A stretch of 64,000 bases of DNA from Janthinobacterium sp. GW456P. GTDB taxonomy: Bacteria; Pseudomonadota; Gammaproteobacteria; Burkholderiales; Burkholderiaceae_D. Below the pieces are notes generated by a model, which had not been told where the DNA came from, ran no database searches, and saw nothing but the letters and a program-made list of their open reading frames with translations. The stretch lies in the NCBI RefSeq assembly GCF_002127655.1, contig NZ_NEHB01000005.1:54639-118638 (forward strand), in the 5' to 3' direction. Positions 1 through 64,000 of this stretch are shown in pieces. A program made the translations under genes and the position numbers. The stretch's first letter is position 1, and each line of letters begins with the position of its first letter.

Positions 1-380
1 GCCGTCTTGAAGCGGCAGCGTACGCCACGCACCGGCGCTGTATCCATTTCACTGCCGGCAGACAGGTGCAATACGCCCGCTCCAGCCGCTGGGGCGCACT
101 GGCGCACGATGCTGCAGGATGGGAAGGGGCGCAGATAATGGGGGAACAGGGCTTCGAACAAGGCTTCGGTAAATTGCGGATAGTCGTCATCGAGCCGTTT
201 TGAGATGCGTGCCGCCAGCATGGCCACCGATTCGATCAAGTGTTCCACGTGCGGATCTTCGCAAGACTCGCCGGACATGTGCAATTTGCCGGCGATTCTC
301 GGATAGCGCTCGGAGAATTCACGGCAATGTCGCCGCAGCATCACCAGTTCCCGTTCGAAATACGGCAGCAAGTCTTCCAT
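1..380 (-). CDS. tssF: Type VI secretion baseplate protein TssF, N-terminal part (gene runs off the window)
   Basis: This is the first ~126 residues of a TssF (VasA/ImpG) homologue, a wedge component of the T6SS baseplate that works with TssE, TssG and TssK in the cytoplasm at the inner membrane. It begins MEDLLPYFERELVMLRRH and continues with the family-typical stretches EDPHVEHLIESVAMLAARIS and DDDYPQFTEALFEALFPHYL. The start is the ATG at 378-380. The 3' part lies beyond position 1, so completeness cannot be judged. It is divergent from tssK, with 175 bp between the two starts. Family recognition is from conserved sequence blocks remembered for TssF. Confidence 0.9.
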   Translation of the reverse strand, partial: MEDLLPYFERELVMLRRHCREFSERYPRIAGKLHMSGESCEDPHVEHLIESVAMLAARISKRLDDDYPQFTEALFEALFPHYLRPFPSCSIVRQCAPAAGAGVLHLSAGSEMDTAPVRGVRCRFKT

Positions 381-555
381 CTTTCTTTTCCTGTGGCCTT
401 GCGGTGGAATGGCCAGTATCCGAGCGTTTGTTCCAAGGAAAATTGCGTTTGCGCAAATAATTGAACAGGGTTACTGCGCAACATCAAGGACTTCCACGCT
501 GGCAACATCAGACTGGCAAAGCAGAAAGATTCCAACGGTCAACACGGAGAATGCA

Positions 556-1902
556 ATGACATTGCCATCCAAATTACTGTGGTCCGAAGGCCTGGCCATC
601 GGTCCCCAGCAATTCCAGCAGCTGGACCGCTACCATGAAGCGCGCCTGCAACGTCTGGCTTCATTAATCAATCCACATTTATGGGGCGTGCATGGCGTCA
701 GCTGGAATGCGGATGCACTGGCCAACCAGAGCCTGCGCGCGGATGCCATGTCGCTTGTCTTTCAGGACGGCGAACTGTTTGAAGCGCCGCTGGGCGATGT
801 GCTGCCCAATGCGGTTGACCTGTCCAAACTCCCTTCGAGCGAACACAGTTTTACCTTTTATGCCGCGCTGCCCGCGCTGCAGGCACATGGCGGCAATGTG
901 AGCTCTGCCGGTGCGCGTTATGTCCAGGCCGATATCGAAACCCCGGATCTGTACAGCGAGGCAGTCAGCATAGACGTGGCTTACCTGAAGAAACGCGTGT
1001 ATCTGCTGTCCCAACTGGACCCCCTGAATGATTACCTTGCCATCCCGCTGATCCGTTTGTACCGCACTGGCAACGGCGGCTTTGACATCGATGCCTCCTT
1101 CATTCCGCCTGGCCTGACCATCAGTGCAGAATCCTCGCTGCAGAAAATGCTCGATGCGCTGATCGACCGCATGGGCGCGAAAATTGAGGCGCTGTACAGC
1201 CGCCACCGTCAGCCTGGCAACAATACGGTGGAATTTCATGGCGGGGATGTTTCCTCGTTCTGGATGCTCCATACCTTGAGCATGGCCAGCGCCACGCTCA
1301 GTCATTGCGCCAGTTACCGGCGCCACCATCCCGTGTATTTGTTTGAAAAACTGATGGCATTGGCCGGTGGATTGATGACGTTCTCAAAAAAATATACATT
1401 GGGCGACTTGCCCGCTTATTGTCACGATGACGCGGCTGCCGGCTTCGGCAAGCTCGATGGCATCATTCGTGACCTGATCGATACCGTGCTCCTGTCGCGT
1501 TATTTCCCGATCGCGCTATCGAACGACGCGCAACAGAACACCCACTATTACGGCGTGCTTGATGCCAAGCGGATTGACCGTCAGACCGAACTGTGTCTTG
1601 CGGTAAACGCCGACATGCCGGCGCTGGAACTGGTCGCCACGGTGCCGTTGCAGTTCAAGATTTCATCTCCGGATAATATCGAACTGCTACTGGGCAGGGC
1701 GCTGCCCGGGGCCGAGTTGCGTCATATGGCCCAGGTTCCCGCCGAGGTGCCAGTACGGCCCAATACGTATTACTTTTCGATCGATAACAAGGGCAGTATC
1801 TATGACAGCATGATCAAGGCCCAGGCGATGGCGATTTATGTGCCCTCTGGCATAAAAGGGCTGAAGCTGGAATTGTTCGGCATCAGTAGCACCGCCGCGT
1901 AA
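556..1902 (+). CDS. tssK: Type VI secretion baseplate protein TssK
   Basis: The 448-residue product matches TssK (ImpJ/VasE), the trimeric adaptor that connects the T6SS baseplate to the membrane complex. The N-terminus (LLWSEGLAIGPQQFQQLDRY) and the length are typical of the family. An in-frame ATG further upstream (409) would add 49 residues with no family resemblance. The ATG at 556 is preceded by an ACGGAGA ribosome site and gives the expected start, so it is preferred. It is transcribed away from tssF. The next T6SS genes are not downstream, because a histidine kinase follows, so this is the edge of the cluster. Confidence 0.92.
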   Translation: MTLPSKLLWSEGLAIGPQQFQQLDRYHEARLQRLASLINPHLWGVHGVSWNADALANQSLRADAMSLVFQDGELFEAPLGDVLPNAVDLSKLPSSEHSFTFYAALPALQAHGGNVSSAGARYVQADIETPDLYSEAVSIDVAYLKKRVYLLSQLDPLNDYLAIPLIRLYRTGNGGFDIDASFIPPGLTISAESSLQKMLDALIDRMGAKIEALYSRHRQPGNNTVEFHGGDVSSFWMLHTLSMASATLSHCASYRRHHPVYLFEKLMALAGGLMTFSKKYTLGDLPAYCHDDAAAGFGKLDGIIRDLIDTVLLSRYFPIALSNDAQQNTHYYGVLDAKRIDRQTELCLAVNADMPALELVATVPLQFKISSPDNIELLLGRALPGAELRHMAQVPAEVPVRPNTYYFSIDNKGSIYDSMIKAQAMAIYVPSGIKGLKLELFGISSTAA

Positions 1903-2064
1903 CGATGCTTGGCCTGGCGCTCCGGTGTATTGTCAAAAGATTGCCCTAAGGAATAGACTTGCCCCTGCAGTTGACGTTATCATGTTTTTGTAAGTGTCGG
2001 TGGCTGAATAGTCGGCGCATGGTTGAAACATGGTGACAGGCGAGGGCGAGCATGGGCATGGCGA

Positions 2065-5000
2065 ATGATGCGTAAGGTGCCTGGCGGTGCGACGGGCAGG
2101 GCAGCGGTGCGCCGCTGCGGCCGCGCATTGCTGCTGGCATTCTGTGTCGCCGCGGCACCGGCCGCCGTGCCAGCCGCGGCGCCAGCCGCCGCGCCGCCGC
2201 ACCAGGGGCAGCGCGTGCTGTTCCTCAACGCCTACGATTACGGCCGCGCCGGCGTGGAATCGTACACGCGCACCTATGTGGCCGCCATGGCTGCGGCGGG
2301 CCTGGCCAGCGAAGACATCATGGTCGAGCACCTGAACCTCAATACCCAGGGCGACCCGGCGCTGCGCAACGAGATGCGTGATTTGTTGCTTTTAAGATAC
2401 ACACAGATGATGGGGCGCAAGGCCGACCTGATCATCGCCATGCAGCAGCCGGCGCTCGATTTTTTGTTGTCCGACCTGGTGCCGCTGGCGCGCGGCGTGC
2501 CCGTGCTGGCGATTAATACCTCGGGCAAGGCTTTGCCTGCCGGCAGTCCGCTCGCCATCTGGCAGCAAAAGGCGAACGTCGATTTTCCCGGCACCCTGGC
2601 GCAAGCGATGGCGCTGTTCCCGGAAACCAAAACCATCGTCATGGCCGTCGGCACTAGCGAGGCCGACCAGGCCTTGAAACGCAGCATGCAGCAGGCGGCG
2701 CAGGCGTGGCAGGGCAGGGTTTATATCGAGTATCTCGACGGCCTGACCTTGGCGCAGATGCGCGTGAAGGTGGCGCACCTGCCCGCCGATACGCTGCTGG
2801 TGGCCGGCAACGTCAACCGCGACGTGGCCGGCGCCATCGCCACGCCCGTGCAGTTTGCCGGTGAACTGGCGCGGCTGGCGAACGTGCCCGCCTTCGGCAT
2901 GTACAACACGAGCGCGGGCAAGGGCATCCTGGGCGGCTCCCTCCTGCACATCGAAGGGGCCGCGCAGCAGGTGGCGCAGCTGTCGCTGGCCGTCTTGGAC
3001 GGCAAGACGCCTGCCGCGCCGGGCGCCCTGCTGCCGCCGGTCCGCCCCGTGCCGATGTACGACTGGGAACAGCTGCAGCGTTGGGATGCCGACATCAGCC
3101 AGTTGCCGCCGGACACGCTGTTCTTCAACCGCCCGCCGCAGTTGTGGCACGAACACCGCGCCGCCGTGCTGCTGGCGGCCGGCGTCTTCATCGTGATGGC
3201 GGCCTTGCTGAGCGCCTTGCTGCTGCAGCGGCGGCGTCTGCGCCGCGCAGAGAGCGAGGCGCGCGAAAGCGAACAGCGCTTCCGCATCCTCGTCGAGCAT
3301 GCGCCTGAAGCGATCGTCGTGTATGACCTGGATCAGGACCGCTTCATCGATGCCAACAGCAGTGCGCAGCGCATGCTGGGCATGTCGCGCGAAGCGCTGC
3401 TGGCGCGCGGGCCGTTCGACCTGTATAGCACGGAGCAGCCCGACGGCATGCCTTTGGGTCTGATGATGGAAGAGCATCTGCGCCGTGCCATGCTGGGTGA
3501 ACCTATCCTGGTCGAGCGCCATGTGCGGCGCGCCGACGGCAGCGTCTTTCCCTGCGAAGTGCGGCTGGTGCGCTTGCCGATGGACGGGCGGCGCCTGGTG
3601 CGCAGCGGCATCGTCGACATTTCCGAGCGCAAGCAAAGCGAGCAGGAGCTGCTTGGCTACCGCGACCACCTGGAAGAACTGGTGCAGCAGCGCACGGCCG
3701 CCCTGTCGGTGGCCGTCACCGAGGCCGAATCGGCGAACCGCGCGAAAAGCGTTTTTCTCGCCAACATGAGCCACGAATTGCGCACACCGCTCAATTCCGT
3801 GATCGGCTTTTCGCAGATGATGGCCGATTCGAGCAGCATGTTCGAGGAAGAAAAACACAACCTGGCCATCATCAACCGCGCCGGCCACCATTTGCTGACC
3901 TTGATCAACGATATCCTGGAATTGTCGAAAATCGAGGCGGGCCGCATGCAGCTGCAAACGGGACCCGTGGACTTGAATGGCTTGCTCGACGAGGTGCTCG
4001 AGATGGTGCGCATGCGTTCGAGCGACCAGGGCATCGCGCTGCGGCTCGAGCGCGACGGCGTGCCCCCGCTGGTGCGCCTCGACGGCGCCAAGCTGCGCCA
4101 GGTGCTGCTCAATTTGCTGTCGAACGCGCTCAAGTTCATCGAGCAGGGCAGCGTGACCCTGTCGCTGACCTGCCAGGCGGACGACGATGGGCAAATGGCG
4201 CTGGCGTTTGCCGTGCGCGATACGGGCAGCGGCATCGCGGACGCGGACCTGGAACGCATCTTTGAACCGTTCGTGCAGGCCGACAGCGCCGTGGCGCAGG
4301 CGGGCACGGGACTGGGGCTGACCATTTCGCGCGAATTCGTGCGCCTGATGGGCGGCGAGCTGCGCGTCGAATCGACCTTGGGCGCCGGTTCCCGCTTCAG
4401 TTTTGAGCTGCACGCGCCCGCGCTGCGGCAGCCGGCCCTCGCGGCGCAGGCGCCTGGCCGCGTGGCGCGCCTGCCGCCATCCCAGCGCGGGCGCATGGTG
4501 CTGCTGGTCGACGATGACGACAACTGCCGCAAGCTGCTGGCCGGCTTGCTGGCGCCGCTGGGCTTCCAGTTGCAGGAAGCGGCGGGCGGCGTGCAGGCGC
4601 AAGCGATGCTGGCGGCGCAACGCTACGACATCGTGCTCAGCGACTGGCGCATGCCGGACATGGACGGTTTGGCGCTGACGCGCTGGCTGCGCGCGCAGCC
4701 GGCGCTGGTGCAGCCGCGCCTGGTGATCATGACCGCCTCCGCCTTCGAGGAAGAAAAGCAGGAGGCGCTGGCGGCCGGCGCCGACGGCTTCCTGCGCAAA
4801 CCGATCGAGCAGGAACACTTGTTCGCCATGCTGGAGCAGCAACTGGGCCTGCGCTTCCAGCGCACTGCCGCCCAAGCGCCGCGCGTGCCGGCCGCCGCCT
4901 TCGACCTGCAACAGGCGCTGGGCCAGCTGAGCGCCGCCCAGCGGCAGGCGCTGCTCGAATCCGTGCAAGCCCTCGATTTGCGGCGCAGCGCCATCGTGCT

Positions 5001-5130
5001 GGCCGGCGTGGCGACCAGCCTGCCGCAGCTGACCGCGCACATCGCCGCCATGCTGGAGCAGCACCAGTACCAGCCGCTGTGCGCCCTGCTGGCGCAGCCA
5101 ACCAGCGAGCCGCAGGGCGAAGGCGCATGA
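2065..5130 (+). CDS. Hybrid sensor histidine kinase with periplasmic substrate-binding-like sensor domain
   Basis: The ~1021-residue membrane kinase has, in order, an N-terminal signal/anchor (about 10-40), a periplasmic domain resembling ABC_sub_bind proteins (about 45-330), a membrane helix (about 366-388), a PAS domain (about 400-525), a HisKA domain with MSHELRTPLNS (phospho-acceptor His570), a HATPase domain with GTGLGLTISREF, and a receiver with acceptor Asp860 in SDWRMPD. A C-terminal helical tail (about 945-1012) is also found on the next kinase. The ligand is unknown; the fold suggests a small-molecule sensor. The start is one of two adjacent ATGs at 2065/2068. A TTG at 2023 is possible, and no strong ribosome site decides between them. 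The stop overlaps the next start in ATGA. Confidence 0.88.
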   Translation: MMRKVPGGATGRAAVRRCGRALLLAFCVAAAPAAVPAAAPAAAPPHQGQRVLFLNAYDYGRAGVESYTRTYVAAMAAAGLASEDIMVEHLNLNTQGDPALRNEMRDLLLLRYTQMMGRKADLIIAMQQPALDFLLSDLVPLARGVPVLAINTSGKALPAGSPLAIWQQKANVDFPGTLAQAMALFPETKTIVMAVGTSEADQALKRSMQQAAQAWQGRVYIEYLDGLTLAQMRVKVAHLPADTLLVAGNVNRDVAGAIATPVQFAGELARLANVPAFGMYNTSAGKGILGGSLLHIEGAAQQVAQLSLAVLDGKTPAAPGALLPPVRPVPMYDWEQLQRWDADISQLPPDTLFFNRPPQLWHEHRAAVLLAAGVFIVMAALLSALLLQRRRLRRAESEARESEQRFRILVEHAPEAIVVYDLDQDRFIDANSSAQRMLGMSREALLARGPFDLYSTEQPDGMPLGLMMEEHLRRAMLGEPILVERHVRRADGSVFPCEVRLVRLPMDGRRLVRSGIVDISERKQSEQELLGYRDHLEELVQQRTAALSVAVTEAESANRAKSVFLANMSHELRTPLNSVIGFSQMMADSSSMFEEEKHNLAIINRAGHHLLTLINDILELSKIEAGRMQLQTGPVDLNGLLDEVLEMVRMRSSDQGIALRLERDGVPPLVRLDGAKLRQVLLNLLSNALKFIEQGSVTLSLTCQADDDGQMALAFAVRDTGSGIADADLERIFEPFVQADSAVAQAGTGLGLTISREFVRLMGGELRVESTLGAGSRFSFELHAPALRQPALAAQAPGRVARLPPSQRGRMVLLVDDDDNCRKLLAGLLAPLGFQLQEAAGGVQAQAMLAAQRYDIVLSDWRMPDMDGLALTRWLRAQPALVQPRLVIMTASAFEEEKQEALAAGADGFLRKPIEQEHLFAMLEQQLGLRFQRTAAQAPRVPAAAFDLQQALGQLSAAQRQALLESVQALDLRRSAIVLAGVATSLPQLTAHIAAMLEQHQYQPLCALLAQPTSEPQGEGA

Positions 5131-7292
5131 CGGCATACGCACCCAAAGATGCGCGCCTGGGCGGCGTCTCCATCGTGCTGGCCGTCAGCGTGGCGCTGAC
5201 CTTTGTCGTCACCGCGCTGCTGCTGGTGTTTGCCGTGCTGTTTTACCAGTCCGAACGCGAGCAGCGCTGGCAGCAGCTGCACCGCAGCCTGTCCGTGAGC
5301 GCGGACCAGCTGGCCGTGGCCATCGAACTGCCATTGTGGAATCTCGATGAGAAGCAGATGCAGGCCATCATGCGCAGCATGCTGGGCAAGCGCGAACTGG
5401 TGGCCAGTTCCCTCACGCCGGGCATCGGCAAGGAAGCGCTGGTCCTGCGCCGCACCGCGTCCGGCGCCATCGGCAGCTTTTCCTCGCTGTCCGCGGAGCC
5501 GGACTGGCTGGTGCAGCGGCGCCCCGTGACGATGGGAGGACAGGTCATCGGCAGCGTGGCCGTGTATGCGACGCCGGCCCTGCTGCACGCGCAGCTGCGC
5601 CAGCGCGCGCTGGGCATCGGCGCCATGATCGTGGCGCTCGACGTGATCCTCGTGGCCAGCATCTGGCTGCTGATGTGGTGCCTGATGCTCAAGCCCCTGA
5701 AGGCGATCGGCCAGTATGCGGCTGGCATCCAGGCGGGGCAGGGCGAAGCGTCCGGCACGCCGCCGAAAGCGTGGTTCCTGGGCGAGCTGCGCACCTTGTA
5801 CCGTTCCATCCGCGACATGGTGGCGCTGCTCGACAGCCGCTACCGCGCCCTGCAGCGCAGCGAGGAGCGCGTGCAGATGGCCACCGGCGCGGCCAGCATC
5901 GGCATCTGGGACTGGAGTGTGGCGAGCGGCGAGCTGCAATGGGACGAGCAGCTGTACGCGCAGTTCAAGGCCGAGGCGGACAGCGGCGTGCCGCCCGCGG
6001 CGATCTGGCGCGCGGCGCTGCTGCCCGAGGACCTGCCGGCCACCAAAGAGGCCCTGCGCGCGGCGCTGGGCGCCGGCCAGGCGTTCACGCACGAATACCG
6101 CATCCTGTGGCCCGACGGCAGCATCCGCTACATCAAGGCCGACGCCGTGATCTTCCGCGACGGCCAGGGCCGGCCCGTGCGCCTGGTGGGCTCGAACTAC
6201 GACATCACGGCGCACCGCGAGGCCGAACTGGAACTGCTGCGCCACCGCCATCACCTGGAAGAACTGGTGGCCGAGCGCACGAGCGCCCTGTCGGTCGCCG
6301 TCAGCCAGGCGCAGGCGGCCAACCGCGCCAAGAGCACCTTCCTGGCGAACATGAGCCATGAGCTGCGCACGCCCCTCAATTCCGTGATCGGCTTTTCGCG
6401 CCTGATGGCCGCCTCGCCGAACATGCAGGACGAGGAGAAGCGCAACCTGGCCATCATTCACCGCTCGGGCAACCATTTGCTCACCCTGATCAATGAAATT
6501 CTCGAACTGTCGAAGGGCGAGGCGGGGCGCCTGCAGGCGCAGACGGCCGTGGTGGCGCTGGCGCCGCTGCTGCAGGAAGTGATGGACATGCTGGGCATGC
6601 GCGCCGAGCAGCAGGGGCTGTCCCTGCGCCTCGATTGCGCGGACCTGCCGGCGGCCGTGCTGCTCGACGCGACACGCTTGCGCCAGGTGCTGCTGAACCT
6701 GATGTCGAACGCCGTCAAGTTCGCCGGCGGCGGCGAAATCACCCTGCGCGTGCGCGGCGAGCGGCGCGATGGCGACCAATGGGCGCTGTCGTTCGCCGTC
6801 AGCGACACGGGCATCGGTATCGCCCCGGAGGACCAGCAGCGCATTTTCCAGCCCTTCGTGCAGGCCGACAGCGCGGGACCGAAGGATGGCACGGGGCTGG
6901 GCCTGGCCATCTCGCGCGAATTCGTGCAGCTGATGAACGGCGAACTGACGCTGGAGTCAACGCCGGGGCAGGGCGCCACCTTCCGCTTCAGCATCCCCGC
7001 GCAGGCGGCCGAAGCGCCCGTGCCTGCGCCTGTGCCGCTGCCCGTGGCGCCGGCGCCCGAGGCGTTGCCGGCACTGCGGGCACAAGACTTGCTGCTGCTG
7101 ACAGGGGAAGAACGCGCCGCCTTGCTGGTGGCGCTGCGCGAACTGAACCTGGCCAGGGTGGCCCTGCTGCTGGCAGCCTTGCCGGCGGCGGCGGCGCCGT
7201 TGCTGGCGCCGCTGCAGGCCATGCTCGACCAGCATCAGTACCGCCAGCTGTGCGGCTTGCTGGAAAATGAGGGTGCGCTGGCGCAGGCGTGA
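5127..7292 (+). CDS. Membrane PAS histidine kinase
   Basis: The 721-residue sensor kinase has a first membrane helix (about 13-38), an extracytoplasmic segment (about 40-165), a second helix (about 167-190), a PAS domain (about 240-370), a HisKA domain with MSHELRTPLNS (His411) and a HATPase domain with the G box GTGLGLAISREF. It has no receiver domain. The start ATG overlaps the previous stop by four bases, so the two kinases are translationally coupled. The kinase cores are very similar to each other, which suggests duplication followed by divergence of the sensors. The last ~65 residues, ending in DQHQYRQLCGLL, match the tail of the upstream kinase. A likely partner is the receiver of the upstream kinase or the REC-GGDEF-EAL protein downstream. 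Confidence 0.88.
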   Translation: MTAYAPKDARLGGVSIVLAVSVALTFVVTALLLVFAVLFYQSEREQRWQQLHRSLSVSADQLAVAIELPLWNLDEKQMQAIMRSMLGKRELVASSLTPGIGKEALVLRRTASGAIGSFSSLSAEPDWLVQRRPVTMGGQVIGSVAVYATPALLHAQLRQRALGIGAMIVALDVILVASIWLLMWCLMLKPLKAIGQYAAGIQAGQGEASGTPPKAWFLGELRTLYRSIRDMVALLDSRYRALQRSEERVQMATGAASIGIWDWSVASGELQWDEQLYAQFKAEADSGVPPAAIWRAALLPEDLPATKEALRAALGAGQAFTHEYRILWPDGSIRYIKADAVIFRDGQGRPVRLVGSNYDITAHREAELELLRHRHHLEELVAERTSALSVAVSQAQAANRAKSTFLANMSHELRTPLNSVIGFSRLMAASPNMQDEEKRNLAIIHRSGNHLLTLINEILELSKGEAGRLQAQTAVVALAPLLQEVMDMLGMRAEQQGLSLRLDCADLPAAVLLDATRLRQVLLNLMSNAVKFAGGGEITLRVRGERRDGDQWALSFAVSDTGIGIAPEDQQRIFQPFVQADSAGPKDGTGLGLAISREFVQLMNGELTLESTPGQGATFRFSIPAQAAEAPVPAPVPLPVAPAPEALPALRAQDLLLLTGEERAALLVALRELNLARVALLLAALPAAAAPLLAPLQAMLDQHQYRQLCGLLENEGALAQA

Positions 7293-7466
7293 AAGTGTGG
7301 GCTGACAACATCGGATTCGCAGAAAAGACGCACGGAGTGGCGCCAATGGATGGTGCTAAATTGCAATAAAGATTATGATGATAGTACGTAGTTCATCGCA
7401 AAGAAATGTCTTGTCCAGCGCGGCAACCGACCGCCGCGCCTCATCCAAAGCTGAGAGAACTGCTAC

Positions 7467-9677
7467 ATGCACCGCGATTTTTCGGAAGTGAACTCGAAGG
7501 GCGAAGTACTGATCGTTGAAGATACGCCGGCTTCGCTGAAGCTGTTGAGCGATTTGCTGGGCGGCGCCGGCTACGCGGTGCGCCAGGCGCCGAACGGCGA
7601 ACTGGCCCTGTGGACGGCCCAGGCGCGCCCGCCGGAGCTGATTCTGCTCGACGTGCGCATGCCCGGCCTCGACGGCTTTGAAGTGTGCCGCCGCCTGAAG
7701 GAGATACCTTCCCTGCAGCAGGTGCCGGTGATCTTCCTGTCGGCTCAGTACGATACGGACGACAAGGTGCGCGGCTTTGCGCTGGGCGCCGTCGACTTTA
7801 TCGCCAAGCCCTTCCAGGCCGAGGAAATCCTGGCCCGCACCGATGCCCATGTGCGCCTGGCGCGGGCGCAGCTGCAACTGGCGCAGGAGCGCGCCAACCT
7901 GGAACGGCGCGTGGCCGAACGCACGGCCGAACTGGAGCAGGTAGCCAGCACCCTGGCGCGCGAAGTGCAGATCCGCCGCGCGAATGAAGAATTGCTGCGC
8001 CTGTCGGGCCAGGTCTTCGAAGCGACCCAGGACGCCATCCTGATCACCGATCCGGCCGGCATCATCGTCACGGCCAATCCCGCCTTTACCCGCATCACCG
8101 GCTATGCGGCACAGGAAGTGGTGGGCACGGACATCATGCGCCTGCATGCCGAATACACGGGCGAAGCGGTGCTGCTGGCCCTGCGCCAGGGCTTGCGCAG
8201 CAGCGGCTGCTGGTCGGGCGAGGTGCAGACGCGGCGCAAGAGCGGCGACACCTATCCCTGCCTGCTTAGCGTCTCCACCGTGCATGGGCCCGATGGCGCC
8301 GTCGTCAACTATGTGGGCGTCTTCCTCGACATCAGCGAGCGCAAGGCCGAGCAGCATCTGATCGATTTCCTCTCCTACCACGATGCGCTGACGGGTTTGC
8401 CGAACCGCGTGCTGCTGCGCGAGCGCTTCGAACAGGCGCGCGCGAACGCCGTGCGCGACAGCCAGCAGGTGGTGCTGATGTGCCTGGACCTGGACCGCTT
8501 CAAGAACATCAACGATTCGCACGGCCAGGCCGTCGGCGACAAGGCGCTGCAAGTGGTGGCGCGCTTCCTGTCCGGCTGCGTGCGCGAGGGCGACACCGTG
8601 GTGCGCCAAGGCGGCGACGAATTCCAGATCCTGCTGCAGGACGACGCGCTGCTGGGGCGTACCCTGGGGCTGGCGCAAACCATCTTGGCCGGCTTGCGCG
8701 AAGAATTGAGTGTTGACGGCGAGCGCCTGGCGCTGACCACCAGCATCGGCATCGCCATGTGCCCGGCCGACGGCGACAGCCTCGACGACGTGCTGCGCCA
8801 CGCCGACACGGCCCTCGTGCGCGCCAAGGAAATGGGGCGCGACCATTACGCCTTCTTCACCGAGCGCATGGGCAGCGATATCCGCGCCCGCCTGGCCATG
8901 CAGCAGCAGCTGCGCGGCGCCATCGGCCGCGACGAATTCGAAGTGCACTACCAGCCGCAGATGTGCTTGCGCACGGGCGCCATGCTGGGTGCGGAAGCGT
9001 TATTGCGCTGGAATAACCCTGTGCTGGGCAAGGTGCCGCCCGGCCTGTTCATCGCGCTGGCCGAGGAATATGGATTGATCACGGCCATCGGCGAGTGGGT
9101 GCTTGAAAGCGTGTGCGCGCAAATTCGCGTGTGGCACGATGCGGGCCTGGGCAGCATCAAGGTGGCCGTCAACCTGTCCGGCAAGCAGTTCGCGCAGGAC
9201 CGCACGGTGCCGTTCGTCGAGGCGGCCCTGCGCAAGTACGGAATCGCGCCCGCCTGCCTGGGCATCGAGATCACGGAAAGCACGGTGATGGGCGACCCGG
9301 ACAAGGCCGTGGCGGCCCTCACGCGCCTGAAGGACATCGGCGTGGGCATTTCGCTCGACGACTTCGGCACCGGCTATTCCAGCCTCGGTTACCTGAAGCG
9401 CTTTCCCATCGACGTGCTGAAGATCGACAAATCCTTCGTCGACGACGTCACCACCAGCAGCAGCGACGCGGCCATCGCCCGCTCCGTCATCTCGCTGGCG
9501 CACAACCTCGACATGCGCGTCATCGCCGAAGGCGTGGAAACGCGCGAGCAGGTCGACTTCCTGACGGAACACGGCTGCGATGAAATGCAAGGCTATTATT
9601 TCAGCCGCCCCCTGGGCGCCGCACTGTTTACGGCCTTGCTGCGCGAACGGCGCACCCTGGCCATGGCCCAGGCATAA
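7467..9677 (+). CDS. Response regulator with PAS, GGDEF and EAL domains (c-di-GMP turnover)
   Basis: The 736-residue cytoplasmic protein has a receiver (about 10-125; Asp62 in LLDVRMPG), a short coiled coil, a PAS domain (about 180-290), a GGDEF domain (about 300-460) with intact GGDEF, and an EAL domain (about 475-730) with EALLRW and DDFGTGYSS. All signature residues for both diguanylate cyclase and phosphodiesterase activity are present. Which activity dominates cannot be told from sequence. It follows the two histidine kinases by 174 bp, so it is a plausible output of that pathway. The start ATG follows a GAGAG element. Confidence 0.92.
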   Translation: MHRDFSEVNSKGEVLIVEDTPASLKLLSDLLGGAGYAVRQAPNGELALWTAQARPPELILLDVRMPGLDGFEVCRRLKEIPSLQQVPVIFLSAQYDTDDKVRGFALGAVDFIAKPFQAEEILARTDAHVRLARAQLQLAQERANLERRVAERTAELEQVASTLAREVQIRRANEELLRLSGQVFEATQDAILITDPAGIIVTANPAFTRITGYAAQEVVGTDIMRLHAEYTGEAVLLALRQGLRSSGCWSGEVQTRRKSGDTYPCLLSVSTVHGPDGAVVNYVGVFLDISERKAEQHLIDFLSYHDALTGLPNRVLLRERFEQARANAVRDSQQVVLMCLDLDRFKNINDSHGQAVGDKALQVVARFLSGCVREGDTVVRQGGDEFQILLQDDALLGRTLGLAQTILAGLREELSVDGERLALTTSIGIAMCPADGDSLDDVLRHADTALVRAKEMGRDHYAFFTERMGSDIRARLAMQQQLRGAIGRDEFEVHYQPQMCLRTGAMLGAEALLRWNNPVLGKVPPGLFIALAEEYGLITAIGEWVLESVCAQIRVWHDAGLGSIKVAVNLSGKQFAQDRTVPFVEAALRKYGIAPACLGIEITESTVMGDPDKAVAALTRLKDIGVGISLDDFGTGYSSLGYLKRFPIDVLKIDKSFVDDVTTSSSDAAIARSVISLAHNLDMRVIAEGVETREQVDFLTEHGCDEMQGYYFSRPLGAALFTALLRERRTLAMAQA

Positions 9678-9695
9678 GCGCCGCGGTGCGGCCGA

Positions 9696-9712
9696 TGCAC
9701 CATGGCAGTGCA
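9696..9712. promoter_or_regulatory. Probable NtrC binding site upstream of urease operon
   Basis: TGCACC-N5-AGTGCA matches the NtrC enhancer consensus TGCACC-N5-GGTGCA at 11 of 12 positions. It is centred about 82 bp upstream of the start site predicted from the sigma-54 element that follows, a usual distance for an enhancer. The match was read from sequence; binding is inferred. Confidence 0.65.
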
Positions 9713-9759
9713 TCCGCTGCAACGCGGTGCGCAATGTTCACTTTTTCTTCCCCTGACGC

Positions 9760-9775
9760 TGGCACATATCCTGCT
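9760..9775 (+). promoter_or_regulatory. Sigma-54 promoter of the urease operon
   Basis: TGGCACATATCCTGCT fits TGGCACRNNNNTTGCW with a single deviation. The invariant GG and GC are exactly 10 bases apart. It lies 33 bp before the ureD start, predicts transcription near 9786, and sits downstream of a good NtrC site. Together they suggest nitrogen-limitation control. A short dyad AATCGC-N8-GCGATT (9781-9800) covers the predicted start region. Confidence 0.7.
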
Positions 9776-9807
9776 TAGGTAATCGCTTATTTACGCGATT
9801 GCCCCGC

Positions 9808-10674
9808 ATGCCAGACAGCAGCCATCCAGTCATGCCTCCACCAGCCGGCGCACACGGCGCCTGGCAGGCGCACCTGCGCCTGGGCTTCGCGCTGCACGAT
9901 GGCGTCAGCCGCCTCGTCGAGCGCACGCACAGCGGCCCCCTGCGCGTGCAAAAGCCCCTGTACCCGGAAGGCGATGCCGTCTGCCACGCCATCATCATCC
10001 ATCCGCCTGGCGGCGTGGTGGGCGGCGACCAGCTGGCCGTCGACGCCACGGTGGGCGAGGGCGCGCACGCCTTGCTGACCTCGCCCGGCGCCGCCAAATG
10101 GTATCGCGCCAACGGCCATGTCTCGGGCCAGCACATCGTGCTGCGCGCGGTCAGCGGCGCGGCGATCGAGTGGCTGCCGCAGGAAAGCATTTTCTTCGAC
10201 CAGGCTTGCGTGCGCCTGCGCCATGAGGTGGAACTGGCGGCGGACGCCGGCTACATCGGCTGCGACATCGTTTGCCTGGGCCGCAGCGCCGCGGGCGAAA
10301 TTTTTAAGACGGGCAGCATCAGCCAGCAGGTGCGGATCCGCCGCGGCGGCAAGCTGCTGTGGTGGGAGCCGGGCGTGCTGGCCGCGGGCGGCGCCCTGAT
10401 GGCCAGCCCCCTGGGATTGGGCGGGCACACGGTGTGCGCCACCCTGATCGCCGTCGGCACGCCCCTTTCTCCCGCCGTGCTGGCGGCCGTGCGCGCGATC
10501 GCCGTGCCGGCTGGCGCCGCGTTTGGCGCGACGCAGATGAAAGCGCTGGTGGTGGTGCGCCTGCTGTGCGGCGACAGCGAGGCGGCGCGCGCGATCATGC
10601 TGGCCGCCTGGCAGTTGCTGCGCCCCGCCATGCTGGGACGCGAGGCCGTCGTGCCCCGCATCTGGAACACTTAA
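9808..10674 (+). CDS. ureD: Urease accessory protein UreD
   Basis: The 288-residue protein is UreD (UreH), which binds apo-urease and, with UreF and UreG, forms the complex that delivers nickel. Recognisable blocks are [12 protein letters not shown] and [12 protein letters not shown] near the N-terminus and [15 protein letters not shown] near the C-terminus. It is the first gene of the urease operon. The ATG at 9808 is chosen; an in-frame TTG lies three codons upstream and another ATG at 9832. It is separated from ureA by 38 bp. Confidence 0.95.
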
Positions 10675-10712
10675 TCATAAAAGAAGCGCAGGAAAGAAGC
10701 GCAAGGAAAACC

Positions 10713-11015
10713 ATGGACCTGACACCCCGCGAAAAAGACAAGCTGCTCATTTTTACGGCCGCGCTGCTGGCCGAACGGCGCCTGGCGCGCGGCTTGAAAT
10801 TGAATTATCCGGAAGCGGTAGCCCTGATCAGCGCCGCCATCATGGAAGGGGCGCGCGACGGCAAGTCGGTGGCGCAGCTGATGTCGGACGGCACCAAGAT
10901 ACTTTCGCGCGCCGACGTCATGGACGGCATCGCCGAGATGATCCCCGACATCCAGGTGGAAGCGACTTTCCCCGATGGCAGCAAGCTGGTGACCGTGCAC
11001 CACCCGATACCGTAA
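10713..11015 (+). CDS. ureA: Urease gamma subunit
   Basis: The 100-residue product has the standard length of UreA, the small structural subunit of the (UreABC)3 enzyme that hydrolyses urea to ammonia and carbamate. It starts [14 protein letters not shown], which is diagnostic. The ribosome site is a GCAAGGAAAA element just upstream of the ATG at 10713. It is followed by ureB after 30 bp. Confidence 0.98.
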
Positions 11016-11045
11016 CCATACAAGCGACATTGACAGGAGCCCCTC

Positions 11046-11375
11046 ATGACCCCAGGCGAATACCAATTGGAAGAAGGTGAAATCAGCTTGAATGCGGGGC
11101 GCGCCACGGCCACCGTGGTGGTGGCCAATCGCGGCGACCGGCCCATCCAGGTCGGTTCGCACTTCCACTTTTTTGAAGTCAATCCGGCGCTGGCCTTCGA
11201 GCGTTGGCGCGCCTACGGCATGCGCCTCAATATCACGGCCGGCACGGCCGTGCGCTTCGAGCCGGGCCAGCAGCGCACGGTGGAACTGGTGGCGCTGGCG
11301 GGCGAGCGCAAGGTGTACGGTTTCAATGGCGAAGTGATGGGCGAACTGCAAGACACTCCACCGGGAAAGGATTGA
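11046..11375 (+). CDS. ureB: Urease beta subunit
   Basis: The 109-residue UreB contains the conserved [11 protein letters not shown] block and the C-terminal YGFNGEV segment. It packs with UreA and UreC in the urease trimer. The ribosome site is ACAGGAGC, 5 bases before the ATG. The stop is separated from the ureC ATG by one base (TGAGATG), consistent with coupled translation. Confidence 0.98.
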
Positions 11376-11376
11376 G

Positions 11377-13077
<1,701 letters not shown>

Positions 13078-13090
13078 GCGGGAGACAAGC

Positions 13091-13606
13091 ATGCTCACTT
13101 TGCATACCAAACTGACGGCAGAAGACCATCGCGCCGCCGTTGCTCAACTGGTACTGCCCTATGACCAGCGCGAAAAATGCCGGTTGCGCGCCGTGCTGTC
13201 AAATGGCGAGGACGTGGCCGTGTTCACCGTGCGCGGCACGGTGCTGCGCGACGGCGAGCGCATGACGGGGCCGGGCGGGCAGGTGGTGCGGATCGTCGCC
13301 GCGCGCGAACCGACCTATCTGGTGCGCTGCGCGGACGCGCATACCCTGCTGCGCTGCGCTTTCCACCTGGGGAACCGCCACACGCAGGCGCAGGTGGGCG
13401 ACGGTTTTTTGCGCATCCGCAAGGACGTGGTGCTGAAGGAAATGCTCGAAGGCTTGCAGGCGACCGTGACGGAGGAAGAGGCACCGTTCGAGCCGGAAGC
13501 GGGCGCGTACGGCGGCGGCCATGGCCACCACGACGGCCACGGCCAGCATTTGCTGGCGCCCGTGCCGCTGCGGCAGAAAATCCACCGCCCCGGTGACACT
13601 GCGTGA
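13091..13606 (+). CDS. ureE: Urease nickel metallochaperone UreE
   Basis: The 171-residue UreE carries nickel to UreG. It shows the family block LLRCAFHLGNRH, with the conserved metal-binding His at the dimer interface, and a histidine-rich C-terminal segment (GGGHGHHDGHGQH) that can bind extra nickel. The ribosome site is GCGGGAGAC before the ATG. The stop codon shares a base with the ureF start. Confidence 0.97.
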   Translation: MLTLHTKLTAEDHRAAVAQLVLPYDQREKCRLRAVLSNGEDVAVFTVRGTVLRDGERMTGPGGQVVRIVAAREPTYLVRCADAHTLLRCAFHLGNRHTQAQVGDGFLRIRKDVVLKEMLEGLQATVTEEEAPFEPEAGAYGGGHGHHDGHGQHLLAPVPLRQKIHRPGDTA

Positions 13607-14286
13607 TGCAGGCGTCGGCCCTGCTGCATCTGCTGCAGTTTGCCAGTCCGGCCTTGCCGATCGGCGCCTACAGCTATTCGCAGGGGCTGGAAGCGGCGCT
13701 GGAGTCAAACCTGGTGACGGATGCGGCCACGGCGCGCGACTGGATCGCGCAACACCTGGCGCAGGTGGTGGCGCGCTGGGAAGCGCCCCTGTGCTGGCGT
13801 TTGATGCAGGCGTTTGAAGCGCAGGATCTGCGCGCCGTGCAGCGCTGGAGCGAGCGTTTCATCGCTTCGCGCGACACGGCGGAATTTCGCGCCGAAACCA
13901 TCCAGATGGGCTATTCCTTGACCAAGCTGCTGGCCGAACTGGGCGTGGCGGACGGTGTCCTGATCGACATGCTGCAGGGCCAGCCGGAAGTGGCCCTGCC
14001 CACCGCGTATGCCTGCGCCGTGGCGGCGCTGGCCATTCCGCGCGAAGAGGCGCTGCTGGCCATGCTGTTCGCCTGGGCGGAAAACCAGGTGCTCGTTTGC
14101 GTGAAATCCGTGCCGCTGGGGCAGGTGGCGGGCCAGCGCCTGTTGCTGTCGCTGCGGCCGGACCTGGAAGCGGCGGCCCTCACGGCGCAAACCTTGGCAG
14201 ACGACGAGATGGGCAACTGGGCGCCGGGCCTGTCGCTGCTGTCGATGCGGCACGAAGTGCAGTACAGCCGGCTTTACCGTTCCTGA
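13606..14286 (+). CDS. ureF: Urease accessory protein UreF
   Basis: The 226-residue UreF has the typical N-terminus [20 protein letters not shown] and the C-terminal ending with conserved [13 protein letters not shown]. It gates the UreG GTPase in the UreDFG activation complex. The ATG at 13606 overlaps the ureE stop (TGATG). A GTG one codon earlier is the only alternative. Confidence 0.96.
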
Positions 14287-14308
14287 ATCATTCTATGAGA
14301 GAGCAACA

Positions 14309-14943
<635 letters not shown>

Positions 14944-14947
<4 letters not shown>

Positions 14948-15504
14948 GCGCAAGACTGATGAAGAAAACGGCCGCCGTGGCTGCCCTGTGCCTGCTGGCT
15001 TTGCCTGCCATGGCCCACCCAGGCCATGGCGAAAGCGTGGGCTTCCTGGCCGGTTTCGCCCATCCGTTCACGGGCATCGACCATTTGCTGGCCATGCTGG
15101 GCGTGGGTCTCTGGGGCGGCCAGCAGCGCGGCAGCCTGGCCCAGCCCGCCACCTTCCTCGGCATGATGCTGCTCGGCGCGCTGGCCGGCATGGCGGGCCT
15201 GACGGTGCTGGGGCTGGAAACGGGCATCGCCGCCACGGTGGCGCTGGTGGGGCTGGCCATCGCGCTGGCGCTGGCCTTGCCGAACTGGCTAGGCATGGGA
15301 TTGGTGGGCCTGTTTGCGCTGGCGCATGGCAATGCGCATGGACAGGAATTGCCGGCCGCGTCGGCCGCGTGCGGTTTCATGCTGGCCTCGGCCGTGCTGC
15401 TGTGTGCGGGACGTTGCATTGGCCAGGTGCTGGCCGAGCGCGTGCTGCGCCTGGCCGGCGTGGCCTTGACGGCCGCTGGCGTGGTGCTGATGGGAATGAA
15501 TTAA
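14944..15504 (+). CDS. ureJ: HupE/UreJ family nickel permease
   Basis: The 186-residue membrane protein has a signal peptide (about 1-25), the metal-binding HPGHG just after cleavage, [18 protein letters not shown], and the second conserved block [10 protein letters not shown]. These are hallmarks of HupE/UreJ nickel or cobalt importers. It has about six membrane helices. The ATGA overlap with ureG places it in the urease operon, where it would supply nickel. Its stop codon shares the palindromic TTAA with the convergent acyltransferase gene. Confidence 0.92.
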
Positions 15505-16112
15505 GCGCCGGGGCGCTTGTCGGACAGCACGATGGGCGCCGCTTTTTCCGGATGCAAGCCCTGGTGGCCCGCATACACGGCGGCAATCGCCGCCATGTCG
15601 GCGTCCTTGTCGCCTGTCAAGTACAAATGGTCGACGACGCCCAGCACTTTGTTCGGATAGTCGATGTAGACCAGCAACAGCGGCACCTTGGCGGCCACGG
15701 CCAGGTGATAAAAGCCGCTTTTCCAGTTCGGCCGGTAGCTGCGCGTCGCTTCCGGCGTGATGGCCAGCCAGTACCAGTCGGCGGCCAGCATGCGCTCGGC
15801 CTGGCGGCCGATCGTGCCGCTGGTGGTGCTGCGGTCGACGGGTTCGCCGCCCAGGTAGCGCAGCACCTTGCCCATGGGGCCGCGGAACAGCGAATCCTTG
15901 GCCAGCCAGCGGAACGGCAAGGACAGCGCCCATTTGCCGAACAGGCCGACCATGAAATCCCAGTTGGACGTATGCGGGTAGACGACGGCGATGCCGCGCG
16001 GCCCCGGCAAGGGGCGGAAGCGCATGCGCCAGCCGAACAGGTGCAGCACGCGCAGCGCGCAGCGCTGGTGCCAGGTCGGCAAGTCGCCCGCTTGTACAAA
16101 TAAATCGTCCAT
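15501..16112 (-). CDS. Lysophospholipid acyltransferase family protein
   Basis: The 203-residue protein carries the acyltransferase HX4D motif in PHTSNWDF (about residues 46-53) and a downstream TPEATRSYRPNWKSGFYHLA block that fits the EGTR-type motif region of PlsC-like enzymes. It probably acylates a lysophospholipid or related acceptor at the inner membrane. It is shorter than PlsC and lacks a clear N-terminal membrane helix. It is convergent with ureJ, with a four-base overlap of the stop codons. Substrate is unknown. Confidence 0.75.
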   Translation of the reverse strand: MDDLFVQAGDLPTWHQRCALRVLHLFGWRMRFRPLPGPRGIAVVYPHTSNWDFMVGLFGKWALSLPFRWLAKDSLFRGPMGKVLRYLGGEPVDRSTTSGTIGRQAERMLAADWYWLAITPEATRSYRPNWKSGFYHLAVAAKVPLLLVYIDYPNKVLGVVDHLYLTGDKDADMAAIAAVYAGHQGLHPEKAAPIVLSDKRPGA

Positions 16113-16361
16113 TGATACCCTTCAGTGACACTGTTTTAATGGGATGGCGCTGGTGGCCATTTTCCTTGAAGCAAAAATTCTGCGCAGGCATTCTATACGG
16201 GGCTGGCGGTGGCGACAAGCAGTCGAGGCCGCTATCCATGCGGTGTCGGCGCTGTTTGTACTGCCATTTTAACCATGCTTGCTTCCTGTGCCGGGCACTA
16301 AATGCACGGTATGTGGTCAAAACTTGATGCAGGGTTGATTCACCCGATAGGGAGCCATGGC

Positions 16362-16583
16362 ATGAAAAACAATGTCGATGATGTACATGGAAACAATGTC
16401 CGAACGGACAAAGTGATGGCCGAGCTCGTCGAGCGTGGCGTGGCGTTTCATCACGCCCTCGGCCGGACGGTCGCGACGGCCTATCTGCGCGAGCATGCCG
16501 TACCGGCCGAGGTGATACGCCGCGTCTTCAGCAGCGTGCAGGCGCGCCGCCCGGCCCGGCCGGCCCGGCGCCGATGGCGCTGA
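16362..16583 (+). CDS. Small conserved-looking hypothetical protein
   Basis: The 73-residue product begins MKNNVDDVHGNNVR and has a predicted helical middle (VMAELVERGVAFHHALGRTVA) and a basic, Pro/Ala/Arg-rich tail. No domain was recognised. The ATG at 16362 follows a GGGAGCC ribosome site. It stands alone between two minus-strand genes. The 249 bp upstream hold nothing else I can identify. Confidence 0.55.
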   Translation: MKNNVDDVHGNNVRTDKVMAELVERGVAFHHALGRTVATAYLREHAVPAEVIRRVFSSVQARRPARPARRRWR

Positions 16584-16700
16584 AAAACAGGCAAAAACGG
16601 CGGCCGCCACGATCATTGCGCAGGAACTGCGTTGGGGTCGTTGCGCCCGCCGCGTGGGGGGAGAGGCGCAGAGCCGCTCAGGGTGTGCTCAGGGCGCTGT

Positions 16701-17765
16701 TTAGGCTTGTGCCGCCAGTGCCGGGTAGTCCGTGTAGCCGGCAGCATCCGGTGCATACAGGGTGTCCGGGTTCAGCGGATTGAGCGGCGCGTCGCTGTGC
16801 AGGCGGATGGGCAGGTCGGGGTTGGCGATGAACCACAGGCCAAAGGCCACGGCATCGGCTTCGCCCTTGGCCAGCAAGGCTTCGGCCGCCGCCTTGTCCA
16901 TTTTCTCGTTGGCAATGTACACGCCGCCGAATTCCTGCTTCAGGTAGGGGCCCAGGCGGTCTTCGCCGAGCGCTTCGCGCGCGCAGATGAAAGCGATGCC
17001 CCGTTTGCCCAGTTCGCGCGCCACATAGCCGAAGGTGGCGCGCGGGTTCGAATCGCCCATGTCGTGCGCGTCGCGGCGCGGCGCCAGGTGCATGCCGACC
17101 TTGTCGGCGCCCCATACTTCGATGCACGCGTCCGTCACTTCCAGCATCAATCTGGCGCGGTTTTCAATCGAGCCGCCATAGTTGTCGGTGCGCAAGTTGG
17201 TGCTGTCTTGCAGGAACTGGTCGAGCAGATAACCATTGGCGCCATGGATTTCCACGCCGTCGAAGCCCGCTTTTTTCGCATTTTCGGCGCCCAGGCGGTA
17301 GGCCGCCACGATGCCGGGAATTTCTTCCGCATCGAGCGCGCGCGGCGTGACGTATTCCTGTTTCGGGCGCACCAGGCTGACATGGCCGGCCGGTTTGACG
17401 GCGCTGGGCGCCACGGGCAGGTCGCCATCGAGGAAGACGGGCGCGGAAATGCGGCCCACATGCCACAGTTGCAGCACGATCAGGCCACCCGCGTCATGCA
17501 CGGCCTTGGTGATGTGTTTCCAGCCTTCCACTTGCTCGTCGGACCAGATGCCGGGCGTGTCGGCATAGCCCACGCCCTGCGGCGTGACGGCCGTCGCTTC
17601 CGAGATGATCATGCCGGCCGAGGCGCGCTGCGTGTAGTACTCGGCCATCAGGGCGTTGGGCACGCGGCCCGGATTGCCGGCGCGCGAACGCGTCAGCGGC
17701 GCCATGATGATGCGGTTTTTCAGTTGCAGGCTGCCAATGGTGATGGGATCGAATAAAGTGGTCAT
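16701..17765 (-). CDS. Old Yellow Enzyme family ene-reductase (NemA-like)
   Basis: The 354-residue FMN-dependent oxidoreductase is of the N-ethylmaleimide reductase type and reduces activated C=C bonds or nitro compounds with NADPH. It shows NRIIMAPLTRSRA, QLWHVGR, the substrate-binding HGANGYLLDQFLQ, and NYGGSIENRARL. In the C-terminal FMN-phosphate loop the family GRxxIANPDL reads GLWFIANPDL here, so the usual arginine is a leucine. It is 56 bp downstream of an ArsR-type regulator on the same strand, a common pairing that suggests induction by electrophiles. Confidence 0.9.
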   Translation of the reverse strand: MTTLFDPITIGSLQLKNRIIMAPLTRSRAGNPGRVPNALMAEYYTQRASAGMIISEATAVTPQGVGYADTPGIWSDEQVEGWKHITKAVHDAGGLIVLQLWHVGRISAPVFLDGDLPVAPSAVKPAGHVSLVRPKQEYVTPRALDAEEIPGIVAAYRLGAENAKKAGFDGVEIHGANGYLLDQFLQDSTNLRTDNYGGSIENRARLMLEVTDACIEVWGADKVGMHLAPRRDAHDMGDSNPRATFGYVARELGKRGIAFICAREALGEDRLGPYLKQEFGGVYIANEKMDKAAAEALLAKGEADAVAFGLWFIANPDLPIRLHSDAPLNPLNPDTLYAPDAAGYTDYPALAAQA

Positions 17766-17821
17766 GGTTGCTATCTTTCCTGTCGAGAGTGCCGCGAACG
17801 GCGATATGGATGGGGTTGCTA

Positions 17822-18118
17822 TTACAAACCTTGCTGCATGTGGTCCAGAAAGGCCTGGATGGTGGCTTCATTGCGCTTGAAAAAGCTCCATTGGCCAACT
17901 TTCCTGGCGGAAATTAAACCGGCCTTTTGCAGGGTGGCCAGGTGCGCCGAGACCGTTGATTGCGACAGTCCCAGCCGGCGGTCGATCAGGCCGGCGCAGA
18001 CGCCAAAGTCGAGCGGATGGTCCTGTTCGCAAAAATACTGCTCCGGCTCCTTCAGCCACTGCAAAATCTGCCGTCGTACGGGATTGGCCAGCGCCTTGTG
18101 GATGGCGTCGATGTCCAT
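17822..18118 (-). CDS. ArsR/SmtB family transcriptional regulator
   Basis: The 98-residue winged-helix repressor starts MDIDAIHKALANPVRRQILQ and carries the recognition-helix segment LSQSTVSAHLATLQKAGLI. Cysteines at about 30 (FCEQD) and 41 (VCAGL) could serve as an electrophile or redox switch rather than a metal site, as seen in QuiR/YodB-type logic; this is inference. It is upstream of, and co-oriented with, the ene-reductase. The start is preceded by AGGAGAAAC. Two palindromes just upstream are likely its own operators. Confidence 0.9.
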   Translation of the reverse strand: MDIDAIHKALANPVRRQILQWLKEPEQYFCEQDHPLDFGVCAGLIDRRLGLSQSTVSAHLATLQKAGLISARKVGQWSFFKRNEATIQAFLDHMQQGL

Positions 18119-18150
18119 GCTGTTTCTCCTGGTCGATGTTCGTCTTCAAG

Positions 18151-18200
18151 CGATATATGTATCGTCTTTTGTGAATTTCAATATCGTAACTTTACGATAT
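18151..18200 (-). promoter_or_regulatory. Palindromic operators in front of arsR-type gene
   Basis: Two dyads share the CGATA core. ATATCGTAA-CT-TTACGATAT at 18181-18200 is a perfect 9-bp inverted repeat. CGATA-TATG-TATCG at 18151-18164 is a perfect 5-bp one. They lie 33-82 bp upstream of the regulator start on the minus strand, where a promoter would be. Autoregulation of the regulator/ene-reductase operon is inferred. Confidence 0.6.
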
Positions 18201-18277
18201 AAATAAAAAACGTGCTGGGAACTGGATTTGTCAGGCAAGCGGGTGGCGGGGCGCCCGGTCGACCGTCCCGCCAGGTA

Positions 18278-18640
18278 TCAGGCGAAGTGGAACAGCAGCA
18301 GGGCGATGACGGCAGGAACCGTTTGCAGATAGAGGATACGCGTCATGACGGTGGCCGCGCCCCACACGCCGGCCACGGCGATGCAGGCCAGGCCGAAGAC
18401 GGTGAATGCATGGGCGATGGCCGCGTCCGGGTGAAAAAAGCCCAGCGCCAGTGCCGCCACCAGAAAGCCGTTGTAGCAGCCCTGGTTCGACATGGCGGGG
18501 CGCACGACCTCCGCCTTTTCCTTGGACAAGCCAAACACCTTGCGTCCGCGCGCATTGAACAGCACGGTTTCCAGCAGCACGATGTAGACGTGCAGCAGCA
18601 GGATGAGGGCGGTAAGGATTTGGGCCAGTAGCAGCATCAT
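18278..18640 (-). CDS. DUF1304 family membrane protein
   Basis: The ~120-residue protein has four predicted membrane helices and the DUF1304 block VLLETVLFNARGRKVFGLS followed by NQGCYNGFLVAALALG. Function is not established for the family. The ATG at 18640 (with a second ATG next to it) starts directly before the first helix. It is transcribed away from the riboswitch-controlled exporters. A GC-rich hairpin lies just past its stop (18244-18273) but lacks a T-run. Confidence 0.8.
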   Translation of the reverse strand: MMLLLAQILTALILLLHVYIVLLETVLFNARGRKVFGLSKEKAEVVRPAMSNQGCYNGFLVAALALGFFHPDAAIAHAFTVFGLACIAVAGVWGAATVMTRILYLQTVPAVIALLLFHFA

Positions 18641-18780
18641 TGTTCCCGGGTGTGTGTGAATGCCCAATTATGCTGCCATGTGCATGTTTTTTGGCAACTT
18701 TCGATTAGAGCGGTGGCACTAGCGATAGTGTGCCCGGGGCAAGAGTTTTCACCCGATGGTATACTTTTCCTTTTGCTCCT

Positions 18781-18832
18781 GTGGGGACGACCCCGCTCGA
18801 TGTGGGGGCTGCATGGCGGGGACGACCCTGCC
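18781..18832 (+). promoter_or_regulatory. Guanidine-II (mini-ykkC) riboswitch
   Basis: Two hairpins carry the same ACGA loop in a GGGG/CCC(C/T) stem. The first is GGGGACGACCCC at 18783-18794. The second is GGCGGGG-ACGA-CCCTGCC at 18815-18832, with one G-U pair. This tandem architecture is the mini-ykkC motif known to bind guanidinium. The ribosome site GGGAG (18838-18842) lies six bases after the second hairpin, so ligand-stabilised folding would expose or hide it. The downstream gene is a SugE/Gdx exporter, the expected target. Confidence 0.9.
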
Positions 18833-18848
18833 GCCTCGGGAGAAATAG

Positions 18849-19169
18849 ATGGCGTGGATCATTCTGGTATTGGCGGGCTTGCTGGAAATCGGCTGGGCCA
18901 TCGGCCTCAAATATAGCGCCGGTTTTACCCGCCTCGTGCCCTCCGTCTTGACGGCGGTGTCCATGCTGGGCAGCGTGGTGATGCTGGGCCTGGCCTTGCG
19001 CACCTTGCCTCTGGGCACGGCCTACGCCATCTGGACGGGCATCGGCACCGTGGGCACGGCCATCTTCGGCATCATGGTGCTGGGCGAACCGGCCAGCGCC
19101 GCGCGCATCGCCTGCATCGCCCTGATCGTCTCCGGCATCCTGGGCTTGAAATTGCTCAGCCCGCAATAG
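18849..19169 (+). CDS. sugE: SMR-family guanidinium exporter (SugE/Gdx type)
   Basis: The 106-residue protein has four membrane helices and the SugE-subfamily N-terminus [23 protein letters not shown], with the conserved proton/substrate Glu13. [14 protein letters not shown] is the family signature. The guanidine-II riboswitch upstream supports guanidinium/H+ antiport as its role. It is followed after 10 bp by a second SMR gene, so the two are co-transcribed. Confidence 0.93.
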
Positions 19170-19179
19170 GGATGCCAGC

Positions 19180-19521
19180 ATGAGTCTTGCCATGACGTAT
19201 TTCTACCTGGCCATCGCCATCATCGCCGAAGTGATCGCCACCAGCGCCTTGAAGGCGTCCGAGGGCTTCAGCCGCTTGTGGCCCAGCATCATCACCGTGC
19301 TCGGCTACAGCATCGCCTTCTGGTGTTTGTCGCTGACCCTGAAGGTCATTCCTACCGGCATCGTTTACGCGATCTGGTCGGGCGTGGGCATCGTGCTCAT
19401 TTCCGCCGTCGGCTGGTTCTGGTTCAAGCAAAGCCTCGATATGCCGGCCTTGATCGGCCTGGGGCTGATCATTGCCGGCGTGCTGGTGATTAACCTGTTC
19501 TCCAGGTCGGTCGGCCACTAA
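19180..19521 (+). CDS. SMR-family multidrug/guanidinium exporter (EmrE-like)
   Basis: The ~113-residue four-helix SMR protein begins (M)[20 protein letters not shown], with the essential Glu in helix 1. [15 protein letters not shown] is the EmrE-type signature. It may be an independent antiporter or form a heterodimer with the upstream SugE-type protein. Starts at 19180 or 19192 are both possible; the latter gives the canonical EmrE N-terminus. It shares the transcript controlled by the guanidine-II riboswitch. Confidence 0.9.
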
Positions 19522-20484
19522 TCAAAAGCTGCTGGCTACCCGCGCCAGGTAATACCACTCGGCATTGGCTTGCGCGTTGACGTCCGGGAAGAGGATGTAG
19601 GCGTCGAACTCGGCCGTCACTGGCGTGCCGTCCGCGCGCACGCCGATCTGCTCGCCCTGTTTGACCTTGTCAAAGCTGGACCAGGTCTTGATGAAGCGGT
19701 CGCTTGCATGCAGCTTGTCGTGCACGACGACCATGTTCAGCGCTTCCATGTCCGCGTCGGCGATCGGTTCAGGCTGCGGCGCGTCGATGAAGCCGAGGAA
19801 GGCCAGGGTGTTCATGATGGCGCGGTAGGCAACATCCGGCGCGGCCGGGTCCGCGTGCTGGCCGCATTCCAGCGTCAGGGCGTAGCCGCCCGTCGAGCGC
19901 ATGTATTCGGTCGTGCCCACGCCGTAGCGCAAGACCAGGCCCACCTGGTCGCTATTGCCCAGGCGGCGCTGCACGCCCTGGCCATACGCATGCAGCCAGC
20001 CATCGACGAAGCGGCGCACGCCCAGGCGGCGCGCCAGCGCGCGTTCCTTGTCTTCCTGTTGAAACGGCTGCAGCGGGCCATCGTTGTTGCGCGGCCCCAC
20101 CATGACGAAAGGCTGGCTGTCGGCATTGAACGAGTGCAAGTCCAGCAGCACGTCGTGCTGGCCCAGCAAAGGGCACAGCCAATTGGCGATACGGTCTTCG
20201 AAATCCTGCGGATGGTCGTTCGGGAACAGGTTGCGGTTCAGGTTGCGGTCGCCGCTGCGCACGCCCTTGGCGTAGGCCAGCGGGTTGGTGATGGGCACGA
20301 ACGTGACGCTGCCGGCCACAATGGAGAGGGCGCCGCTGTCGAGTTCAGCCATCACGCGGTGGATGCCCTTGGTGCCGCAGGTTTCATTGCCGTGCACGGC
20401 GCCGGTGACGATCAGGCGCGGGCCGCTGCCCTGGCCCGTGTAGTTGATGGACTTGAAGTGGAGTGCGCTGCTCATGCTGGACAT
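19522..20484 (-). CDS. Succinylglutamate desuccinylase/aspartoacylase-family zinc hydrolase (M14)
   Basis: The ~320-residue protein has the zinc ligands HxxE in GAVHGNETCGTKG and the third ligand in LLDLHSF, with Arg-containing NRNLFPND and the catalytic TLECG(QH) region. These place it with AstE/aspartoacylase-like carboxypeptidases that remove acyl groups from amino acids. The exact substrate cannot be assigned, and no ast operon is nearby. It is convergent with the SMR pair, with the stop codons adjacent. A second in-frame ATG at 20475 is an alternative start. Confidence 0.82.
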   Translation of the reverse strand: MSSMSSALHFKSINYTGQGSGPRLIVTGAVHGNETCGTKGIHRVMAELDSGALSIVAGSVTFVPITNPLAYAKGVRSGDRNLNRNLFPNDHPQDFEDRIANWLCPLLGQHDVLLDLHSFNADSQPFVMVGPRNNDGPLQPFQQEDKERALARRLGVRRFVDGWLHAYGQGVQRRLGNSDQVGLVLRYGVGTTEYMRSTGGYALTLECGQHADPAAPDVAYRAIMNTLAFLGFIDAPQPEPIADADMEALNMVVVHDKLHASDRFIKTWSSFDKVKQGEQIGVRADGTPVTAEFDAYILFPDVNAQANAEWYYLARVASSF

Positions 20485-20621
20485 ATCCTATGCGGTTGCG
20501 GGAAGGGAAAGCGGGGTCGGCATATTTTAGCGGGATTCGCCTTGCACGCCCGCAAAAAGTTGGCCACGGCAAGGTGCGCCGTGGCATGATCGGCGCCACC
20601 GTTGTTTTCCTTGCCGATTCC

Positions 20622-21734
20622 ATGTCCAGTACGTCCCATCCTTCCCGCCTGTATGGCCTCGATACCTTGCGCGCGCTGGCCATCGTGCTCGTCTTCATGA
20701 ACCATTATTTGCTGTTCGTCAGCGAGGGCGGGGCGTTCGGTTTCTGGGGAGAGATCGGCTGGGCGGGCGTGGACCTGTTCTTTGCCCTCAGCGGCTATCT
20801 GATCGGCAACCAGATCTTCGCGGCCTTGCGCAGCGAACACGGGTTTTCCTTGCCCCGATTCTATGCGCGGCGTTTCCTGCGTACCTTGCCCAATTTCTAT
20901 GTCGTGCTGGCTTTGTATTATGTGTGGCCCGCGTTTCGTGGCGACAGCGCGCTGCTGCCACTGTGGAAATTTCTGACCTTTACGCAAAACATCAATCTGA
21001 CACCGGGCACGGCGTTTTCCCATGCATGGTCGCTGTGCGTGGAAGAGCAGTTCTATGTGCTGCTGCCGGCCGTGGCGCTGCTGATCGCCGCCTGCCGCAA
21101 GTCGCTGCTGTGGGCGTGGCTGGCCGTGGCCGCCAGCTTGATCGCCGGCATGCTGGTGCGCGCCTACCTGTGGGATGAGTATGTGCACGTGCCGCGCGGC
21201 GGTCTCGGCTATTACAAGTATATTTATTACGCCTCGTGGTGCCGCTTCGACGAGCTGGTGGCGGGCGTGGCCTTGGCGCTGCTGAAGAATTTCCACCCTG
21301 GCGCCTGGGCGCGCCTGACCTCCTATGGCAACCGCACCTTGCTGGCAGGAATTGCCGGTACGGCGCTGATGTTTTATGTGTTTCTTAACGATCACTATGG
21401 CTATGCGGTAACGGTGTTCGGCTATCCGGCTCTGGCCGCCAGTTTCAGCTTGCTGCTGATCGCCGCGCTCAGCCCGGCCAGCGCCTTATATAAACTGCGC
21501 GTGCCCGGCGCGGCCAGCCTGGCCCTGTGGTCGTATGCGATTTATTTGCTGCACAAGCAGCTGTGCATTGTGCTGCGCCCCTTCTTGCAAGACTTTGCTT
21601 ATGGGCCGGATAGCCTGCCGGCGATACTCATCAGTATCTCCGTCAGTATCGTCACTGGCTGGCTCTTGTATAGCGTGGTGGAAACACCGTTCATGCGCTG
21701 GCGGGCGCGCCATGTGCCCGCCAATCATGCGTGA
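20622..21734 (+). CDS. Acyltransferase 3 family membrane protein
   Basis: The ~370-residue polytopic protein begins near SRLYGLDTLRALAIVLVFMN and has about ten membrane helices, GVDLFFALSGYLIG and SLCVEEQFYVLLP, all typical of Acyl_transf_3 (OafA/NodX-like) proteins. These transfer acyl groups to surface glycans, lipids or antibiotics; the acceptor here is unknown. The ATG at 20622 is chosen because it directly precedes the family N-terminus. Further upstream in-frame ATGs exist (for example 20586). Confidence 0.85.
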   Translation: MSSTSHPSRLYGLDTLRALAIVLVFMNHYLLFVSEGGAFGFWGEIGWAGVDLFFALSGYLIGNQIFAALRSEHGFSLPRFYARRFLRTLPNFYVVLALYYVWPAFRGDSALLPLWKFLTFTQNINLTPGTAFSHAWSLCVEEQFYVLLPAVALLIAACRKSLLWAWLAVAASLIAGMLVRAYLWDEYVHVPRGGLGYYKYIYYASWCRFDELVAGVALALLKNFHPGAWARLTSYGNRTLLAGIAGTALMFYVFLNDHYGYAVTVFGYPALAASFSLLLIAALSPASALYKLRVPGAASLALWSYAIYLLHKQLCIVLRPFLQDFAYGPDSLPAILISISVSIVTGWLLYSVVETPFMRWRARHVPANHA

Positions 21735-21737
21735 CGA

Positions 21738-22202
21738 CTACATGTCGATCACGTCCAGTCCCCGTGGCGTGCCCACCAATAATTCCAGGATCGCATGCAC
21801 GCGCAGATTCGTGTCTTCCTGTGCGGTATTGAGGATCAGGGCGCGTAGGCCGGGCACGGCTTCCGTGATGTGGTCGCTGGCGTAGGCATTGATCAACAAC
21901 AGGACCAGGTCGGTGGCGCCCGCGCCGGGCTGGCGCCGCAGCCGGTCGTGGATCACGTTCAGCAGCGCGCGCTGCATGCGCGGCGTGGGATTGGTGATGT
22001 AGGCGAAGACGCTCGGCGTGTTGGCGATGGCCGCACAGAGGCGCCGTTCGATTTCGTCGGGTTTCACGTCGGAGGCGATATCGAAATACGCGGCTTCCCA
22101 GCGCGTGCGCGCGTAGGGATGATTGGGCGGGAAGGAGTCGGCCGTTTCAAAACCGCAGAGACGGCTCAGGGTTTTCAGCCAGGCGAATAGGGTGGAGTTC
22201 AT
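21738..22202 (-). CDS. Hypothetical protein
   Basis: The 154-residue soluble, largely helical protein has no recognised domain. It contains WEAAYFDIASDVKPDEIERR and a C-terminal segment with repeated aliphatic helices (LVLLLINAYASDHI, RVHAILELLVGTP). Codon use matches the neighbours, so it looks like a real gene. It is convergent with the acyltransferase (3-bp gap) and diverges from the tRNA-Val genes. Confidence 0.65.
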   Translation of the reverse strand: MNSTLFAWLKTLSRLCGFETADSFPPNHPYARTRWEAAYFDIASDVKPDEIERRLCAAIANTPSVFAYITNPTPRMQRALLNVIHDRLRRQPGAGATDLVLLLINAYASDHITEAVPGLRALILNTAQEDTNLRVHAILELLVGTPRGLDVIDM

Positions 22203-22310
22203 GCCGCGATTCTAGCGGCATTCCGCGCGCGCCGGGCCGACTCTATATAAAGAGGGCTGACGCCCGGGAAGCGGATGAAAAACAGATTAAAGTTTCCTGT
22301 AAAACAGCCC

Positions 22311-22339
22311 TTGTCATTCTGGGAAAGCCTCTCTATAAT
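22311..22339 (+). promoter_or_regulatory. Sigma-70 promoter of tRNA-Val genes
   Basis: TTGTCA at 22311-22316 and a perfect TATAAT at 22334-22339 are separated by 17 bp. The tRNA begins 11 bp after the -10 box. This is the best sigma-70 match I found in the window. Confidence 0.85.
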
Positions 22340-22350
22340 GCTGGTCTTCG

Positions 22351-22427
22351 GGGCGGTTAGTTCAGCTGGTTAGAATACTTGGTCGACATCCAAGGGGTCG
22401 GGGATTCGAATTCCTCACCGCCCACCA
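22351..22427 (+). tRNA. tRNA-Val (GAC), copy 1
   Basis: The 77-base gene folds as a full cloverleaf. It has acceptor stem GGGCGGT/ACCGCCC, D stem GTTC/GAAT, anticodon stem CTTGG/CCAAG, T stem GGGGA/TCCTC with TTCGAAT loop, A73 and encoded CCA. The anticodon loop TCGACAT puts GAC at 22385-22387, so valine. Base 33 is C rather than the near-universal U. The D arm resembles tRNA-Asp, but the anticodon and stem register leave no Asp reading. Confidence 0.9.
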
Positions 22428-22507
22428 GAATTTAGCAGTAGATGGTTTTTAAGCTGGCGCAAGCCGCAAGCGGTCATTTAAAATAAAATGATCAACAAAA
22501 GTTTTAC

Positions 22508-22584
22508 GGGCGGTTAGTTCAGCTGGTTAGAATACTTGGTCGACATCCAAGGGGTCGGGGATTCGAATTCCTCACCGCCCACCA
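22508..22584 (+). tRNA. tRNA-Val (GAC), copy 2
   Basis: This is identical in all 77 bases to copy 1, with the anticodon GAC at 22542-22544, again with C33 and an encoded CCA. It follows copy 1 by 80 bases and is probably on the same primary transcript, since no separate promoter is evident between them. The identity of both copies argues against a sequencing error or a decaying gene. Confidence 0.9.
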
Positions 22585-22690
22585 GAATGCAGTTAGAGAG
22601 AAAGGGTAAACCGGTTATGACACCGCGAACTACTACCAAGCTTTGGGAGTGACGCTAGTCGAACGGGTTTCCTTTGTCTCAAAAAAGTGA

Positions 22691-22716
22691 AAAACGCGGC
22701 TAGTCCGCGTTTTTTT
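22691..22716 (+). terminator. Rho-independent terminator after tRNA-Val genes
   Basis: AAAACGCGG / CCGCGTTTT stem with a five-base loop (CTAGT) continues into a run of T. It separates the tRNA transcript from thrS. Confidence 0.85.
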
Positions 22717-22799
22717 GCGTCTGCGTTTTCCTTTCAGTTTTTCAGTCCACACCATTCATTGCAGTTTTACCTGGCGCCAGCGCCGATATGGAGATCAAT

Positions 22800-24707
22800 A
22801 TGCTTACAATCCGACTTCCCGATGGTTCCGCCCGTCAATTCGACGGCCCGGTCACCGTGGCCCAGGTTGCGGCCAATATTGGTACCGGCCTGGCCAAGGC
22901 TGCCCTGGCGGGCAAGGTCGACGGCAAGCTGGTCGATACCTCCTATCTGATCGAGCAAGACGCGGAACTGGCAATCGTCACGGACAAGGACGCCGATGGC
23001 CTGGATGTGATCCGCCACTCGACGGCCCACTTGCTGGCGTATGCCGTCAAGGAATTGTTCCCGGACGCGCAAGTGACCATCGGTCCCGTGATCGACAACG
23101 GTTTTTATTATGACTTCGCCTACAAGCGCCCGTTCACGCCGGAAGATTTGACGGCGATCGAAAAGAAAATGGCGGAACTGGCCAAGAAGGACGAGCAAGT
23201 CACGCGCAAGGTTGTCGCGCGCGACGAAGCCATCGAATACTTCAAGGGCATCGGCGAAGCGTACAAGGCTGAACTGATCGGCTCGATCCCGGCCGACCAG
23301 GAAGTGTCGCTGTATTCCGAAGGCAAGTTTACGGACTTGTGCCGCGGCCCCCACGTGCCGTCGACGGGCAAGCTGAAAGTGTTCAAACTGATGAAGCTGG
23401 CCGGCGCCTACTGGCGCGGCGACTCGAAAAACGAGATGCTGCAGCGTATCTATGGCACGGCCTGGGCCAAGAAGGAAGACCAGGAACTGTATCTGCACAA
23501 CCTGGAAGAGGCGGAAAAGCGCGACCACCGCAAACTGGGCAAGCAGCTTGATTTCTTCCATTTCCAGGAAGAAGCGCCGGGCCTGATCTTCTGGCACCCG
23601 AAGGGCTGGTCCATCTGGCAGCAGGTCGAGCAATACATGCGCAATGTGTACCAGGTCAACGGCTACCAGGAAGTCAAGGCGCCGCAAATCCTCGACCGTG
23701 GCCTGTGGGAAAAAACCGGTCACTGGGATAATTACCGTGAAAACATGTTCATCACGGAATCGGAAAACCGCGCCTATGCGCTGAAGCCGATGAATTGCCC
23801 AGGCCATATCCAGATTTTCAACAATGGCATGCGCAGCTACCGCGACTTGCCATTGCGCTACGGCGAATTCGGCCAATGCCACCGCAATGAACCTTCGGGC
23901 GCCTTGCACGGCATGATGCGCGTGCGCGGTTTTACGCAGGATGACGGCCACATCTTTTGCCTGGAAGAGCAGATCGCCGGCGAAGTGACGGCTTTCCACC
24001 AGCAGGCCATGGATGTGTACACGGCGTTCGGCTTTACGAATATCGACGTGAAACTGGCCTTGCGTCCCGATAACCGCATCGGCACGGAAGAGTCGTGGGA
24101 TTTTGCCGAGGAATCCTTGCGTTCGGCCCTGCGCGCCTGTGGCGTGGAATGGACGGAATTGCCGGGCGAGGGCGCCTTCTACGGTCCGAAGATCGAATAC
24201 CACCTGAAAGACAGCCTGGGCCGCGCATGGCAAGTGGGCACCGTGCAGATCGATCCGTCGATGCCGGGCCGCCTGGGCGCCGAATACGTGGCCGTGGACA
24301 ACACGCGCCAGGTGCCGATCATGCTGCACCGCGCGATCGTGGGTTCGCTGGAACGTTTCATCGGCATCCTGATCGAACACTATGCGGGCGCCATGCCGCT
24401 GTGGTTGTCGCCGGTACAGGTGTCGGTGTTGAATATTTCCGACGCTCAAGCTGACTATGTACAGGAAGTTACAACAAAACTGCGCAAAGCGGGGCTGCGC
24501 GTACAGGCTGATTTGCGTAACGAGAAGATTACCTATAAAATACGTGAACATTCCGTACAAAAATTGCCTTACATCTTAGTGATTGGCGACAAAGAGCGGG
24601 ATGCGAATACAGTGGCCGTGCGGGCGCGGGGCAATGTCGATCTGGGCGTCATGTCCGTCGATGCCCTGATTGAGCGACTCAAACATGAAGTCGACACCAA
24701 GGCCTGA
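22800..24707 (+). CDS. thrS: Threonyl-tRNA synthetase
   Basis: The 635-residue class II synthetase has a TGS domain (about 1-60), the editing domain with HxxxH ([11 protein letters not shown], about 73-83) and [14 protein letters not shown], the catalytic core with motif 2 ([21 protein letters not shown]) and the zinc ligands including Cys in MNCPGHI, and an anticodon-binding domain at the C-terminus. The ATG at 22800 is chosen because GGAG (22790-22793) is six bases upstream. An ATG four codons earlier would swallow that site. It is the first gene of the translation operon. Confidence 0.98.
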
Positions 24708-24758
24708 CGAGGAAACTCGCTGCACGACCGTCTTACAAGATTTTTAAAGGAAATTACA

Positions 24759-25280
24759 ATAGCTACTGACAAGTCACATCGCATCAATGGCGAAATCACT
24801 GCCCCTGAAATGCGTTTAAGCGGGGTCGATAACGAGCCACTCGGTATCGTAAGTTTGGCTGAAGCCTTCCGCCTGGCGGAAGAGGCAAATGTCGACCTGG
24901 TGGAAATTGCGCCTACCGCGCAGCCACCGGTGTGCCGTTTGATGGACTACGGCAAATTTAAGTATTCGGAGCAAAAGAAAGCTCACGAAGCCAAATTGAA
25001 GCAAAAGATCATCCTCGTGAAGGAAGTCAAATTCCGTCCGGGGACTGATGATGGTGACTACAATATCAAGTTGCGTAATCTCATCAAGTTCCTTGAAGAC
25101 GGCGATAAGACCAAGATCACCTTGCGTTTTCGCGGCCGCGAGATGGCGCATCAGGATATTGGCTTCCGCATGCTGGAACGTCTGAAAGCCGATCTGGAGC
25201 CGTATGGCCAGGTCGAGCAGTTCCCGAAGATGGAAGGCCGCCAAATGATCATGGTTCTTTCGCCTAAGAAGAAGAAGTAA
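24759..25280 (+). CDS. infC: Translation initiation factor IF-3, AUA start codon
   Basis: The 173-residue IF-3 binds the 30S subunit and proofreads start codons. Recognisable blocks are [22 protein letters not shown] and [12 protein letters not shown]. No ATG, GTG or TTG is present at the expected N-terminus. The first ATG (24810) would delete 17 conserved residues. AAAGGA (24746-24751) is seven bases before an ATA at 24759, which gives the expected N-terminus. An in-frame ATT at 24753 is too close to the ribosome site. Non-canonical infC starts mediate IF-3 autoregulation (AUU in E. coli). Confidence 0.93.
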
Positions 25281-25483
25281 GCTACAATAGCGTTTTACTG
25301 TGGGTGAACACAGCGCGTGCCAGCATTGGCGCGGCGTCAAACCCCAGGCAGAATTTGCGCGGCTCGCTCAGCAATGTGCGGGCCGCGTGAACTGTAGCGG
25401 ACTCGCATCCGCTGCACAACATGTGAAAGCAGGCATCTAAGCGCAGCGTCGTGTTGCCACCTGCAATCCTGTTATAAATGGAG

Positions 25484-25501
25484 CTGTCCGTAAGAGGACA
25501 G
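25484..25501 (+). promoter_or_regulatory. Hairpin covering the rpmI ribosome binding site
   Basis: CTGTCC-GTAAGA-GGACAG is a perfect 6-bp stem. The Shine-Dalgarno AGAGGA (25493-25498) is split between its loop and 3' arm, nine bases before the rpmI ATG. It ends a 227-base leader between infC and rpmI that has no ORF of its own. By analogy with rpmI-rplT autoregulation by L20, this could be a translational control site; that is inferred. Confidence 0.5.
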
Positions 25502-25507
25502 ATTGCT

Positions 25508-25705
25508 ATGCCTAAAATGAAGACCAAAAGCTCCGCGAAAAAACGTTTTCGCGTGCGTCCAGGTGGAACTGTCAAGTCGGGTCACGCGTTCAAGCGCCAC
25601 ATCCTGACCAAGAAGACCACCAAGAACAAACGTCAGTTGCGCGGTACCCGTAACATCAACGCATCGGATGTCACATCCGTCATGCGCATGATGCCGACTG
25701 CTTAA
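25508..25705 (+). CDS. rpmI: 50S ribosomal protein L35
   Basis: The 65-residue product begins [16 protein letters not shown] and has the standard L35 length and basic composition. The ATG at 25508 follows the ribosome site held in a hairpin. It lies between infC and rplT in the conserved IF3-L35-L20 order. Confidence 0.99.
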
Positions 25706-25731
25706 TCTCACACTCAATTTAAGGAGTTACT

Positions 25732-26091
25732 ATGCCTAGAGTAAAACGTGGGGTTACAGCTCGTGCCCGTCATAAAAAGATTCTTGTTCAAGCTAAAGGC
25801 TACCGTGGTCGCCGCAGCCGTGTATACCGTGTTGCCAAGCAAGCAGTTATGCGCGCTGGCCAATACGCTTACCGCGATCGCCGCAACAAGAAACGCGTTT
25901 TCCGCCGCCTGTGGATCGCCCGTATCAACGCCGCTTCCCGTGAGCATGGCGTAACGTACAGCGTATTCATGAACGGTCTGAAAAAAGCAAATATCGAACT
26001 GGACCGTAAAGTCCTGGCCGATATGGCTGTGATGGACAAGCCAGCATTCGCTGCGATTGTCAACGCAGTGAAAGCAAAAATCGCTGCGTAA
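25732..26091 (+). CDS. rplT: 50S ribosomal protein L20
   Basis: The 119-residue L20 begins [18 protein letters not shown]. It is an early 23S rRNA-binding assembly protein and, in E. coli, the translational repressor of its own operon. It is preceded by AAGGAG and follows rpmI by 26 bp. Confidence 0.99.
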
Positions 26092-26106
26092 GCACGGTTA
26101 TTGCAC

Positions 26107-26166
26107 AACGTCATCCCCAGGGTGACGTTATAAAGAGCGGGGCAGGGGTGTGAACCTTATGCCCCG
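26107..26166 (+). terminator. Two hairpins between rplT and pheS, possible attenuator
   Basis: AACGTCA-N9-TGACGTT (26107-26129) and CGGGGCA-N15-TGCCCCG (26138-26166) are perfect 7-bp stems, the second followed by TTTCCGTTTTTG. A six-codon ORF MPRFRF* overlaps the second 3' arm (26159-26179). Partial termination before pheST is plausible. Whether translation of the Phe codons matters is speculative. Confidence 0.45.
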
Positions 26167-26235
26167 TTTCCGTTTTTGATTGTTGGATTTTAGCTAACCG
26201 AGTCCAGAATTGATGTCCAAAACAGGAAATGCCGC

Positions 26236-27252
26236 ATGAACTCCCTAGAAGAACTCGTCGTCTCGGCCCAGGCTGACTTTATCGCCGCCGCAGACGCTGC
26301 CGCACTTGAAAACGCCAAAGCCCGCTACCTGGGCAAGACTGGCCAGATTACCGAAATGATGAAGGGCCTGGGCAAACTGGACCCGGATGCGCGCAAGGCG
26401 CAGGGCGCCCTGATCAACGCCGTCAAAGTGCAGATCGAAGACGCGCTGACGGCGCGCCGTGATGCGCTGGCCGATGCCCAGATGCAAGGCCGTCTGAACG
26501 CCGAAGCGATCGACGTGACCCTGCCAGGCCGTGGCCGCATGCCAGGCGGCATCCATCCCGTGATGCGCACGTGGGAGCGGGTCGAGGAAATCTTCCGCTC
26601 GATCGGCTTCGACGTGGCCGACGGCCCCGAAATCGAGAACGACTGGACCAACTTCACGGCGCTGAACAGCCCGGAAAACCATCCAGCCCGTTCCATGCAG
26701 GACACCTTCTACATCGATGGCAACGACACCGATGGCAAGCCCTTGCTGCTGCGCACGCACACGAGCCCGATGCAGGTGCGCTATGCGCGCACGCACACGC
26801 CGCCGATCAAGGTCATCGCGCCGGGCCGTACCTACCGCGTCGACAGCGACGCCACCCATTCGCCGATGTTCCACCAGGTCGAAGGCCTGTGGATCGCCGA
26901 AGACATCAGCTTTGCCGACCTGAAGGGCGTGTACCTGAACTTCGTCAAGGCCTTCTTCGAGACGGACGACCTGCAGGTGCGCTTCCGTCCGTCGTACTTC
27001 CCGTTCACGGAACCGTCGGCCGAGATCGACATCGCCTTCGGCTCGGGCCCATTGAAAGGCCGCTGGCTGGAAGTGTCGGGCGCCGGCCAGGTGCATCCGA
27101 CCGTGGTGAAGAACTTTGGCCTCGATCCCGAGAAATTCATCGGTTTTGCTTTCGGCTCCGGCCTGGAACGCCTGACGATGCTGCGTTATGGCATCAACGA
27201 CCTGCGCCTGTTCTACGAGGGCGATTTAAGGTTCCTGAAGCAATTCAACTAA
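26236..27252 (+). CDS. pheS: Phenylalanyl-tRNA synthetase alpha subunit
   Basis: The 338-residue catalytic subunit has an N-terminal coiled coil (about 1-90) followed by the class II core. It has the motif [25 protein letters not shown], motif 2 [20 protein letters not shown] and motif 3 [15 protein letters not shown]. The alpha and beta subunits form the heterotetramer that charges tRNA-Phe. pheT follows after 78 bp. Confidence 0.99.
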
Positions 27253-27330
27253 GCGTTGTTCCGTTTGATTCATGGCGCTTGAGCGCCCGTGCGCTCGCGC
27301 TGTGAGCTTTGACCCTTTGAAGGCTTGATT

Positions 27331-29757
27331 ATGCAATTTTCCGAAAACTGGCTCCGTACCATGGTCGATCCGAAGATGACTTCGGACGAACTGGCCCATC
27401 TGCTGACCATGTCCGGTCTCGAAGTCGAAGACGTCGATCCTGTCGCGCCCCCGTTCTCGAACGTGGTGGTGGGCCTGGTCCTGGAGATGGAAAAACATCC
27501 GAATGCGGACCGCCTGAACGTGTGCCAGGTCGATGTCGGCACGGGCACCATGCTCAACATCGTCTGCGGCGCGCCCAACGTGCGCCCGGGCTTGAAAGTC
27601 GTCTGCGCGATGGCGGGCGCCGTGTTGCCCCCTGGCGCCGATGGCAAGCCGTTTGAAATCAAGGTGGGCCAGCTGCGCGGCGTCGAGTCGCAAGGCATGC
27701 TGTGCTCCGCGCGCGAATTGAAATTGTCGGAAGAAAACGCCGGCTTGATGGAATTGCCGGACGACGCGCCGATCGGCCAGAATTTCCGCGATTACTTTGC
27801 TTTGAACGACTTGAAATTCACGATCAAGTTGACGCCGAACAAGGCGGACTGCCTGTCCGTGCTGGGCGTGGCGCGCGAAGTGTCGGCCCTCACGGGCGTA
27901 CCCCTGAATGCGCCGCAGTTCCGCACCGTGCCGGTTTCCAGCGATGAAATCCTGCCCGTGAAGGTCAGCGCGCCGGACCTGTGCGGCCGTTTCACGGGCC
28001 GCGTCATCCGCGGCTTGAACGCCCGCGCCGCCACGCCGGACTGGATGAAGCAGCGCCTCGAGCGCAGCGGCCAGCGTCCGCTGTCGGCCCTGGTCGACAT
28101 TTCCAATTATGTCATGCTGGAACTGGGCCGTCCCAGCCACGTGTTTGACCTGGCAAAGATCCACGGCAGCCTCGACGTACGTTGGGGCAAGGCGGGCGAA
28201 TCCGTGAAGCTGTTGAACGGCAACACCGTTGCCGTTGACGAGTGGATCGGCGTCATTGCCGATGAGCAGGAAATCGAATCGCTGGCCGGCATCATGGGCG
28301 GCGACGCCAGCTCGGTCTCGGACGAGACGGACAGCATCTACCTGGAAGCGGCATTCTGGTGGCCGAACGCCATTCAAGGCCGCGCGCGCCGTTTGAATTT
28401 CTCGACCGATGCGGCGCACCGCTTCGAACGCGGCGTCGATTTCGCCACCACCGTCGAGCACATCGAGCGCATCACGGCCCTGATCGTGGAAATCTGCGGC
28501 ACGCCGGCCACCACCGTCGGTCCCGTCGACGACCATGTAGTGAACTTGCCGCAACGCCAGCCCGTGACCATGCGCACGGCGCGCGCGCAAAAAGTCATCG
28601 GTGTACCGCTGACCGATGCGCTGATCGCCGATATCTTCACGCGCCTGGCCCTGCCGTTCACGCTGGCCGACGGCGTGTTTTCCGTGACGTCGCCCAGCTA
28701 CCGTTTCGACATCGAGATCGAGGAAGACCTGATCGAGGAAGTGGCGCGCGTGTACGGCTTTGAAAACATCCCGACCTTGCCGCCCGTGGCAGCGAACGTG
28801 ATGCAGATTGCACCGGAAAATACCCGCTCGCTGTTTGCGGTACGTCATGAGCTGGCCGACCTGGGCTTCCAGGAAGTGGTTAACATGAGCTTTGTCGATG
28901 CGGCGTGGGAGCGCGATTTCTCGGGCAACACGCACCCGATCAAATTGCAGAACCCGATCGCCAGCCAGATGAGCGTGATGCGTTCCTCGCTGATCGGCAG
29001 CCTGATCGCCAACGTGCGCTACAACCTGAACCGCAAGACGAACCGCGTGCGCATCTTCGAAGTGGGCGCCATCTACCAGCGCGACGACAGCGTGGAAAAC
29101 GGCCCGCTGTCGGTGGCCGGCTACGCCCAGCCCAAGCGCGTGGCGGCCATGGCCTACGGCGCGGTGGCGGACGAGCAGTGGGGCCAGGCTGCGCGCACGG
29201 TCGACTTCTTCGACGTGAAAGCGGACCTGGAAGCGCTGTTCGCGCCGCTGGTCTTGCGTTTCACCAAGGCGGAACATCCGGCCCTGCATCCGGGCCGTTC
29301 GGCCAACGTGGAGCTCGATGGCAAGGTCATCGGTTTCATCGGCGAATTGCACCCGCGCTGGATGCAAAAGTATGACTTGCCGCTGGCGCCCGTGCTGTTC
29401 GAAGTCGACGCGGCAGCCCTGACGCAGCGGGTCGTGCCCGTGTACCAGGAAATCTCGAAATTCCCTGGTGCCAGCCGCGACTTGGCCGTGGTCGTCAAGC
29501 AATCGGTGGCCGTGCAGGATCTGCTCGACAGCTTCCATGCCGCCGCCAAGGCAAGCCCTGCGGCGCGTATCGTGCAAGCCATTGTTTTATTTGATGAATA
29601 TCGTGGAAAAGGTCTGGAAGCGGATGAAAAAAGCCTTGCTTTCCGGATTAGCTTGCAAGATACTCAAAACACCCTGCAAGACGATGTCGTCGATGGCCTG
29701 ATGGCTGTCCTGATCGATGCCGCCAAGCAGGGCCACGACGCGAAACTGCGTTCGTAA
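27331..29757 (+). CDS. pheT: Phenylalanyl-tRNA synthetase beta subunit
   Basis: The 808-residue beta subunit starts [20 protein letters not shown]. It contains the tRNA-binding OB fold (about 40-150, with [10 protein letters not shown]), the B3/B4 editing region, B5, the core-like domain and the C-terminal ferredoxin-like anticodon-binding domain ([13 protein letters not shown]). The ATG at 27331 is preferred over the TTG two codons earlier. It is complete, with no frame disruption. Confidence 0.99.
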
Positions 29758-29767
29758 TTACCGGACT

Positions 29768-29792
29768 GGCCGTCGCTTTTTGCGTGACGGCC
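29768..29792 (+). terminator. Hairpin between pheT and ihfA
   Basis: GGCCGTC-N11-GACGGCC is a perfect 7-bp stem starting 11 bases past the pheT stop, followed by TTTCCGTCGTC. The poor T-run makes it a weak or partial terminator. It may alternatively be a processing or stability element in the operon. Confidence 0.4.
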
Positions 29793-29929
29793 TTTCCGTC
29801 GTCAACCGTAGACGAGCTTGCCATGTGGCGAGCTCGGGCGCACAGAAAAGGCAGGGCAGGAAAATTAATAACAGCGACGTTGATTCCGCCGTATTGCAAT
29901 CCGCACTGGCCGCCGATTTGCATCGGGCC

Positions 29930-30277
29930 ATGCTGGTTGCCAAAGTGCGCCAGGAAGCGGAAAAAGATTTACCCACCTTGACCAAGGCGGAACTGGCCGA
30001 ACTGTTGTTCGAGCAAGTGGGCCTGAACAAGCGCGAAGCGAAGGATATGGTCGAGACCTTTTTCGACGAGATCCGCAATGCGCTCGAGCGTGGCGAGGCT
30101 GTCAAGCTGTCCGGTTTCGGCAATTTCCAGTTGCGCGACAAACCGCAGCGGCCGGGCCGCAATCCGAAGACGGGCGAAGAGATTCCCATCACGGCGCGCC
30201 GTGTCGTGACCTTTCATGCGAGCCAGAAGCTGAAAAGCATGGTCGAAGAGACCAGTCCGCTGGCACGTGCTGCCTGA
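29930..30277 (+). CDS. ihfA: Integration host factor alpha subunit
   Basis: The ~115-residue DNA-bending protein acts as a heterodimer with IhfB. The IhfA body is clear: [25 protein letters not shown], then [13 protein letters not shown] and [20 protein letters not shown] with the DNA-intercalating Pro. The ATG at 29930 ([14 protein letters not shown]) is the first ATG in frame but lacks a good ribosome site. In-frame TTG codons upstream (for example 29894) could add residues, so the N-terminus is uncertain. Its place after pheT is the conserved order. Confidence 0.95.
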
Positions 30278-30287
30278 GTGAGTGGCG

Positions 30288-30692
30288 ATGAACGAGCGCA
30301 TCAGTAAAACCGAGTTGATCGCCTTGCCGCCCATTCCGGCGAAACGCTATTTCACGATCGGCGAGGTGAGCGAGTTGTGCGGCGTCAAACCGCACGTATT
30401 GCGCTACTGGGAGCAGGAGTTTTCCCAGCTCAAGCCGGTCAAACGACGCGGCAACCGCCGTTATTATCAGCACCATGAGGTGCTGCTGATACGCCGCATC
30501 CGCGAATTACTGTACGAGCAGGGCTTTACCATCAGCGGCGCGCGCAACAAGCTCGACAGCCGTGGCGCATCGCATGCCATTGCCGACGAGCTGCCAGTGC
30601 TGCCGGCCATGCCTGCCGTGCCGCAGGAAGCGCCGCTGGACCGCGTGTGGATACGCAAGGAATTAATTGCGATTTTAAACTTGCTAAAATAA
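30288..30692 (+). CDS. MerR family transcriptional regulator
   Basis: The 134-residue protein has the MerR winged helix YFTIGEVSELCGVKPHVLRYW and KRRGNRRYYQHHEVLLIRRIR at residues ~20-85, a dimerisation helix and a short C-terminal effector part without cysteines. It is the small MerR-like protein that often follows ihfA in proteobacteria; its targets are not known. It starts 10 bp after ihfA, so it belongs to the same operon. The ATG at 30288 is chosen; a GTG lies two codons earlier. Confidence 0.88.
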   Translation: MNERISKTELIALPPIPAKRYFTIGEVSELCGVKPHVLRYWEQEFSQLKPVKRRGNRRYYQHHEVLLIRRIRELLYEQGFTISGARNKLDSRGASHAIADELPVLPAMPAVPQEAPLDRVWIRKELIAILNLLK

Positions 30693-30902
30693 GATTTGTA
30701 CCAATATAGGTCGGGTTGTCCGGTAGCGGTTGACTAAGTTGACTATACTGCATGGGCGCTACGCCTTGATGCTGACGCTACCCTACGGCGCGCCATATTT
30801 TGAATATAATGTTAATGTTGCGTTTTTGTTAGTGACGCTAAGCCGGAGCAGCGTTCAGGTTCCGGTAGTCTTTCCCAGGCCAGGAAAATTTAAGGGGAAA
30901 CA

Positions 30903-31535
30903 ATGATACGCGTTGCCATTTGTGATGATCACCAAATAGTACGAGCTGGGTTCAAACAGATTTTTTCGTCGTCAAGCGACTTCAGTGTGGTGGCGGAAGC
31001 CGGTACCGGGCGCGAAGCGCTCGATATCGCCCGCCGCGAAATTTGCGATGTATTGCTGCTCGATATAGCCATGCCCGATCAGAGCGGCATCGATACCTTG
31101 CGCACGATCCGCCAGGGCCAGCCGGAATTGCCCGTGCTGATACTCAGCGGCTATCCCGCGCAGCAATATGCATTGAACTTGTTCAAGATGGGCGCGAATG
31201 GCTATCTGAACAAGGAATGCGAAGCCGATGAGCTGATGACGGCCGTGCGCACCGTATTCCAGGGACGCCGCTATGTCAGCTCCACCGTGGGCGAGCTGCT
31301 GGCGCAGTCGTTCGACCGCGACACGAATGCCGCCCTGCATACGGAATTGTCGGACCGCGAGTTCCAGGTCTTCCTGCGTCTGGCGCGCGGCGCCACCGTG
31401 TCCGATATCGGCGTGGCCTTGTCGCTGAGCATCAAGACGGTGAGTACCTACCGTACGCGCATCATGGAAAAAATGGGCTTGCAATCGAACAGCGACTTGA
31501 CCTATTACGCAATGAAAAACAATTTGCTTGACTAG
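30903..31535 (+). CDS. NarL/FixJ family response regulator
   Basis: The 210-residue regulator has a receiver (about 1-120; acceptor Asp in LLLDIAMPDQSG, about residue 54; Lys in NKECEADEL) and a LuxR-type helix-turn-helix (about 145-205; LSDREFQVFLRLARGATVSD and SIKTVSTYRTRIMEKMGL). The ribosome site AAGGGGAAAC precedes the ATG. It is followed by a NarX/DegS-type sensor kinase in the same orientation, its probable partner. The 210 bp upstream hold TATAAT- and TTGACT-like hexamers but no correctly spaced pair that I trust. Confidence 0.93.
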   Translation: MIRVAICDDHQIVRAGFKQIFSSSSDFSVVAEAGTGREALDIARREICDVLLLDIAMPDQSGIDTLRTIRQGQPELPVLILSGYPAQQYALNLFKMGANGYLNKECEADELMTAVRTVFQGRRYVSSTVGELLAQSFDRDTNAALHTELSDREFQVFLRLARGATVSDIGVALSLSIKTVSTYRTRIMEKMGLQSNSDLTYYAMKNNLLD

Positions 31536-31686
31536 CGCTGCGGTGCGATCATGGAAACATGATCGCTCAGCCAGCTAGCCGGGCACGACTTGATGTTGTG
31601 CAGTGCAGCAGTTTGTGGCGAGGACTATAATTGGCCGGCGCCGGCGCTCTCTCCCGCGCCGAACCTTGCTAAGGATGCACACCAGG

Positions 31687-33102
31687 ATGTATTTCACCGC
31701 TCAACCGGCCCCGAATCACCGCCTGCCCCTGTACAAGACGATCCTGTGCGTGACGTGCGCCTTGTTGCTTGTATTGAATGGTTTCAGCCTTTACCATAAC
31801 CTGGAGTCGCTGAAGGGCACGAATGCCTTGCTCAGCCAGAGCGCCCGGGTGGCCGACCGCCTGCAGTATTTGAACGTGCTCGTGCTCGATGCGGAAAGCA
31901 GCTTGCGCGGCTATTTCATTTCCGGCTCCGAAACCTATCTGGGGCCGTCGAAGACCGCTGCCACCGAAATCGACAACGAATTCAATGAGCTGCAAGCCTT
32001 GCTGGCGGGCAGTCCCACCCAGCTGAAAAACCTGGGCCAGCTGAAAAGCCTGATCCGCCGAAAAATGTCGATGTTGCAACAGTCGATCGACGTCTACAAG
32101 CAGGGCGGGTTGGCCGAGATCGTCAACATTTCCCGTGTGACCGATGACCGCGCCACCATGGACGAGATCCGTCTGCAGGTGGTGATCATGACGCGCGAGC
32201 AGAATGAAGCGCTGTCGACCGGCAGCGCCGCCTTTTATCATGAGTACCAGAAAGCCGTGCTGCTCGGCATCGGCATCAATGCCTTGGCCATCCTCGTGCT
32301 GATCATGTTTTACCAGCTGGTGCGGCGCAGCTTCCAGAACCGGGCAGCCGTCGAGTATGCATTGCAAAATGCCAACGACACCCTGGAATCGACGGTCAGT
32401 AAGCGTACCGAGCAGTTATCCGTGCTGTCGCGTCATTTGATCAGTGTCAACGAAGTGGAAAAAGCGCGCCTGGCGCGCGAGCTGCACGATGAACTGGGTG
32501 CCAACCTGACCTCGATCAGCATGGACCTGGGCGCCGTCACGCAGCAGTTGGCGCACACGCAGCCGGAACTGGCTGCGCAGTTGCGCCACGCCAAGGCGAC
32601 CCTGCTGGAAACGGTGGAACTGAAGCGCCGCATCGTGGAAGACCTGCGTCCCAGCCTGCTGGACAACCTGGGCCTGTGCGCCGCCATTGAAAGCTATTGC
32701 GAGGATTTTGCGCGCATGAGCTCGGTGCGCTGCGATACGGACGTGGCCATCAATATCGATAACCGCGAAGCGACCTTGACGATCGCTCTGTTCCGCATCG
32801 TGCAGGAATCGCTGACGAATATCCTCAAATATGCACGGGCCGGCATGGTCAGCGTGACCTTGAAACGCAACGAGCACGGCCTGGTGCTGCGCGTGATCGA
32901 CGACGGCATCGGCATCACGGAAGACGCGCTGCAAAAACCGATGTCGCATGGCTTGCTGGGCATGCGCGAGCGGGCCTTGCTGCTGGGCGGCACCCTTACC
33001 GTGCGCCAGGGGCCGGAAGGCAAGGGGACTTGTGTGGAAGCCGTGATTCCCATGCCGCTGACGCCGGAGCTGGAAGACATCAATGCGGATGCCGAAGCGT
33101 AA
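31687..33102 (+). CDS. CHASE3-type sensor histidine kinase (NarX/DegS class)
   Basis: The ~471-residue kinase has a membrane helix (about 17-38), a periplasmic helical CHASE3-like sensor (about 40-200), a second helix (about 200-225), a coiled coil, a HisKA_3 domain with ARLARELHDELGANLTSIS (phospho-acceptor His) and a HATPase domain with RIVQESLTNILKYA and DDGIGI. The signal is unknown; CHASE3 sensors respond to osmotic or small-molecule cues in some systems. The second ATG (31687) is spaced 11 bases from AAGGA (31671-31675). The ATG at 31675 would overlap that site. The gene ends in a strong terminator. Confidence 0.9.
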   Translation: MYFTAQPAPNHRLPLYKTILCVTCALLLVLNGFSLYHNLESLKGTNALLSQSARVADRLQYLNVLVLDAESSLRGYFISGSETYLGPSKTAATEIDNEFNELQALLAGSPTQLKNLGQLKSLIRRKMSMLQQSIDVYKQGGLAEIVNISRVTDDRATMDEIRLQVVIMTREQNEALSTGSAAFYHEYQKAVLLGIGINALAILVLIMFYQLVRRSFQNRAAVEYALQNANDTLESTVSKRTEQLSVLSRHLISVNEVEKARLARELHDELGANLTSISMDLGAVTQQLAHTQPELAAQLRHAKATLLETVELKRRIVEDLRPSLLDNLGLCAAIESYCEDFARMSSVRCDTDVAINIDNREATLTIALFRIVQESLTNILKYARAGMVSVTLKRNEHGLVLRVIDDGIGITEDALQKPMSHGLLGMRERALLLGGTLTVRQGPEGKGTCVEAVIPMPLTPELEDINADAEA

Positions 33103-33115
33103 TTTTCTTTGAGAT

Positions 33116-33152
33116 AAAAAAATGGCCAGGCATGCAGCCCGGCCATTTTTTT
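33116..33152. terminator. Bidirectional rho-independent terminator
   Basis: AAAAAAATGGCC / GGCCATTTTTTT is a perfect 12-bp stem with a 13-base loop. It lies between the sensor kinase (+) and the Crp/Fnr gene (-), and serves both strands because A- and T-runs flank the GC core. Confidence 0.93.
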
Positions 33153-33167
33153 AACTATCTTGCCCGA

Positions 33168-33977
33168 TCAGCAGCGTGAAACGTCGCGCAGCAAGCGGTC
33201 GTATTCCGTCTTGGCGACCTTGTAGCATTCGCCCGCATAGCATTCCAGGCCGGCGCGGTCCAGCACCGTGATATTGCCGCGGCGATAATGGATCAAGCCT
33301 TCTTCCTGCAGCTTGCCGGCGGCGGCCGTGATGCTTTCGCGGCGCACGCCCAGCATGATGGAAATCAGTTCTTGCGTGACTTTCAATTCATTCGATGGCG
33401 AACGGTCGAGGCGATCCAGCAGCCAGCGGCACAGCTTTTGCTCGATGGAGCTGTGGCGGCCGCCGACGGCGTTCTGCGCCATCTGCGCAAACAGGGCGTT
33501 GGTGTAGCGCATCAGCAGTTGGGGCAGGGCGCCGCCCTGGTTGAAGGCGTCGCGCAGGCTTTGCGTTTTCAGGCGGTAACCGTAGCCGGCGCTTTGCACG
33601 ACGGCCGTGCACATGGCGCGCTCGCCTGCCAGCAGCGAGGCACCAGCCACGCCTTCATGGCCGACCACGGCGATTTCCGTCGTGGCGCCGTCTTCCATGA
33701 CATACAGCAGCGAAATGATGGCGGTGGTGGGGAAATAGCTGTATTCCAGGTTGTTACCGTAGGCATACAGTTCTTTGCCGAAAGGCAGTTCCACCAGTTC
33801 CAGGTCTTCGAACAGCGATTCGAGCGCCGCGCGCGGCAGGGCGGCCAGCAATTCATTCTGTTGTGCACTGCTGAGGCTAACCCGCGACGCAAGCTTGATT
33901 TCCCGTCCGGCCGCCGGCATGGCGCGCGGCAGCAGCTGATTCTTCTGGACCGGGGCGATAAGTTGAGTATGGCTCAT
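33168..33977 (-). CDS. Crp/Fnr family transcriptional regulator
   Basis: The ~269-residue protein has a cyclic-nucleotide-binding-like beta barrel (about 60-165; LPFGKELYAYGNNLEYSYFP and VGHEGVAG) and a winged helix (about 195-260; LKVTQELISIMLGVRRESIT). It lacks FNR-type clustered cysteines and the full cAMP-binding signature, so the effector is unknown. The start at 33977 follows TGAGGAA; a longer in-frame reading upstream lacks a ribosome site. It is convergent with the sensor kinase across the shared terminator. Confidence 0.88.
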   Translation of the reverse strand: MSHTQLIAPVQKNQLLPRAMPAAGREIKLASRVSLSSAQQNELLAALPRAALESLFEDLELVELPFGKELYAYGNNLEYSYFPTTAIISLLYVMEDGATTEIAVVGHEGVAGASLLAGERAMCTAVVQSAGYGYRLKTQSLRDAFNQGGALPQLLMRYTNALFAQMAQNAVGGRHSSIEQKLCRWLLDRLDRSPSNELKVTQELISIMLGVRRESITAAAGKLQEEGLIHYRRGNITVLDRAGLECYAGECYKVAKTEYDRLLRDVSRC

Positions 33978-34203
33978 AGTATTCCTCACAGGCTTTTTAC
34001 ATCGGAGTGCGACTGCCGCGTTGCTGGCCAAAAAAAACTGCCGTACTGATGTGATAACGGCGTTTTTTCAACCCGCGCGGTGCAGATCGCGATGTAGCTA
34101 CTTTAAGAGCTTATGTAAGTGGCGAACATAAGATTAGCAGTCGCCACTTTGTAGTCTCCTTTGAGGCGGAATTGTAGTCCTTGTCCTACGTGCGCACTTT
34201 TGA

Positions 34204-36261
34204 CTAGCTAGCCTTGCGCCGTTCCGCACGATTTTGTGATATGACGCGCGGCTTGTTGGCGCTCCACAGGCCGGCCGGACGCACGCTGGGCAAGCCGTCG
34301 CGCACGGTCGCGGCGGGTGGCTGGCGCGTGCCTGGCACCTCGTGTTGCCCCAGGCGGAAGCGGCTGACGGCGTGCGTCAGCGCCTCGCCTTCCTGGTGCA
34401 GGCGCTGCGAACCGGCGCGCGCCTCATCGACCAGACCCGCGTTCTGGCGCGTCATGTCGTCGATCTGTGCCAGCGCCTGGTTGATGCGGGCGATCTCGCC
34501 ATTCTGTTCGGCGCCCGCGCTGCTGATGCGTCCGATCACCACGGCCACCTGCTGCACCGCATCGACGACTTGGCGCATGGTGCTGCCGGCTGCATTGACC
34601 AGGTCGCCGCCCGCATCCACGGTGGCGACCGAATCGCCGATCAGGCGCTTGATTTCCAGCGCCGCCTCGTTCGAGCGCTGCGCCAGGCTGCGCACCTCGG
34701 ACGCCACGACGGCAAAGCCGCGCCCTTGCTCGCCCGCGCGCGCCGCTTCCACGGCCGCGTTCAGGGCCAGGATATTCGTCTGGAAGGCGATGCCGTTGAT
34801 GACGCCGATGATGTCGACGATCTTGTGCGAGCTGGCCTTGATCGACGCCATGGTCTCGACCACGGCGCCCACGGTCTGCCCGCCGCGCAGGGCCACGTCG
34901 GCCGCTGTCGCCACCAGCGTGCGCCCCTGTCCTACGTGGGCTTCGTTGCGGCCCACGGTGGCCGTCAGCTCGCGCATCGAGTCCACGGTGGCACCCAGCG
35001 CGTCCGCTTGCGTGGCCGTGTGGCCGGACAGGGCGGCGTTGCCCTGGGCGATGTCGGCGCCGGCCGCCGCGATGACGGCCGCGCCGCCGCGGATATCCTG
35101 CACCAGGGTAGCCAGGCCGTGCGTCATGGCGCCGAAGTCGCGCACCAGGTCGCCGATCTCGTCGTGCGCCTGCGAAGTGATGCGCTGCGACAGGTCGCCC
35201 GCCGCCGCCGCGCCGACGGCCACGCGCAGTTGCGTCACATCGCGCGCGAAGGCGGTATAGAAACCGGCGCACAGGTAGGCGGCGGCCAGCAGCACCAGCA
35301 GCATGGCGGCGAGGATCAGGCCGCGGCGCGCCTCGTCGCGCGCGATGCGCTGCGCCAGCAGGCTGTCGAGCGCGCTGGCCGAGGCGCCGGACAGCGCGTG
35401 CAGGGCATCGATCGCCTGCATGCCGGCCGCATGGAATTGCGCGCCCGACGTCTGGTCGTAGGAATTCGTCACTTCATTCTTCGTGCGTTCGAGGAAGGCC
35501 AGCGCGGCCGGCACGGCTTTCAGGGCCGGCTGCAGGCTGGCGCGCAGTTCCGGCCTGGCGACAATGATTTCATCGAAGCGGGCCGGCAGGCGTTCCAGCT
35601 CGTGGCGCGCGATCAGCGCGTTGGCGTTGACGAGCTGGTCTTCGTTCGCTTCGAACAGGCCAGTGTCGATGTAGGCGGCGCCGCGCCCGCCGATGTCGGA
35701 CAGGCTCTCGGCCAGGTCGGGCAAGGTGGCGGTAAACACGGCGCTCAGGTGGTTGGCGCCCGCGTCCGGGTCCAGGCTCAGGTGCGAACGGTCGGCCACC
35801 AGCTGGGCCAGCTTGCCCGACTGGCGCAGCAGCGCCGTGTGCGCCGCGTAGCTGTCGCGCGCCGCGAGGCCCGCCTGGCGGCCCAGCAGCGCCTGCCACT
35901 GCTTCGTCAGTTCGGCCGCCTGCGGCAAGTCCGCGCCCGCCGGCAAGCGCGCCAGGGCCGACAGCGCGGCCGTGATGCGCGCGTTGAGGGCCGTGTTGTC
36001 CATGCCCGCCTTGCCGCTCAGGCGCAAGTGCTCGAGGCCGCGCCGCTGCTGCAGCAGGCGCGTGCCTTCCTGCAGCTGGCGTACATAGGCCACGCCCCGC
36101 TGCGCGTCCTGCGCCTGGGCCAGCGACTTGCCCAGTTCCGAGATCAGCAGGGTGGTCGCCAGCGCCAGCGGCAGCAGGAAGACCAGGCAGACAAGCATGA
36201 ATTTGGGCAGCAGGCGCAGGCGCTGCATGAGTCGGATGGCGGGGGTGAGGAGCATTTTCAT
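34204..36261 (-). CDS. Methyl-accepting chemotaxis protein
   Basis: The 685-residue receptor has a first membrane helix (about 20-42), a large mostly helical periplasmic region with nitrate/NIT-like character (about 45-335), a second helix (about 335-360), a HAMP domain (about 360-415) and a signalling domain. Its hairpin tip contains [20 protein letters not shown] and [18 protein letters not shown]. The ligand is unknown. The start is the ATG at 36261 ([12 protein letters not shown]). The open frame continues upstream through prfC antisense, but that part is an artefact of GC bias. Confidence 0.9.
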
Positions 36262-36423
36262 CGGGTTTCCAGGGTAGGGTGACAACATTTCTGCAGCGCA
36301 ATGTTGCCTGCGGATTGTGACCCCTTGATGAAGTGGGCGATTTTGCCGTTTTCCAGAGCGAAGCAGTTCACACGGGAGGCCGATCCTTCTGTAAAATCGA
36401 GGGTTTTTTGCGAGGGCCATATT

Positions 36424-38112
36424 ATGGTCACCAATATGGCCAACGAGAACGACATCAACACCCCCGATTCCACCGACAGCGCGGACAACGCCGCAGCGCC
36501 AGCGAGCAGCAAGGCGCCGGCCGTGATCGCGCGCGAAGTGCAGCGCCGCCGCACCTTCGGCATCATTTCCCACCCGGATGCGGGTAAAACCACGCTGACG
36601 GAAAAACTGCTGCTGTTCTCGGGCGCGATCCAGATGGCCGGTACCGTCAAGGCGCGTAAATCGGGCCGCCACGCGACGTCGGACTGGATGGAGATCGAGA
36701 AGCAGCGCGGCATTTCCGTCGCCTCCTCGGTGATGCAGTTCGAATTCCGCGACCACGTCGTCAACCTGCTCGACACCCCGGGCCACCAGGACTTCTCGGA
36801 AGATACCTACCGCGTGCTGACGGCGGTCGACTCGGCGTTGATGGTGATCGATGCGGCCAAAGGCGTGGAAGCGCAGACGATCAAGCTGCTGGCCGTCTGC
36901 CGCATGCGCAATACGCCCATCGTCACCTTCATGAACAAGATGGACCGCGAGACGCGCGATCCGCTGGACCTGCTCGACGAACTCGAATCCGTGCTGAAGA
37001 TCCAGTGCGCGCCCGTCACCTGGCCTATCGGCATGGGCAAGAACTTCCGCGGCGTGTACCACCTGCTGAAGGACGAGATCATGCTGTTCAAGGCCGGTGA
37101 AGAGAAGGCCGATGGCGCCTTCGAAATCATCAAGGGCATCGACAATCCGCGCCTGCAGGAGATGTTCCCGCTGGAGATGGATCAATTGCGCATGGAAGTG
37201 GAACTGGTGCATGGCGCGTCGAACCCGTTCAATCTGGAGGAATTCCTCTCCGGCGTGCAGACGCCCGTGTTCTTCGGTTCGGCCATCAACAACTTCGGCG
37301 TGCGCGAGATTCTTTCCGCGCTGGTCGACTGGGCGCCGGCGCCGCGCCCGCGCGACGCGACCGTGCGTTCCGTCGATCCGACCGAGCAGCCATTCACCGG
37401 CTTCGTCTTCAAGATCCAGGCGAACATGGACCCGGCGCACCGCGACCGCATCGCCTTTTTGCGCGTGTGCTCGGGACGTTTCGAGCGCGGCATGAAGGTC
37501 AAGCACTTGCGCCTGGGGCGCGAGATCAAGGTGTCGAACGTGGTGACCTTCATGGCTTCCTCGCGCGAACAAGTGGAAGAGGCGTACGCGGGCGACATCA
37601 TCGGCCTGCCGAACCACGGCAACATGCAGATCGGCGACAGTTTTTCCGAAGGCGAGATGCTGACCTTTACCGGCATCCCGTACTTCGCGCCGGACTTCTT
37701 CCGCTCCGTGCGCATCCGTAATCCCTTGAAAATCAAGCAGTTGCACAAGGGCTTGCAGCAGCTGGGCGAAGAGGGCGCGGTCCAGGTCTTCAAGCCGGTG
37801 CAGGGTGGCGAACTGGTACTGGGCGCCGTCGGCGTGCTGCAGTTCGAAGTGGTGGCCAGCCGTTTGCTCAACGAATATGGCGTCGACGCCGTGTTCGAAG
37901 GCACCAGCATCAGCAGCGCGCGCTGGGTCAGCTGCGACGACAAGCGCGTCCTGCAGGATTTCGAGAACGCGCTGGGCCACAACGTGGCCTACGATGCGGC
38001 CGGCAACATGGCCTACCTGGCCACGTCGGGCGTCAACTTGCGCTTGACGGAAGAGCGCTGGCCGAAGCTGACATTCCACGCCACGCGCGAGCATTCGGCC
38101 AAGCTGGCCTGA
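36424..38112 (+). CDS. prfC: Peptide chain release factor 3
   Basis: The ~562-residue translational GTPase recycles RF1/RF2 from the ribosome. It has the P-loop [15 protein letters not shown], the G3 motif [16 protein letters not shown], the G4 motif NKMDRE, then domain II and the RF3-type C-terminal domain. About 30 acidic, low-complexity residues precede the family start ([14 protein letters not shown]), making it longer than the usual ~530. The ATG at 36424 follows GAGGG at a good distance; an ATG at 36436 is an alternative. It is divergent from the chemoreceptor. Confidence 0.97.
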
Positions 38113-38124
38113 TGTGGGGGCGGC

Positions 38125-38154
38125 GTCGGGTTACGCGCTTCGCGCTAACCCGAC
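38125..38154. repeat. REP-like palindrome after prfC
   Basis: GTCGGGTTA-N12-TAACCCGAC is a perfect 9-bp dyad whose spacer (CGCGCTTCGCGC) can pair further. A half copy (GCGCTAACCCGACCT) occurs at 38177-38191. It may also act as a terminator for prfC and the convergent GGDEF-EAL gene. Confidence 0.7.
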
Positions 38155-38203
38155 CTACGGGGGCATGGGCGCATTGCGCTAACCCGACCTGCCTGTGCAT
38201 GGC

Positions 38204-38237
38204 GTAGGTCGGATTAGGCCAACGGCCGTAATCCGAC
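38204..38237. repeat. REP-like palindrome, second variant
   Basis: GTCGGATTA and TAATCCGAC flank GGCC-AAC-GGCC, giving a 13-bp stem with a one-base bulge. It resembles the first element, with GGGTTA replaced by GGATTA. The pair forms a BIME-like array of about 115 bp in the convergent intergenic region. Confidence 0.7.
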
Positions 38238-38255
38238 AATATCGTTGGCCAGACC

Positions 38256-40148
38256 TCAAGCCTGCAAGCTCGTGCGCGTGCTCCAGTCGCGCCGCTCCAG
38301 CAGCAATGCCGTCAGCTGCGCCGCCGTCATCGGTCGCGCGAAGAAGAAGCCCTGCACGTTGTCGCAGCCCGCTGTTCTTAAAAATTCCACCTGCTGCAAG
38401 GTTTCCACCCCTTCGGCCACCACCTTCAGGTGCAGGCTGTGCGCCATGGCGATGATGGCCGTGACGATGGCTTCGCCCTCGCCGGGCAGGTCGTGCACGA
38501 AGCTGCGGTCGATCTTCAATTGGTCGATCGGCAGGCGCTTCAGATAGGACATCGAGGAATAGCCGGTGCCGAAGTCGTCGATCGACAGGTGGATGCCCGT
38601 CTCCTGCAGGCGCCGCATCAGTTCCACGTTGGCGTGGACGTTGTCCATCAAGACCCCTTCCGTGATTTCCAGCTCCAGCAAGCCATGCGGCAGCTGCGTT
38701 TCGTGCAGGATGGCGCGGATGTCGTCCATCAAGCCCGGGTCGCGCGCCTGGCAGGCCGACAGGTTGACGGCCACGTGCTCGAGCGAGTCGAGCAACCCCG
38801 CTTTGCACCAGACGGCGGCCTGGCGGCAGGCGCTTTGCAGCACCCAGCGTCCCAGGTCGACGATGATGCCGCTTTCCTCGGCCACGGGGATGAATTCGGC
38901 AGGGCTCAGCTGACCCATCTCGCGGCAGTTCCAGCGTATCAGCGCTTCCACGCCGACGATGCGCCCGCTGCGCAAGTCGATCTGCGGCTGGTAGTGCAGA
39001 TACAGTTCCTCGTTTTGCAGCGCGCGGCGCAGGTTCGCTTCCATGCGCAGGCGGCGCTGGGCGCGCAATTCCATTTCGGCCTTGAACACGGCGTAGCGGT
39101 TCTTGCCCTGGTGCTTGGCGTGGTACATGGCCGTATCGGCATTGCGCGTCAGGGTGGCCACGTCCTGCGCGTCGAACGGATACAGGCTCACGCCGATGCT
39201 GGCGCTGACATACAACTGGTGGCCTTCGAGGTCGAACGGTTCGGCCAGCACGGCGAGGATCTTGCGCGCCACGCTGGCCATTTCCGAGGCGTCGTCGGCC
39301 GGTTCGACGATGACGACGAACTCGTCGCCGCCGATGCGGCAGATGATGTCGGTGCCGCGCAGGATGGCCACGAGGCGCTCGGCGACGAGCTTGAGCAGCT
39401 GGTCGCCGCAGTGGTGGCCCAGCGTATCGTTGACCACCTTGAAGTTGTCCAGGTCCAGCAGCAGCAGGCCCACGCTGCTGTCCTGGCGGTCGGCGCGCGC
39501 CAGCGCGTAGGCCAGCGCGTCGTTGAATTCATGGCGGTTCGGCAGCTGCGTAACGGAGTCGACGTGGGCCAGGTAGTGCAAGTGGCTTTCCGCATGCTGG
39601 GCGGCGGTGCGCGTGCGGCGCACCATCAGGAACGTCAGGCCGAATGCGCACAGGCAGACGAGCAGGGTGAAGGCGGCAAATTGCGCCAGGCTGGCGTACA
39701 GCGGCGCCAGGCTGGCGCGCAGATACAGCGCGCCGCCGCCGGGCAAGGTCTTGAGGATGGCGGCGCTGCCGTCCAGGTAATCGAGGTGCACGCCGTTGCG
39801 CGGCGCCGCGGGCACGGTATCGACACTGCTGCGCGCATAGCGGGCAAACGGCGTGCCATAGGGACTGTAGAGCAGGGCTTGCCGGATATGCGGGGCGGCG
39901 GCGAGGGGAGCGAGCAGTTGTTGCGCCGCCAGGCGATTGTCCTGGCGCATGGCCTCGGTGGCTGCGGGCGCCAGCATGTCGGCCTGGATCTGCAGGCTGC
40001 GCTGGAGGGATGCCTGGAGGGAAAACAATTGGAAGAGGATCAGCAGCAGGCTGGCCATGGCCAGCATGGCCGCCGCGGCCAGCAAGTTCAGCCGGGCTAT
40101 CCGGTCGCCGCGTAATTGCACGGATGGCAGGATCAATGGCGTCATCAT
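38256..40148 (-). CDS. Membrane GGDEF-EAL protein (c-di-GMP turnover)
   Basis: The 630-residue protein has a membrane helix (about 20-45), a periplasmic CHASE8-like region (about 50-155), a second helix (about 155-180), a GGDEF domain (about 195-355) with intact IGGDEF and LDNFKVVNDTLGH, and an EAL domain (about 370-620) with EALIRW and DDFGTGYSS. Both active sites look complete. A strong GGAGGAAGCGTC ribosome site precedes ATGATG at 40148. No partner gene is adjacent. Confidence 0.93.
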   Translation of the reverse strand: MMTPLILPSVQLRGDRIARLNLLAAAAMLAMASLLLILFQLFSLQASLQRSLQIQADMLAPAATEAMRQDNRLAAQQLLAPLAAAPHIRQALLYSPYGTPFARYARSSVDTVPAAPRNGVHLDYLDGSAAILKTLPGGGALYLRASLAPLYASLAQFAAFTLLVCLCAFGLTFLMVRRTRTAAQHAESHLHYLAHVDSVTQLPNRHEFNDALAYALARADRQDSSVGLLLLDLDNFKVVNDTLGHHCGDQLLKLVAERLVAILRGTDIICRIGGDEFVVIVEPADDASEMASVARKILAVLAEPFDLEGHQLYVSASIGVSLYPFDAQDVATLTRNADTAMYHAKHQGKNRYAVFKAEMELRAQRRLRMEANLRRALQNEELYLHYQPQIDLRSGRIVGVEALIRWNCREMGQLSPAEFIPVAEESGIIVDLGRWVLQSACRQAAVWCKAGLLDSLEHVAVNLSACQARDPGLMDDIRAILHETQLPHGLLELEITEGVLMDNVHANVELMRRLQETGIHLSIDDFGTGYSSMSYLKRLPIDQLKIDRSFVHDLPGEGEAIVTAIIAMAHSLHLKVVAEGVETLQQVEFLRTAGCDNVQGFFFARPMTAAQLTALLLERRDWSTRTSLQA

Positions 40149-40426
40149 GACGCTTCCTCCTGCCGGCCCCGCTTGCCGCCGCCCCGTGTGATCGCGCCTC
40201 GCCCTGCCATACTTTACGTTCCAGTCTGATGAAAACCGAAGTGAGCCGGAACTCTCAACGTGTTGCTAAGTGTTGCTAAGGCCGACATATTGTCATTTTG
40301 CAGCGTGAAAGTACAGGGCACGCTGCAATTTAGTGCCCCTGCCGCACGGCCGGTGGCAGCGGGCAAGGCGTCAAGACAGGCGGAAAATGCGGGGCATGTC
40401 TTTCTAATAATAATTCAAGTTGAATT

Positions 40427-40555
40427 TTAATCCTTTTTTTGCCTGCTGGTTTTTTTCTCTAAAAACATGCTGACGGCAAATAAAATGCCGTCAGGAATAA
40501 CTTCAATGTGCCCGGCCATTCCGTCACGGATTAACTTTTTGACGTTATCGGCCAT
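40427..40555 (-). CDS. Possible 42-residue protein in AT-rich intergenic region
   Basis: This short frame reads MADNVKKLIRDGMAGHIEVI followed by an aliphatic stretch (PDGILFAVSMFLEKK) and a basic end. It looks protein-like but has no convincing ribosome site, and its base composition is more AT-rich than the neighbours. A perfect 9-bp dyad CTGACGGCA-N7-TGCCGTCAG (40470-40494) lies inside it. The rest of the 590-bp stretch between the GGDEF-EAL start and rnk (40149-40426) shows nothing I can name. Confidence 0.35.
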   Translation of the reverse strand: MADNVKKLIRDGMAGHIEVIPDGILFAVSMFLEKKTSRQKKD

Positions 40556-40603
40556 TGCAAGTCATTGATTTTAATAAATTTTAATGAAGAATGCGCGAAC
40601 GCT

Positions 40604-40729
40604 ATGGCCTTGCTACGCGAGTTCGTCCATAATCCGCTGATGATGGACGTTCTGATGCTGTTTGTTTTGTCTGCCGCGGCCAAGCAAGTCGCCGCCAGCA
40701 AAACCGGACGCCGCCCTAATGATCAATAG
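40604..40729 (+). CDS. Possible 41-residue leader protein upstream of rnk
   Basis: This short frame reads MALLREFVHNPLMMDVLMLF and continues with an Ala-rich and basic tail. Codon choice resembles real genes. Its stop is 10 bases before the TTG start of rnk, so it could be a small co-translated peptide. The ribosome site is poor (GAAGAATG is 16 bases upstream). No family is recognised. Confidence 0.35.
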   Translation: MALLREFVHNPLMMDVLMLFVLSAAAKQVAASKTGRRPNDQ

Positions 40730-40739
40730 TGAGGATATC

Positions 40740-41147
40740 TTGGAAAAAAAACCAAAAATTATTTTGTCGTCACAAGACCTGGAACGACTGGAAGCGTTGT
40801 TGTATGCCTTGGGTAATAATTTGTCGCCGGACAAGGCTGCCTTGCTCGATGAGCTGGGCCGCGCCGAGGTGCTCGAACCGCAAGAGATTCCCCCGACCGT
40901 CGTGACGATGAATTCCACCGTGCGCTTCACCGTGGAAAACAAGGAGGAATTCTGCCTGACGCTCGTGTATCCGAAGGATGTGGAAGGCCAGGCCGACCGC
41001 ATTTCCGTGCTGGCGCCCGTCGGCAGCGCGCTGCTGGGCCTGTCCGTCGGCGACAGCATGGCCTGGCCCATGCCGGGCGGCGTGGTGAAGGTCAAGATCG
41101 AGGAAATCGTCTATCAGCCTGAACGGGCGGGCGAGTACCACCGCTAA
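40740..41147 (+). CDS. rnk: Nucleoside diphosphate kinase regulator Rnk
   Basis: The 135-residue GreA-like protein binds RNA polymerase. It has a short N-terminal coiled coil (about 10-45) and the C-terminal GreA/FKBP-like fold containing VTMNSTVRFTVE and SVLAPVGSALLGLSVGDSM. A TTG start at 40740, with GAGGA four bases upstream, gives the normal Rnk length. The ATG at 40719 would add seven residues ahead of it and overlap that ribosome site. It is convergent with the ZntB-type transporter across a strong hairpin. Confidence 0.9.
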   Translation: MEKKPKIILSSQDLERLEALLYALGNNLSPDKAALLDELGRAEVLEPQEIPPTVVTMNSTVRFTVENKEEFCLTLVYPKDVEGQADRISVLAPVGSALLGLSVGDSMAWPMPGGVVKVKIEEIVYQPERAGEYHR

Positions 41148-41164
41148 GCGCGGCAAGCAGTGAT

Positions 41165-41188
41165 GGCGGACGGCGCCTGCCGTTCGCC
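41165..41188. terminator. Hairpin terminator between rnk and zntB
   Basis: GGCGGACGGC-GCCT-GCCGTTCGCC forms a 10-bp stem with one G-T pair and a four-base loop in the 65-bp convergent gap. There is no T-run, so it is a probable rather than certain terminator. Confidence 0.5.
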
Positions 41189-41212
41189 TGCCAGGCCGTG
41201 CCGGGACGGAAA

Positions 41213-42241
41213 TTAACTGTTTCGCTGCACGCGCACCACCAGCCACCCCGCCACGACCGTAAATGTGACGATGATGGCGACGATGATCCAGAAGCCCTGC
41301 GGATGCTGGGCCAGCGGAATACCCCCCACATTCATGCCCAGCATGCCGGCGATGATATTGATCGGCAAGGCCAGCACGGTGACGATGGTCAGCACGAACA
41401 GGCTGCGGCTGTTTTCCTCGTTGACGCTGGCGGCAATCTCTTCCTGCAGCAGCTTGATGCGTTCCTGCAGCGAGGACATATCGCTGAGCACCACGGAGAA
41501 TTCCTCCGTCGACTGGCGCAGCTCCAGGCTGTCCAGCTCCGACACCCATGAAGGCGGACGCTGCAGCAGGCGGAACAGGGCGGCCGGTTCCGGCGCCAGC
41601 AGGCGCTGCAGCCGCACCAGCACGCGCCGCATGGCGCCCAGGTCTTCGCGTTTCGGTACCAGGCGCCCGGCCAGCAGGTGATCCTCGATATCGTCGACCC
41701 GCGCCACGGCATCGCGCACGATGTTGACCAGCACGTCGGCCTGGTCGCGCAGCAGATGGATCAGCAGCTCCACCGACGAGCGGATCGGCTCGTGGTTCTT
41801 GATGACGGCCTGGCGCAGGCGCTCGATCGACTGCAGCGGCGCGCGGCGCGCCGTGATGACGAGGTTTTGCGCCACGCTGGCCCACATGGTGGAAATGTCG
41901 GACGCCTCGAACGAGAAATTGTGCACCACGTCGTTGACCACGGCGATCAGGGTGTTTTCCGCCTGCTCGATGCGCGTGGAACGGGAACCCTGGTGCAGGG
42001 TTTCATAGAATTCGTCGGCCAGCTGCGTATGCGCCGTCAGCCATTTTTCGCTGGCGGCATGCGACAGGTTGAAATGCAGCCAGACGAACTCCTGCGCCGG
42101 GCGCGCCGCGCCATTGGCCAGCCAGGCCAGCGCGGCCGCCGAGTCGAGCGCCAGCGGCTGCGCCTCGCGGCCAAACAGGAAGCCCCAGACCAGGCCCGAG
42201 GTGTCCGAGCCGTAGGTAAAACCGGCAGTTTCCATCGCCAT
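41213..42241 (-). CDS. zntB: CorA-family metal transporter, ZntB type
   Basis: The 342-residue protein has a large cytoplasmic alpha/beta domain, long helices (about 160-285) and two C-terminal membrane helices (about 285-305 and 317-337). The invariant GMN motif is in AGMLGMNVGGIPL. The lack of the E-rich CorA loop and the general sequence resemble ZntB, which moves zinc with a proton gradient. Metal choice is inferred. A second ATG at 42235 is also possible. Confidence 0.85.
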   Translation of the reverse strand: MAMETAGFTYGSDTSGLVWGFLFGREAQPLALDSAAALAWLANGAARPAQEFVWLHFNLSHAASEKWLTAHTQLADEFYETLHQGSRSTRIEQAENTLIAVVNDVVHNFSFEASDISTMWASVAQNLVITARRAPLQSIERLRQAVIKNHEPIRSSVELLIHLLRDQADVLVNIVRDAVARVDDIEDHLLAGRLVPKREDLGAMRRVLVRLQRLLAPEPAALFRLLQRPPSWVSELDSLELRQSTEEFSVVLSDMSSLQERIKLLQEEIAASVNEENSRSLFVLTIVTVLALPINIIAGMLGMNVGGIPLAQHPQGFWIIVAIIVTFTVVAGWLVVRVQRNS

Positions 42242-42357
42242 CGTGAATCTTTCTCGCGCAGTGTGATTGATCGTCGCGCGATTTTAATACACGGATATGT
42301 CCGGAAAATGACAAGGCCACCGCGATGGGTGGTCTTGGCGGGAACGACAGCGGCGTA

Positions 42358-43056
42358 TTAGTTGCGATGGGGATTATCGGGGCGGCGGTCGTCGCGGTTC
42401 GGAATGCCGTCGCCGTCGCGGTCGTGGCGGTTGCCATTGTCGCGGTCATAGCGGTTGGGGATGCCGTCGCGGTCGCGGGCGCCGTTCGGGCCCCGTGCCG
42501 ACCAGCGGCCTTGCTCCATCTGCCAGCGGCCGTCGCGCTGGTTCCAGGCGGGCGGCGCATACACGTAGCCGGGGCGTTCGGCGATCCACACGCCCGGCGT
42601 CCAGGCGTAGCGCTGGCTGCGCCATTCCCAGTGGCCGGGCGCCCAGACATAGCCGTGGCGGGCGCGCGGGATGGCTTCGCGGCGCGGTGGCGGCGGGGCG
42701 ATGCGGATCTCGTCATAGCGCACGGGCTGCACCTGCGCGGCGACCCAGCCGCCACGGTCCAGGCGCCAGCGGTTGTTCTCTTGTATCCAGGCGGCGCGGC
42801 GGTACTGGTTGCCGCCCCGTTCGCGCAGCCATTCGCCGCCGGTCCAGACATGGCGCTGGCCATCCCAGTTCCAGTAGCCGGGCGCCCAGACATAGCCGGC
42901 GCGCGGCGCGGGCACGCTTTCAAACCGTGGCGGAGGCGGGGCGTTGCCGACGACAATGCTGACGCCGAGCTGATTCTGTGCCATGGCCTGCGCGGGCAGG
43001 AAGGCCGCGGTGCTGATGGCAAGCATGGCTGCTGCGTAGAGTGTGATGGGTTTCAT
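42358..43056 (-). CDS. YXWGXW-repeat envelope protein with acidic C-terminal repeats
   Basis: The ~232-residue secreted protein has a signal peptide (about 1-27, ending AQAMA). It has tandem aromatic motifs of the [12 protein letters not shown] / [12 protein letters not shown] type, spaced across residues ~55-170, then a C-terminal tail with two DRDGIPNR-like units that resemble thrombospondin type 3 calcium repeats. It is probably periplasmic or outer-membrane associated; function is unknown. Its promoter region shares architecture with the glycine-zipper gene at 59.5 kb. Confidence 0.78.
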
Positions 43057-43086
43057 GTTGTGCTCCATTTCGGTGATTGCGTGAAA

Positions 43087-43141
43087 TGGACTATAGGCGC
43101 TTGCTGGAGGGGAGATCGCCTTTGATTCAACTTATTACAAT
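43087..43141 (-). promoter_or_regulatory. Shared envelope-gene promoter: ATTGTAATAAGTTG element and -10 block
   Basis: On the minus strand ATTGTAATAAGTTG (43141-43128) is followed, with 41 bp between corresponding ends, by TATAGTCCA (43095-43087), 31 bp before the start codon. TTGTAAT and TTGAATC half-sites 10 bp apart fit a tandem response-regulator site. An identical arrangement precedes the glycine-zipper gene. Confidence 0.6.
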
Positions 43142-43142
43142 T

Positions 43143-43180
43143 GACACACTGCTGTGTGTCCGTGTATCCGTGGCGGATAC
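43143..43180. promoter_or_regulatory. Two adjacent perfect dyads
   Basis: GACACAC-TGCT-GTGTGTC (43143-43160) and GTATCCG-TGG-CGGATAC (43164-43180) are perfect 7-bp inverted repeats in tandem. They lie between the small secreted protein gene and the promoter of the YXWGXW gene, all on the minus strand. They could be terminator stems without T-runs or operators. Confidence 0.5.
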
Positions 43181-43245
43181 AAATGGCGGCCTGGCGCGGT
43201 CGTGTTCAGACTGGCGCCAGGCGGCGTGGCGTCGGCATCGGTGGC

Positions 43246-43479
43246 TCACAGGGCGCTGGCGGTGGTGTTGCCCAGCAAGGCCTGGCGTTCCTCGATCAGC
43301 GAGATTTTCTTTTCCTGTTCCGTCAGGCGCTTGGCGCTGACCACCACCACGGGGATGGCGTTCGCTTGCGCCGCGGCGGCGTGCGCGGCCTGCGGCTGCT
43401 TGAAGCTGGCATAGCTGGCGCCGCAGGCGATGGCGACGGCAACGGTAAAGATGGCTTCCATGTTTTTCAGTGTTTTCAT
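43246..43479 (-). CDS. Small secreted hypothetical protein
   Basis: The 77-residue product begins MKTLKNMEAIFTVAVAIACG, a plausible signal peptide or N-terminal anchor (about 1-25). It is followed by an Ala-rich stretch and a charged segment (SAKRLTEQEKKISLIEERQ). AAAGGAACGATC precedes the ATG. It is upstream of, and co-oriented with, the YXWGXW gene but separated by dyads and a promoter. No family is recognised. Confidence 0.6.
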   Translation of the reverse strand: MKTLKNMEAIFTVAVAIACGASYASFKQPQAAHAAAAQANAIPVVVVSAKRLTEQEKKISLIEERQALLGNTTASAL

Positions 43480-43831
43480 GATCGTTCCTTTCGGTGGCGG
43501 GTGGGTATGCATGCACTGTAGCCAAGCGCGCACCGGCGCGCCATGCGCATGCGACCAGCCGTGGTTTTGGCGGGATGGCCTGCAAAAAAACGGCGCTGAA
43601 ATGCCTGCGCGGGCGACCGCTTGAATTGAGGCCTAATTAGCCCTGTATCCGTGCATATGAATGCACTTGCCGCATGGCATTATTTGACACTGCACCGTGT
43701 TGTGCGCCATGTTGCGCACGACCGGCGCACGCGCGGCGCGCGGCGGGTGCCGCGCCGGCTGTCCTGCTAGAATCGGCATGGCAGCCGTGTAGCACACATG
43801 CGCACGCAATCATTCTCATCAGGAGTCACAC
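43480..43831. other. Intergenic region between divergent genes
   Basis: The 352-bp stretch holds no gene. It contains TTGACA (43684-43689) without a good -10 at normal spacing, and a dyad GTTGTGCGC-N6-GCGCACGAC (43699-43722, one G-T pair) that would overlap such a promoter. A TCAGGAG ribosome site lies at its right edge. The promoter of the SPFH-like/kinase unit must lie here. Confidence 0.5.
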
Positions 43832-46171
43832 ATGTTCCAATTGTTTGGTTTTGGCGGCGCCCGCTGCCCGCGCTGCGAGCACAAGAACGGCGCCGCCGCC
43901 GGCTATTGCGCGCAATGCGGCTTGTCGCTGGGCGCCCCCGACAGCGACGCGGTGCTGCATGCCAATCAATGGCATCTTGCTGATGGGCAACTGGCCCTGT
44001 TCTTTGGCGTGCGCGAACTGTCCTCGCTGTTCGGCAGCGCGGCGCGCCGCCTGCAGGTGCCCGCCGAGTCGCGCGCCTGGATCGTGCAATCGGACGCTTT
44101 CACCTTGATACCGGCCGGCGACTATGACAGCGCCGCCTTCTTCGCGCGCCTGCCCGCGCTGCTGCCGGCGCGCCCGGCCGAAGTGCTGATCGCGCGCGCC
44201 GACGCCGTCAGCCTGGAATTCGACTTGCCCGGGCTGGCCAGCACGGAGTTGCTGGATGTGGCCGCATCGCTGCGCGTGGACATCGCGCTGGGCCAGCCCG
44301 ACGCGTTTGCGCGCCAGTTCATGCGCGCGCCGGGCGCCGTCACGCGCGCCCACCTGCACGCCTTGCTGCTGCCGTCCGTGCGCCAGATTGCGCTGGAATT
44401 CATCGGCAGCCGCGCGCTGCGCGAGATGGACGCGAATGCCGACTTGCGGCCCGAATTGAACGAGCGCCTGCAATCGGCCCTGACGCAGCGCCTGGCGCCG
44501 TCCGGCCTGGCCGTGGCGCGCGTGGAAACGCTCAGCCTGCGGCACGACAAGCGCGCGGACAAGGGCGATGCCGGCGCCAGCATCGGCACCCTGTGGCTGG
44601 GCGGCTTGCCGGCGCAGGAACTGGAACAGCAGAGCCTCGAACGCATGAAACAGCTCGACCAGCTGTATGACGAGGAAGAGTGGCAGCGCATCCGCCGCGA
44701 GGAACTGGCGGCGCGCCATGCGCACCGGCGCGCCGAACTGCGGCAGGATGCGACGCTGGAAAAGGCGGAACTGAGCCACCAGGAAGCGGAGCGCCTGCAG
44801 GCGCTGCGCGGGCGCCAGATCGACCTGTATGGGCGCATCCTGGAAGCGAAATCGCGGCGCCAGGCGCTCGACCATGGCGCCGCGCTGGCGCTGGGCGAGC
44901 TGGAACAGGAACTGGCGCAGAAGGGCGCGCAGCGCGCCGATGAAGCGGCCAACTGGGAACACTTGCGGGCGCTGGCCGCCATCAAGATGCGCAGCGAGCT
45001 CGAATTGTCGCAGCTGCACGGGCGCGAACAGATCCAGCTGGCGCAGCAGCGCTTTACGCACCAGGTCCACTTGCAGTCGATCGCGCAGCAAGTGGAAAGC
45101 GCGCTGCTGATCGACGACGAGACGGGCCGCCGCACCCAGCTGGCGCGCCTGCGCCAGGCGGAAGCGGATGCGGCCCAGCGCGAGGCGCAGCTGGAGGCGG
45201 AGCAGCACCAGGCGGCCTGGCAGGGCCTGATGCTGGCGAATGCGGCGCGCAAGCGCGAGGCCGAGCGGGTGCAGGAGTGGGAAGACCAGATGCAGCTGGC
45301 ACGCAAGCGCGAACTGCTGCGCGCCGAGGCGCACAAGGATGAAGCGGCCCAGGTGCAGGCGGCGGAAATCGCGGAAAAGGTGGCGGCGCTGCGGCGCGGC
45401 GGCGCGCGCGAAGACGCCATCGCGCAGCAGGAAAAGCTGCTGCGCACCATCGAGGCGGACGGCGTGCACGCACGCCAGCTGCAGCAGCAATCGCAGCTGG
45501 CGCAGCTCGACGCGCTGGCCATCGAGGAACAGCGCCAGCAGCTGCGCCAGCTGGAACAGGAAGCGCAGTGGCAGCGCGACTTGCTGGCCATGGCGCAGCA
45601 GCGCGAAAGCGATTACGCGCGCTGGAAGGGAGAATATGAAGCGTTGCTGGCGCAGCAGGCGCATGCGGCCGAACTGGCGCGCATCGAGATCGACCGCATC
45701 GAGAAAATCGGCTCGCTGAGCGATACGGGCAAGGTGGCCATGGCCGCCGGGCAGAATGCGGCCGCGCTGGCACAAGTGCTCAAGGTGCAGCTGCAGGCGG
45801 GCATGAGCGCCGAGCAGATTCACGCGCTGGCGGCGCTGGCGGCGGCCGAGAACAGCGTCGCGCCGCTCGACGCGCTGCGCATGGCGCAGGACAGTGTGGC
45901 GCAGGAGCGCAGCTACCTGGAAGGCCAGGCGGAACGCGAACGGCGCCAGCAGCTCGACCTGATCAACCTGCAGAACGCGGCGCACGCGCACGGCCTGTCG
46001 GCGCAGGCGCAGCTGGGCGTGGCCGTGGCGCAGGCGCTGCAGCCGGGCGCTGCTTCTGCCTCCGCCGCGCCAGCATCAGCGCCGGCCCGCTGCAAGAACG
46101 GCCACGCGCAGCGCGCGGGTCACCCGGAAGATAAATTCTGCGCCGCCTGCGGTGTCGCCCTGCAGCCTTGA
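43832..46171 (+). CDS. Zinc-ribbon, SPFH-like, long coiled-coil protein
   Basis: The 779-residue protein begins with a zinc ribbon (CPRC at 12-15, CAQC at 31-34). Residues ~60-235 resemble an SPFH/band-7 fold (AASLRVDIALGQPDAFARQF, then a Gly-containing GLAVARVETLSL). Residues ~240-740 are an almost continuous Ala/Gln/Glu/Arg-rich coiled coil. It ends with a second zinc ribbon (CKNGH near 757, CAAC near 772). It has no signal peptide or membrane helix. It looks like an oligomeric scaffold. The kinase gene starts 19 bp downstream, so the two proteins probably act together. No characterised family with this full architecture is known to me. Confidence 0.85.
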   Translation: MFQLFGFGGARCPRCEHKNGAAAGYCAQCGLSLGAPDSDAVLHANQWHLADGQLALFFGVRELSSLFGSAARRLQVPAESRAWIVQSDAFTLIPAGDYDSAAFFARLPALLPARPAEVLIARADAVSLEFDLPGLASTELLDVAASLRVDIALGQPDAFARQFMRAPGAVTRAHLHALLLPSVRQIALEFIGSRALREMDANADLRPELNERLQSALTQRLAPSGLAVARVETLSLRHDKRADKGDAGASIGTLWLGGLPAQELEQQSLERMKQLDQLYDEEEWQRIRREELAARHAHRRAELRQDATLEKAELSHQEAERLQALRGRQIDLYGRILEAKSRRQALDHGAALALGELEQELAQKGAQRADEAANWEHLRALAAIKMRSELELSQLHGREQIQLAQQRFTHQVHLQSIAQQVESALLIDDETGRRTQLARLRQAEADAAQREAQLEAEQHQAAWQGLMLANAARKREAERVQEWEDQMQLARKRELLRAEAHKDEAAQVQAAEIAEKVAALRRGGAREDAIAQQEKLLRTIEADGVHARQLQQQSQLAQLDALAIEEQRQQLRQLEQEAQWQRDLLAMAQQRESDYARWKGEYEALLAQQAHAAELARIEIDRIEKIGSLSDTGKVAMAAGQNAAALAQVLKVQLQAGMSAEQIHALAALAAAENSVAPLDALRMAQDSVAQERSYLEGQAERERRQQLDLINLQNAAHAHGLSAQAQLGVAVAQALQPGAASASAAPASAPARCKNGHAQRAGHPEDKFCAACGVALQP

Positions 46172-46190
46172 TGGAAGCGTTTCACCCCAG

Positions 46191-48512
46191 ATGATGCAAA
46201 AAGCACGAGACAAACTGCGGGAACTGCGCGCCCTCCACGACGACGGGCTGCTCAGCGAGCAGGAATTTGAACGCCGCAAGAACGCCATCCTCGACGCCGA
46301 GTACGCGCCGCCCGGCGCCGCTCCCGTGGCCACGCCGCTGCCCGTACGCCAGGGCACGGAGCTGGGCTTCATGGTGGGCCAGGAAATCGGCCCGCAGAAC
46401 CGCCGCTACCGGCTCGAACGGCTGATCGGCACGGGTGGCATGGGGCAGGTGTGGCAAGCGACCGACCTGGCCACGCACGCGGAGCTGGGCAGCAGCGAAA
46501 TGGTGGCGCTGAAGATCTTGCCGCCGCAGCTGACGCAAAGCGCCACGCATGCCAAGCTGCTGATCGAGGAAGCGACCCAGGCGAGGAAGCTCGCGCATGA
46601 AAACATCGTGCGCGTCTACGAGTGGGCGCAGGATCCGGCCACGGCCAGCTATTTCATCATCATGGAATGCCTCGATGGCGAAGACCTCGAGCACTATCTG
46701 GCGCGCGAGGGCGCGCTGCCCCTGTCCACCGTGCAGCAACTGCTGCAGCCGGTGGCCGAGGCCCTGTCGTATGCGTGGGAAAAGCACAAGCTGGTGCACC
46801 GCGACATCAAGCCGGGCAATGTCTTCCTGACGGCAAAGGGCGACGTCAAGCTGCTCGACTACGGCATCGCTTCGCGCGTGCGCAATGCGGACAGCAGCCT
46901 GGCGCTGGACATGCCGAATGCGGGCACGCACGGCTACCGTGCGCCCGAGGCCGGCGCCAACCAGCGCCAGCCCAGCCCGCGGCTGGACGTGTATGCGGTG
47001 GCCGTGATGATCTATCAGATGCTCGAAGGGCGCATGCCGTTCGACGACGCGCGCAGCGCCAGCCATCTGCCGTCGGCGCCGCAAGCGCTCAACGCGCAGC
47101 AGTGGCAGGTGCTGCAGAACGGGTTTTCGCTGACGCCCGAATTGCGTCCGCAATCGGTGCAAGCCTTGCTGGAAAACCTGGAGCGCGCGGCCGGGCCGTC
47201 GCCCGAGGAACTGGCGGAGCAGGCGCGCCAGCAGCAGGCGCGCGCGGCGCAGCAGGCGCAGCAACAACGGGAGGCGGCGCTGGCGGCCGAACAGGCCCGC
47301 GAGGCGGCGGCCAAAGAGGCACGTGCGCGCCAGGAAGAACTGGACCAGCGCCGCAAGGCCGAGATCCAGGCCGCCGCGCTGGAAAAGCAGCGGCTCGACA
47401 AGCTGCGCCGGGAACAGGAGGCGCAGCGCCATTTCGAAGCGGAAGAGGCGCGCAAGTTGCGCAAGGAAGCGCTGCGCGGCCAGCTGCGCGCGCGCCGCGA
47501 AGCCGATGCCGCCACGGCCTTGCAGGAACACCAGGAATTGCAGCGCAAGGCCATCGTCGCCAAGGCGGAGGCGGCCTACCGCGCGGAGCAGGAACGGGCG
47601 CGCCGCGAAGAGGCCAGCCGTGCAGCGGCCGCAGCGGCCCCCGCGCCGGTATCCGCGCCTGCGCCGGAAGCGGAACACGCGGAACCGGTGCCCAATGCGG
47701 AAGGCGTCTTGCGCGACGATTTTCTCGATGGCTCGGGACAGGGGCCGGAACTGGTACTGATTCCCAGCGGCCGCTTCCAGATGGGCGCGCACGAGACGGA
47801 ACACAAGGCCGCCATCCAGGCCGGCTCGCAGCAGGCATGGCTCGAGCGCGAGATGCCGCAGCACTGGGTCGGCATCGAGCGCCCGTTCGCGCTGGCGCGC
47901 CATCCCGTCAGCGTGGGCGAATGGCGCGCCTTCGTCAAGGCGACCGGATGGACGGGCGGTTCCGAGACGGACTGGGACAATCCCGGCTTCGTGCAGAACG
48001 AGCAGCACCCGGTGGTGGGCGTAAGCTGGAATGACGCGCAGCTGTACCTGGCGTGGATGAGCGAGCGCACGGGCCGCCGCTATCGCCTGCCCAGCGAAGC
48101 GGAATGGGAATACGCCTGCCGCGCCGGCACGCGCACGGCCTTCAACGTGGGCGATACGATCAGCACCGAGCAAGCCAACTACGACGGCCTGTATGTCTAC
48201 AACGGCGGCCCGCGCGGCGTGTACCGGGGCGGCACCACGCCACTCGGCACGTTCGCGCCGAACTCCTGGGGCCTGTTCGACATGCATGGCAATGTGTGGG
48301 AATGGGTGCAGGACGTGGTGCACGACAATTACGAAGGCGCGCCCGTCGATGGCAGCGCATGGGAAGAGGGCAGCGACAGCAGCCGGCGCATCCTGCGCGG
48401 CGGCTCCTGGCTATACCACCCGCGCTACCTGCGCTCGGCCCTGCGCAACGGCTTTTCCACCGTGCTGTCGAACGATATCGTGGGTTTTCGCGTGGCGCGC
48501 ACGCTCGATTGA
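46191..48512 (+). CDS. SHOCT - Ser/Thr kinase - coiled coil - FGE-fold fusion protein
   Basis: The 773-residue protein opens with a SHOCT-like motif (LRALHDDGLLSEQEFERRK, about 9-28). It has a Hanks-type kinase (about 70-340; IGTGGMGQVW, Lys108, HRDIKPGN with Asp205, DYG at 223-225 in place of DFG, YRAPE), an Ala/Glu/Gln/Arg coiled coil (about 345-490) and a C-terminal FGE-sulfatase fold (about 517-773; HPVVGVSWNDA, RLPSEAEWEYACRAG, GNVWEWVQD). The two FGE catalytic cysteines are replaced by Tyr742 and Leu747, so that domain probably binds ligand rather than oxidises cysteine. The ATG at 46191 is preferred; a GTG at 46152 overlaps the previous gene. Confidence 0.9.
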   Translation: MMQKARDKLRELRALHDDGLLSEQEFERRKNAILDAEYAPPGAAPVATPLPVRQGTELGFMVGQEIGPQNRRYRLERLIGTGGMGQVWQATDLATHAELGSSEMVALKILPPQLTQSATHAKLLIEEATQARKLAHENIVRVYEWAQDPATASYFIIMECLDGEDLEHYLAREGALPLSTVQQLLQPVAEALSYAWEKHKLVHRDIKPGNVFLTAKGDVKLLDYGIASRVRNADSSLALDMPNAGTHGYRAPEAGANQRQPSPRLDVYAVAVMIYQMLEGRMPFDDARSASHLPSAPQALNAQQWQVLQNGFSLTPELRPQSVQALLENLERAAGPSPEELAEQARQQQARAAQQAQQQREAALAAEQAREAAAKEARARQEELDQRRKAEIQAAALEKQRLDKLRREQEAQRHFEAEEARKLRKEALRGQLRARREADAATALQEHQELQRKAIVAKAEAAYRAEQERARREEASRAAAAAAPAPVSAPAPEAEHAEPVPNAEGVLRDDFLDGSGQGPELVLIPSGRFQMGAHETEHKAAIQAGSQQAWLEREMPQHWVGIERPFALARHPVSVGEWRAFVKATGWTGGSETDWDNPGFVQNEQHPVVGVSWNDAQLYLAWMSERTGRRYRLPSEAEWEYACRAGTRTAFNVGDTISTEQANYDGLYVYNGGPRGVYRGGTTPLGTFAPNSWGLFDMHGNVWEWVQDVVHDNYEGAPVDGSAWEEGSDSSRRILRGGSWLYHPRYLRSALRNGFSTVLSNDIVGFRVARTLD

Positions 48513-48645
48513 GCGATTCAGCCTCAAGATGGCGCAGGCGGCCGGTGCCGCGTCCCGTATCGAATGACCAGGTGGCAGGGACGCGGGCTGCGCCAAGCGG
48601 ACAAACGGTGTAAATTGTGGCTTTCCAAACGCACCAAGGAACGCC

Positions 48646-49044
48646 ATGACCATCAAAGCCATCCGCGACCAGTCGCAGCCCATGCGCCACATCGTGCACG
48701 TGCGCGATCACATCATTTCCGCCGACGCCTCGGTGGAGGAGGGCGGCGGCGACGCCGGCCCGTCGCCGCACGACCTGTACGATGCCGCCCTGTCGGCCTG
48801 CAAGGCGCTTACCGTCGTCTGGTACGCCAGACACAAGGGCATCCCCCTGGAACATGTGGAAGTGTCGACCGAGCGCGATGCCAGCGAAGAGCGCAAGGGC
48901 GTGTACCGCCTGGCCGCCACCCTGCACCTGACGGGCGACTTGAGCGACGCGCAGCGCCAGGAATTGCTGGCCGTGGCCGGAAAATGCCCGATCCACAAGC
49001 TGATGACAGCCGTCACCACGGAAATCACGACGGTGCTGGCATGA
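48646..49044 (+). CDS. OsmC family thiol peroxidase-like protein
   Basis: The 132-residue protein has the OsmC fold signatures GPSPHDLYDAALSACKALTV and GKCPIHKLM, supplying both conserved catalytic cysteines. It probably reduces organic hydroperoxides. AAGGAACGCC precedes the ATG. Its stop overlaps the pirin start (ATGA), so the two form an operon. Confidence 0.88.
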   Translation: MTIKAIRDQSQPMRHIVHVRDHIISADASVEEGGGDAGPSPHDLYDAALSACKALTVVWYARHKGIPLEHVEVSTERDASEERKGVYRLAATLHLTGDLSDAQRQELLAVAGKCPIHKLMTAVTTEITTVLA

Positions 49045-49928
49045 GCGCGGCCATCCTGAAAAGCCACGAAAAGGACCTGGGCGGCGGCTTCGTCGTGCGG
49101 CGTTTGCTGCCATCAAGCGCGAAACAGGCCGTCGGCCCCTTCATCTTCTTCGACCATTTCGGCCCCATCGACGTGGCGCCCGACGCCAACCACGACGTGC
49201 GCCCGCATCCGCATATCGGCCTGGCCACCGTCACCTATCTGTTCGAGGGCGCGATCGACCACCGCGACAGCATCGGCTCGTACCAGCGCATCGAGCCCGG
49301 CGCCATCAACTGGATGACGGCCGGACGCGGCATCGTGCATTCCGAACGCACGCCGCACGACCTGGCGGGCCAGCCGCACCGCACGCACGGCTTGCAGCTG
49401 TGGGCCGCGCTGCCGAAGGCGCACGAAGAGGATGAGCCGAGCTTCACGCACACGCCGCAGGCCGACATTCCCGTCGTCCCGCTCGACGGCGCCGTCGTCA
49501 AGGTCTTGATCGGCACGGCGTTTGGCCAGACCTCGCCCGTGCGCACCTACATGCAGACGGTGTACCTGGACGTGGCGCTGCAGGCGGGGCGCGCATTGCG
49601 CCTGGAAGGCTTGCCGCCGGAAGCGGCGATCTATCCGATCAGCGGGGAAGTGCTGGTCGATGGCGTGGCGCTCGCGCCGCACACCATGGCCTTGCTGCAA
49701 GCGGGCGACGTGCCCGTGGTGACGGCAGGCGGCGGTCCCGCGCAGTTCGTCGTGATCGGCGGCGAACCGCTGGACGGCCACCGCTACCTGTTCTGGAATT
49801 TCGTCTCGTCGAGCAAGGAGCGCCTGGCGCAGGCGGCCGACGACTGGAGCGCCCAGCGCATGGGACATGTGCCGGGCGAGACGGAATTCATCCCGCTGCC
49901 GAAGGCGCCATTGCGTCCTCCGGCATAA
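49041..49928 (+). CDS. Pirin family protein
   Basis: The 295-residue bicupin has the pirin N-terminal cupin with metal ligands in VRPHPHIGLATVTYLFEG and GRGIVHSE, and the C-terminal cupin (LQAGRALRLEGLPPEAAIYPISGE). Some bacterial pirins act as quercetinases or bind partner enzymes; the role here is unknown. It overlaps the osmC-like gene by four bases, suggesting a shared oxidative-stress or electrophile role. It is convergent with the TonB receptor gene. Confidence 0.9.
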   Translation: MSAAILKSHEKDLGGGFVVRRLLPSSAKQAVGPFIFFDHFGPIDVAPDANHDVRPHPHIGLATVTYLFEGAIDHRDSIGSYQRIEPGAINWMTAGRGIVHSERTPHDLAGQPHRTHGLQLWAALPKAHEEDEPSFTHTPQADIPVVPLDGAVVKVLIGTAFGQTSPVRTYMQTVYLDVALQAGRALRLEGLPPEAAIYPISGEVLVDGVALAPHTMALLQAGDVPVVTAGGGPAQFVVIGGEPLDGHRYLFWNFVSSSKERLAQAADDWSAQRMGHVPGETEFIPLPKAPLRPPA

Positions 49929-49952
49929 GCAGGCTTAGAAGCAGGCTTAGAA
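49929..49952. repeat. 12-bp tandem duplication at the TonB receptor stop codon
   Basis: GCAGGCTTAGAA occurs twice in a row. Each unit includes the receptor stop codon on the minus strand, so the stop is duplicated. The protein end (RARF, with the usual terminal aromatic) is unaffected. Confidence 0.85.
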
Positions 49953-52430
49953 GCGCGCGCGCAAGGTCAGTTGCGCCTTGCGCGGCTCGCCATAGAAATT
50001 GCCCCATGCAGGCGCGCCCACCGTCTGGTAGTAGCGCTTGTCGAGCAAGTTCGTCACAGACAGCGACGCCGTCCAGTTGCGGTCGATCTGGTAGGCGCCG
50101 CGCGCGCTCCACAAGGCATACGCGCCTTGCGCCACCGTGATGTTCTGCGTGACGCGCGAGCTCTCCGTCTGGAAGTTCACGCCGCCGCCCACGCTCCACT
50201 TCTGCAGGGCGCCGGGCAGGCGGTAGTCGCTCCACGCGCGCAGCATGTGGCGCGGCGAGTAGGTGCTGGCGAACATCACGCCCGCGTTCGACGTCTGCTC
50301 CAGGTATTTGAAATTGTTCAGGGTGTAGCCGGCGAACAGCTGCCAGCCCGGCGCCACTTCGCCGCTGATTTCCGCGTCGAGGCCTTCGCTGCGCACCTTG
50401 CCAGCCGAGAAATAGCACTCCGTGCCGGCCGAGCAGGTGTTGACCAGGTCCAGCTCCGCGCGGTTGCGCTGCTCGATGCGGAACAGTGCCAGCGAGGTAT
50501 TCACCTTGCCGTCGAATAGTTCACCCTTGACGCCCACTTCCAGGTTGCGCCCCTTGAGCGGATCGAGCAGGGCGCCATCGGCCGTGCGCTGGTTTTGCGG
50601 CTGGAAGATGTCGGAGACGCTGGCGTAGCCGGACCAGCGCTTGTCGAATGTGTAGATCACGCCGCCATACGGCGTGACGACGCCGTTTTCGCGGTAGGGA
50701 TCGATGTACACCTCGCCCGTGTCGCGGTACACGCTGTTCCATTTGTAGTTCGACACGCGCGTGCCCGCCACCACGGTGAGCGGATCGCTGACGCTGAAAC
50801 GGGCCACGCCGTAGGCGCCCGTCTGCGTCATCTTCGTGACGCTGGGGTCGCCCCGGTAGCTGTGTTCGCGGAACCAGGCGTCGCTCGGCTCGGCCACGCC
50901 GTGATTGGGCCGCAGCGGATTGTTCGCTTGCTGCAGCAGCGCCAGGCTGAAATCGCTGTCGCTTTCCAGGCGGTTCGTGCTGATGCCGGCGCTGAAGCCG
51001 TGGCGGCGGCCGAAGGCGTTGAATTTGCCGTCGAGCGACAGGTCGATGCCCTTGTTGGTGCTGCCATACTCGAACACGCCGCCATACATCATCATGCCGG
51101 CCAGGGTGGCCGGATCGATCGCGCCCTGGCTGAACATGTATTTCACGTCATGCCGTTCGCGCGTGGTGTTGGCGCTGGCTTTCAGCGACCAGTCGGCGTC
51201 GAAGCGGTGCTCGAATTCGGCGAAGATGGCCGTTTGGCGGCTAGCCCAGCGATTCCAGTCGGCGCCGAGGAAGGTCTCGCGCGGCAGTTTCGGGTCGCTG
51301 CCATCGCGGTAGCGGGGCATGCCGGAAAAGAAGGGCGTCGCGTGCAGTTTCTCGTAGCTGGCACCCGTCGTCAGCTTGCTGCCCGGCGCCAGGTCGAATT
51401 CCAGCACGCCATACAGCACGTCCGTGCGGCTGTCGGCCACGTCATAAAAATAATCGCGCTGGTCATGCGCGGCCACGGCGCGGCCGCGGATGCTGCCCGA
51501 CTCGTTCAGCGGACCGGTGACGTCGACTTCGCCGCGCACGTCGTTCCAGCGGCCCGTGCTGAGCGCCAGCTGCACCTGCTTTTCCGCCAGCGGGCGCTTG
51601 CGCACCATGTTGATGGCGGCGCCCGGCGAGCCTGTGCCCTGCAGCAGGCCGGTGGCGCCGCGCACGATTTCCACGCGATCGAGCATGGCCGTATTGCTGG
51701 TAAAGCTGTTCGCCTGCGGGTAGTACATGGCGCGGTTGACGCCGTCGAACTGGTAAGTGTCGACCATGAAGCCGCGCGAATACACGTAGCGCCCGCCCAT
51801 CGGGCTGTCGTACATGGTGATGCCGGTGGTGTTGGCCAGCACGGCGTCGATGGTGTTGAGGTTCTGGTCATCCATCTTCTGCCGCGTGACGACGCTGACG
51901 GACTGGGGAATCTCGCGCAGGGTCTGCACGCCCTTGCCGACGGTGACGGCGCGCGCCGCATACGAGTTGCTGTGTTCACTGACGGGGTCGCGCTCCATGC
52001 TGGCGTTCACGACCACGGGGGCCATGGTCTTTTCCACGCCGGCCGCCGCTGCGGAGGAGGGCGCCGCCTGGCGCAGCACGTAGGCGCCGTTCGGCAGCTG
52101 CACCGCTTCCAGGCCGCTGCCGGCCAGGACCTGGGCAAAGCCCTGCGCCACGTTGTGGCTGCCGCGCACGCCGGGCGAGCGCAGGCCGCGCGTTTGCGCC
52201 GGGTCGGTCGACAGGCTGACGCCGGCGGCGACGGCAAAATCGTTCAGGGCCGTTGCCAGCGGGCCGGCCGCAATGGCGTAGGCTTGCGGTGCCGCGCTTG
52301 GAGCGGCGGCCTGGCCTTGCGCCAGCGCGGGCGCGGCGAGAAACGCGGCGGGGGCGGCGCACGCCATGGCGATGACGGCCAGGCGGATGGCGCGCGCGGC
52401 GGGATGGAGGACGGGGGTGGTCAGCTGCAT
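49947..52430 (-). CDS. TonB-dependent siderophore receptor with signalling domain
   Basis: The 827-residue outer-membrane receptor has a signal peptide (about 1-38), an STN signalling domain (about 50-125), a plug (about 150-290; IPQSVSVVTRQKMDDQNLNT and VEIVRGATGLLQGTGSPGAAINM) and a 22-strand barrel ending in Phe. It is of the FpvA/FhuE hydroxamate or mixed siderophore type, and the substrate cannot be fixed. The STN domain signals to the FecR-like anti-sigma factor encoded 113 bp upstream. No second Fur box was seen there, so it may be read from a FecI-dependent promoter. Confidence 0.93.
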   Translation of the reverse strand: MQLTTPVLHPAARAIRLAVIAMACAAPAAFLAAPALAQGQAAAPSAAPQAYAIAAGPLATALNDFAVAAGVSLSTDPAQTRGLRSPGVRGSHNVAQGFAQVLAGSGLEAVQLPNGAYVLRQAAPSSAAAAGVEKTMAPVVVNASMERDPVSEHSNSYAARAVTVGKGVQTLREIPQSVSVVTRQKMDDQNLNTIDAVLANTTGITMYDSPMGGRYVYSRGFMVDTYQFDGVNRAMYYPQANSFTSNTAMLDRVEIVRGATGLLQGTGSPGAAINMVRKRPLAEKQVQLALSTGRWNDVRGEVDVTGPLNESGSIRGRAVAAHDQRDYFYDVADSRTDVLYGVLEFDLAPGSKLTTGASYEKLHATPFFSGMPRYRDGSDPKLPRETFLGADWNRWASRQTAIFAEFEHRFDADWSLKASANTTRERHDVKYMFSQGAIDPATLAGMMMYGGVFEYGSTNKGIDLSLDGKFNAFGRRHGFSAGISTNRLESDSDFSLALLQQANNPLRPNHGVAEPSDAWFREHSYRGDPSVTKMTQTGAYGVARFSVSDPLTVVAGTRVSNYKWNSVYRDTGEVYIDPYRENGVVTPYGGVIYTFDKRWSGYASVSDIFQPQNQRTADGALLDPLKGRNLEVGVKGELFDGKVNTSLALFRIEQRNRAELDLVNTCSAGTECYFSAGKVRSEGLDAEISGEVAPGWQLFAGYTLNNFKYLEQTSNAGVMFASTYSPRHMLRAWSDYRLPGALQKWSVGGGVNFQTESSRVTQNITVAQGAYALWSARGAYQIDRNWTASLSVTNLLDKRYYQTVGAPAWGNFYGEPRKAQLTLRARF

Positions 52431-52543
52431 GCTCGGTCTTTCTGCTCAGGGTATGGTCAATGGTGGATGAATCGGCTTCTTACCTGTCAAGCCGAAGCAG
52501 CGCTCCGAAACACCAACCCCTGGCGCAAAAAAACTGAAAATAA

Positions 52544-53512
52544 TTACGTTGACCGGGCCGACACGGTGGCCCAGTAGCGCGTGAAGTAGGTCACTTGCAG
52601 CCCGTGCGAGGCGCACAGGCTTTCCAGCACGGCGTCGATATCGTCGAGCCGGTAAGTGCCCGTGACGGGGCGTTGCGCCACGCCGGCGTCGCATGCCAGG
52701 CGCCCGCGCCGGTAGCGCGCCAGTTCCCGCACCAGCTGTTGCAGCGGCCAGTCGGCGGCCACCAGCATGCCGCGCAGCCAGCTGTCCTGGTGCGCCGGCA
52801 CGGCTTGCACGGCATCGCCGGCGCTTGCGGTAAAACTGAGCTGCTGGCCCGCTTCCAGGCGCCGCACGGCATCGGCGCGTGCCGCGCAGCGCACTTCCAC
52901 CGCGTGTTCGTAGACGCTGACGGTGCTGCCGCCGTCGTCGCAGCGCACGCCGAAGCGCGTGCCCAGCGCGCGGATCACGCCGTGCGGCGTCTCGACCAGG
53001 AAGGGGCGCGCATCGGGCGCCGTCGTGATCATGACTTCGCCATGGTGCAGGCGGATGCGGCGGCGCGCGGCGCTGTAATCGATGTCGGCGGCGCTATCCG
53101 TATTCATCTCCAGGCGCCCGCCATCGGCCAGGGTCACCTGGCGGCGCTGGCCCGGCGCCGTGCGCAAGGAGGCCGTCCACGCTTGCCAGGGTGCGGACTG
53201 CAAGCCCGCCTGGCCCAGCACGATGCCGCCGCCGGCCGCCACCAGCATGGCCAGCACTTTCGCGGCCGTGCGCCGGCGCTGCTGCGCCGCCTGCAGGGCG
53301 GGCAGGGCCAGCGCCTGCGGTATCGTGGCCAGCTGGCCGTCCATGCGCCGCAGCAGGACCCAGGCCCGTTCATGCTCGGCGCTGGCGTCGCGCCATGCCT
53401 GCAGGGCGGCCGGGTCGGCGCTGCCGCACTGGAGTTCCACATGCCAGTGGGCGGCGGCGGCCAGCACCTTGCGGGGGATTGGGGCCGAATGCGGCGTGGA
53501 CGGGGCAAACAT
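52544..53512 (-). CDS. FecR-like anti-sigma factor
   Basis: The 322-residue protein has an N-terminal cytoplasmic anti-sigma domain (about 1-80; LQAWRDASAEHERAWVLLRRM), one membrane helix (about 93-112) and a periplasmic FecR domain (about 125-320; RRQVTLADGGRLEMNTDSAAD and ALGTRFGVR). It would relay ligand occupancy of the TonB receptor to the sigma factor. The ATG at 53512 overlaps the sigma-factor stop by one base (TGATG). Confidence 0.92.
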   Translation of the reverse strand: MFAPSTPHSAPIPRKVLAAAAHWHVELQCGSADPAALQAWRDASAEHERAWVLLRRMDGQLATIPQALALPALQAAQQRRRTAAKVLAMLVAAGGGIVLGQAGLQSAPWQAWTASLRTAPGQRRQVTLADGGRLEMNTDSAADIDYSAARRRIRLHHGEVMITTAPDARPFLVETPHGVIRALGTRFGVRCDDGGSTVSVYEHAVEVRCAARADAVRRLEAGQQLSFTASAGDAVQAVPAHQDSWLRGMLVAADWPLQQLVRELARYRRGRLACDAGVAQRPVTGTYRLDDIDAVLESLCASHGLQVTYFTRYWATVSARST

Positions 53513-54021
53513 CAGCCGGCCGCCAGCAGCAGGCATTCCGTGTAGGCGCGCACCAGGTGCTTTTTCACGGTCGGCAAGGACACGCCCAGGCGCCGGCTGA
53601 TGTCCACATAGCTGAGCTCCTCGATCTGCGCCAGCAGGAAGATGGCCCGCGTGCGCGCGCCCAGGCGGTCGAGCAGGTGGTCGATGGCGAGCAGGGTTTC
53701 GATGATGATGGCGTGCGTTTCGGCGCAGACCGATATCGGCTCGGCTTGCTGCGCCAGCGCTTCCAGGTAGGCGTGCTCCAGCGCCTGGCGCCGGTAGCGG
53801 TCGATCAGCAAGCCGCGCGCGATGGTGGCCAGGTAGCCGCGCGGTTCGCGCAAGGGTGTCGTGTCGCGTTTGCCCAGCAGGCGCAAGAACGTATCCTGCG
53901 CCAGGTCGGCCGCCTCGGCGCGGTTGCCCAGCTTGCCGCGCAGCCAGCCATACAACCAGCCATGGTGTTCGCTGTACAAGGTACTCAGGTGGCTGGCATG
54001 GGTGGGACTGACGGTGCTCAC
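53512..54021 (-). CDS. ECF sigma factor, FecI type
   Basis: The ~169-residue sigma factor has region 2 (LYSEHHGWLYGWLRGKLGNR and AADLAQDTFLRLL) and region 4 (LSYVDISRRLGVSLPTVKKHL). It activates the adjacent receptor in response to siderophore. The GTG at 54021 is chosen because GGAG is six bases upstream. An ATG at 54108 would place the Fur box inside the coding region, which is unlikely. Confidence 0.9.
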   Translation of the reverse strand: MSTVSPTHASHLSTLYSEHHGWLYGWLRGKLGNRAEAADLAQDTFLRLLGKRDTTPLREPRGYLATIARGLLIDRYRRQALEHAYLEALAQQAEPISVCAETHAIIIETLLAIDHLLDRLGARTRAIFLLAQIEELSYVDISRRLGVSLPTVKKHLVRAYTECLLLAAG

Positions 54022-54087
54022 TGCGTTCTCCAGGCAAGGGATGGGCTGGGCTGACGGAACGCGGGGTGCCGGCTGGCTGGGCTGTTT

Positions 54088-54106
54088 GAGAATGATACTC
54101 ATTATC
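54088..54106 (-). promoter_or_regulatory. Fur box upstream of the FecI-type sigma gene
   Basis: On the minus strand the sequence is GATAATGAGTATCATTCTC, matching 17 of 19 positions of the classical Fur box GATAATGATAATCATTATC. It lies 67 bp before the chosen sigma-factor start. Iron-replete repression of the fecI-fecR unit is expected. Confidence 0.88.
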
Positions 54107-54130
54107 ACATTGCCATGCGGGTGGCGTCAA

Positions 54131-54730
54131 TTACTGTCCGCCACCGAGGCGCCAGCGCTCCTGCCACTGTTGCAGATCCGCCCAGGCTTGCTGCAGGGCA
54201 GTGGCGCACCAGCGCAGCAGGCCCTCGAACGCCAGCACGCTGCGCTGCCAGTGGATGCCGTCGAAAAACACATGGTCGGCCACGATGGTGGCGGCCAGCC
54301 AGGCGGCGCTGATGACGATGATGTCGTGGCGGCCGCTTTTCCACCAGCGCAGCGAGTGGCGGCGGAAAATCCACGGCACCCCCAGCGGATTGGGCCAGTC
54401 GGCCAGCAGATGCATGATGCCGCCGGCGGCAAAGCCGAACAAGGGAGGCGCCCACAGGTGGTGCGGCAATTGCAGATACGTGTAGATGAGCAGGGCGATC
54501 CAGGCCAGGCCCCAGTGCGTCCACGTGCGGTGCGTGATCCACAGCTTGTGCGTGCGCGCCCACCAGGCCACTTCCAGCCAGTCCGGCGCCGTGCCGCCCA
54601 GCGCCCCCATGACAAAGGCGAGCATGCTCAGCACTTGATAGGGGCCGCCGGCGCCAGCGTGCGCGACGAGGGCCGCGGCGATCACGCCGGCAGCCCAACC
54701 GGTCGCGTGATGCGCTTTGTTGGAAGCCAT
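54131..54730 (-). CDS. YdjM-like membrane-bound metal-dependent hydrolase (DUF457)
   Basis: The 199-residue membrane protein has about four helices and the metal-ligand pattern of YdjM/LexA-binding inner-membrane hydrolases: AHHATGW near the N-terminus, GTAPDWLE, THRTWTHWG and GGIMHLLADWPNPLG. E. coli YdjM is SOS-linked; no LexA box was seen here. It sits upstream of the Fur-controlled unit on the same strand but is probably independent of it. Substrate is unknown. Confidence 0.8.
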   Translation of the reverse strand: MASNKAHHATGWAAGVIAAALVAHAGAGGPYQVLSMLAFVMGALGGTAPDWLEVAWWARTHKLWITHRTWTHWGLAWIALLIYTYLQLPHHLWAPPLFGFAAGGIMHLLADWPNPLGVPWIFRRHSLRWWKSGRHDIIVISAAWLAATIVADHVFFDGIHWQRSVLAFEGLLRWCATALQQAWADLQQWQERWRLGGGQ

Positions 54731-54990
54731 AGAAAATGTAAAACGCCGCGCGGACGCTGTGTGAAATACAGGGGGATATTAACTGGATGAATATACAGTA
54801 TTCAAGGGCGTGAAGGGAGGCTTTTTGCAGAATATCTGCTATTAAATTGTTAAATTCTGTGTCGGGGAGACTCGCCCGGGCGAACGCGGCAAGTCATGCC
54901 GGCCGGCCAAGTATGTTATGCAGCTGATAATGTAATTGGCGCGCGGCGCGCTATGCTGAAAGCAGTCGCATGTTTCGAAGAGGTGTCGCC

Positions 54991-55095
54991 ATGAAAATTC
55001 CGCGCGAATTGCAGATTCCCGCCATCGTGTTTACGCTCGAAGCGGTGTTTATTCTGGGCTTGTCGATGATTTTTCTCATCCTGGTGCCCCGCTAG
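54991..55095 (+). CDS. Single-helix small membrane protein (34 residues)
   Basis: The frame begins MKIPRELQIPAIVFTLEAVF and is one continuous hydrophobic helix ending LVPR. A GAAGAGG ribosome site is about seven bases before the ATG at 54991, which supports translation. No partner gene is adjacent on the same strand. The 260 bp upstream hold no other gene. It resembles the stand-alone small membrane proteins often missed by gene callers. Confidence 0.55.
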   Translation: MKIPRELQIPAIVFTLEAVFILGLSMIFLILVPR

Positions 55096-55169
55096 CGTCC
55101 GAAAAAGCCGTAGCCGCGTTGCACTGATTATTTTTCCGGCGCGGGCCGGCCAGGGGGCAGGTGGCGGCG

Positions 55170-56804
55170 TCAGGCGGTCAGCGCGCCGCTATCGCATAGC
55201 ACCGCGCCTTCGGTGCGGATGATCCAGCATTCCGGATACGGTTCGCTGGCGAAGCGGTTGTGCCGCGCGAAGCCGCTGAGCTTGTCGAGCGCGGTGGCCG
55301 GGGCCAGCGCGGTTTCCTTGCCGCTGGCCGTGTCCAGGTGCCAGAAACCGCCGTGGCGGTGGAATAGCACGGGAAGGCCGCTGGCCTGCGGCGTGGCAAG
55401 GTGGCTTGCCGGCGTGGGCTGGGTGTCGGGCAGCAGCAGGTAAAAACACTCGGCGCGGGCGCCGTGGTCGATGCGGTGCAGGATCACGCCGTGCGCGAGG
55501 ATGGCCGTGACGCTGAGCACGACGATGCCCTTGATGCTGGCGGACAATTCGATGCGCATGCCCAGGCGCAGGGCGACGGGTTTGTGCTTGCCGGGCCAGA
55601 CGCCGTCGAGCAGCAGGCCGTAGCGCGACACGTCCTCGATTTCAAAGCCTTGCTGGCTGCGCCGGATGATGGCGTGGCGGCCCGACAGGCGGCGCGTCAA
55701 GCCATTATTGTCCTGGCCGTCGGGGCTGAAATGGCTGAGCAGCACATCGGCTTCGGGGTCCACCAGCTCGAAGCGTCCCAGCATGCATTCTTCCAGCGCG
55801 AACAGGCGGACCTGGCGCTGTTCGCCCGCTTCCGGCGCCGCATTGACGAGGCAGGCAGCCTGGCTCGGGTGCGGATGGCAGTGGCTGGCGGCGGGCAGGT
55901 CGACTTCGATCAACTCCTCGTCCCAGGCAATCGTGGCAAAGCCCATGTCGATCTTGCCTTGCGGGGCCGACAAATCGACGTGGGCGATGCCGGCATTGCG
56001 CGCCGTGACGTCGAGGTTGCAACCGTCGCCGCCCGTCACGCGGGCAATCGAGGCGTCGTCGGCCATCACGCGCACGTTCTTGTGCGTGCTGAGGAAGATC
56101 TGGTGGATTTCCGTCAGGGTGGCGTCGCGGCGCGGCACGAGGATGACAAACGTGCACACCCATTTCTGCGCCACGGCGCCATCGACATGGCTGTGCACTT
56201 CCACTTCGATCTGGTATTGCCCATGTTCCTTGTTACGCGAGGAAAACTCGACAAACACGGGGCGCCAGTCGCCACGCGTGGTGCGCACGAAATCATGCTG
56301 GACGGCGCCGCGCGGGATCAGGTCCGAGCGCAGTCGCAAGGTCAGCTGCGGCGCGCAGCTGGCGCTCATGCCGCGCAATTCCATTTTCAGCGTTTGCCGT
56401 CCGCCTGCCGCACGGGGATCGAAGCCGCTGATGTGCAGGTGGGCATGTATCGGCTGGTAAGCTGGCGCAGTGGCCGGCTGTGCGGCGGGCACTGGGGTAA
56501 ATGTTGGCAGGCTGGCGGGGGGCGAGGCTGGCGCGGGGCTGGTCACCGCTTGAGCCGCATCGCGTATCACCGCATCGCGCATCGCGACATCATGCGCACG
56601 GGCGTGCGGAAGCGCCGTTGCCGATGGCTCGGAACGGGCGCTGCGCAGTGCGGTCAACAGGTCGTAGCTGCTGGGGGTAGTCGTCGCTTGCGGGTGGTTG
56701 CCCGCGCAGACTGTTTCCCCAGGCAAGACCCAGAACGTACAGTGCGGGTGCTCCGGGTTGCTGCATTTTTTCATGACATTCTGACTCGAATCGAGCGGGG
56801 ACAT
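55170..56804 (-). CDS. Zinc-ribbon FHA-domain protein
   Basis: The ~544-residue cytoplasmic protein has an N-terminal Cys/His cluster (KKCSNPEHPHC and VCAGNH, about 12-36), a Pro/Ala-rich linker (about 75-130), a beta-rich middle domain (about 135-320) and an FHA domain (about 340-425). The FHA domain has GRFELV, the phosphothreonine-binding SGRH and RYGLLLDG. The C-terminal ~110 residues are unassigned. FHA domains bind phosphothreonine, so the kinase at 46.2 kb is a candidate partner. The ATG at 56804 follows AGAGGG. A longer reading upstream lacks support. Confidence 0.82.
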   Translation of the reverse strand: MSPLDSSQNVMKKCSNPEHPHCTFWVLPGETVCAGNHPQATTTPSSYDLLTALRSARSEPSATALPHARAHDVAMRDAVIRDAAQAVTSPAPASPPASLPTFTPVPAAQPATAPAYQPIHAHLHISGFDPRAAGGRQTLKMELRGMSASCAPQLTLRLRSDLIPRGAVQHDFVRTTRGDWRPVFVEFSSRNKEHGQYQIEVEVHSHVDGAVAQKWVCTFVILVPRRDATLTEIHQIFLSTHKNVRVMADDASIARVTGGDGCNLDVTARNAGIAHVDLSAPQGKIDMGFATIAWDEELIEVDLPAASHCHPHPSQAACLVNAAPEAGEQRQVRLFALEECMLGRFELVDPEADVLLSHFSPDGQDNNGLTRRLSGRHAIIRRSQQGFEIEDVSRYGLLLDGVWPGKHKPVALRLGMRIELSASIKGIVVLSVTAILAHGVILHRIDHGARAECFYLLLPDTQPTPASHLATPQASGLPVLFHRHGGFWHLDTASGKETALAPATALDKLSGFARHNRFASEPYPECWIIRTEGAVLCDSGALTA

Positions 56805-57001
56805 TGCGCCCTCTGTTATACATGAGAGCTTACGCGCTTTTGCGCCTGCTTGGCAACTTTCGCGGCGTCTGAATGCGCCCTTTTTGCCTAAATTCATCCG
56901 CTTGGTCACAGCTTGCCATGCATGTCATGGAAACTATTGCTCAAAAACACATTTTATGTCTTTCCGGATATGTTATTTTGATATCGATAGTCCAGCGGCG
57001 T

Positions 57002-57853
57002 TCAGCTGCGCCGTTTGTCGACGATGACTTCCAGATACTCGCCTGGCACCACCAGCGAGTGGACGCCCGCCGTATTCAGGCGTTCGAGCAGGGCAAGCAG
57101 TTCCTGTTCCAGCGCCTCGGCGCCGGCCGCGTCGAGCGCGGCAAAGGCCTTGTGGACGGGGCCGTAATAATCGCGGAAGACCTGCACCCAGTGGTGAGCG
57201 GAGGCGTAGCGGAAATTGAAGACCTTGCGCTGGCTGTGCACCTGCTCGGCCGCCTGGCCGAACAGGTCGCGCACATACGCTTCCTCGCCCCAGCGGGCCG
57301 GCGACACCACGCCTGCCGGAGGCGGTACATATTGGCCGATAGTCTTGAAAAGCTGGCCGATAACGCCGTCCGGGGTCCAGTTGGCCATGCCGATGCGTCC
57401 GCCGGGACGCAGCACGCGCAGCATTTCGCTGGCCGCGCGCCGGTGGTCGGGCGTGAACATGACGCCGAAGGTCGACAGAGCCGCGTCGAAACTGGCATCG
57501 GCGAAGGGCAGGGCTTCGGCGTCGGCCACGCGGAAGGTCACGGCCAGCCCTTCCGCCTCGGCGCGCGCGCGCCCCTTGTCCAGCAGCGCCGGCACATAAT
57601 CGGTGGACACGACACGGGCAAAGCGGCGCGCCGCCGCCAAGGTGGCGTTGCCGTTGCCGGCGGCGATGTCGATGACGTCTTCGTGGGCGCGGATATCGGC
57701 GGCCTCGGCCAGCGACTCGCCGACCGGCTGCAGGGTCACGCCGATGACGGCGAAGTCGCCGCTGGCCCAGCCTGCTTGCTGGCGCTGCTTGATGGTGGCG
57801 TAGTCGGGCGCGCCGGCGGCGCCGGCCTGCGGTGACGGGGTGGTATTGCTCAT
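57002..57853 (-). CDS. SAM-dependent class I methyltransferase
   Basis: The 283-residue protein has the Rossmann-fold SAM site VIDIAAGNGNATLAAARRF (about 62-80), acidic VVSTDYVP, VADAEALPFADASFD and the post-motif LRVLRPGGRIGMANW. It is of the UbiE/Methyltransf_11 type with unknown acceptor. AGGAG precedes the ATG at 57853; a longer frame starts at 57910 without such a site. It is upstream of the FHA gene on the same strand, with a 197-bp gap. Confidence 0.88.
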   Translation of the reverse strand: MSNTTPSPQAGAAGAPDYATIKQRQQAGWASGDFAVIGVTLQPVGESLAEAADIRAHEDVIDIAAGNGNATLAAARRFARVVSTDYVPALLDKGRARAEAEGLAVTFRVADAEALPFADASFDAALSTFGVMFTPDHRRAASEMLRVLRPGGRIGMANWTPDGVIGQLFKTIGQYVPPPAGVVSPARWGEEAYVRDLFGQAAEQVHSQRKVFNFRYASAHHWVQVFRDYYGPVHKAFAALDAAGAEALEQELLALLERLNTAGVHSLVVPGEYLEVIVDKRRS

Positions 57854-58001
57854 GGCATGCTCCTGGTGGCGTTGGCGAGGTCCTTTCGTCAGACCGCGCG
57901 CCACGGGCATGGTTCATTTTTATACAGACCGCCGGGAGCGTGGCGGCGTTTTGCATTATGCTGGCGCAACCATTCCCCAACTCGTTGCCTGACGCTGAAA
58001 G

Positions 58002-58427
58002 ATGACCATGCCCGCCCAACGCCCGCTCCAGCTTGCCATTGCCTATGGCGCCGCCTTGTGTGCATTCCTCGCCATCGACGCCCTGTGGCTGGCGGTGCTG
58101 ATGAAACCCGTGTATGCCGCGGCGCTGGGACCGCTATTGGCGGACACGCCCCGCTGGGCGCCGGCCGTGTTGTTTTACCTGCTGTACGTGGCGGGGCTGG
58201 TGGTGTTTGCCGTCCTGCCCGGCCTGCGGGCGCGCCGCGGACGCACGGCGGCCGCGCTGGGCGCTCTGCTGGGGCTGCTTGCCTACGGCACCTATGATTT
58301 GAGCAACTATGCGACCTTGCGCGGCTGGCCGCTGGCCTTGACGGCGATCGACATGGCGTGGGGCACCGTGCTGTCGGCCGTGTCGGCCACGGCCGGCTAC
58401 CTGGCCGCTAGCCGCCTGGGACGGTGA
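58002..58427 (+). CDS. DUF2177 family membrane protein
   Basis: The 141-residue protein has four predicted membrane helices and the DUF2177 features FLAIDALWLAVLMKPVYAA, AYGTYDLSNYATLRGWP and IDMAWGTVLSA. Function is not known. Its last 20 bases overlap the end of the convergent phosphatase gene. An ATG two codons downstream (58008) is an equally good start. Confidence 0.82.
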   Translation: MTMPAQRPLQLAIAYGAALCAFLAIDALWLAVLMKPVYAAALGPLLADTPRWAPAVLFYLLYVAGLVVFAVLPGLRARRGRTAAALGALLGLLAYGTYDLSNYATLRGWPLALTAIDMAWGTVLSAVSATAGYLAASRLGR

Positions 58428-59358
58428 ATGCCGCCTCGAAGCGCAGCGCCAGCAAGGTAATGTTGTCGCTATGCAAGCCTTTTGGCGGATGCAAGAGAAA
58501 GTCGTCGAACAGGGCGCTCACGGCCTGCGCCGCGGTTTTGCCGGCGCACAAGGCGGGCCAGCGGGCCGTGAGGGCCAGCGGATCCTCGCAGGCCCAGAAA
58601 CCGTCGCTGGCCAGCAGATAGTGGGCGCCGGGACGTACGCGCAGCACGCGGCGGTCGCCCAGGTGTGCCAGGAAGGGCGGCAAGGTGGCCGCATCAAGGC
58701 CGCGCAGCGGTTTGTCGAGCTGCAAGCTGTCGCTGATGGCGTTGCCTAAAATGAAGGCCTGCGAGATTTGCGGATGGTGTTCGCCGTGCACGGCGGCGCG
58801 CCAGCGCGTCTCGTCGAGCGCGCCGCGCATGGCGTACACGGTGGCCGGCACGTGGTCGACGGTGAGGATGCTGGCAACCCCGTCGGCAATTTCATACAGG
58901 CGCGAATCGCCCACGTGATACAGCAGCGGGGCTTCGCCGGGCGGCACTTCCAGCAAGGTCAGGGTGGTGCCGGGCGGACGCGCCTGGGCGGGCGCGGTTC
59001 GGGCGAAGGTATCCTGCAAGCGCGTGTGCAACTCGTCGAGTTCGGCTGCCAGGCTGGCCGTGTCGAGGCAGGCGGGTATGGTCAGCAAGCCTTGCACGGC
59101 CGCTTCCGCCGCTTCGCGCCCATGGCCGTGGCCGCCCATGCCGTCGAGTACGGCAGCGCGCACGTGGCCGCGCGGCCAGCCCGGCACCTGGCAGTGGAAC
59201 GGCGCTTGCCGCGACAGGCAGACGGCGTGGCCGCTGGCATCGATCAGCAGGAAGTTGTCCTGGTTTTCGCGCCGGGGCAGGGGGCCGGCGCCCACGCTGG
59301 TGCCGGCGGCGGCATCGAGCCAGGGGCCGAAGTCGAGCGCGTCTTTGATTAAATGCAT
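58408..59358 (-). CDS. PP2C-type Ser/Thr protein phosphatase
   Basis: The ~316-residue phosphatase has the PPM metal-binding motifs in order: RENQDNFLL, VLDGMGGHGHGREAA, YHVGDSRLYE, LLASDGFW and SDNITLLALR. All acidic metal ligands are present. It would reverse Hanks-kinase phosphorylation, and the nearest kinase is the STK-FGE protein ~10 kb away. The start is uncertain: the ATG at 59358 or a GTG at 59403, neither with a clear ribosome site. It is downstream of the glycine-zipper gene but separated by a terminator. Confidence 0.88.
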   Translation of the reverse strand: MHLIKDALDFGPWLDAAAGTSVGAGPLPRRENQDNFLLIDASGHAVCLSRQAPFHCQVPGWPRGHVRAAVLDGMGGHGHGREAAEAAVQGLLTIPACLDTASLAAELDELHTRLQDTFARTAPAQARPPGTTLTLLEVPPGEAPLLYHVGDSRLYEIADGVASILTVDHVPATVYAMRGALDETRWRAAVHGEHHPQISQAFILGNAISDSLQLDKPLRGLDAATLPPFLAHLGDRRVLRVRPGAHYLLASDGFWACEDPLALTARWPALCAGKTAAQAVSALFDDFLLHPPKGLHSDNITLLALRFEAAFTVPGG

Positions 59359-59449
59359 CGGTTGGTGCGGTCCAGGCGGCCAGCAATGTTGATCGTAGGA
59401 CACAGCTTAGCCGAAATCGTGCGGGCGCGATACCTTGCCTGTTTTGCAA

Positions 59450-59483
59450 AAAAACCTGCGGCAGCAAGCTGGCGCAGGTTTTT
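59450..59483 (-). terminator. Rho-independent terminator of the glycine-zipper gene
   Basis: AAAAACCTGCG / CGCAGGTTTTT is a perfect 11-bp stem with a 12-base loop. On the minus strand it continues into more T, 24 bp past the stop codon. Confidence 0.9.
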
Positions 59484-59507
59484 CATGGTGCAGATGACGT
59501 ACGGTGC

Positions 59508-59954
59508 TTAACGGCGATGACCCCAGCCATGGCCGTGACCGTGGCCACGGTCATAGTAGTCGCGGCGGTCATAGTCGCGATAGTAGCCGCGGCCCGGCTG
59601 CACGTAGACGACAGCCGGCGGGCCGTAGTAGCGCGGTGGCGGCGCGTAGTACACGGGCTGCGGCGCCGGGGCGTAGTACACCGGCTGCGGCGCAGGCGCG
59701 TAATAGGTTTCGCGGTAGCCGCCGCGATAGCCGCCACGGTCGTAATAGCGGTCATTCGTGCTGATGCTGTTGCCGACGGCCGCGCCCAGCACGCCACCGA
59801 CGATCGCGCCATTGCGTCCGCCGGTGCTGTTGCCAATGGCCGCTCCGACAACGGCGCCTGCAACGGTATTGAAGTCGCGGTCACCGGCGACTGCGGCCGA
59901 AGACACCGCCACTGCCGCTACCATTACCGCACCCAGGAGTTTCTTGTTCAACAT
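59508..59954 (-). CDS. Glycine-zipper envelope protein with YYAPxPQPV repeats
   Basis: The ~148-residue secreted protein has a signal peptide (about 1-24), a glycine-zipper helix pair (VAGAVVGAAIGNSTGGRNGA and VGGVLGAAVGNS, about 30-65), repeats of YYAPAPQPV (about 85-105) and a His/Arg/Tyr-rich tail ending HGHGHGWGHRR that could bind metal. It is probably in the outer membrane or periplasm. Its promoter resembles that of the YXWGXW gene. The start at 59954 follows GGAAATGCC. Confidence 0.8.
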   Translation of the reverse strand: MLNKKLLGAVMVAAVAVSSAAVAGDRDFNTVAGAVVGAAIGNSTGGRNGAIVGGVLGAAVGNSISTNDRYYDRGGYRGGYRETYYAPAPQPVYYAPAPQPVYYAPPPRYYGPPAVVYVQPGRGYYRDYDRRDYYDRGHGHGHGWGHRR

Positions 59955-59999
59955 GGCATTTCCTTCCATTCCGGCGAGACCACAATGATCTGCATGGAC

Positions 60000-60054
60000 T
60001 GGACTATATCTGCTGTCGCGAGCTTGTTCCACGTCTAATACAACTTATTACAAT
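60000..60054 (-). promoter_or_regulatory. Shared envelope-gene promoter, second copy
   Basis: On the minus strand ATTGTAATAAGTTG (60054-60041) precedes TATAGTCCA (60008-60000) with the same 41-bp offset as at 43.1 kb. Here the element reads TTGTAATAAG-TTGTATTAGA, two TTGTA-type half-sites 10 bp apart. The start codon is 46 bp further. Confidence 0.6.
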
Positions 60055-60074
60055 CCTGCCCCGGCGGTAACAAG

Positions 60075-60605
60075 TCAGCGCCGGCGCGCCTGCCATTCGG
60101 GCCGAAGCAGGCTGTACATTTTGACATCGCGCATCACGCCGTTGATGAAGAAGGCCTGGCGCATCAAGCCTTCCTGGGTAAAACCGTTCTTTTGCGCGAT
60201 GCGTTCGGAGCCGATGTTCAGCGGGTCCATCAGCAGCTCCAGCCGGTGATACGGATAGGCGTTGAACAGGTAGTCGACCACCAGGCGCGTCGCTTCGCTG
60301 ATGTAGCCGCGCCCGTCCCGCTGGCGGTCGAACAGGCGGTAGCCGATCTCGCGCGAGGCTGGCGTGCGGCTCTTGAAGTGCGTGATCGTGCCGATGATGT
60401 GCTGCGAATGGTCTTCGATGAGAAACAATTCGCTGTCCTCGGTGACAAAGCCCGATTGCAGGAAGTCGCGCCGCATGGCCTCGGGCGACTTGAATTGCAT
60501 GGAGAAAAACTCGCCGCGCGAGGGCAGGTCGTTGACGAGGGACATATAGGTATTCAGGTCGGCGGCCTGCAAATGCCGGACGGTACAGAGGGTTCCCTTG
60601 AGCAT
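60075..60605 (-). CDS. GNAT family N-acetyltransferase (RimJ/RimL-like)
   Basis: The 176-residue protein has the GNAT core with the acetyl-CoA site in GYRLFDRQRDGRGYISEATR and the late LNIGSERIAQKNGFTQEGLMR, characteristic of the RimJ/RimL/Acetyltransf_3 group. It probably acetylates a protein N-terminus or an aminoacyl-type substrate; the target is unknown. It is monocistronic. Confidence 0.88.
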   Translation of the reverse strand: MLKGTLCTVRHLQAADLNTYMSLVNDLPSRGEFFSMQFKSPEAMRRDFLQSGFVTEDSELFLIEDHSQHIIGTITHFKSRTPASREIGYRLFDRQRDGRGYISEATRLVVDYLFNAYPYHRLELLMDPLNIGSERIAQKNGFTQEGLMRQAFFINGVMRDVKMYSLLRPEWQARRR

Positions 60606-60779
60606 GGCGGTATCCGGTAGCGATCGTGATCCTGATGGTAATCGACTCTGGGGGAAACAGGCAATCGCTCCTGTAAAAGTTGCTGCAATGACAGAATAAA
60701 TACGCTATCGTAGACAGCCGCGCCTTGCCCATGGCCACGGCGCACCCGTTTCGACCCCGTAGACTGGAACCGACATCAC

Positions 60780-62228
60780 ATGCATACCATCCCGACTGGC
60801 GCGCCGCTGCGCCGTTCCGTTTTATCCATCGCCCTTGGCTGCATCGCCAGCGCAGGCGCCTTTGCCGCCGCACCGGGCAATACGCCGCAAGCGCTGGCGC
60901 AGGTGCGCGATACGGCGCTGCAAAGCGACTGGGCTTACGCGCGCCTGGCCGACATGACGGATTTGATCGGCCCGCGCCTGTCCGGTTCCGCCGGCGCGGC
61001 GGCCGCCGTGCAGCAGGTGGCCGACGCCATGCGCCAGCTGGGCGCCACCGTCACCTTGCAGCCCGTGAAAGTGCCGCACTGGGTGCGCGGCGTGGAAGCG
61101 GCGGAAATCGTCGACTACGCGGGCCGTCCGCAGGGCGTGTCGCAGCGCGTGGTGCTGACCGCCCTGGGCGGCTCCGGCGCCACTCCGGCCGCCGGCCTGA
61201 CGGCGCCCGTGATCATCGTCAAAAGCCTGGAAGAACTCAAGGCGCGCGCGGCGGAAGTGAAAGGCGCCATCGTGCTGATCGACACGCCGTTCGACCAGGA
61301 GATGGCCGAGCGGGGCCTGGCCGGCGTCACCTACGGCCAGGGTTCGCGCTTCCGTTTCAATGGGCCGAAGGCTGCGGCGGAGCTGGGCGCGGCCGCCGCG
61401 CTGGTGCGCTCGATCGGCGGCGCGAACTTCCGCATCCCGCACGCGGGCGCCACGGGCCTGGATGAGAATAAACGTATTCCCGCCGCCGCCGTCACGGTGG
61501 AAGACGCCTTGCTGATCGGCCGCCTGGCCGCGCGCGGCCCCCTGAAAATGCACCTGACCCTGACGCCGCAAAACCTGCCGGAAGCGGACAGCTACAACGT
61601 CATCGCCGACTGGCCCGGCACGGACAAGGCCGGCGAAGTGGTGGTGGTCTCGGGCCACCTCGATTCGTGGGACCTGGCGACGGGCGCGCACGACGACGGC
61701 GCCGGCGTGGTGGCGGCCATGGGCGTGGTGGAAACCCTGAAAAAGCTCGACTACCGCCCGCGCCGCACCATCCGCGTGATCGCCTGGATGAACGAGGAAA
61801 ACGGCGGGCGAGGCGGCCAGGCGTATTTCGAGGCGCACAAGCAGGCGCTCGGCAAACAATATGCTGCCATCGAGATGGACAGCGGCGCCGGCCGCCCGTT
61901 CGGCATCCTCGCCAGTGTGGGGCCGAAGGCGGAAAAACTGTTTGCCCCGCTGCGCGCGGCGCTGCAACCGATGGGCGCGCACGCCTTTACGCGCCGCGAT
62001 GCGCTGGGCACGGGCGACTTGCACCGCCTGGAAACGGGCGGCGTGCCCAGTTTCGAGCCGCTCGTCGACAGCCACAGCTATTTCCACTACCACCATACGC
62101 CGGCCGACACGCTGGACAAGGTCGACCCGGAAAACCTCAAGCGCAACGTGGCGCTGATGTCGTCGCTGGCGTGGTTCCTGGCCAATATCGATGGCGAGAT
62201 TGGACGGGCGCCGGAGCAGGGCGAGTAA
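60780..62228 (+). CDS. Secreted M28 family zinc aminopeptidase
   Basis: The 482-residue peptidase has a signal peptide (about 1-29), a PA-type insert (about 120-240) and an M28 catalytic domain with the metal ligands in VVSGHLDSWD, GAHDDGAGV, MNEENGGRG (catalytic Glu), AIEMDSGAG and YHHTPADT. The set is complete, so it is a two-zinc exopeptidase that acts in the periplasm or outside. It resembles PQ-type carboxypeptidase/aminopeptidase sequences. It is followed by a small gene after 45 bp. Confidence 0.92.
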   Translation: MHTIPTGAPLRRSVLSIALGCIASAGAFAAAPGNTPQALAQVRDTALQSDWAYARLADMTDLIGPRLSGSAGAAAAVQQVADAMRQLGATVTLQPVKVPHWVRGVEAAEIVDYAGRPQGVSQRVVLTALGGSGATPAAGLTAPVIIVKSLEELKARAAEVKGAIVLIDTPFDQEMAERGLAGVTYGQGSRFRFNGPKAAAELGAAAALVRSIGGANFRIPHAGATGLDENKRIPAAAVTVEDALLIGRLAARGPLKMHLTLTPQNLPEADSYNVIADWPGTDKAGEVVVVSGHLDSWDLATGAHDDGAGVVAAMGVVETLKKLDYRPRRTIRVIAWMNEENGGRGGQAYFEAHKQALGKQYAAIEMDSGAGRPFGILASVGPKAEKLFAPLRAALQPMGAHAFTRRDALGTGDLHRLETGGVPSFEPLVDSHSYFHYHHTPADTLDKVDPENLKRNVALMSSLAWFLANIDGEIGRAPEQGE

Positions 62229-62273
62229 GGTTGGCGCGTCCGCCTGCCGACACCATCCACGCCAAGGAAACTG

Positions 62274-62507
62274 ATGACAGAGCCATCTTCCGACCTCGAG
62301 ACGGCGGTCAACGCGATCCGCCGCTATTTGCAGAAGTATCCGCAAGGCGCCGATACGCCGGAAGGCGTGGCGCAATGGTGGCTACAAGGCAGCTTTTCGC
62401 TGGAGATCGTCGCGGCCGCGCTCGCGTATCTGCTGGCCTCGGGCGAGCTGGAACGAATGCACGTCGGCCAGCGGCAGCTATGGCGCCGGCGCCGCCAGGA
62501 AGCCTAG
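62274..62507 (+). CDS. Small hypothetical protein, winged-helix-like
   Basis: The 77-residue protein begins MTEPSSDLETAVNAIRRYLQ. It has helices and a turn (GVAQWWLQGSFSLEIVAAAL, then LLASGELERM) that resemble a small winged helix, and a basic end. AAGGAAACTG precedes the ATG. It may be co-transcribed with the peptidase. No family name is known to me. Confidence 0.65.
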   Translation: MTEPSSDLETAVNAIRRYLQKYPQGADTPEGVAQWWLQGSFSLEIVAAALAYLLASGELERMHVGQRQLWRRRRQEA

Positions 62508-62520
62508 CGGCTGCCAGCCA

Positions 62521-63378
62521 TCAAATCGCGTTCAGCGGAATTTTCAGGTAGCGCACGCCGTTGTCTTCCGGCTCGGGCAGCTTGCCCGCATTGATGTTGA
62601 CCTGGATGGCGGGCAGGATCAGGGTCGGCATGTCGAGAGTGGCGTCGCGGCGGGTGCGCATGGCCACGAATTGCTCTTCCGTGATGCCGTCGCGCAAGTG
62701 GATATTGCTGGCGCGCTGTTCGGCCACCGTCACTTCCCAGCGCGGCGCGCGGCCGTTGGGCGGATAGTCGTGGCACATGAACAGCCGGGTTTGGGGCGGC
62801 AGCGACAATAATCGCTGTGCGGAGCGGTACAACAGGGACGCCGAGCCGCCGGGGAAATCGCAGCGGGCCGAGCCCACGTCCGGCATGAACAGGGTGTCAC
62901 CCACGAAGACGGCGTCGCCGATCTGGTAGGCAAGGTCGGCCGGCGTGTGGCCGGGCACGTGCAGCGCGCGCACTTCCAGTTTGCCAATATAAAAGACCTG
63001 ATCGCGCGCGAACAGCTGGTCGAACTGGGAGCCATCGGCCCTGGCGCCGTCCTGGTGATAGACGGCGGCGAACGCCTGCTGCACCGTCTGGATGGCGGCG
63101 CCGATGGCCACGTCGCCGCCCAGCTGCTGCTGCAGGTAGGGCGCGGCGGAAAGGTGATCGGCGTGCGCGTGGGTTTCCAGCAGCCAGCGGCATTGCAAGC
63201 CGTGCTCGCGCACGAAGGCGATGACCTTGTCGGCCGACGCGGTCGAGGTGCGGCCCGCCTTGGGATCGTAGTCGAGCACGGAATCGATGATGGCGCAGTC
63301 GCGGCCATCGGCCTCGTAGACAACGTAGGTGACGGTGGCGGTGGCGGGGTCGAAGAAAGCTTGGATTTGTGGAGTCAT
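62521..63378 (-). CDS. MBL-fold hydrolase, persulfide dioxygenase-like (Blh type)
   Basis: The 285-residue protein has the metallo-beta-lactamase ligands THAHADHLS (about 76-84), VPGHTPADLAY, FVGDTLFMPDVGSARCDFPGG and CHDYPPNGR, the pattern of ETHE1/Blh-type persulfide dioxygenases, which oxidise glutathione persulfide during sulfide detoxification. A glyoxalase-II function is less likely from the CDFPGG segment. The ATG at 63378 is chosen by homology; a longer reading starting MPFPCPS is possible. A TATAAT lies about 30 bp upstream on the minus strand. Confidence 0.85.
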   Translation of the reverse strand: MTPQIQAFFDPATATVTYVVYEADGRDCAIIDSVLDYDPKAGRTSTASADKVIAFVREHGLQCRWLLETHAHADHLSAAPYLQQQLGGDVAIGAAIQTVQQAFAAVYHQDGARADGSQFDQLFARDQVFYIGKLEVRALHVPGHTPADLAYQIGDAVFVGDTLFMPDVGSARCDFPGGSASLLYRSAQRLLSLPPQTRLFMCHDYPPNGRAPRWEVTVAEQRASNIHLRDGITEEQFVAMRTRRDATLDMPTLILPAIQVNINAGKLPEPEDNGVRYLKIPLNAI

Positions 63379-63556
63379 CGCGGCGGCAAGGGACGGGCAA
63401 GGGAATGGCATTATATCGCCAGAGTTCGCTAAAAAAATGCTGCAAATTGACATTTGACATGCGAAAAACAGATATGCGGGCATGCATGCGCCCGTCACAG
63501 TCGTGCGCACCCTGACGCTTGCAGCATGGTAACCTCATTCTTCCAAGGAGGAATGT

Positions 63557-63793
63557 ATGAACGATATCACTGCACGCAGCGAACAGTACCGCGGTTTTAC
63601 GATTTCCGTGACCCCGCAAAAGGACAACGACGATTTATGGGACTTTAGCTACCGCCTGCAGCGCGAGGGTGAGCCGGAAGCGCAGGCTATCACGCGCGGC
63701 CGCACCCTGGGTGGCTACGCGGCGCCCGAGACCGCCTGCACGGCGGGCCTGGAAGTGGCCAGGACGGAAGTGGATAATCTGCTGCGTCCTTGA
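63557..63793 (+). CDS. Small hypothetical protein, paralogue of the next gene
   Basis: The 78-residue protein begins MNDITARSEQYRGFTISVTP and is rich in beta-type and charged segments (DDLWDFSYRLQ). A strong AGGAGG ribosome site precedes the ATG. The pattern YrGf-I-V-P-d-W is shared with the gene that starts at 63916, so the two are tandem relatives. Function is unknown. Confidence 0.75.
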   Translation: MNDITARSEQYRGFTISVTPQKDNDDLWDFSYRLQREGEPEAQAITRGRTLGGYAAPETACTAGLEVARTEVDNLLRP

Positions 63794-63915
63794 GCCAGCG
63801 TAAATCGTTTAGCCAGAAAGTCGGCCTGACCGCGCGCCGGCGCGTGAAACACGTCGCTAGCGGTCCCGCTTCATGCTACGATTTCCCCTATTGAGTCAGT
63901 CAAAGGAGGCACCCC

Positions 63916-64000
63916 ATGAATAGCAGTTCTAAAATTCACTATAAAGGCTGGGAAATCGTTCCCCTGGCCGTGCCCACCACCGATGGTAAATGGTCGGCCA
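63916..64000 (+). CDS. Small hypothetical protein, N-terminus only (runs off window)
   Basis: Only 28 codons are visible. They begin MNSSSKIHYKGWEIVPLAVP and continue with a DGKW segment, which resembles the preceding small protein (YRGFTI versus YKGWEI). AAAGGAGG lies seven bases before the ATG. The rest is beyond position 64000. Confidence 0.7.
   Translation, partial: MNSSSKIHYKGWEIVPLAVPTTDGKWSA

What the first reader, a model, noticed from the sequence alone, without database searches (positions are those of the whole stretch)
43832..48512. Two-gene zinc-ribbon/SPFH-like scaffold plus STK-FGE kinase unit
Seen directly: two long co-oriented genes 19 bp apart. The first has zinc ribbons at both ends, an SPFH-like segment and ~500 residues of coiled coil. 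The second has a SHOCT-like motif, a complete Hanks-type kinase, a coiled coil of the same Ala/Glu/Gln/Arg composition, and an FGE-sulfatase fold. STK-FGE fusions are known (for example chlamydial Pkn1), and SPFH proteins form membrane-associated rings. The pairing as a two-gene unit is not one I recognise as a described system. Inference: the coiled coils co-assemble and the kinase senses through its FGE-fold domain, perhaps in stress or phage response.
Basis: partly seen in the sequence, partly recalled or inferred. Interest (0 to 1): 0.8.

Follow-up and report, generated by a model that had tools for sequence, protein, structure and literature searches.

The report
Ring-scaffolded kinase module tied to cell-wall genes
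A soil and water bacterium keeps a set of four probable signalling proteins (a ring-type scaffold, a protein kinase, a phosphate reader and a phosphatase) that in its relatives sits among cell-wall building genes, much like a well-known wall-control locus of Actinobacteria but with a different scaffold.

Summary
Gene A (43832-46171) has zinc ribbons at both ends, an SPFH domain and a long coiled coil; gene B (46191-48512) is SHOCT, Hanks kinase, coiled coil and FGE-like domain. SPFH is borne out by family profile (37 of 41 members at E<=1) and model. B follows A in 86 of 86 loci found by tblastn. But the unit is larger than two genes. The window also carries gene C (FHA, 55170-56774 -) and gene D (PP2C, 58408-59358 -). 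Of 245 genomes of the family, 85 have A or C and 83 have both. In most named Massilia, Duganella, Pseudoduganella and Rugamonas loci A-B end a gene run with a divergent PBP transpeptidase; in eight unnamed relatives C lies near a second run with a RodA/FtsW-like protein and a second kinase. That parts list resembles the actinobacterial pknA-pknB wall cluster. The window's lineage appears to have lost the wall half and kept the signalling core. Best reading: an SPFH-scaffolded kinase/FHA/PP2C envelope-signalling module; every functional step is inferred. A phage role is not supported. Nine paper searches listed no description.

The parts
43832..46171 (+). Gene A: zinc ribbon - SPFH - long coiled coil - zinc ribbon, 779 aa; no membrane helix by hydropathy
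46191..48512 (+). Gene B: SHOCT - Hanks Ser/Thr kinase - coiled coil - FGE-like domain, 773 aa; no membrane helix by hydropathy
55170..56774 (-). Gene C: N-terminal Cys/His motif that looks like a zinc ribbon by eye (no Pfam hit), beta-rich middle, FHA domain (PF00498 1.7e-5, over cut-off), 534 aa
58408..59358 (-). Gene D: PP2C-type phosphatase (PF13672 1.8e-5, over cut-off), 316 aa
59508..59954 (-). Relative (58% identity, best segment) of the glycine-zipper protein at the far edge of the second gene run in relatives; between it and D relatives carry kinase 2, SEDS, F25 and SH3 genes, here 149 bp remain. An edge marker, not shown to belong to the module

Best explanation
A, B, C and D form one Ser/Thr phospho-signalling module. 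Shown: domains, linkage, co-occurrence. Inferred: A forms a soluble or peripherally membrane-attached SPFH ring or cap with a coiled-coil stalk; B docks on it and is activated by clustering; B phosphorylates A, C or envelope substrates on Thr; C reads the phospho-Thr through its FHA domain; D reverses it. In relatives the output is a dedicated divergent SEDS-PBP wall synthase encoded in the same two gene runs. In the window's Janthinobacterium lineage that synthase is gone and the signalling core is kept, presumably acting on the standard envelope machinery.
For: A in 84 and full-length C (E<1e-50) in 84 of 245 family genomes, 83 shared. In 5 of 8 loci of one genus C-A-B lie side by side on one strand. 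Specific D (E<1e-100) in 65 of 245, all among A genomes. F13 of the first run in 54 of 245, all among A genomes. The SEDS N-terminus of the second run is in 25 of 155 genomes, all F13-positive: 25 of 26 F13-positive and 0 of 13 F13-negative A genomes, with sample membership assumed from handle order. PBP, SEDS and kinase-2 domains. The A tree needs 3 changes of the wall-half label over 44 rows. Kinase motifs mostly kept; nearest solved kinases are PknA 4.6e-31 and PknB.
Against: No interaction, phosphorylation or phenotype was measured. C and D are 7-10 kb from A-B and on the other strand in the window, and in some relatives far away or on another contig (for example G011, G451, G587). Specific D is missing from 19 of 84 A genomes, and in several relatives other genes lie between D and the SH3 gene. 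Co-occurrence is confined to 7 of 44 genera of one family, so shared descent alone could give it. The usual Asn-Gly of FHA domains (recalled) is Tyr-Gly here, though Arg334, Ser364 and His367 are invariant in 26 of 26 rows. In G002 the reading frame of B ends after 451 aa. A and F12 show no profile kinship.
Confidence: 0.6

Rival explanations
1. A and B are a self-contained two-gene stress or phage-defence unit; C and D are neighbours by chance.
For: B adjoins A in 86 of 86 loci while C and D move. B's kinase domain scores well against defence kinase models such as mad6 and PD-T4-6.
Against: Those scores cover mainly the kinase domain and probably reflect kinase kinship in general (inference); A has no match in that library. 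A is in 37 of 37 near-complete genus genomes and had no plasmid match. C is present in 83 of 84 A genomes.
Confidence: 0.08
2. The module mainly serves a process other than wall synthesis (for example oxidative stress, given the OsmC and pirin neighbours), and the wall genes in relatives were recruited later.
For: OsmC and pirin genes follow B in the window; the clusters to which they seem to belong (named from the sequence by eye) occur in 20 and 24 of the 49 stretches clustered. One genus has the C-A-B core without the wall genes nearby.
Against: In that genus I saw no OsmC or pirin gene in the ORF lists next to the core (by eye, no search). F13 and the SEDS gene, in different gene runs, are present or absent together but for G408.
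Confidence: 0.22
3. A is a cage- or filament-forming structural protein (vault- or cytoskeleton-like) and the kinase only regulates its assembly.
For: SPFH plus long coiled coil without a membrane helix; major vault protein is among the Foldseek matches.
Against: Vault matches start at 5.8e-6 against 8.8e-9 for prohibitin; no oligomer was modelled.
Confidence: 0.1

Closest known systems
Actinobacterial pknA-pknB cluster (RodA, PbpA, two kinases, two FHA proteins, phosphatase PstP)
   Same: The relatives' two gene runs together encode the same kinds of parts: SEDS protein, class B PBP, two Hanks kinases, FHA protein and mostly a PP2C. Kinase B is nearest to PknA/PknB among solved structures. 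The actinobacterial content: passages of PMC3989709; PstP in a wall-synthesis locus: start of the abstract of PMC6554272 in a search listing.
   Different: No PASTA hit; kinase B carries SHOCT and FGE and no membrane helix; an SPFH-ribbon scaffold and the unnamed families F12, F13, F17, F21, F25 are added; seen only in the window's family in the searches made; the window itself lacks the wall genes.
Kinase-FGE (NirV/DUF323) fusions such as chlamydial kinases
   Same: Kinase followed by an FGE-fold domain, described in 2005 (one passage of PMC1262709).
   Different: Here with SHOCT and coiled coil and next to an SPFH scaffold; FGE part nearest to PvdO among solved structures (7.5e-46).
SPFH ring proteins (prohibitin, stomatin, flotillin, HflK/C, QmcA)
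   Same: SPFH fold and following helix.
   Different: No membrane helix by hydropathy; zinc ribbons at both ends; kinase neighbour.
SPFH-zinc-ribbon proteins of the Bacillus YdjI type (recalled)
   Same: SPFH with zinc ribbon (recalled).
   Different: Long coiled coil between the ribbons and kinase/FHA/PP2C neighbours; not compared by a tool here.

Membership tests
SPFH / Band 7 superfamily (gene A) | SPFH fold followed by helix | tested here: met
   PF01145 in 37 of 41 members at E<=1, best 1.2e-9; model and Foldseek. The window's own copy alone is below cut-off (E 0.013).
SPFH / Band 7 superfamily (gene A) | Membrane attachment and ring oligomer | tested here: inconclusive
   No strongly hydrophobic 19-residue stretch (maximum 1.15); oligomer not modelled.
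Active Hanks-type kinase (gene B) | Gly loop, Lys, HRD, DFG and APE motifs | tested here: met
   Strict patterns: Gly loop 63, Lys 81, HRD 78, D[FY]G 82, APE 81 of 83 B proteins, near-copies and cut rows included; the window has all five, with DYG for DFG. Activity not tested.
Formylglycine-generating enzyme | Catalytic cysteine pair of human FGE (recalled) | tested here: not met
   The MCHRSYC segment of human FGE aligns with LYHPRY; Cys pattern in 0 of 83 B proteins, of which 38 reach the FGE end.
FHA phospho-Thr reader (gene C) | FHA fold with Arg and Ser of the phosphate pocket (roles recalled) | tested here: met
   PF00498 over cut-off in the window's C; FHA proteins lead the Foldseek list, E from 1.6e-4; R334, S364, H367 invariant in 26 of 26. 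Binding not tested; the usual Asn is replaced.
PP2C phosphatase (gene D) | PP2C fold and metal-binding Asp motifs (recalled) | tested here: met
   PF13672 over cut-off; profile hits PppA 5.3e-10, MspP, PstP; DGMGG, GDSR, DG, DN invariant in 9 of 9.
Actinobacterial pknB-type wall locus (the window) | Linked RodA/FtsW and PBP genes | tested here: not met
   No kin of F11, F12, F13, F17, F21, F24 or F25 in the window at E below 0.2, none of kinase 2 or F38 above 50 bits; genome-wide absence tested for F13, F17 and the F38 N-terminus only.
Actinobacterial pknB-type wall locus (the relatives) | SEDS, PBP, two kinases and FHA protein encoded together | tested here: met
   SEDS, kinase 2 and C in eight of eight genomes read further out; F11 (PBP) kin in 18 of the loci held. 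In some genomes the two runs are far apart.
Actinobacterial pknB-type wall locus (the relatives) | PASTA domains on the kinase | tested here: not met
   No PASTA hit in B at E<=1 or in the four kinase-2 proteins scanned at E<=0.05.

The most novel reading that the evidence does not exclude
A previously undescribed, SPFH-ring-based Ser/Thr kinase signalosome that controls a dedicated second SEDS-PBP wall synthase in Oxalobacteraceae, assembled independently of the actinobacterial pknB locus, with the Janthinobacterium lineage keeping the signalling core after losing the synthase.
Probability: 0.4. Interest if true: 0.8.

Novelty: new variant of a known kind. Interest (0 to 1): 0.62.

Why it matters
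Linking of Hanks kinases, a phosphatase and FHA readers to a RodA-PBP pair is known from Actinobacteria. A Gram-negative counterpart organised around an SPFH scaffold would show the same logic with other parts, gives five unnamed protein families (F12, F13, F17, F21, F25) a context, and offers natural comparisons between lineages with and without the wall genes for testing what the kinase core does on its own.

Tried and rejected
SPFH by single-sequence search of A: missed; only the family shows it. Kinship of A with F12: none by profile comparison. F13 and F17 against solved structures: no convincing match. SEDS and PBP parts by single-sequence search against solved structures: none at 0.001, so they are divergent; against NCBIfam they fall far below the cut-offs, F38 nearly equal to RodA (2.5e-15) and FtsW (1e-14), F11 nearest PBP2 (2.2e-13). 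Wider spread: class samples gave only the window genome with P0001 (1 of 369) and, with the profile, one more genome with ribbon-only hits (2 of 369); both rest on a loose first look and may miss distant kin. Most distant A-like hit (G408, L073): SPFH protein (Band_7 8.6e-7) with kin of F12, F13, F17, F21 upstream, but the downstream ORF has no Pfam match and no B was seen. Promoter/terminator scan of the pair: nothing above chance. Rows dropped: in the C count only matches with E below 1e-50 (84 of the 88 genomes with a match); in the D count only E below 1e-100 (65 of 211), since the rest are weak, short FHA-only or PP2C-only matches. In one search three loci (L074, L082, L084) were scored 'no B' by the script; one search shows B there, so I count 86 of 86. 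L073, not found by tblastn, is outside that count. The 860-bp gap for L079 is a BLAST-fragment artefact. The tree left out most near-copies and L046 (contig end); L049 and L069 in it have identical A and may be one genome. My ORF picker miscalled low-GC loci (L074, L076, L078, L083) and some window frames (for example 34342-38112 +, where the - strand encodes a chemotaxis receptor); tblastn-anchored coordinates replaced them.

Full report
What is there. Gene A (43832-46171 +, 779 aa) and gene B (46191-48512 +, 773 aa) are 19 bp apart. B has SHOCT, Pkinase and FGE-sulfatase domains over their Pfam cut-offs. On the single sequence of A, Pfam gives only weak ribbon hits. The SPFH claim was therefore tested on the family: of 41 N-terminal regions (window included), at E<=1, 37 match Band_7 (PF01145, best 1.2e-9), 25 Band_7_1 and 34 a zinc ribbon; the window's own copy has Band_7 at 0.013, below cut-off. 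The AlphaFold2 model of residues 1-330 has mean pLDDT 85.7, and the 50 Foldseek PDB rows shown are SPFH proteins or the vault protein. Neither A nor B has a hydrophobic stretch fit for a membrane helix.

Conservation of the pair. Named relatives place the window in or next to Janthinobacterium. Gene A is in 37 of 40 genus genomes, 37 of 37 near-complete ones, and in 84 of 245 genomes of the family, in 7 of 44 genera. Of 86 loci with a tblastn match to A, B follows on the same strand in 83 by script and in the other three. Many of these loci hold only about 1.5 kb after A (L033 only 175 bases), named and unnamed loci may be the same genome, and L006 is the window itself. The most distant A-like protein (L073) was not found by tblastn and has no recognisable B.

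B's domains. The kinase motifs are kept in most of 83 B proteins and the nearest solved kinases are mycobacterial PknA and PknB. The FGE part is nearest to PvdO; the cysteine segment of human FGE is not kept (pattern in 0 of 83 B proteins, 38 of which reach the FGE end), so formylglycine chemistry is unlikely and a binding role more likely (inference). In eight loci of one genus (L074-L078, L082-L084) B is 464-495 aa long, P2 matches there stop before the FGE part and the one scanned has no FGE hit. In five tails seen a short FGE-like stretch remains (L074, L076, L077, L078, L083); in L075 it does not; two tails were not printed. The FGE part is thus not needed for the core.

The larger unit. 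Neighbours of relatives showed further genes. Gene C (window 55170-56774 -) has an N-terminal Cys/His motif (missing in L074, L075, L076, L083) and an FHA domain over cut-off; FHA proteins lead the Foldseek list for its model (mean pLDDT 74, pTM 0.46, FHA part mostly above 90). Gene D (58408-59358 -) is a PP2C phosphatase. In five of the eight loci just named, C, A and B are neighbours on one strand; in one a gene lies between, in two C is elsewhere. C in full length is in 84 of 245 genomes, 83 of them with A; A alone in G622 (81% complete), C alone in G450 (68% complete). Specific D is in 65, all with A.

The wall-synthesis half in relatives. In seven of nine named loci outside Janthinobacterium (L045, L047, L048, L050-L053) a co-oriented run F11-F13-F21-F12-F17-A-B is seen; L046 runs off its contig and L049 lacks it. 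F11 kin occur in 18 and F13 kin in 19 of the loci held then. G002, near the base of the Janthinobacterium branch in the A tree, has F11, F13, F12, F17, A and B in a row too; F17 is in 4 of 40 genus genomes (G002, G003, G011, G031). F11 has a PBP transpeptidase domain (5e-15 to 1e-12) with SxN and KTG motifs in 9 of 9 and an SxFK motif seen in 7 of 9. In eight of eight genomes read further out (G626, G475, G539, G483, G509, G612, G547, G002) a second run holds kinase 2, F38, F25 and an SH3 protein; a glycine-zipper protein lies at its edge (seven by tblastn, G483 by eye), and C lies in the same stretch, with D in six (not G509, G612). Other genes lie between D and the SH3 gene in several. Kinase 2 has Pkinase at 6e-27 to 1e-30 in four scanned, F38 a FtsW/RodA domain at 5e-16 and 1e-18 in two scanned. 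F13 is in 54 of 245 genomes, all with A, and not found in the window genome; the F38 N-terminus is in 25 of 155, that is in 25 of 26 F13-positive and 0 of 13 F13-negative A genomes, if the sample is as assumed; the exception is G408. On a tree of 44 A proteins the label 'wall half present' needs 3 changes, with Janthinobacterium and one Duganella lineage nested among wall-bearing rows, which points to at least two losses (midpoint root). In the window, D and the glycine-zipper gene stand 149 bp apart, where relatives carry kinase 2, F38, F25 and the SH3 gene.

How it probably works. Shown: parts, linkage, co-inheritance, and joint presence or absence of the two wall-gene blocks. Inferred: A is a ring- or cap-forming scaffold that clusters kinase B; phosphorylation is read by the FHA protein C and erased by D; in relatives the target is the SEDS-PBP pair, in the window lineage the general envelope machinery. 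None of these steps was measured.

Known or new. Passages of PMC3989709 describe PknA and PknB in an operon with RodA and PbpA and two FHA proteins in the same cluster; the abstract start of PMC6554272 in a search listing places PstP in a wall-synthesis locus. The relatives' parts list is the same in kind, but no PASTA was found, an SPFH-ribbon scaffold is added and several unnamed families take part. Kinase-FGE fusions were reported in 2005 (one passage of PMC1262709); passages of PMC7159879, among them one on kinase-PP2C-vWA neighbourhoods, did not describe this set. Nine paper searches listed no paper whose title or abstract start describes this combination; the listed ESCRT paper was not opened, and subscription journals are mostly not held. 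I file it as a new variant of a known kind. The window itself fails the membership test for the wall locus, since the wall genes are missing.

Limits. Co-occurrence is within one family and could reflect descent. First-look limits may hide distant kin. Coiled-coil co-assembly was not tested.

Noticed in passing
L074, L076, L077, L078, L083 (end of gene B): Gene B lacks the FGE domain but keeps a short FGE-like stretch (SWEDAQRYLAAL-type), as if the domain had been eroded down to one helix.
   Followed up: partly
L047:3502-4860, L047:5511-6737, L047:6737-7906, L111:12328-14001: F13, F12, F17 and F25: conserved proteins without a Pfam or NCBIfam match over cut-off; F13 begins with a nearly invariant MRLPGTRYQEHGWE block.
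   Followed up: partly
L114:13616-15991 (F38): The RodA/FtsW-like domain is preceded by about 480 residues with a stretch that looks FHA-like by eye.
   Followed up: no
window 48646-49928: OsmC-like and pirin genes follow the pair here, and what look like kin of them lie nearby in many relatives.
   Followed up: partly
L073:8118-9773: In the most distant A-like locus the gene in B's place is a 552-aa protein with no Pfam match.
   Followed up: no
L060:3830-5182 (G002): The reading frame of gene B ends after 451 aa although relatives continue into the FGE domain; B may be broken there.
   Followed up: no
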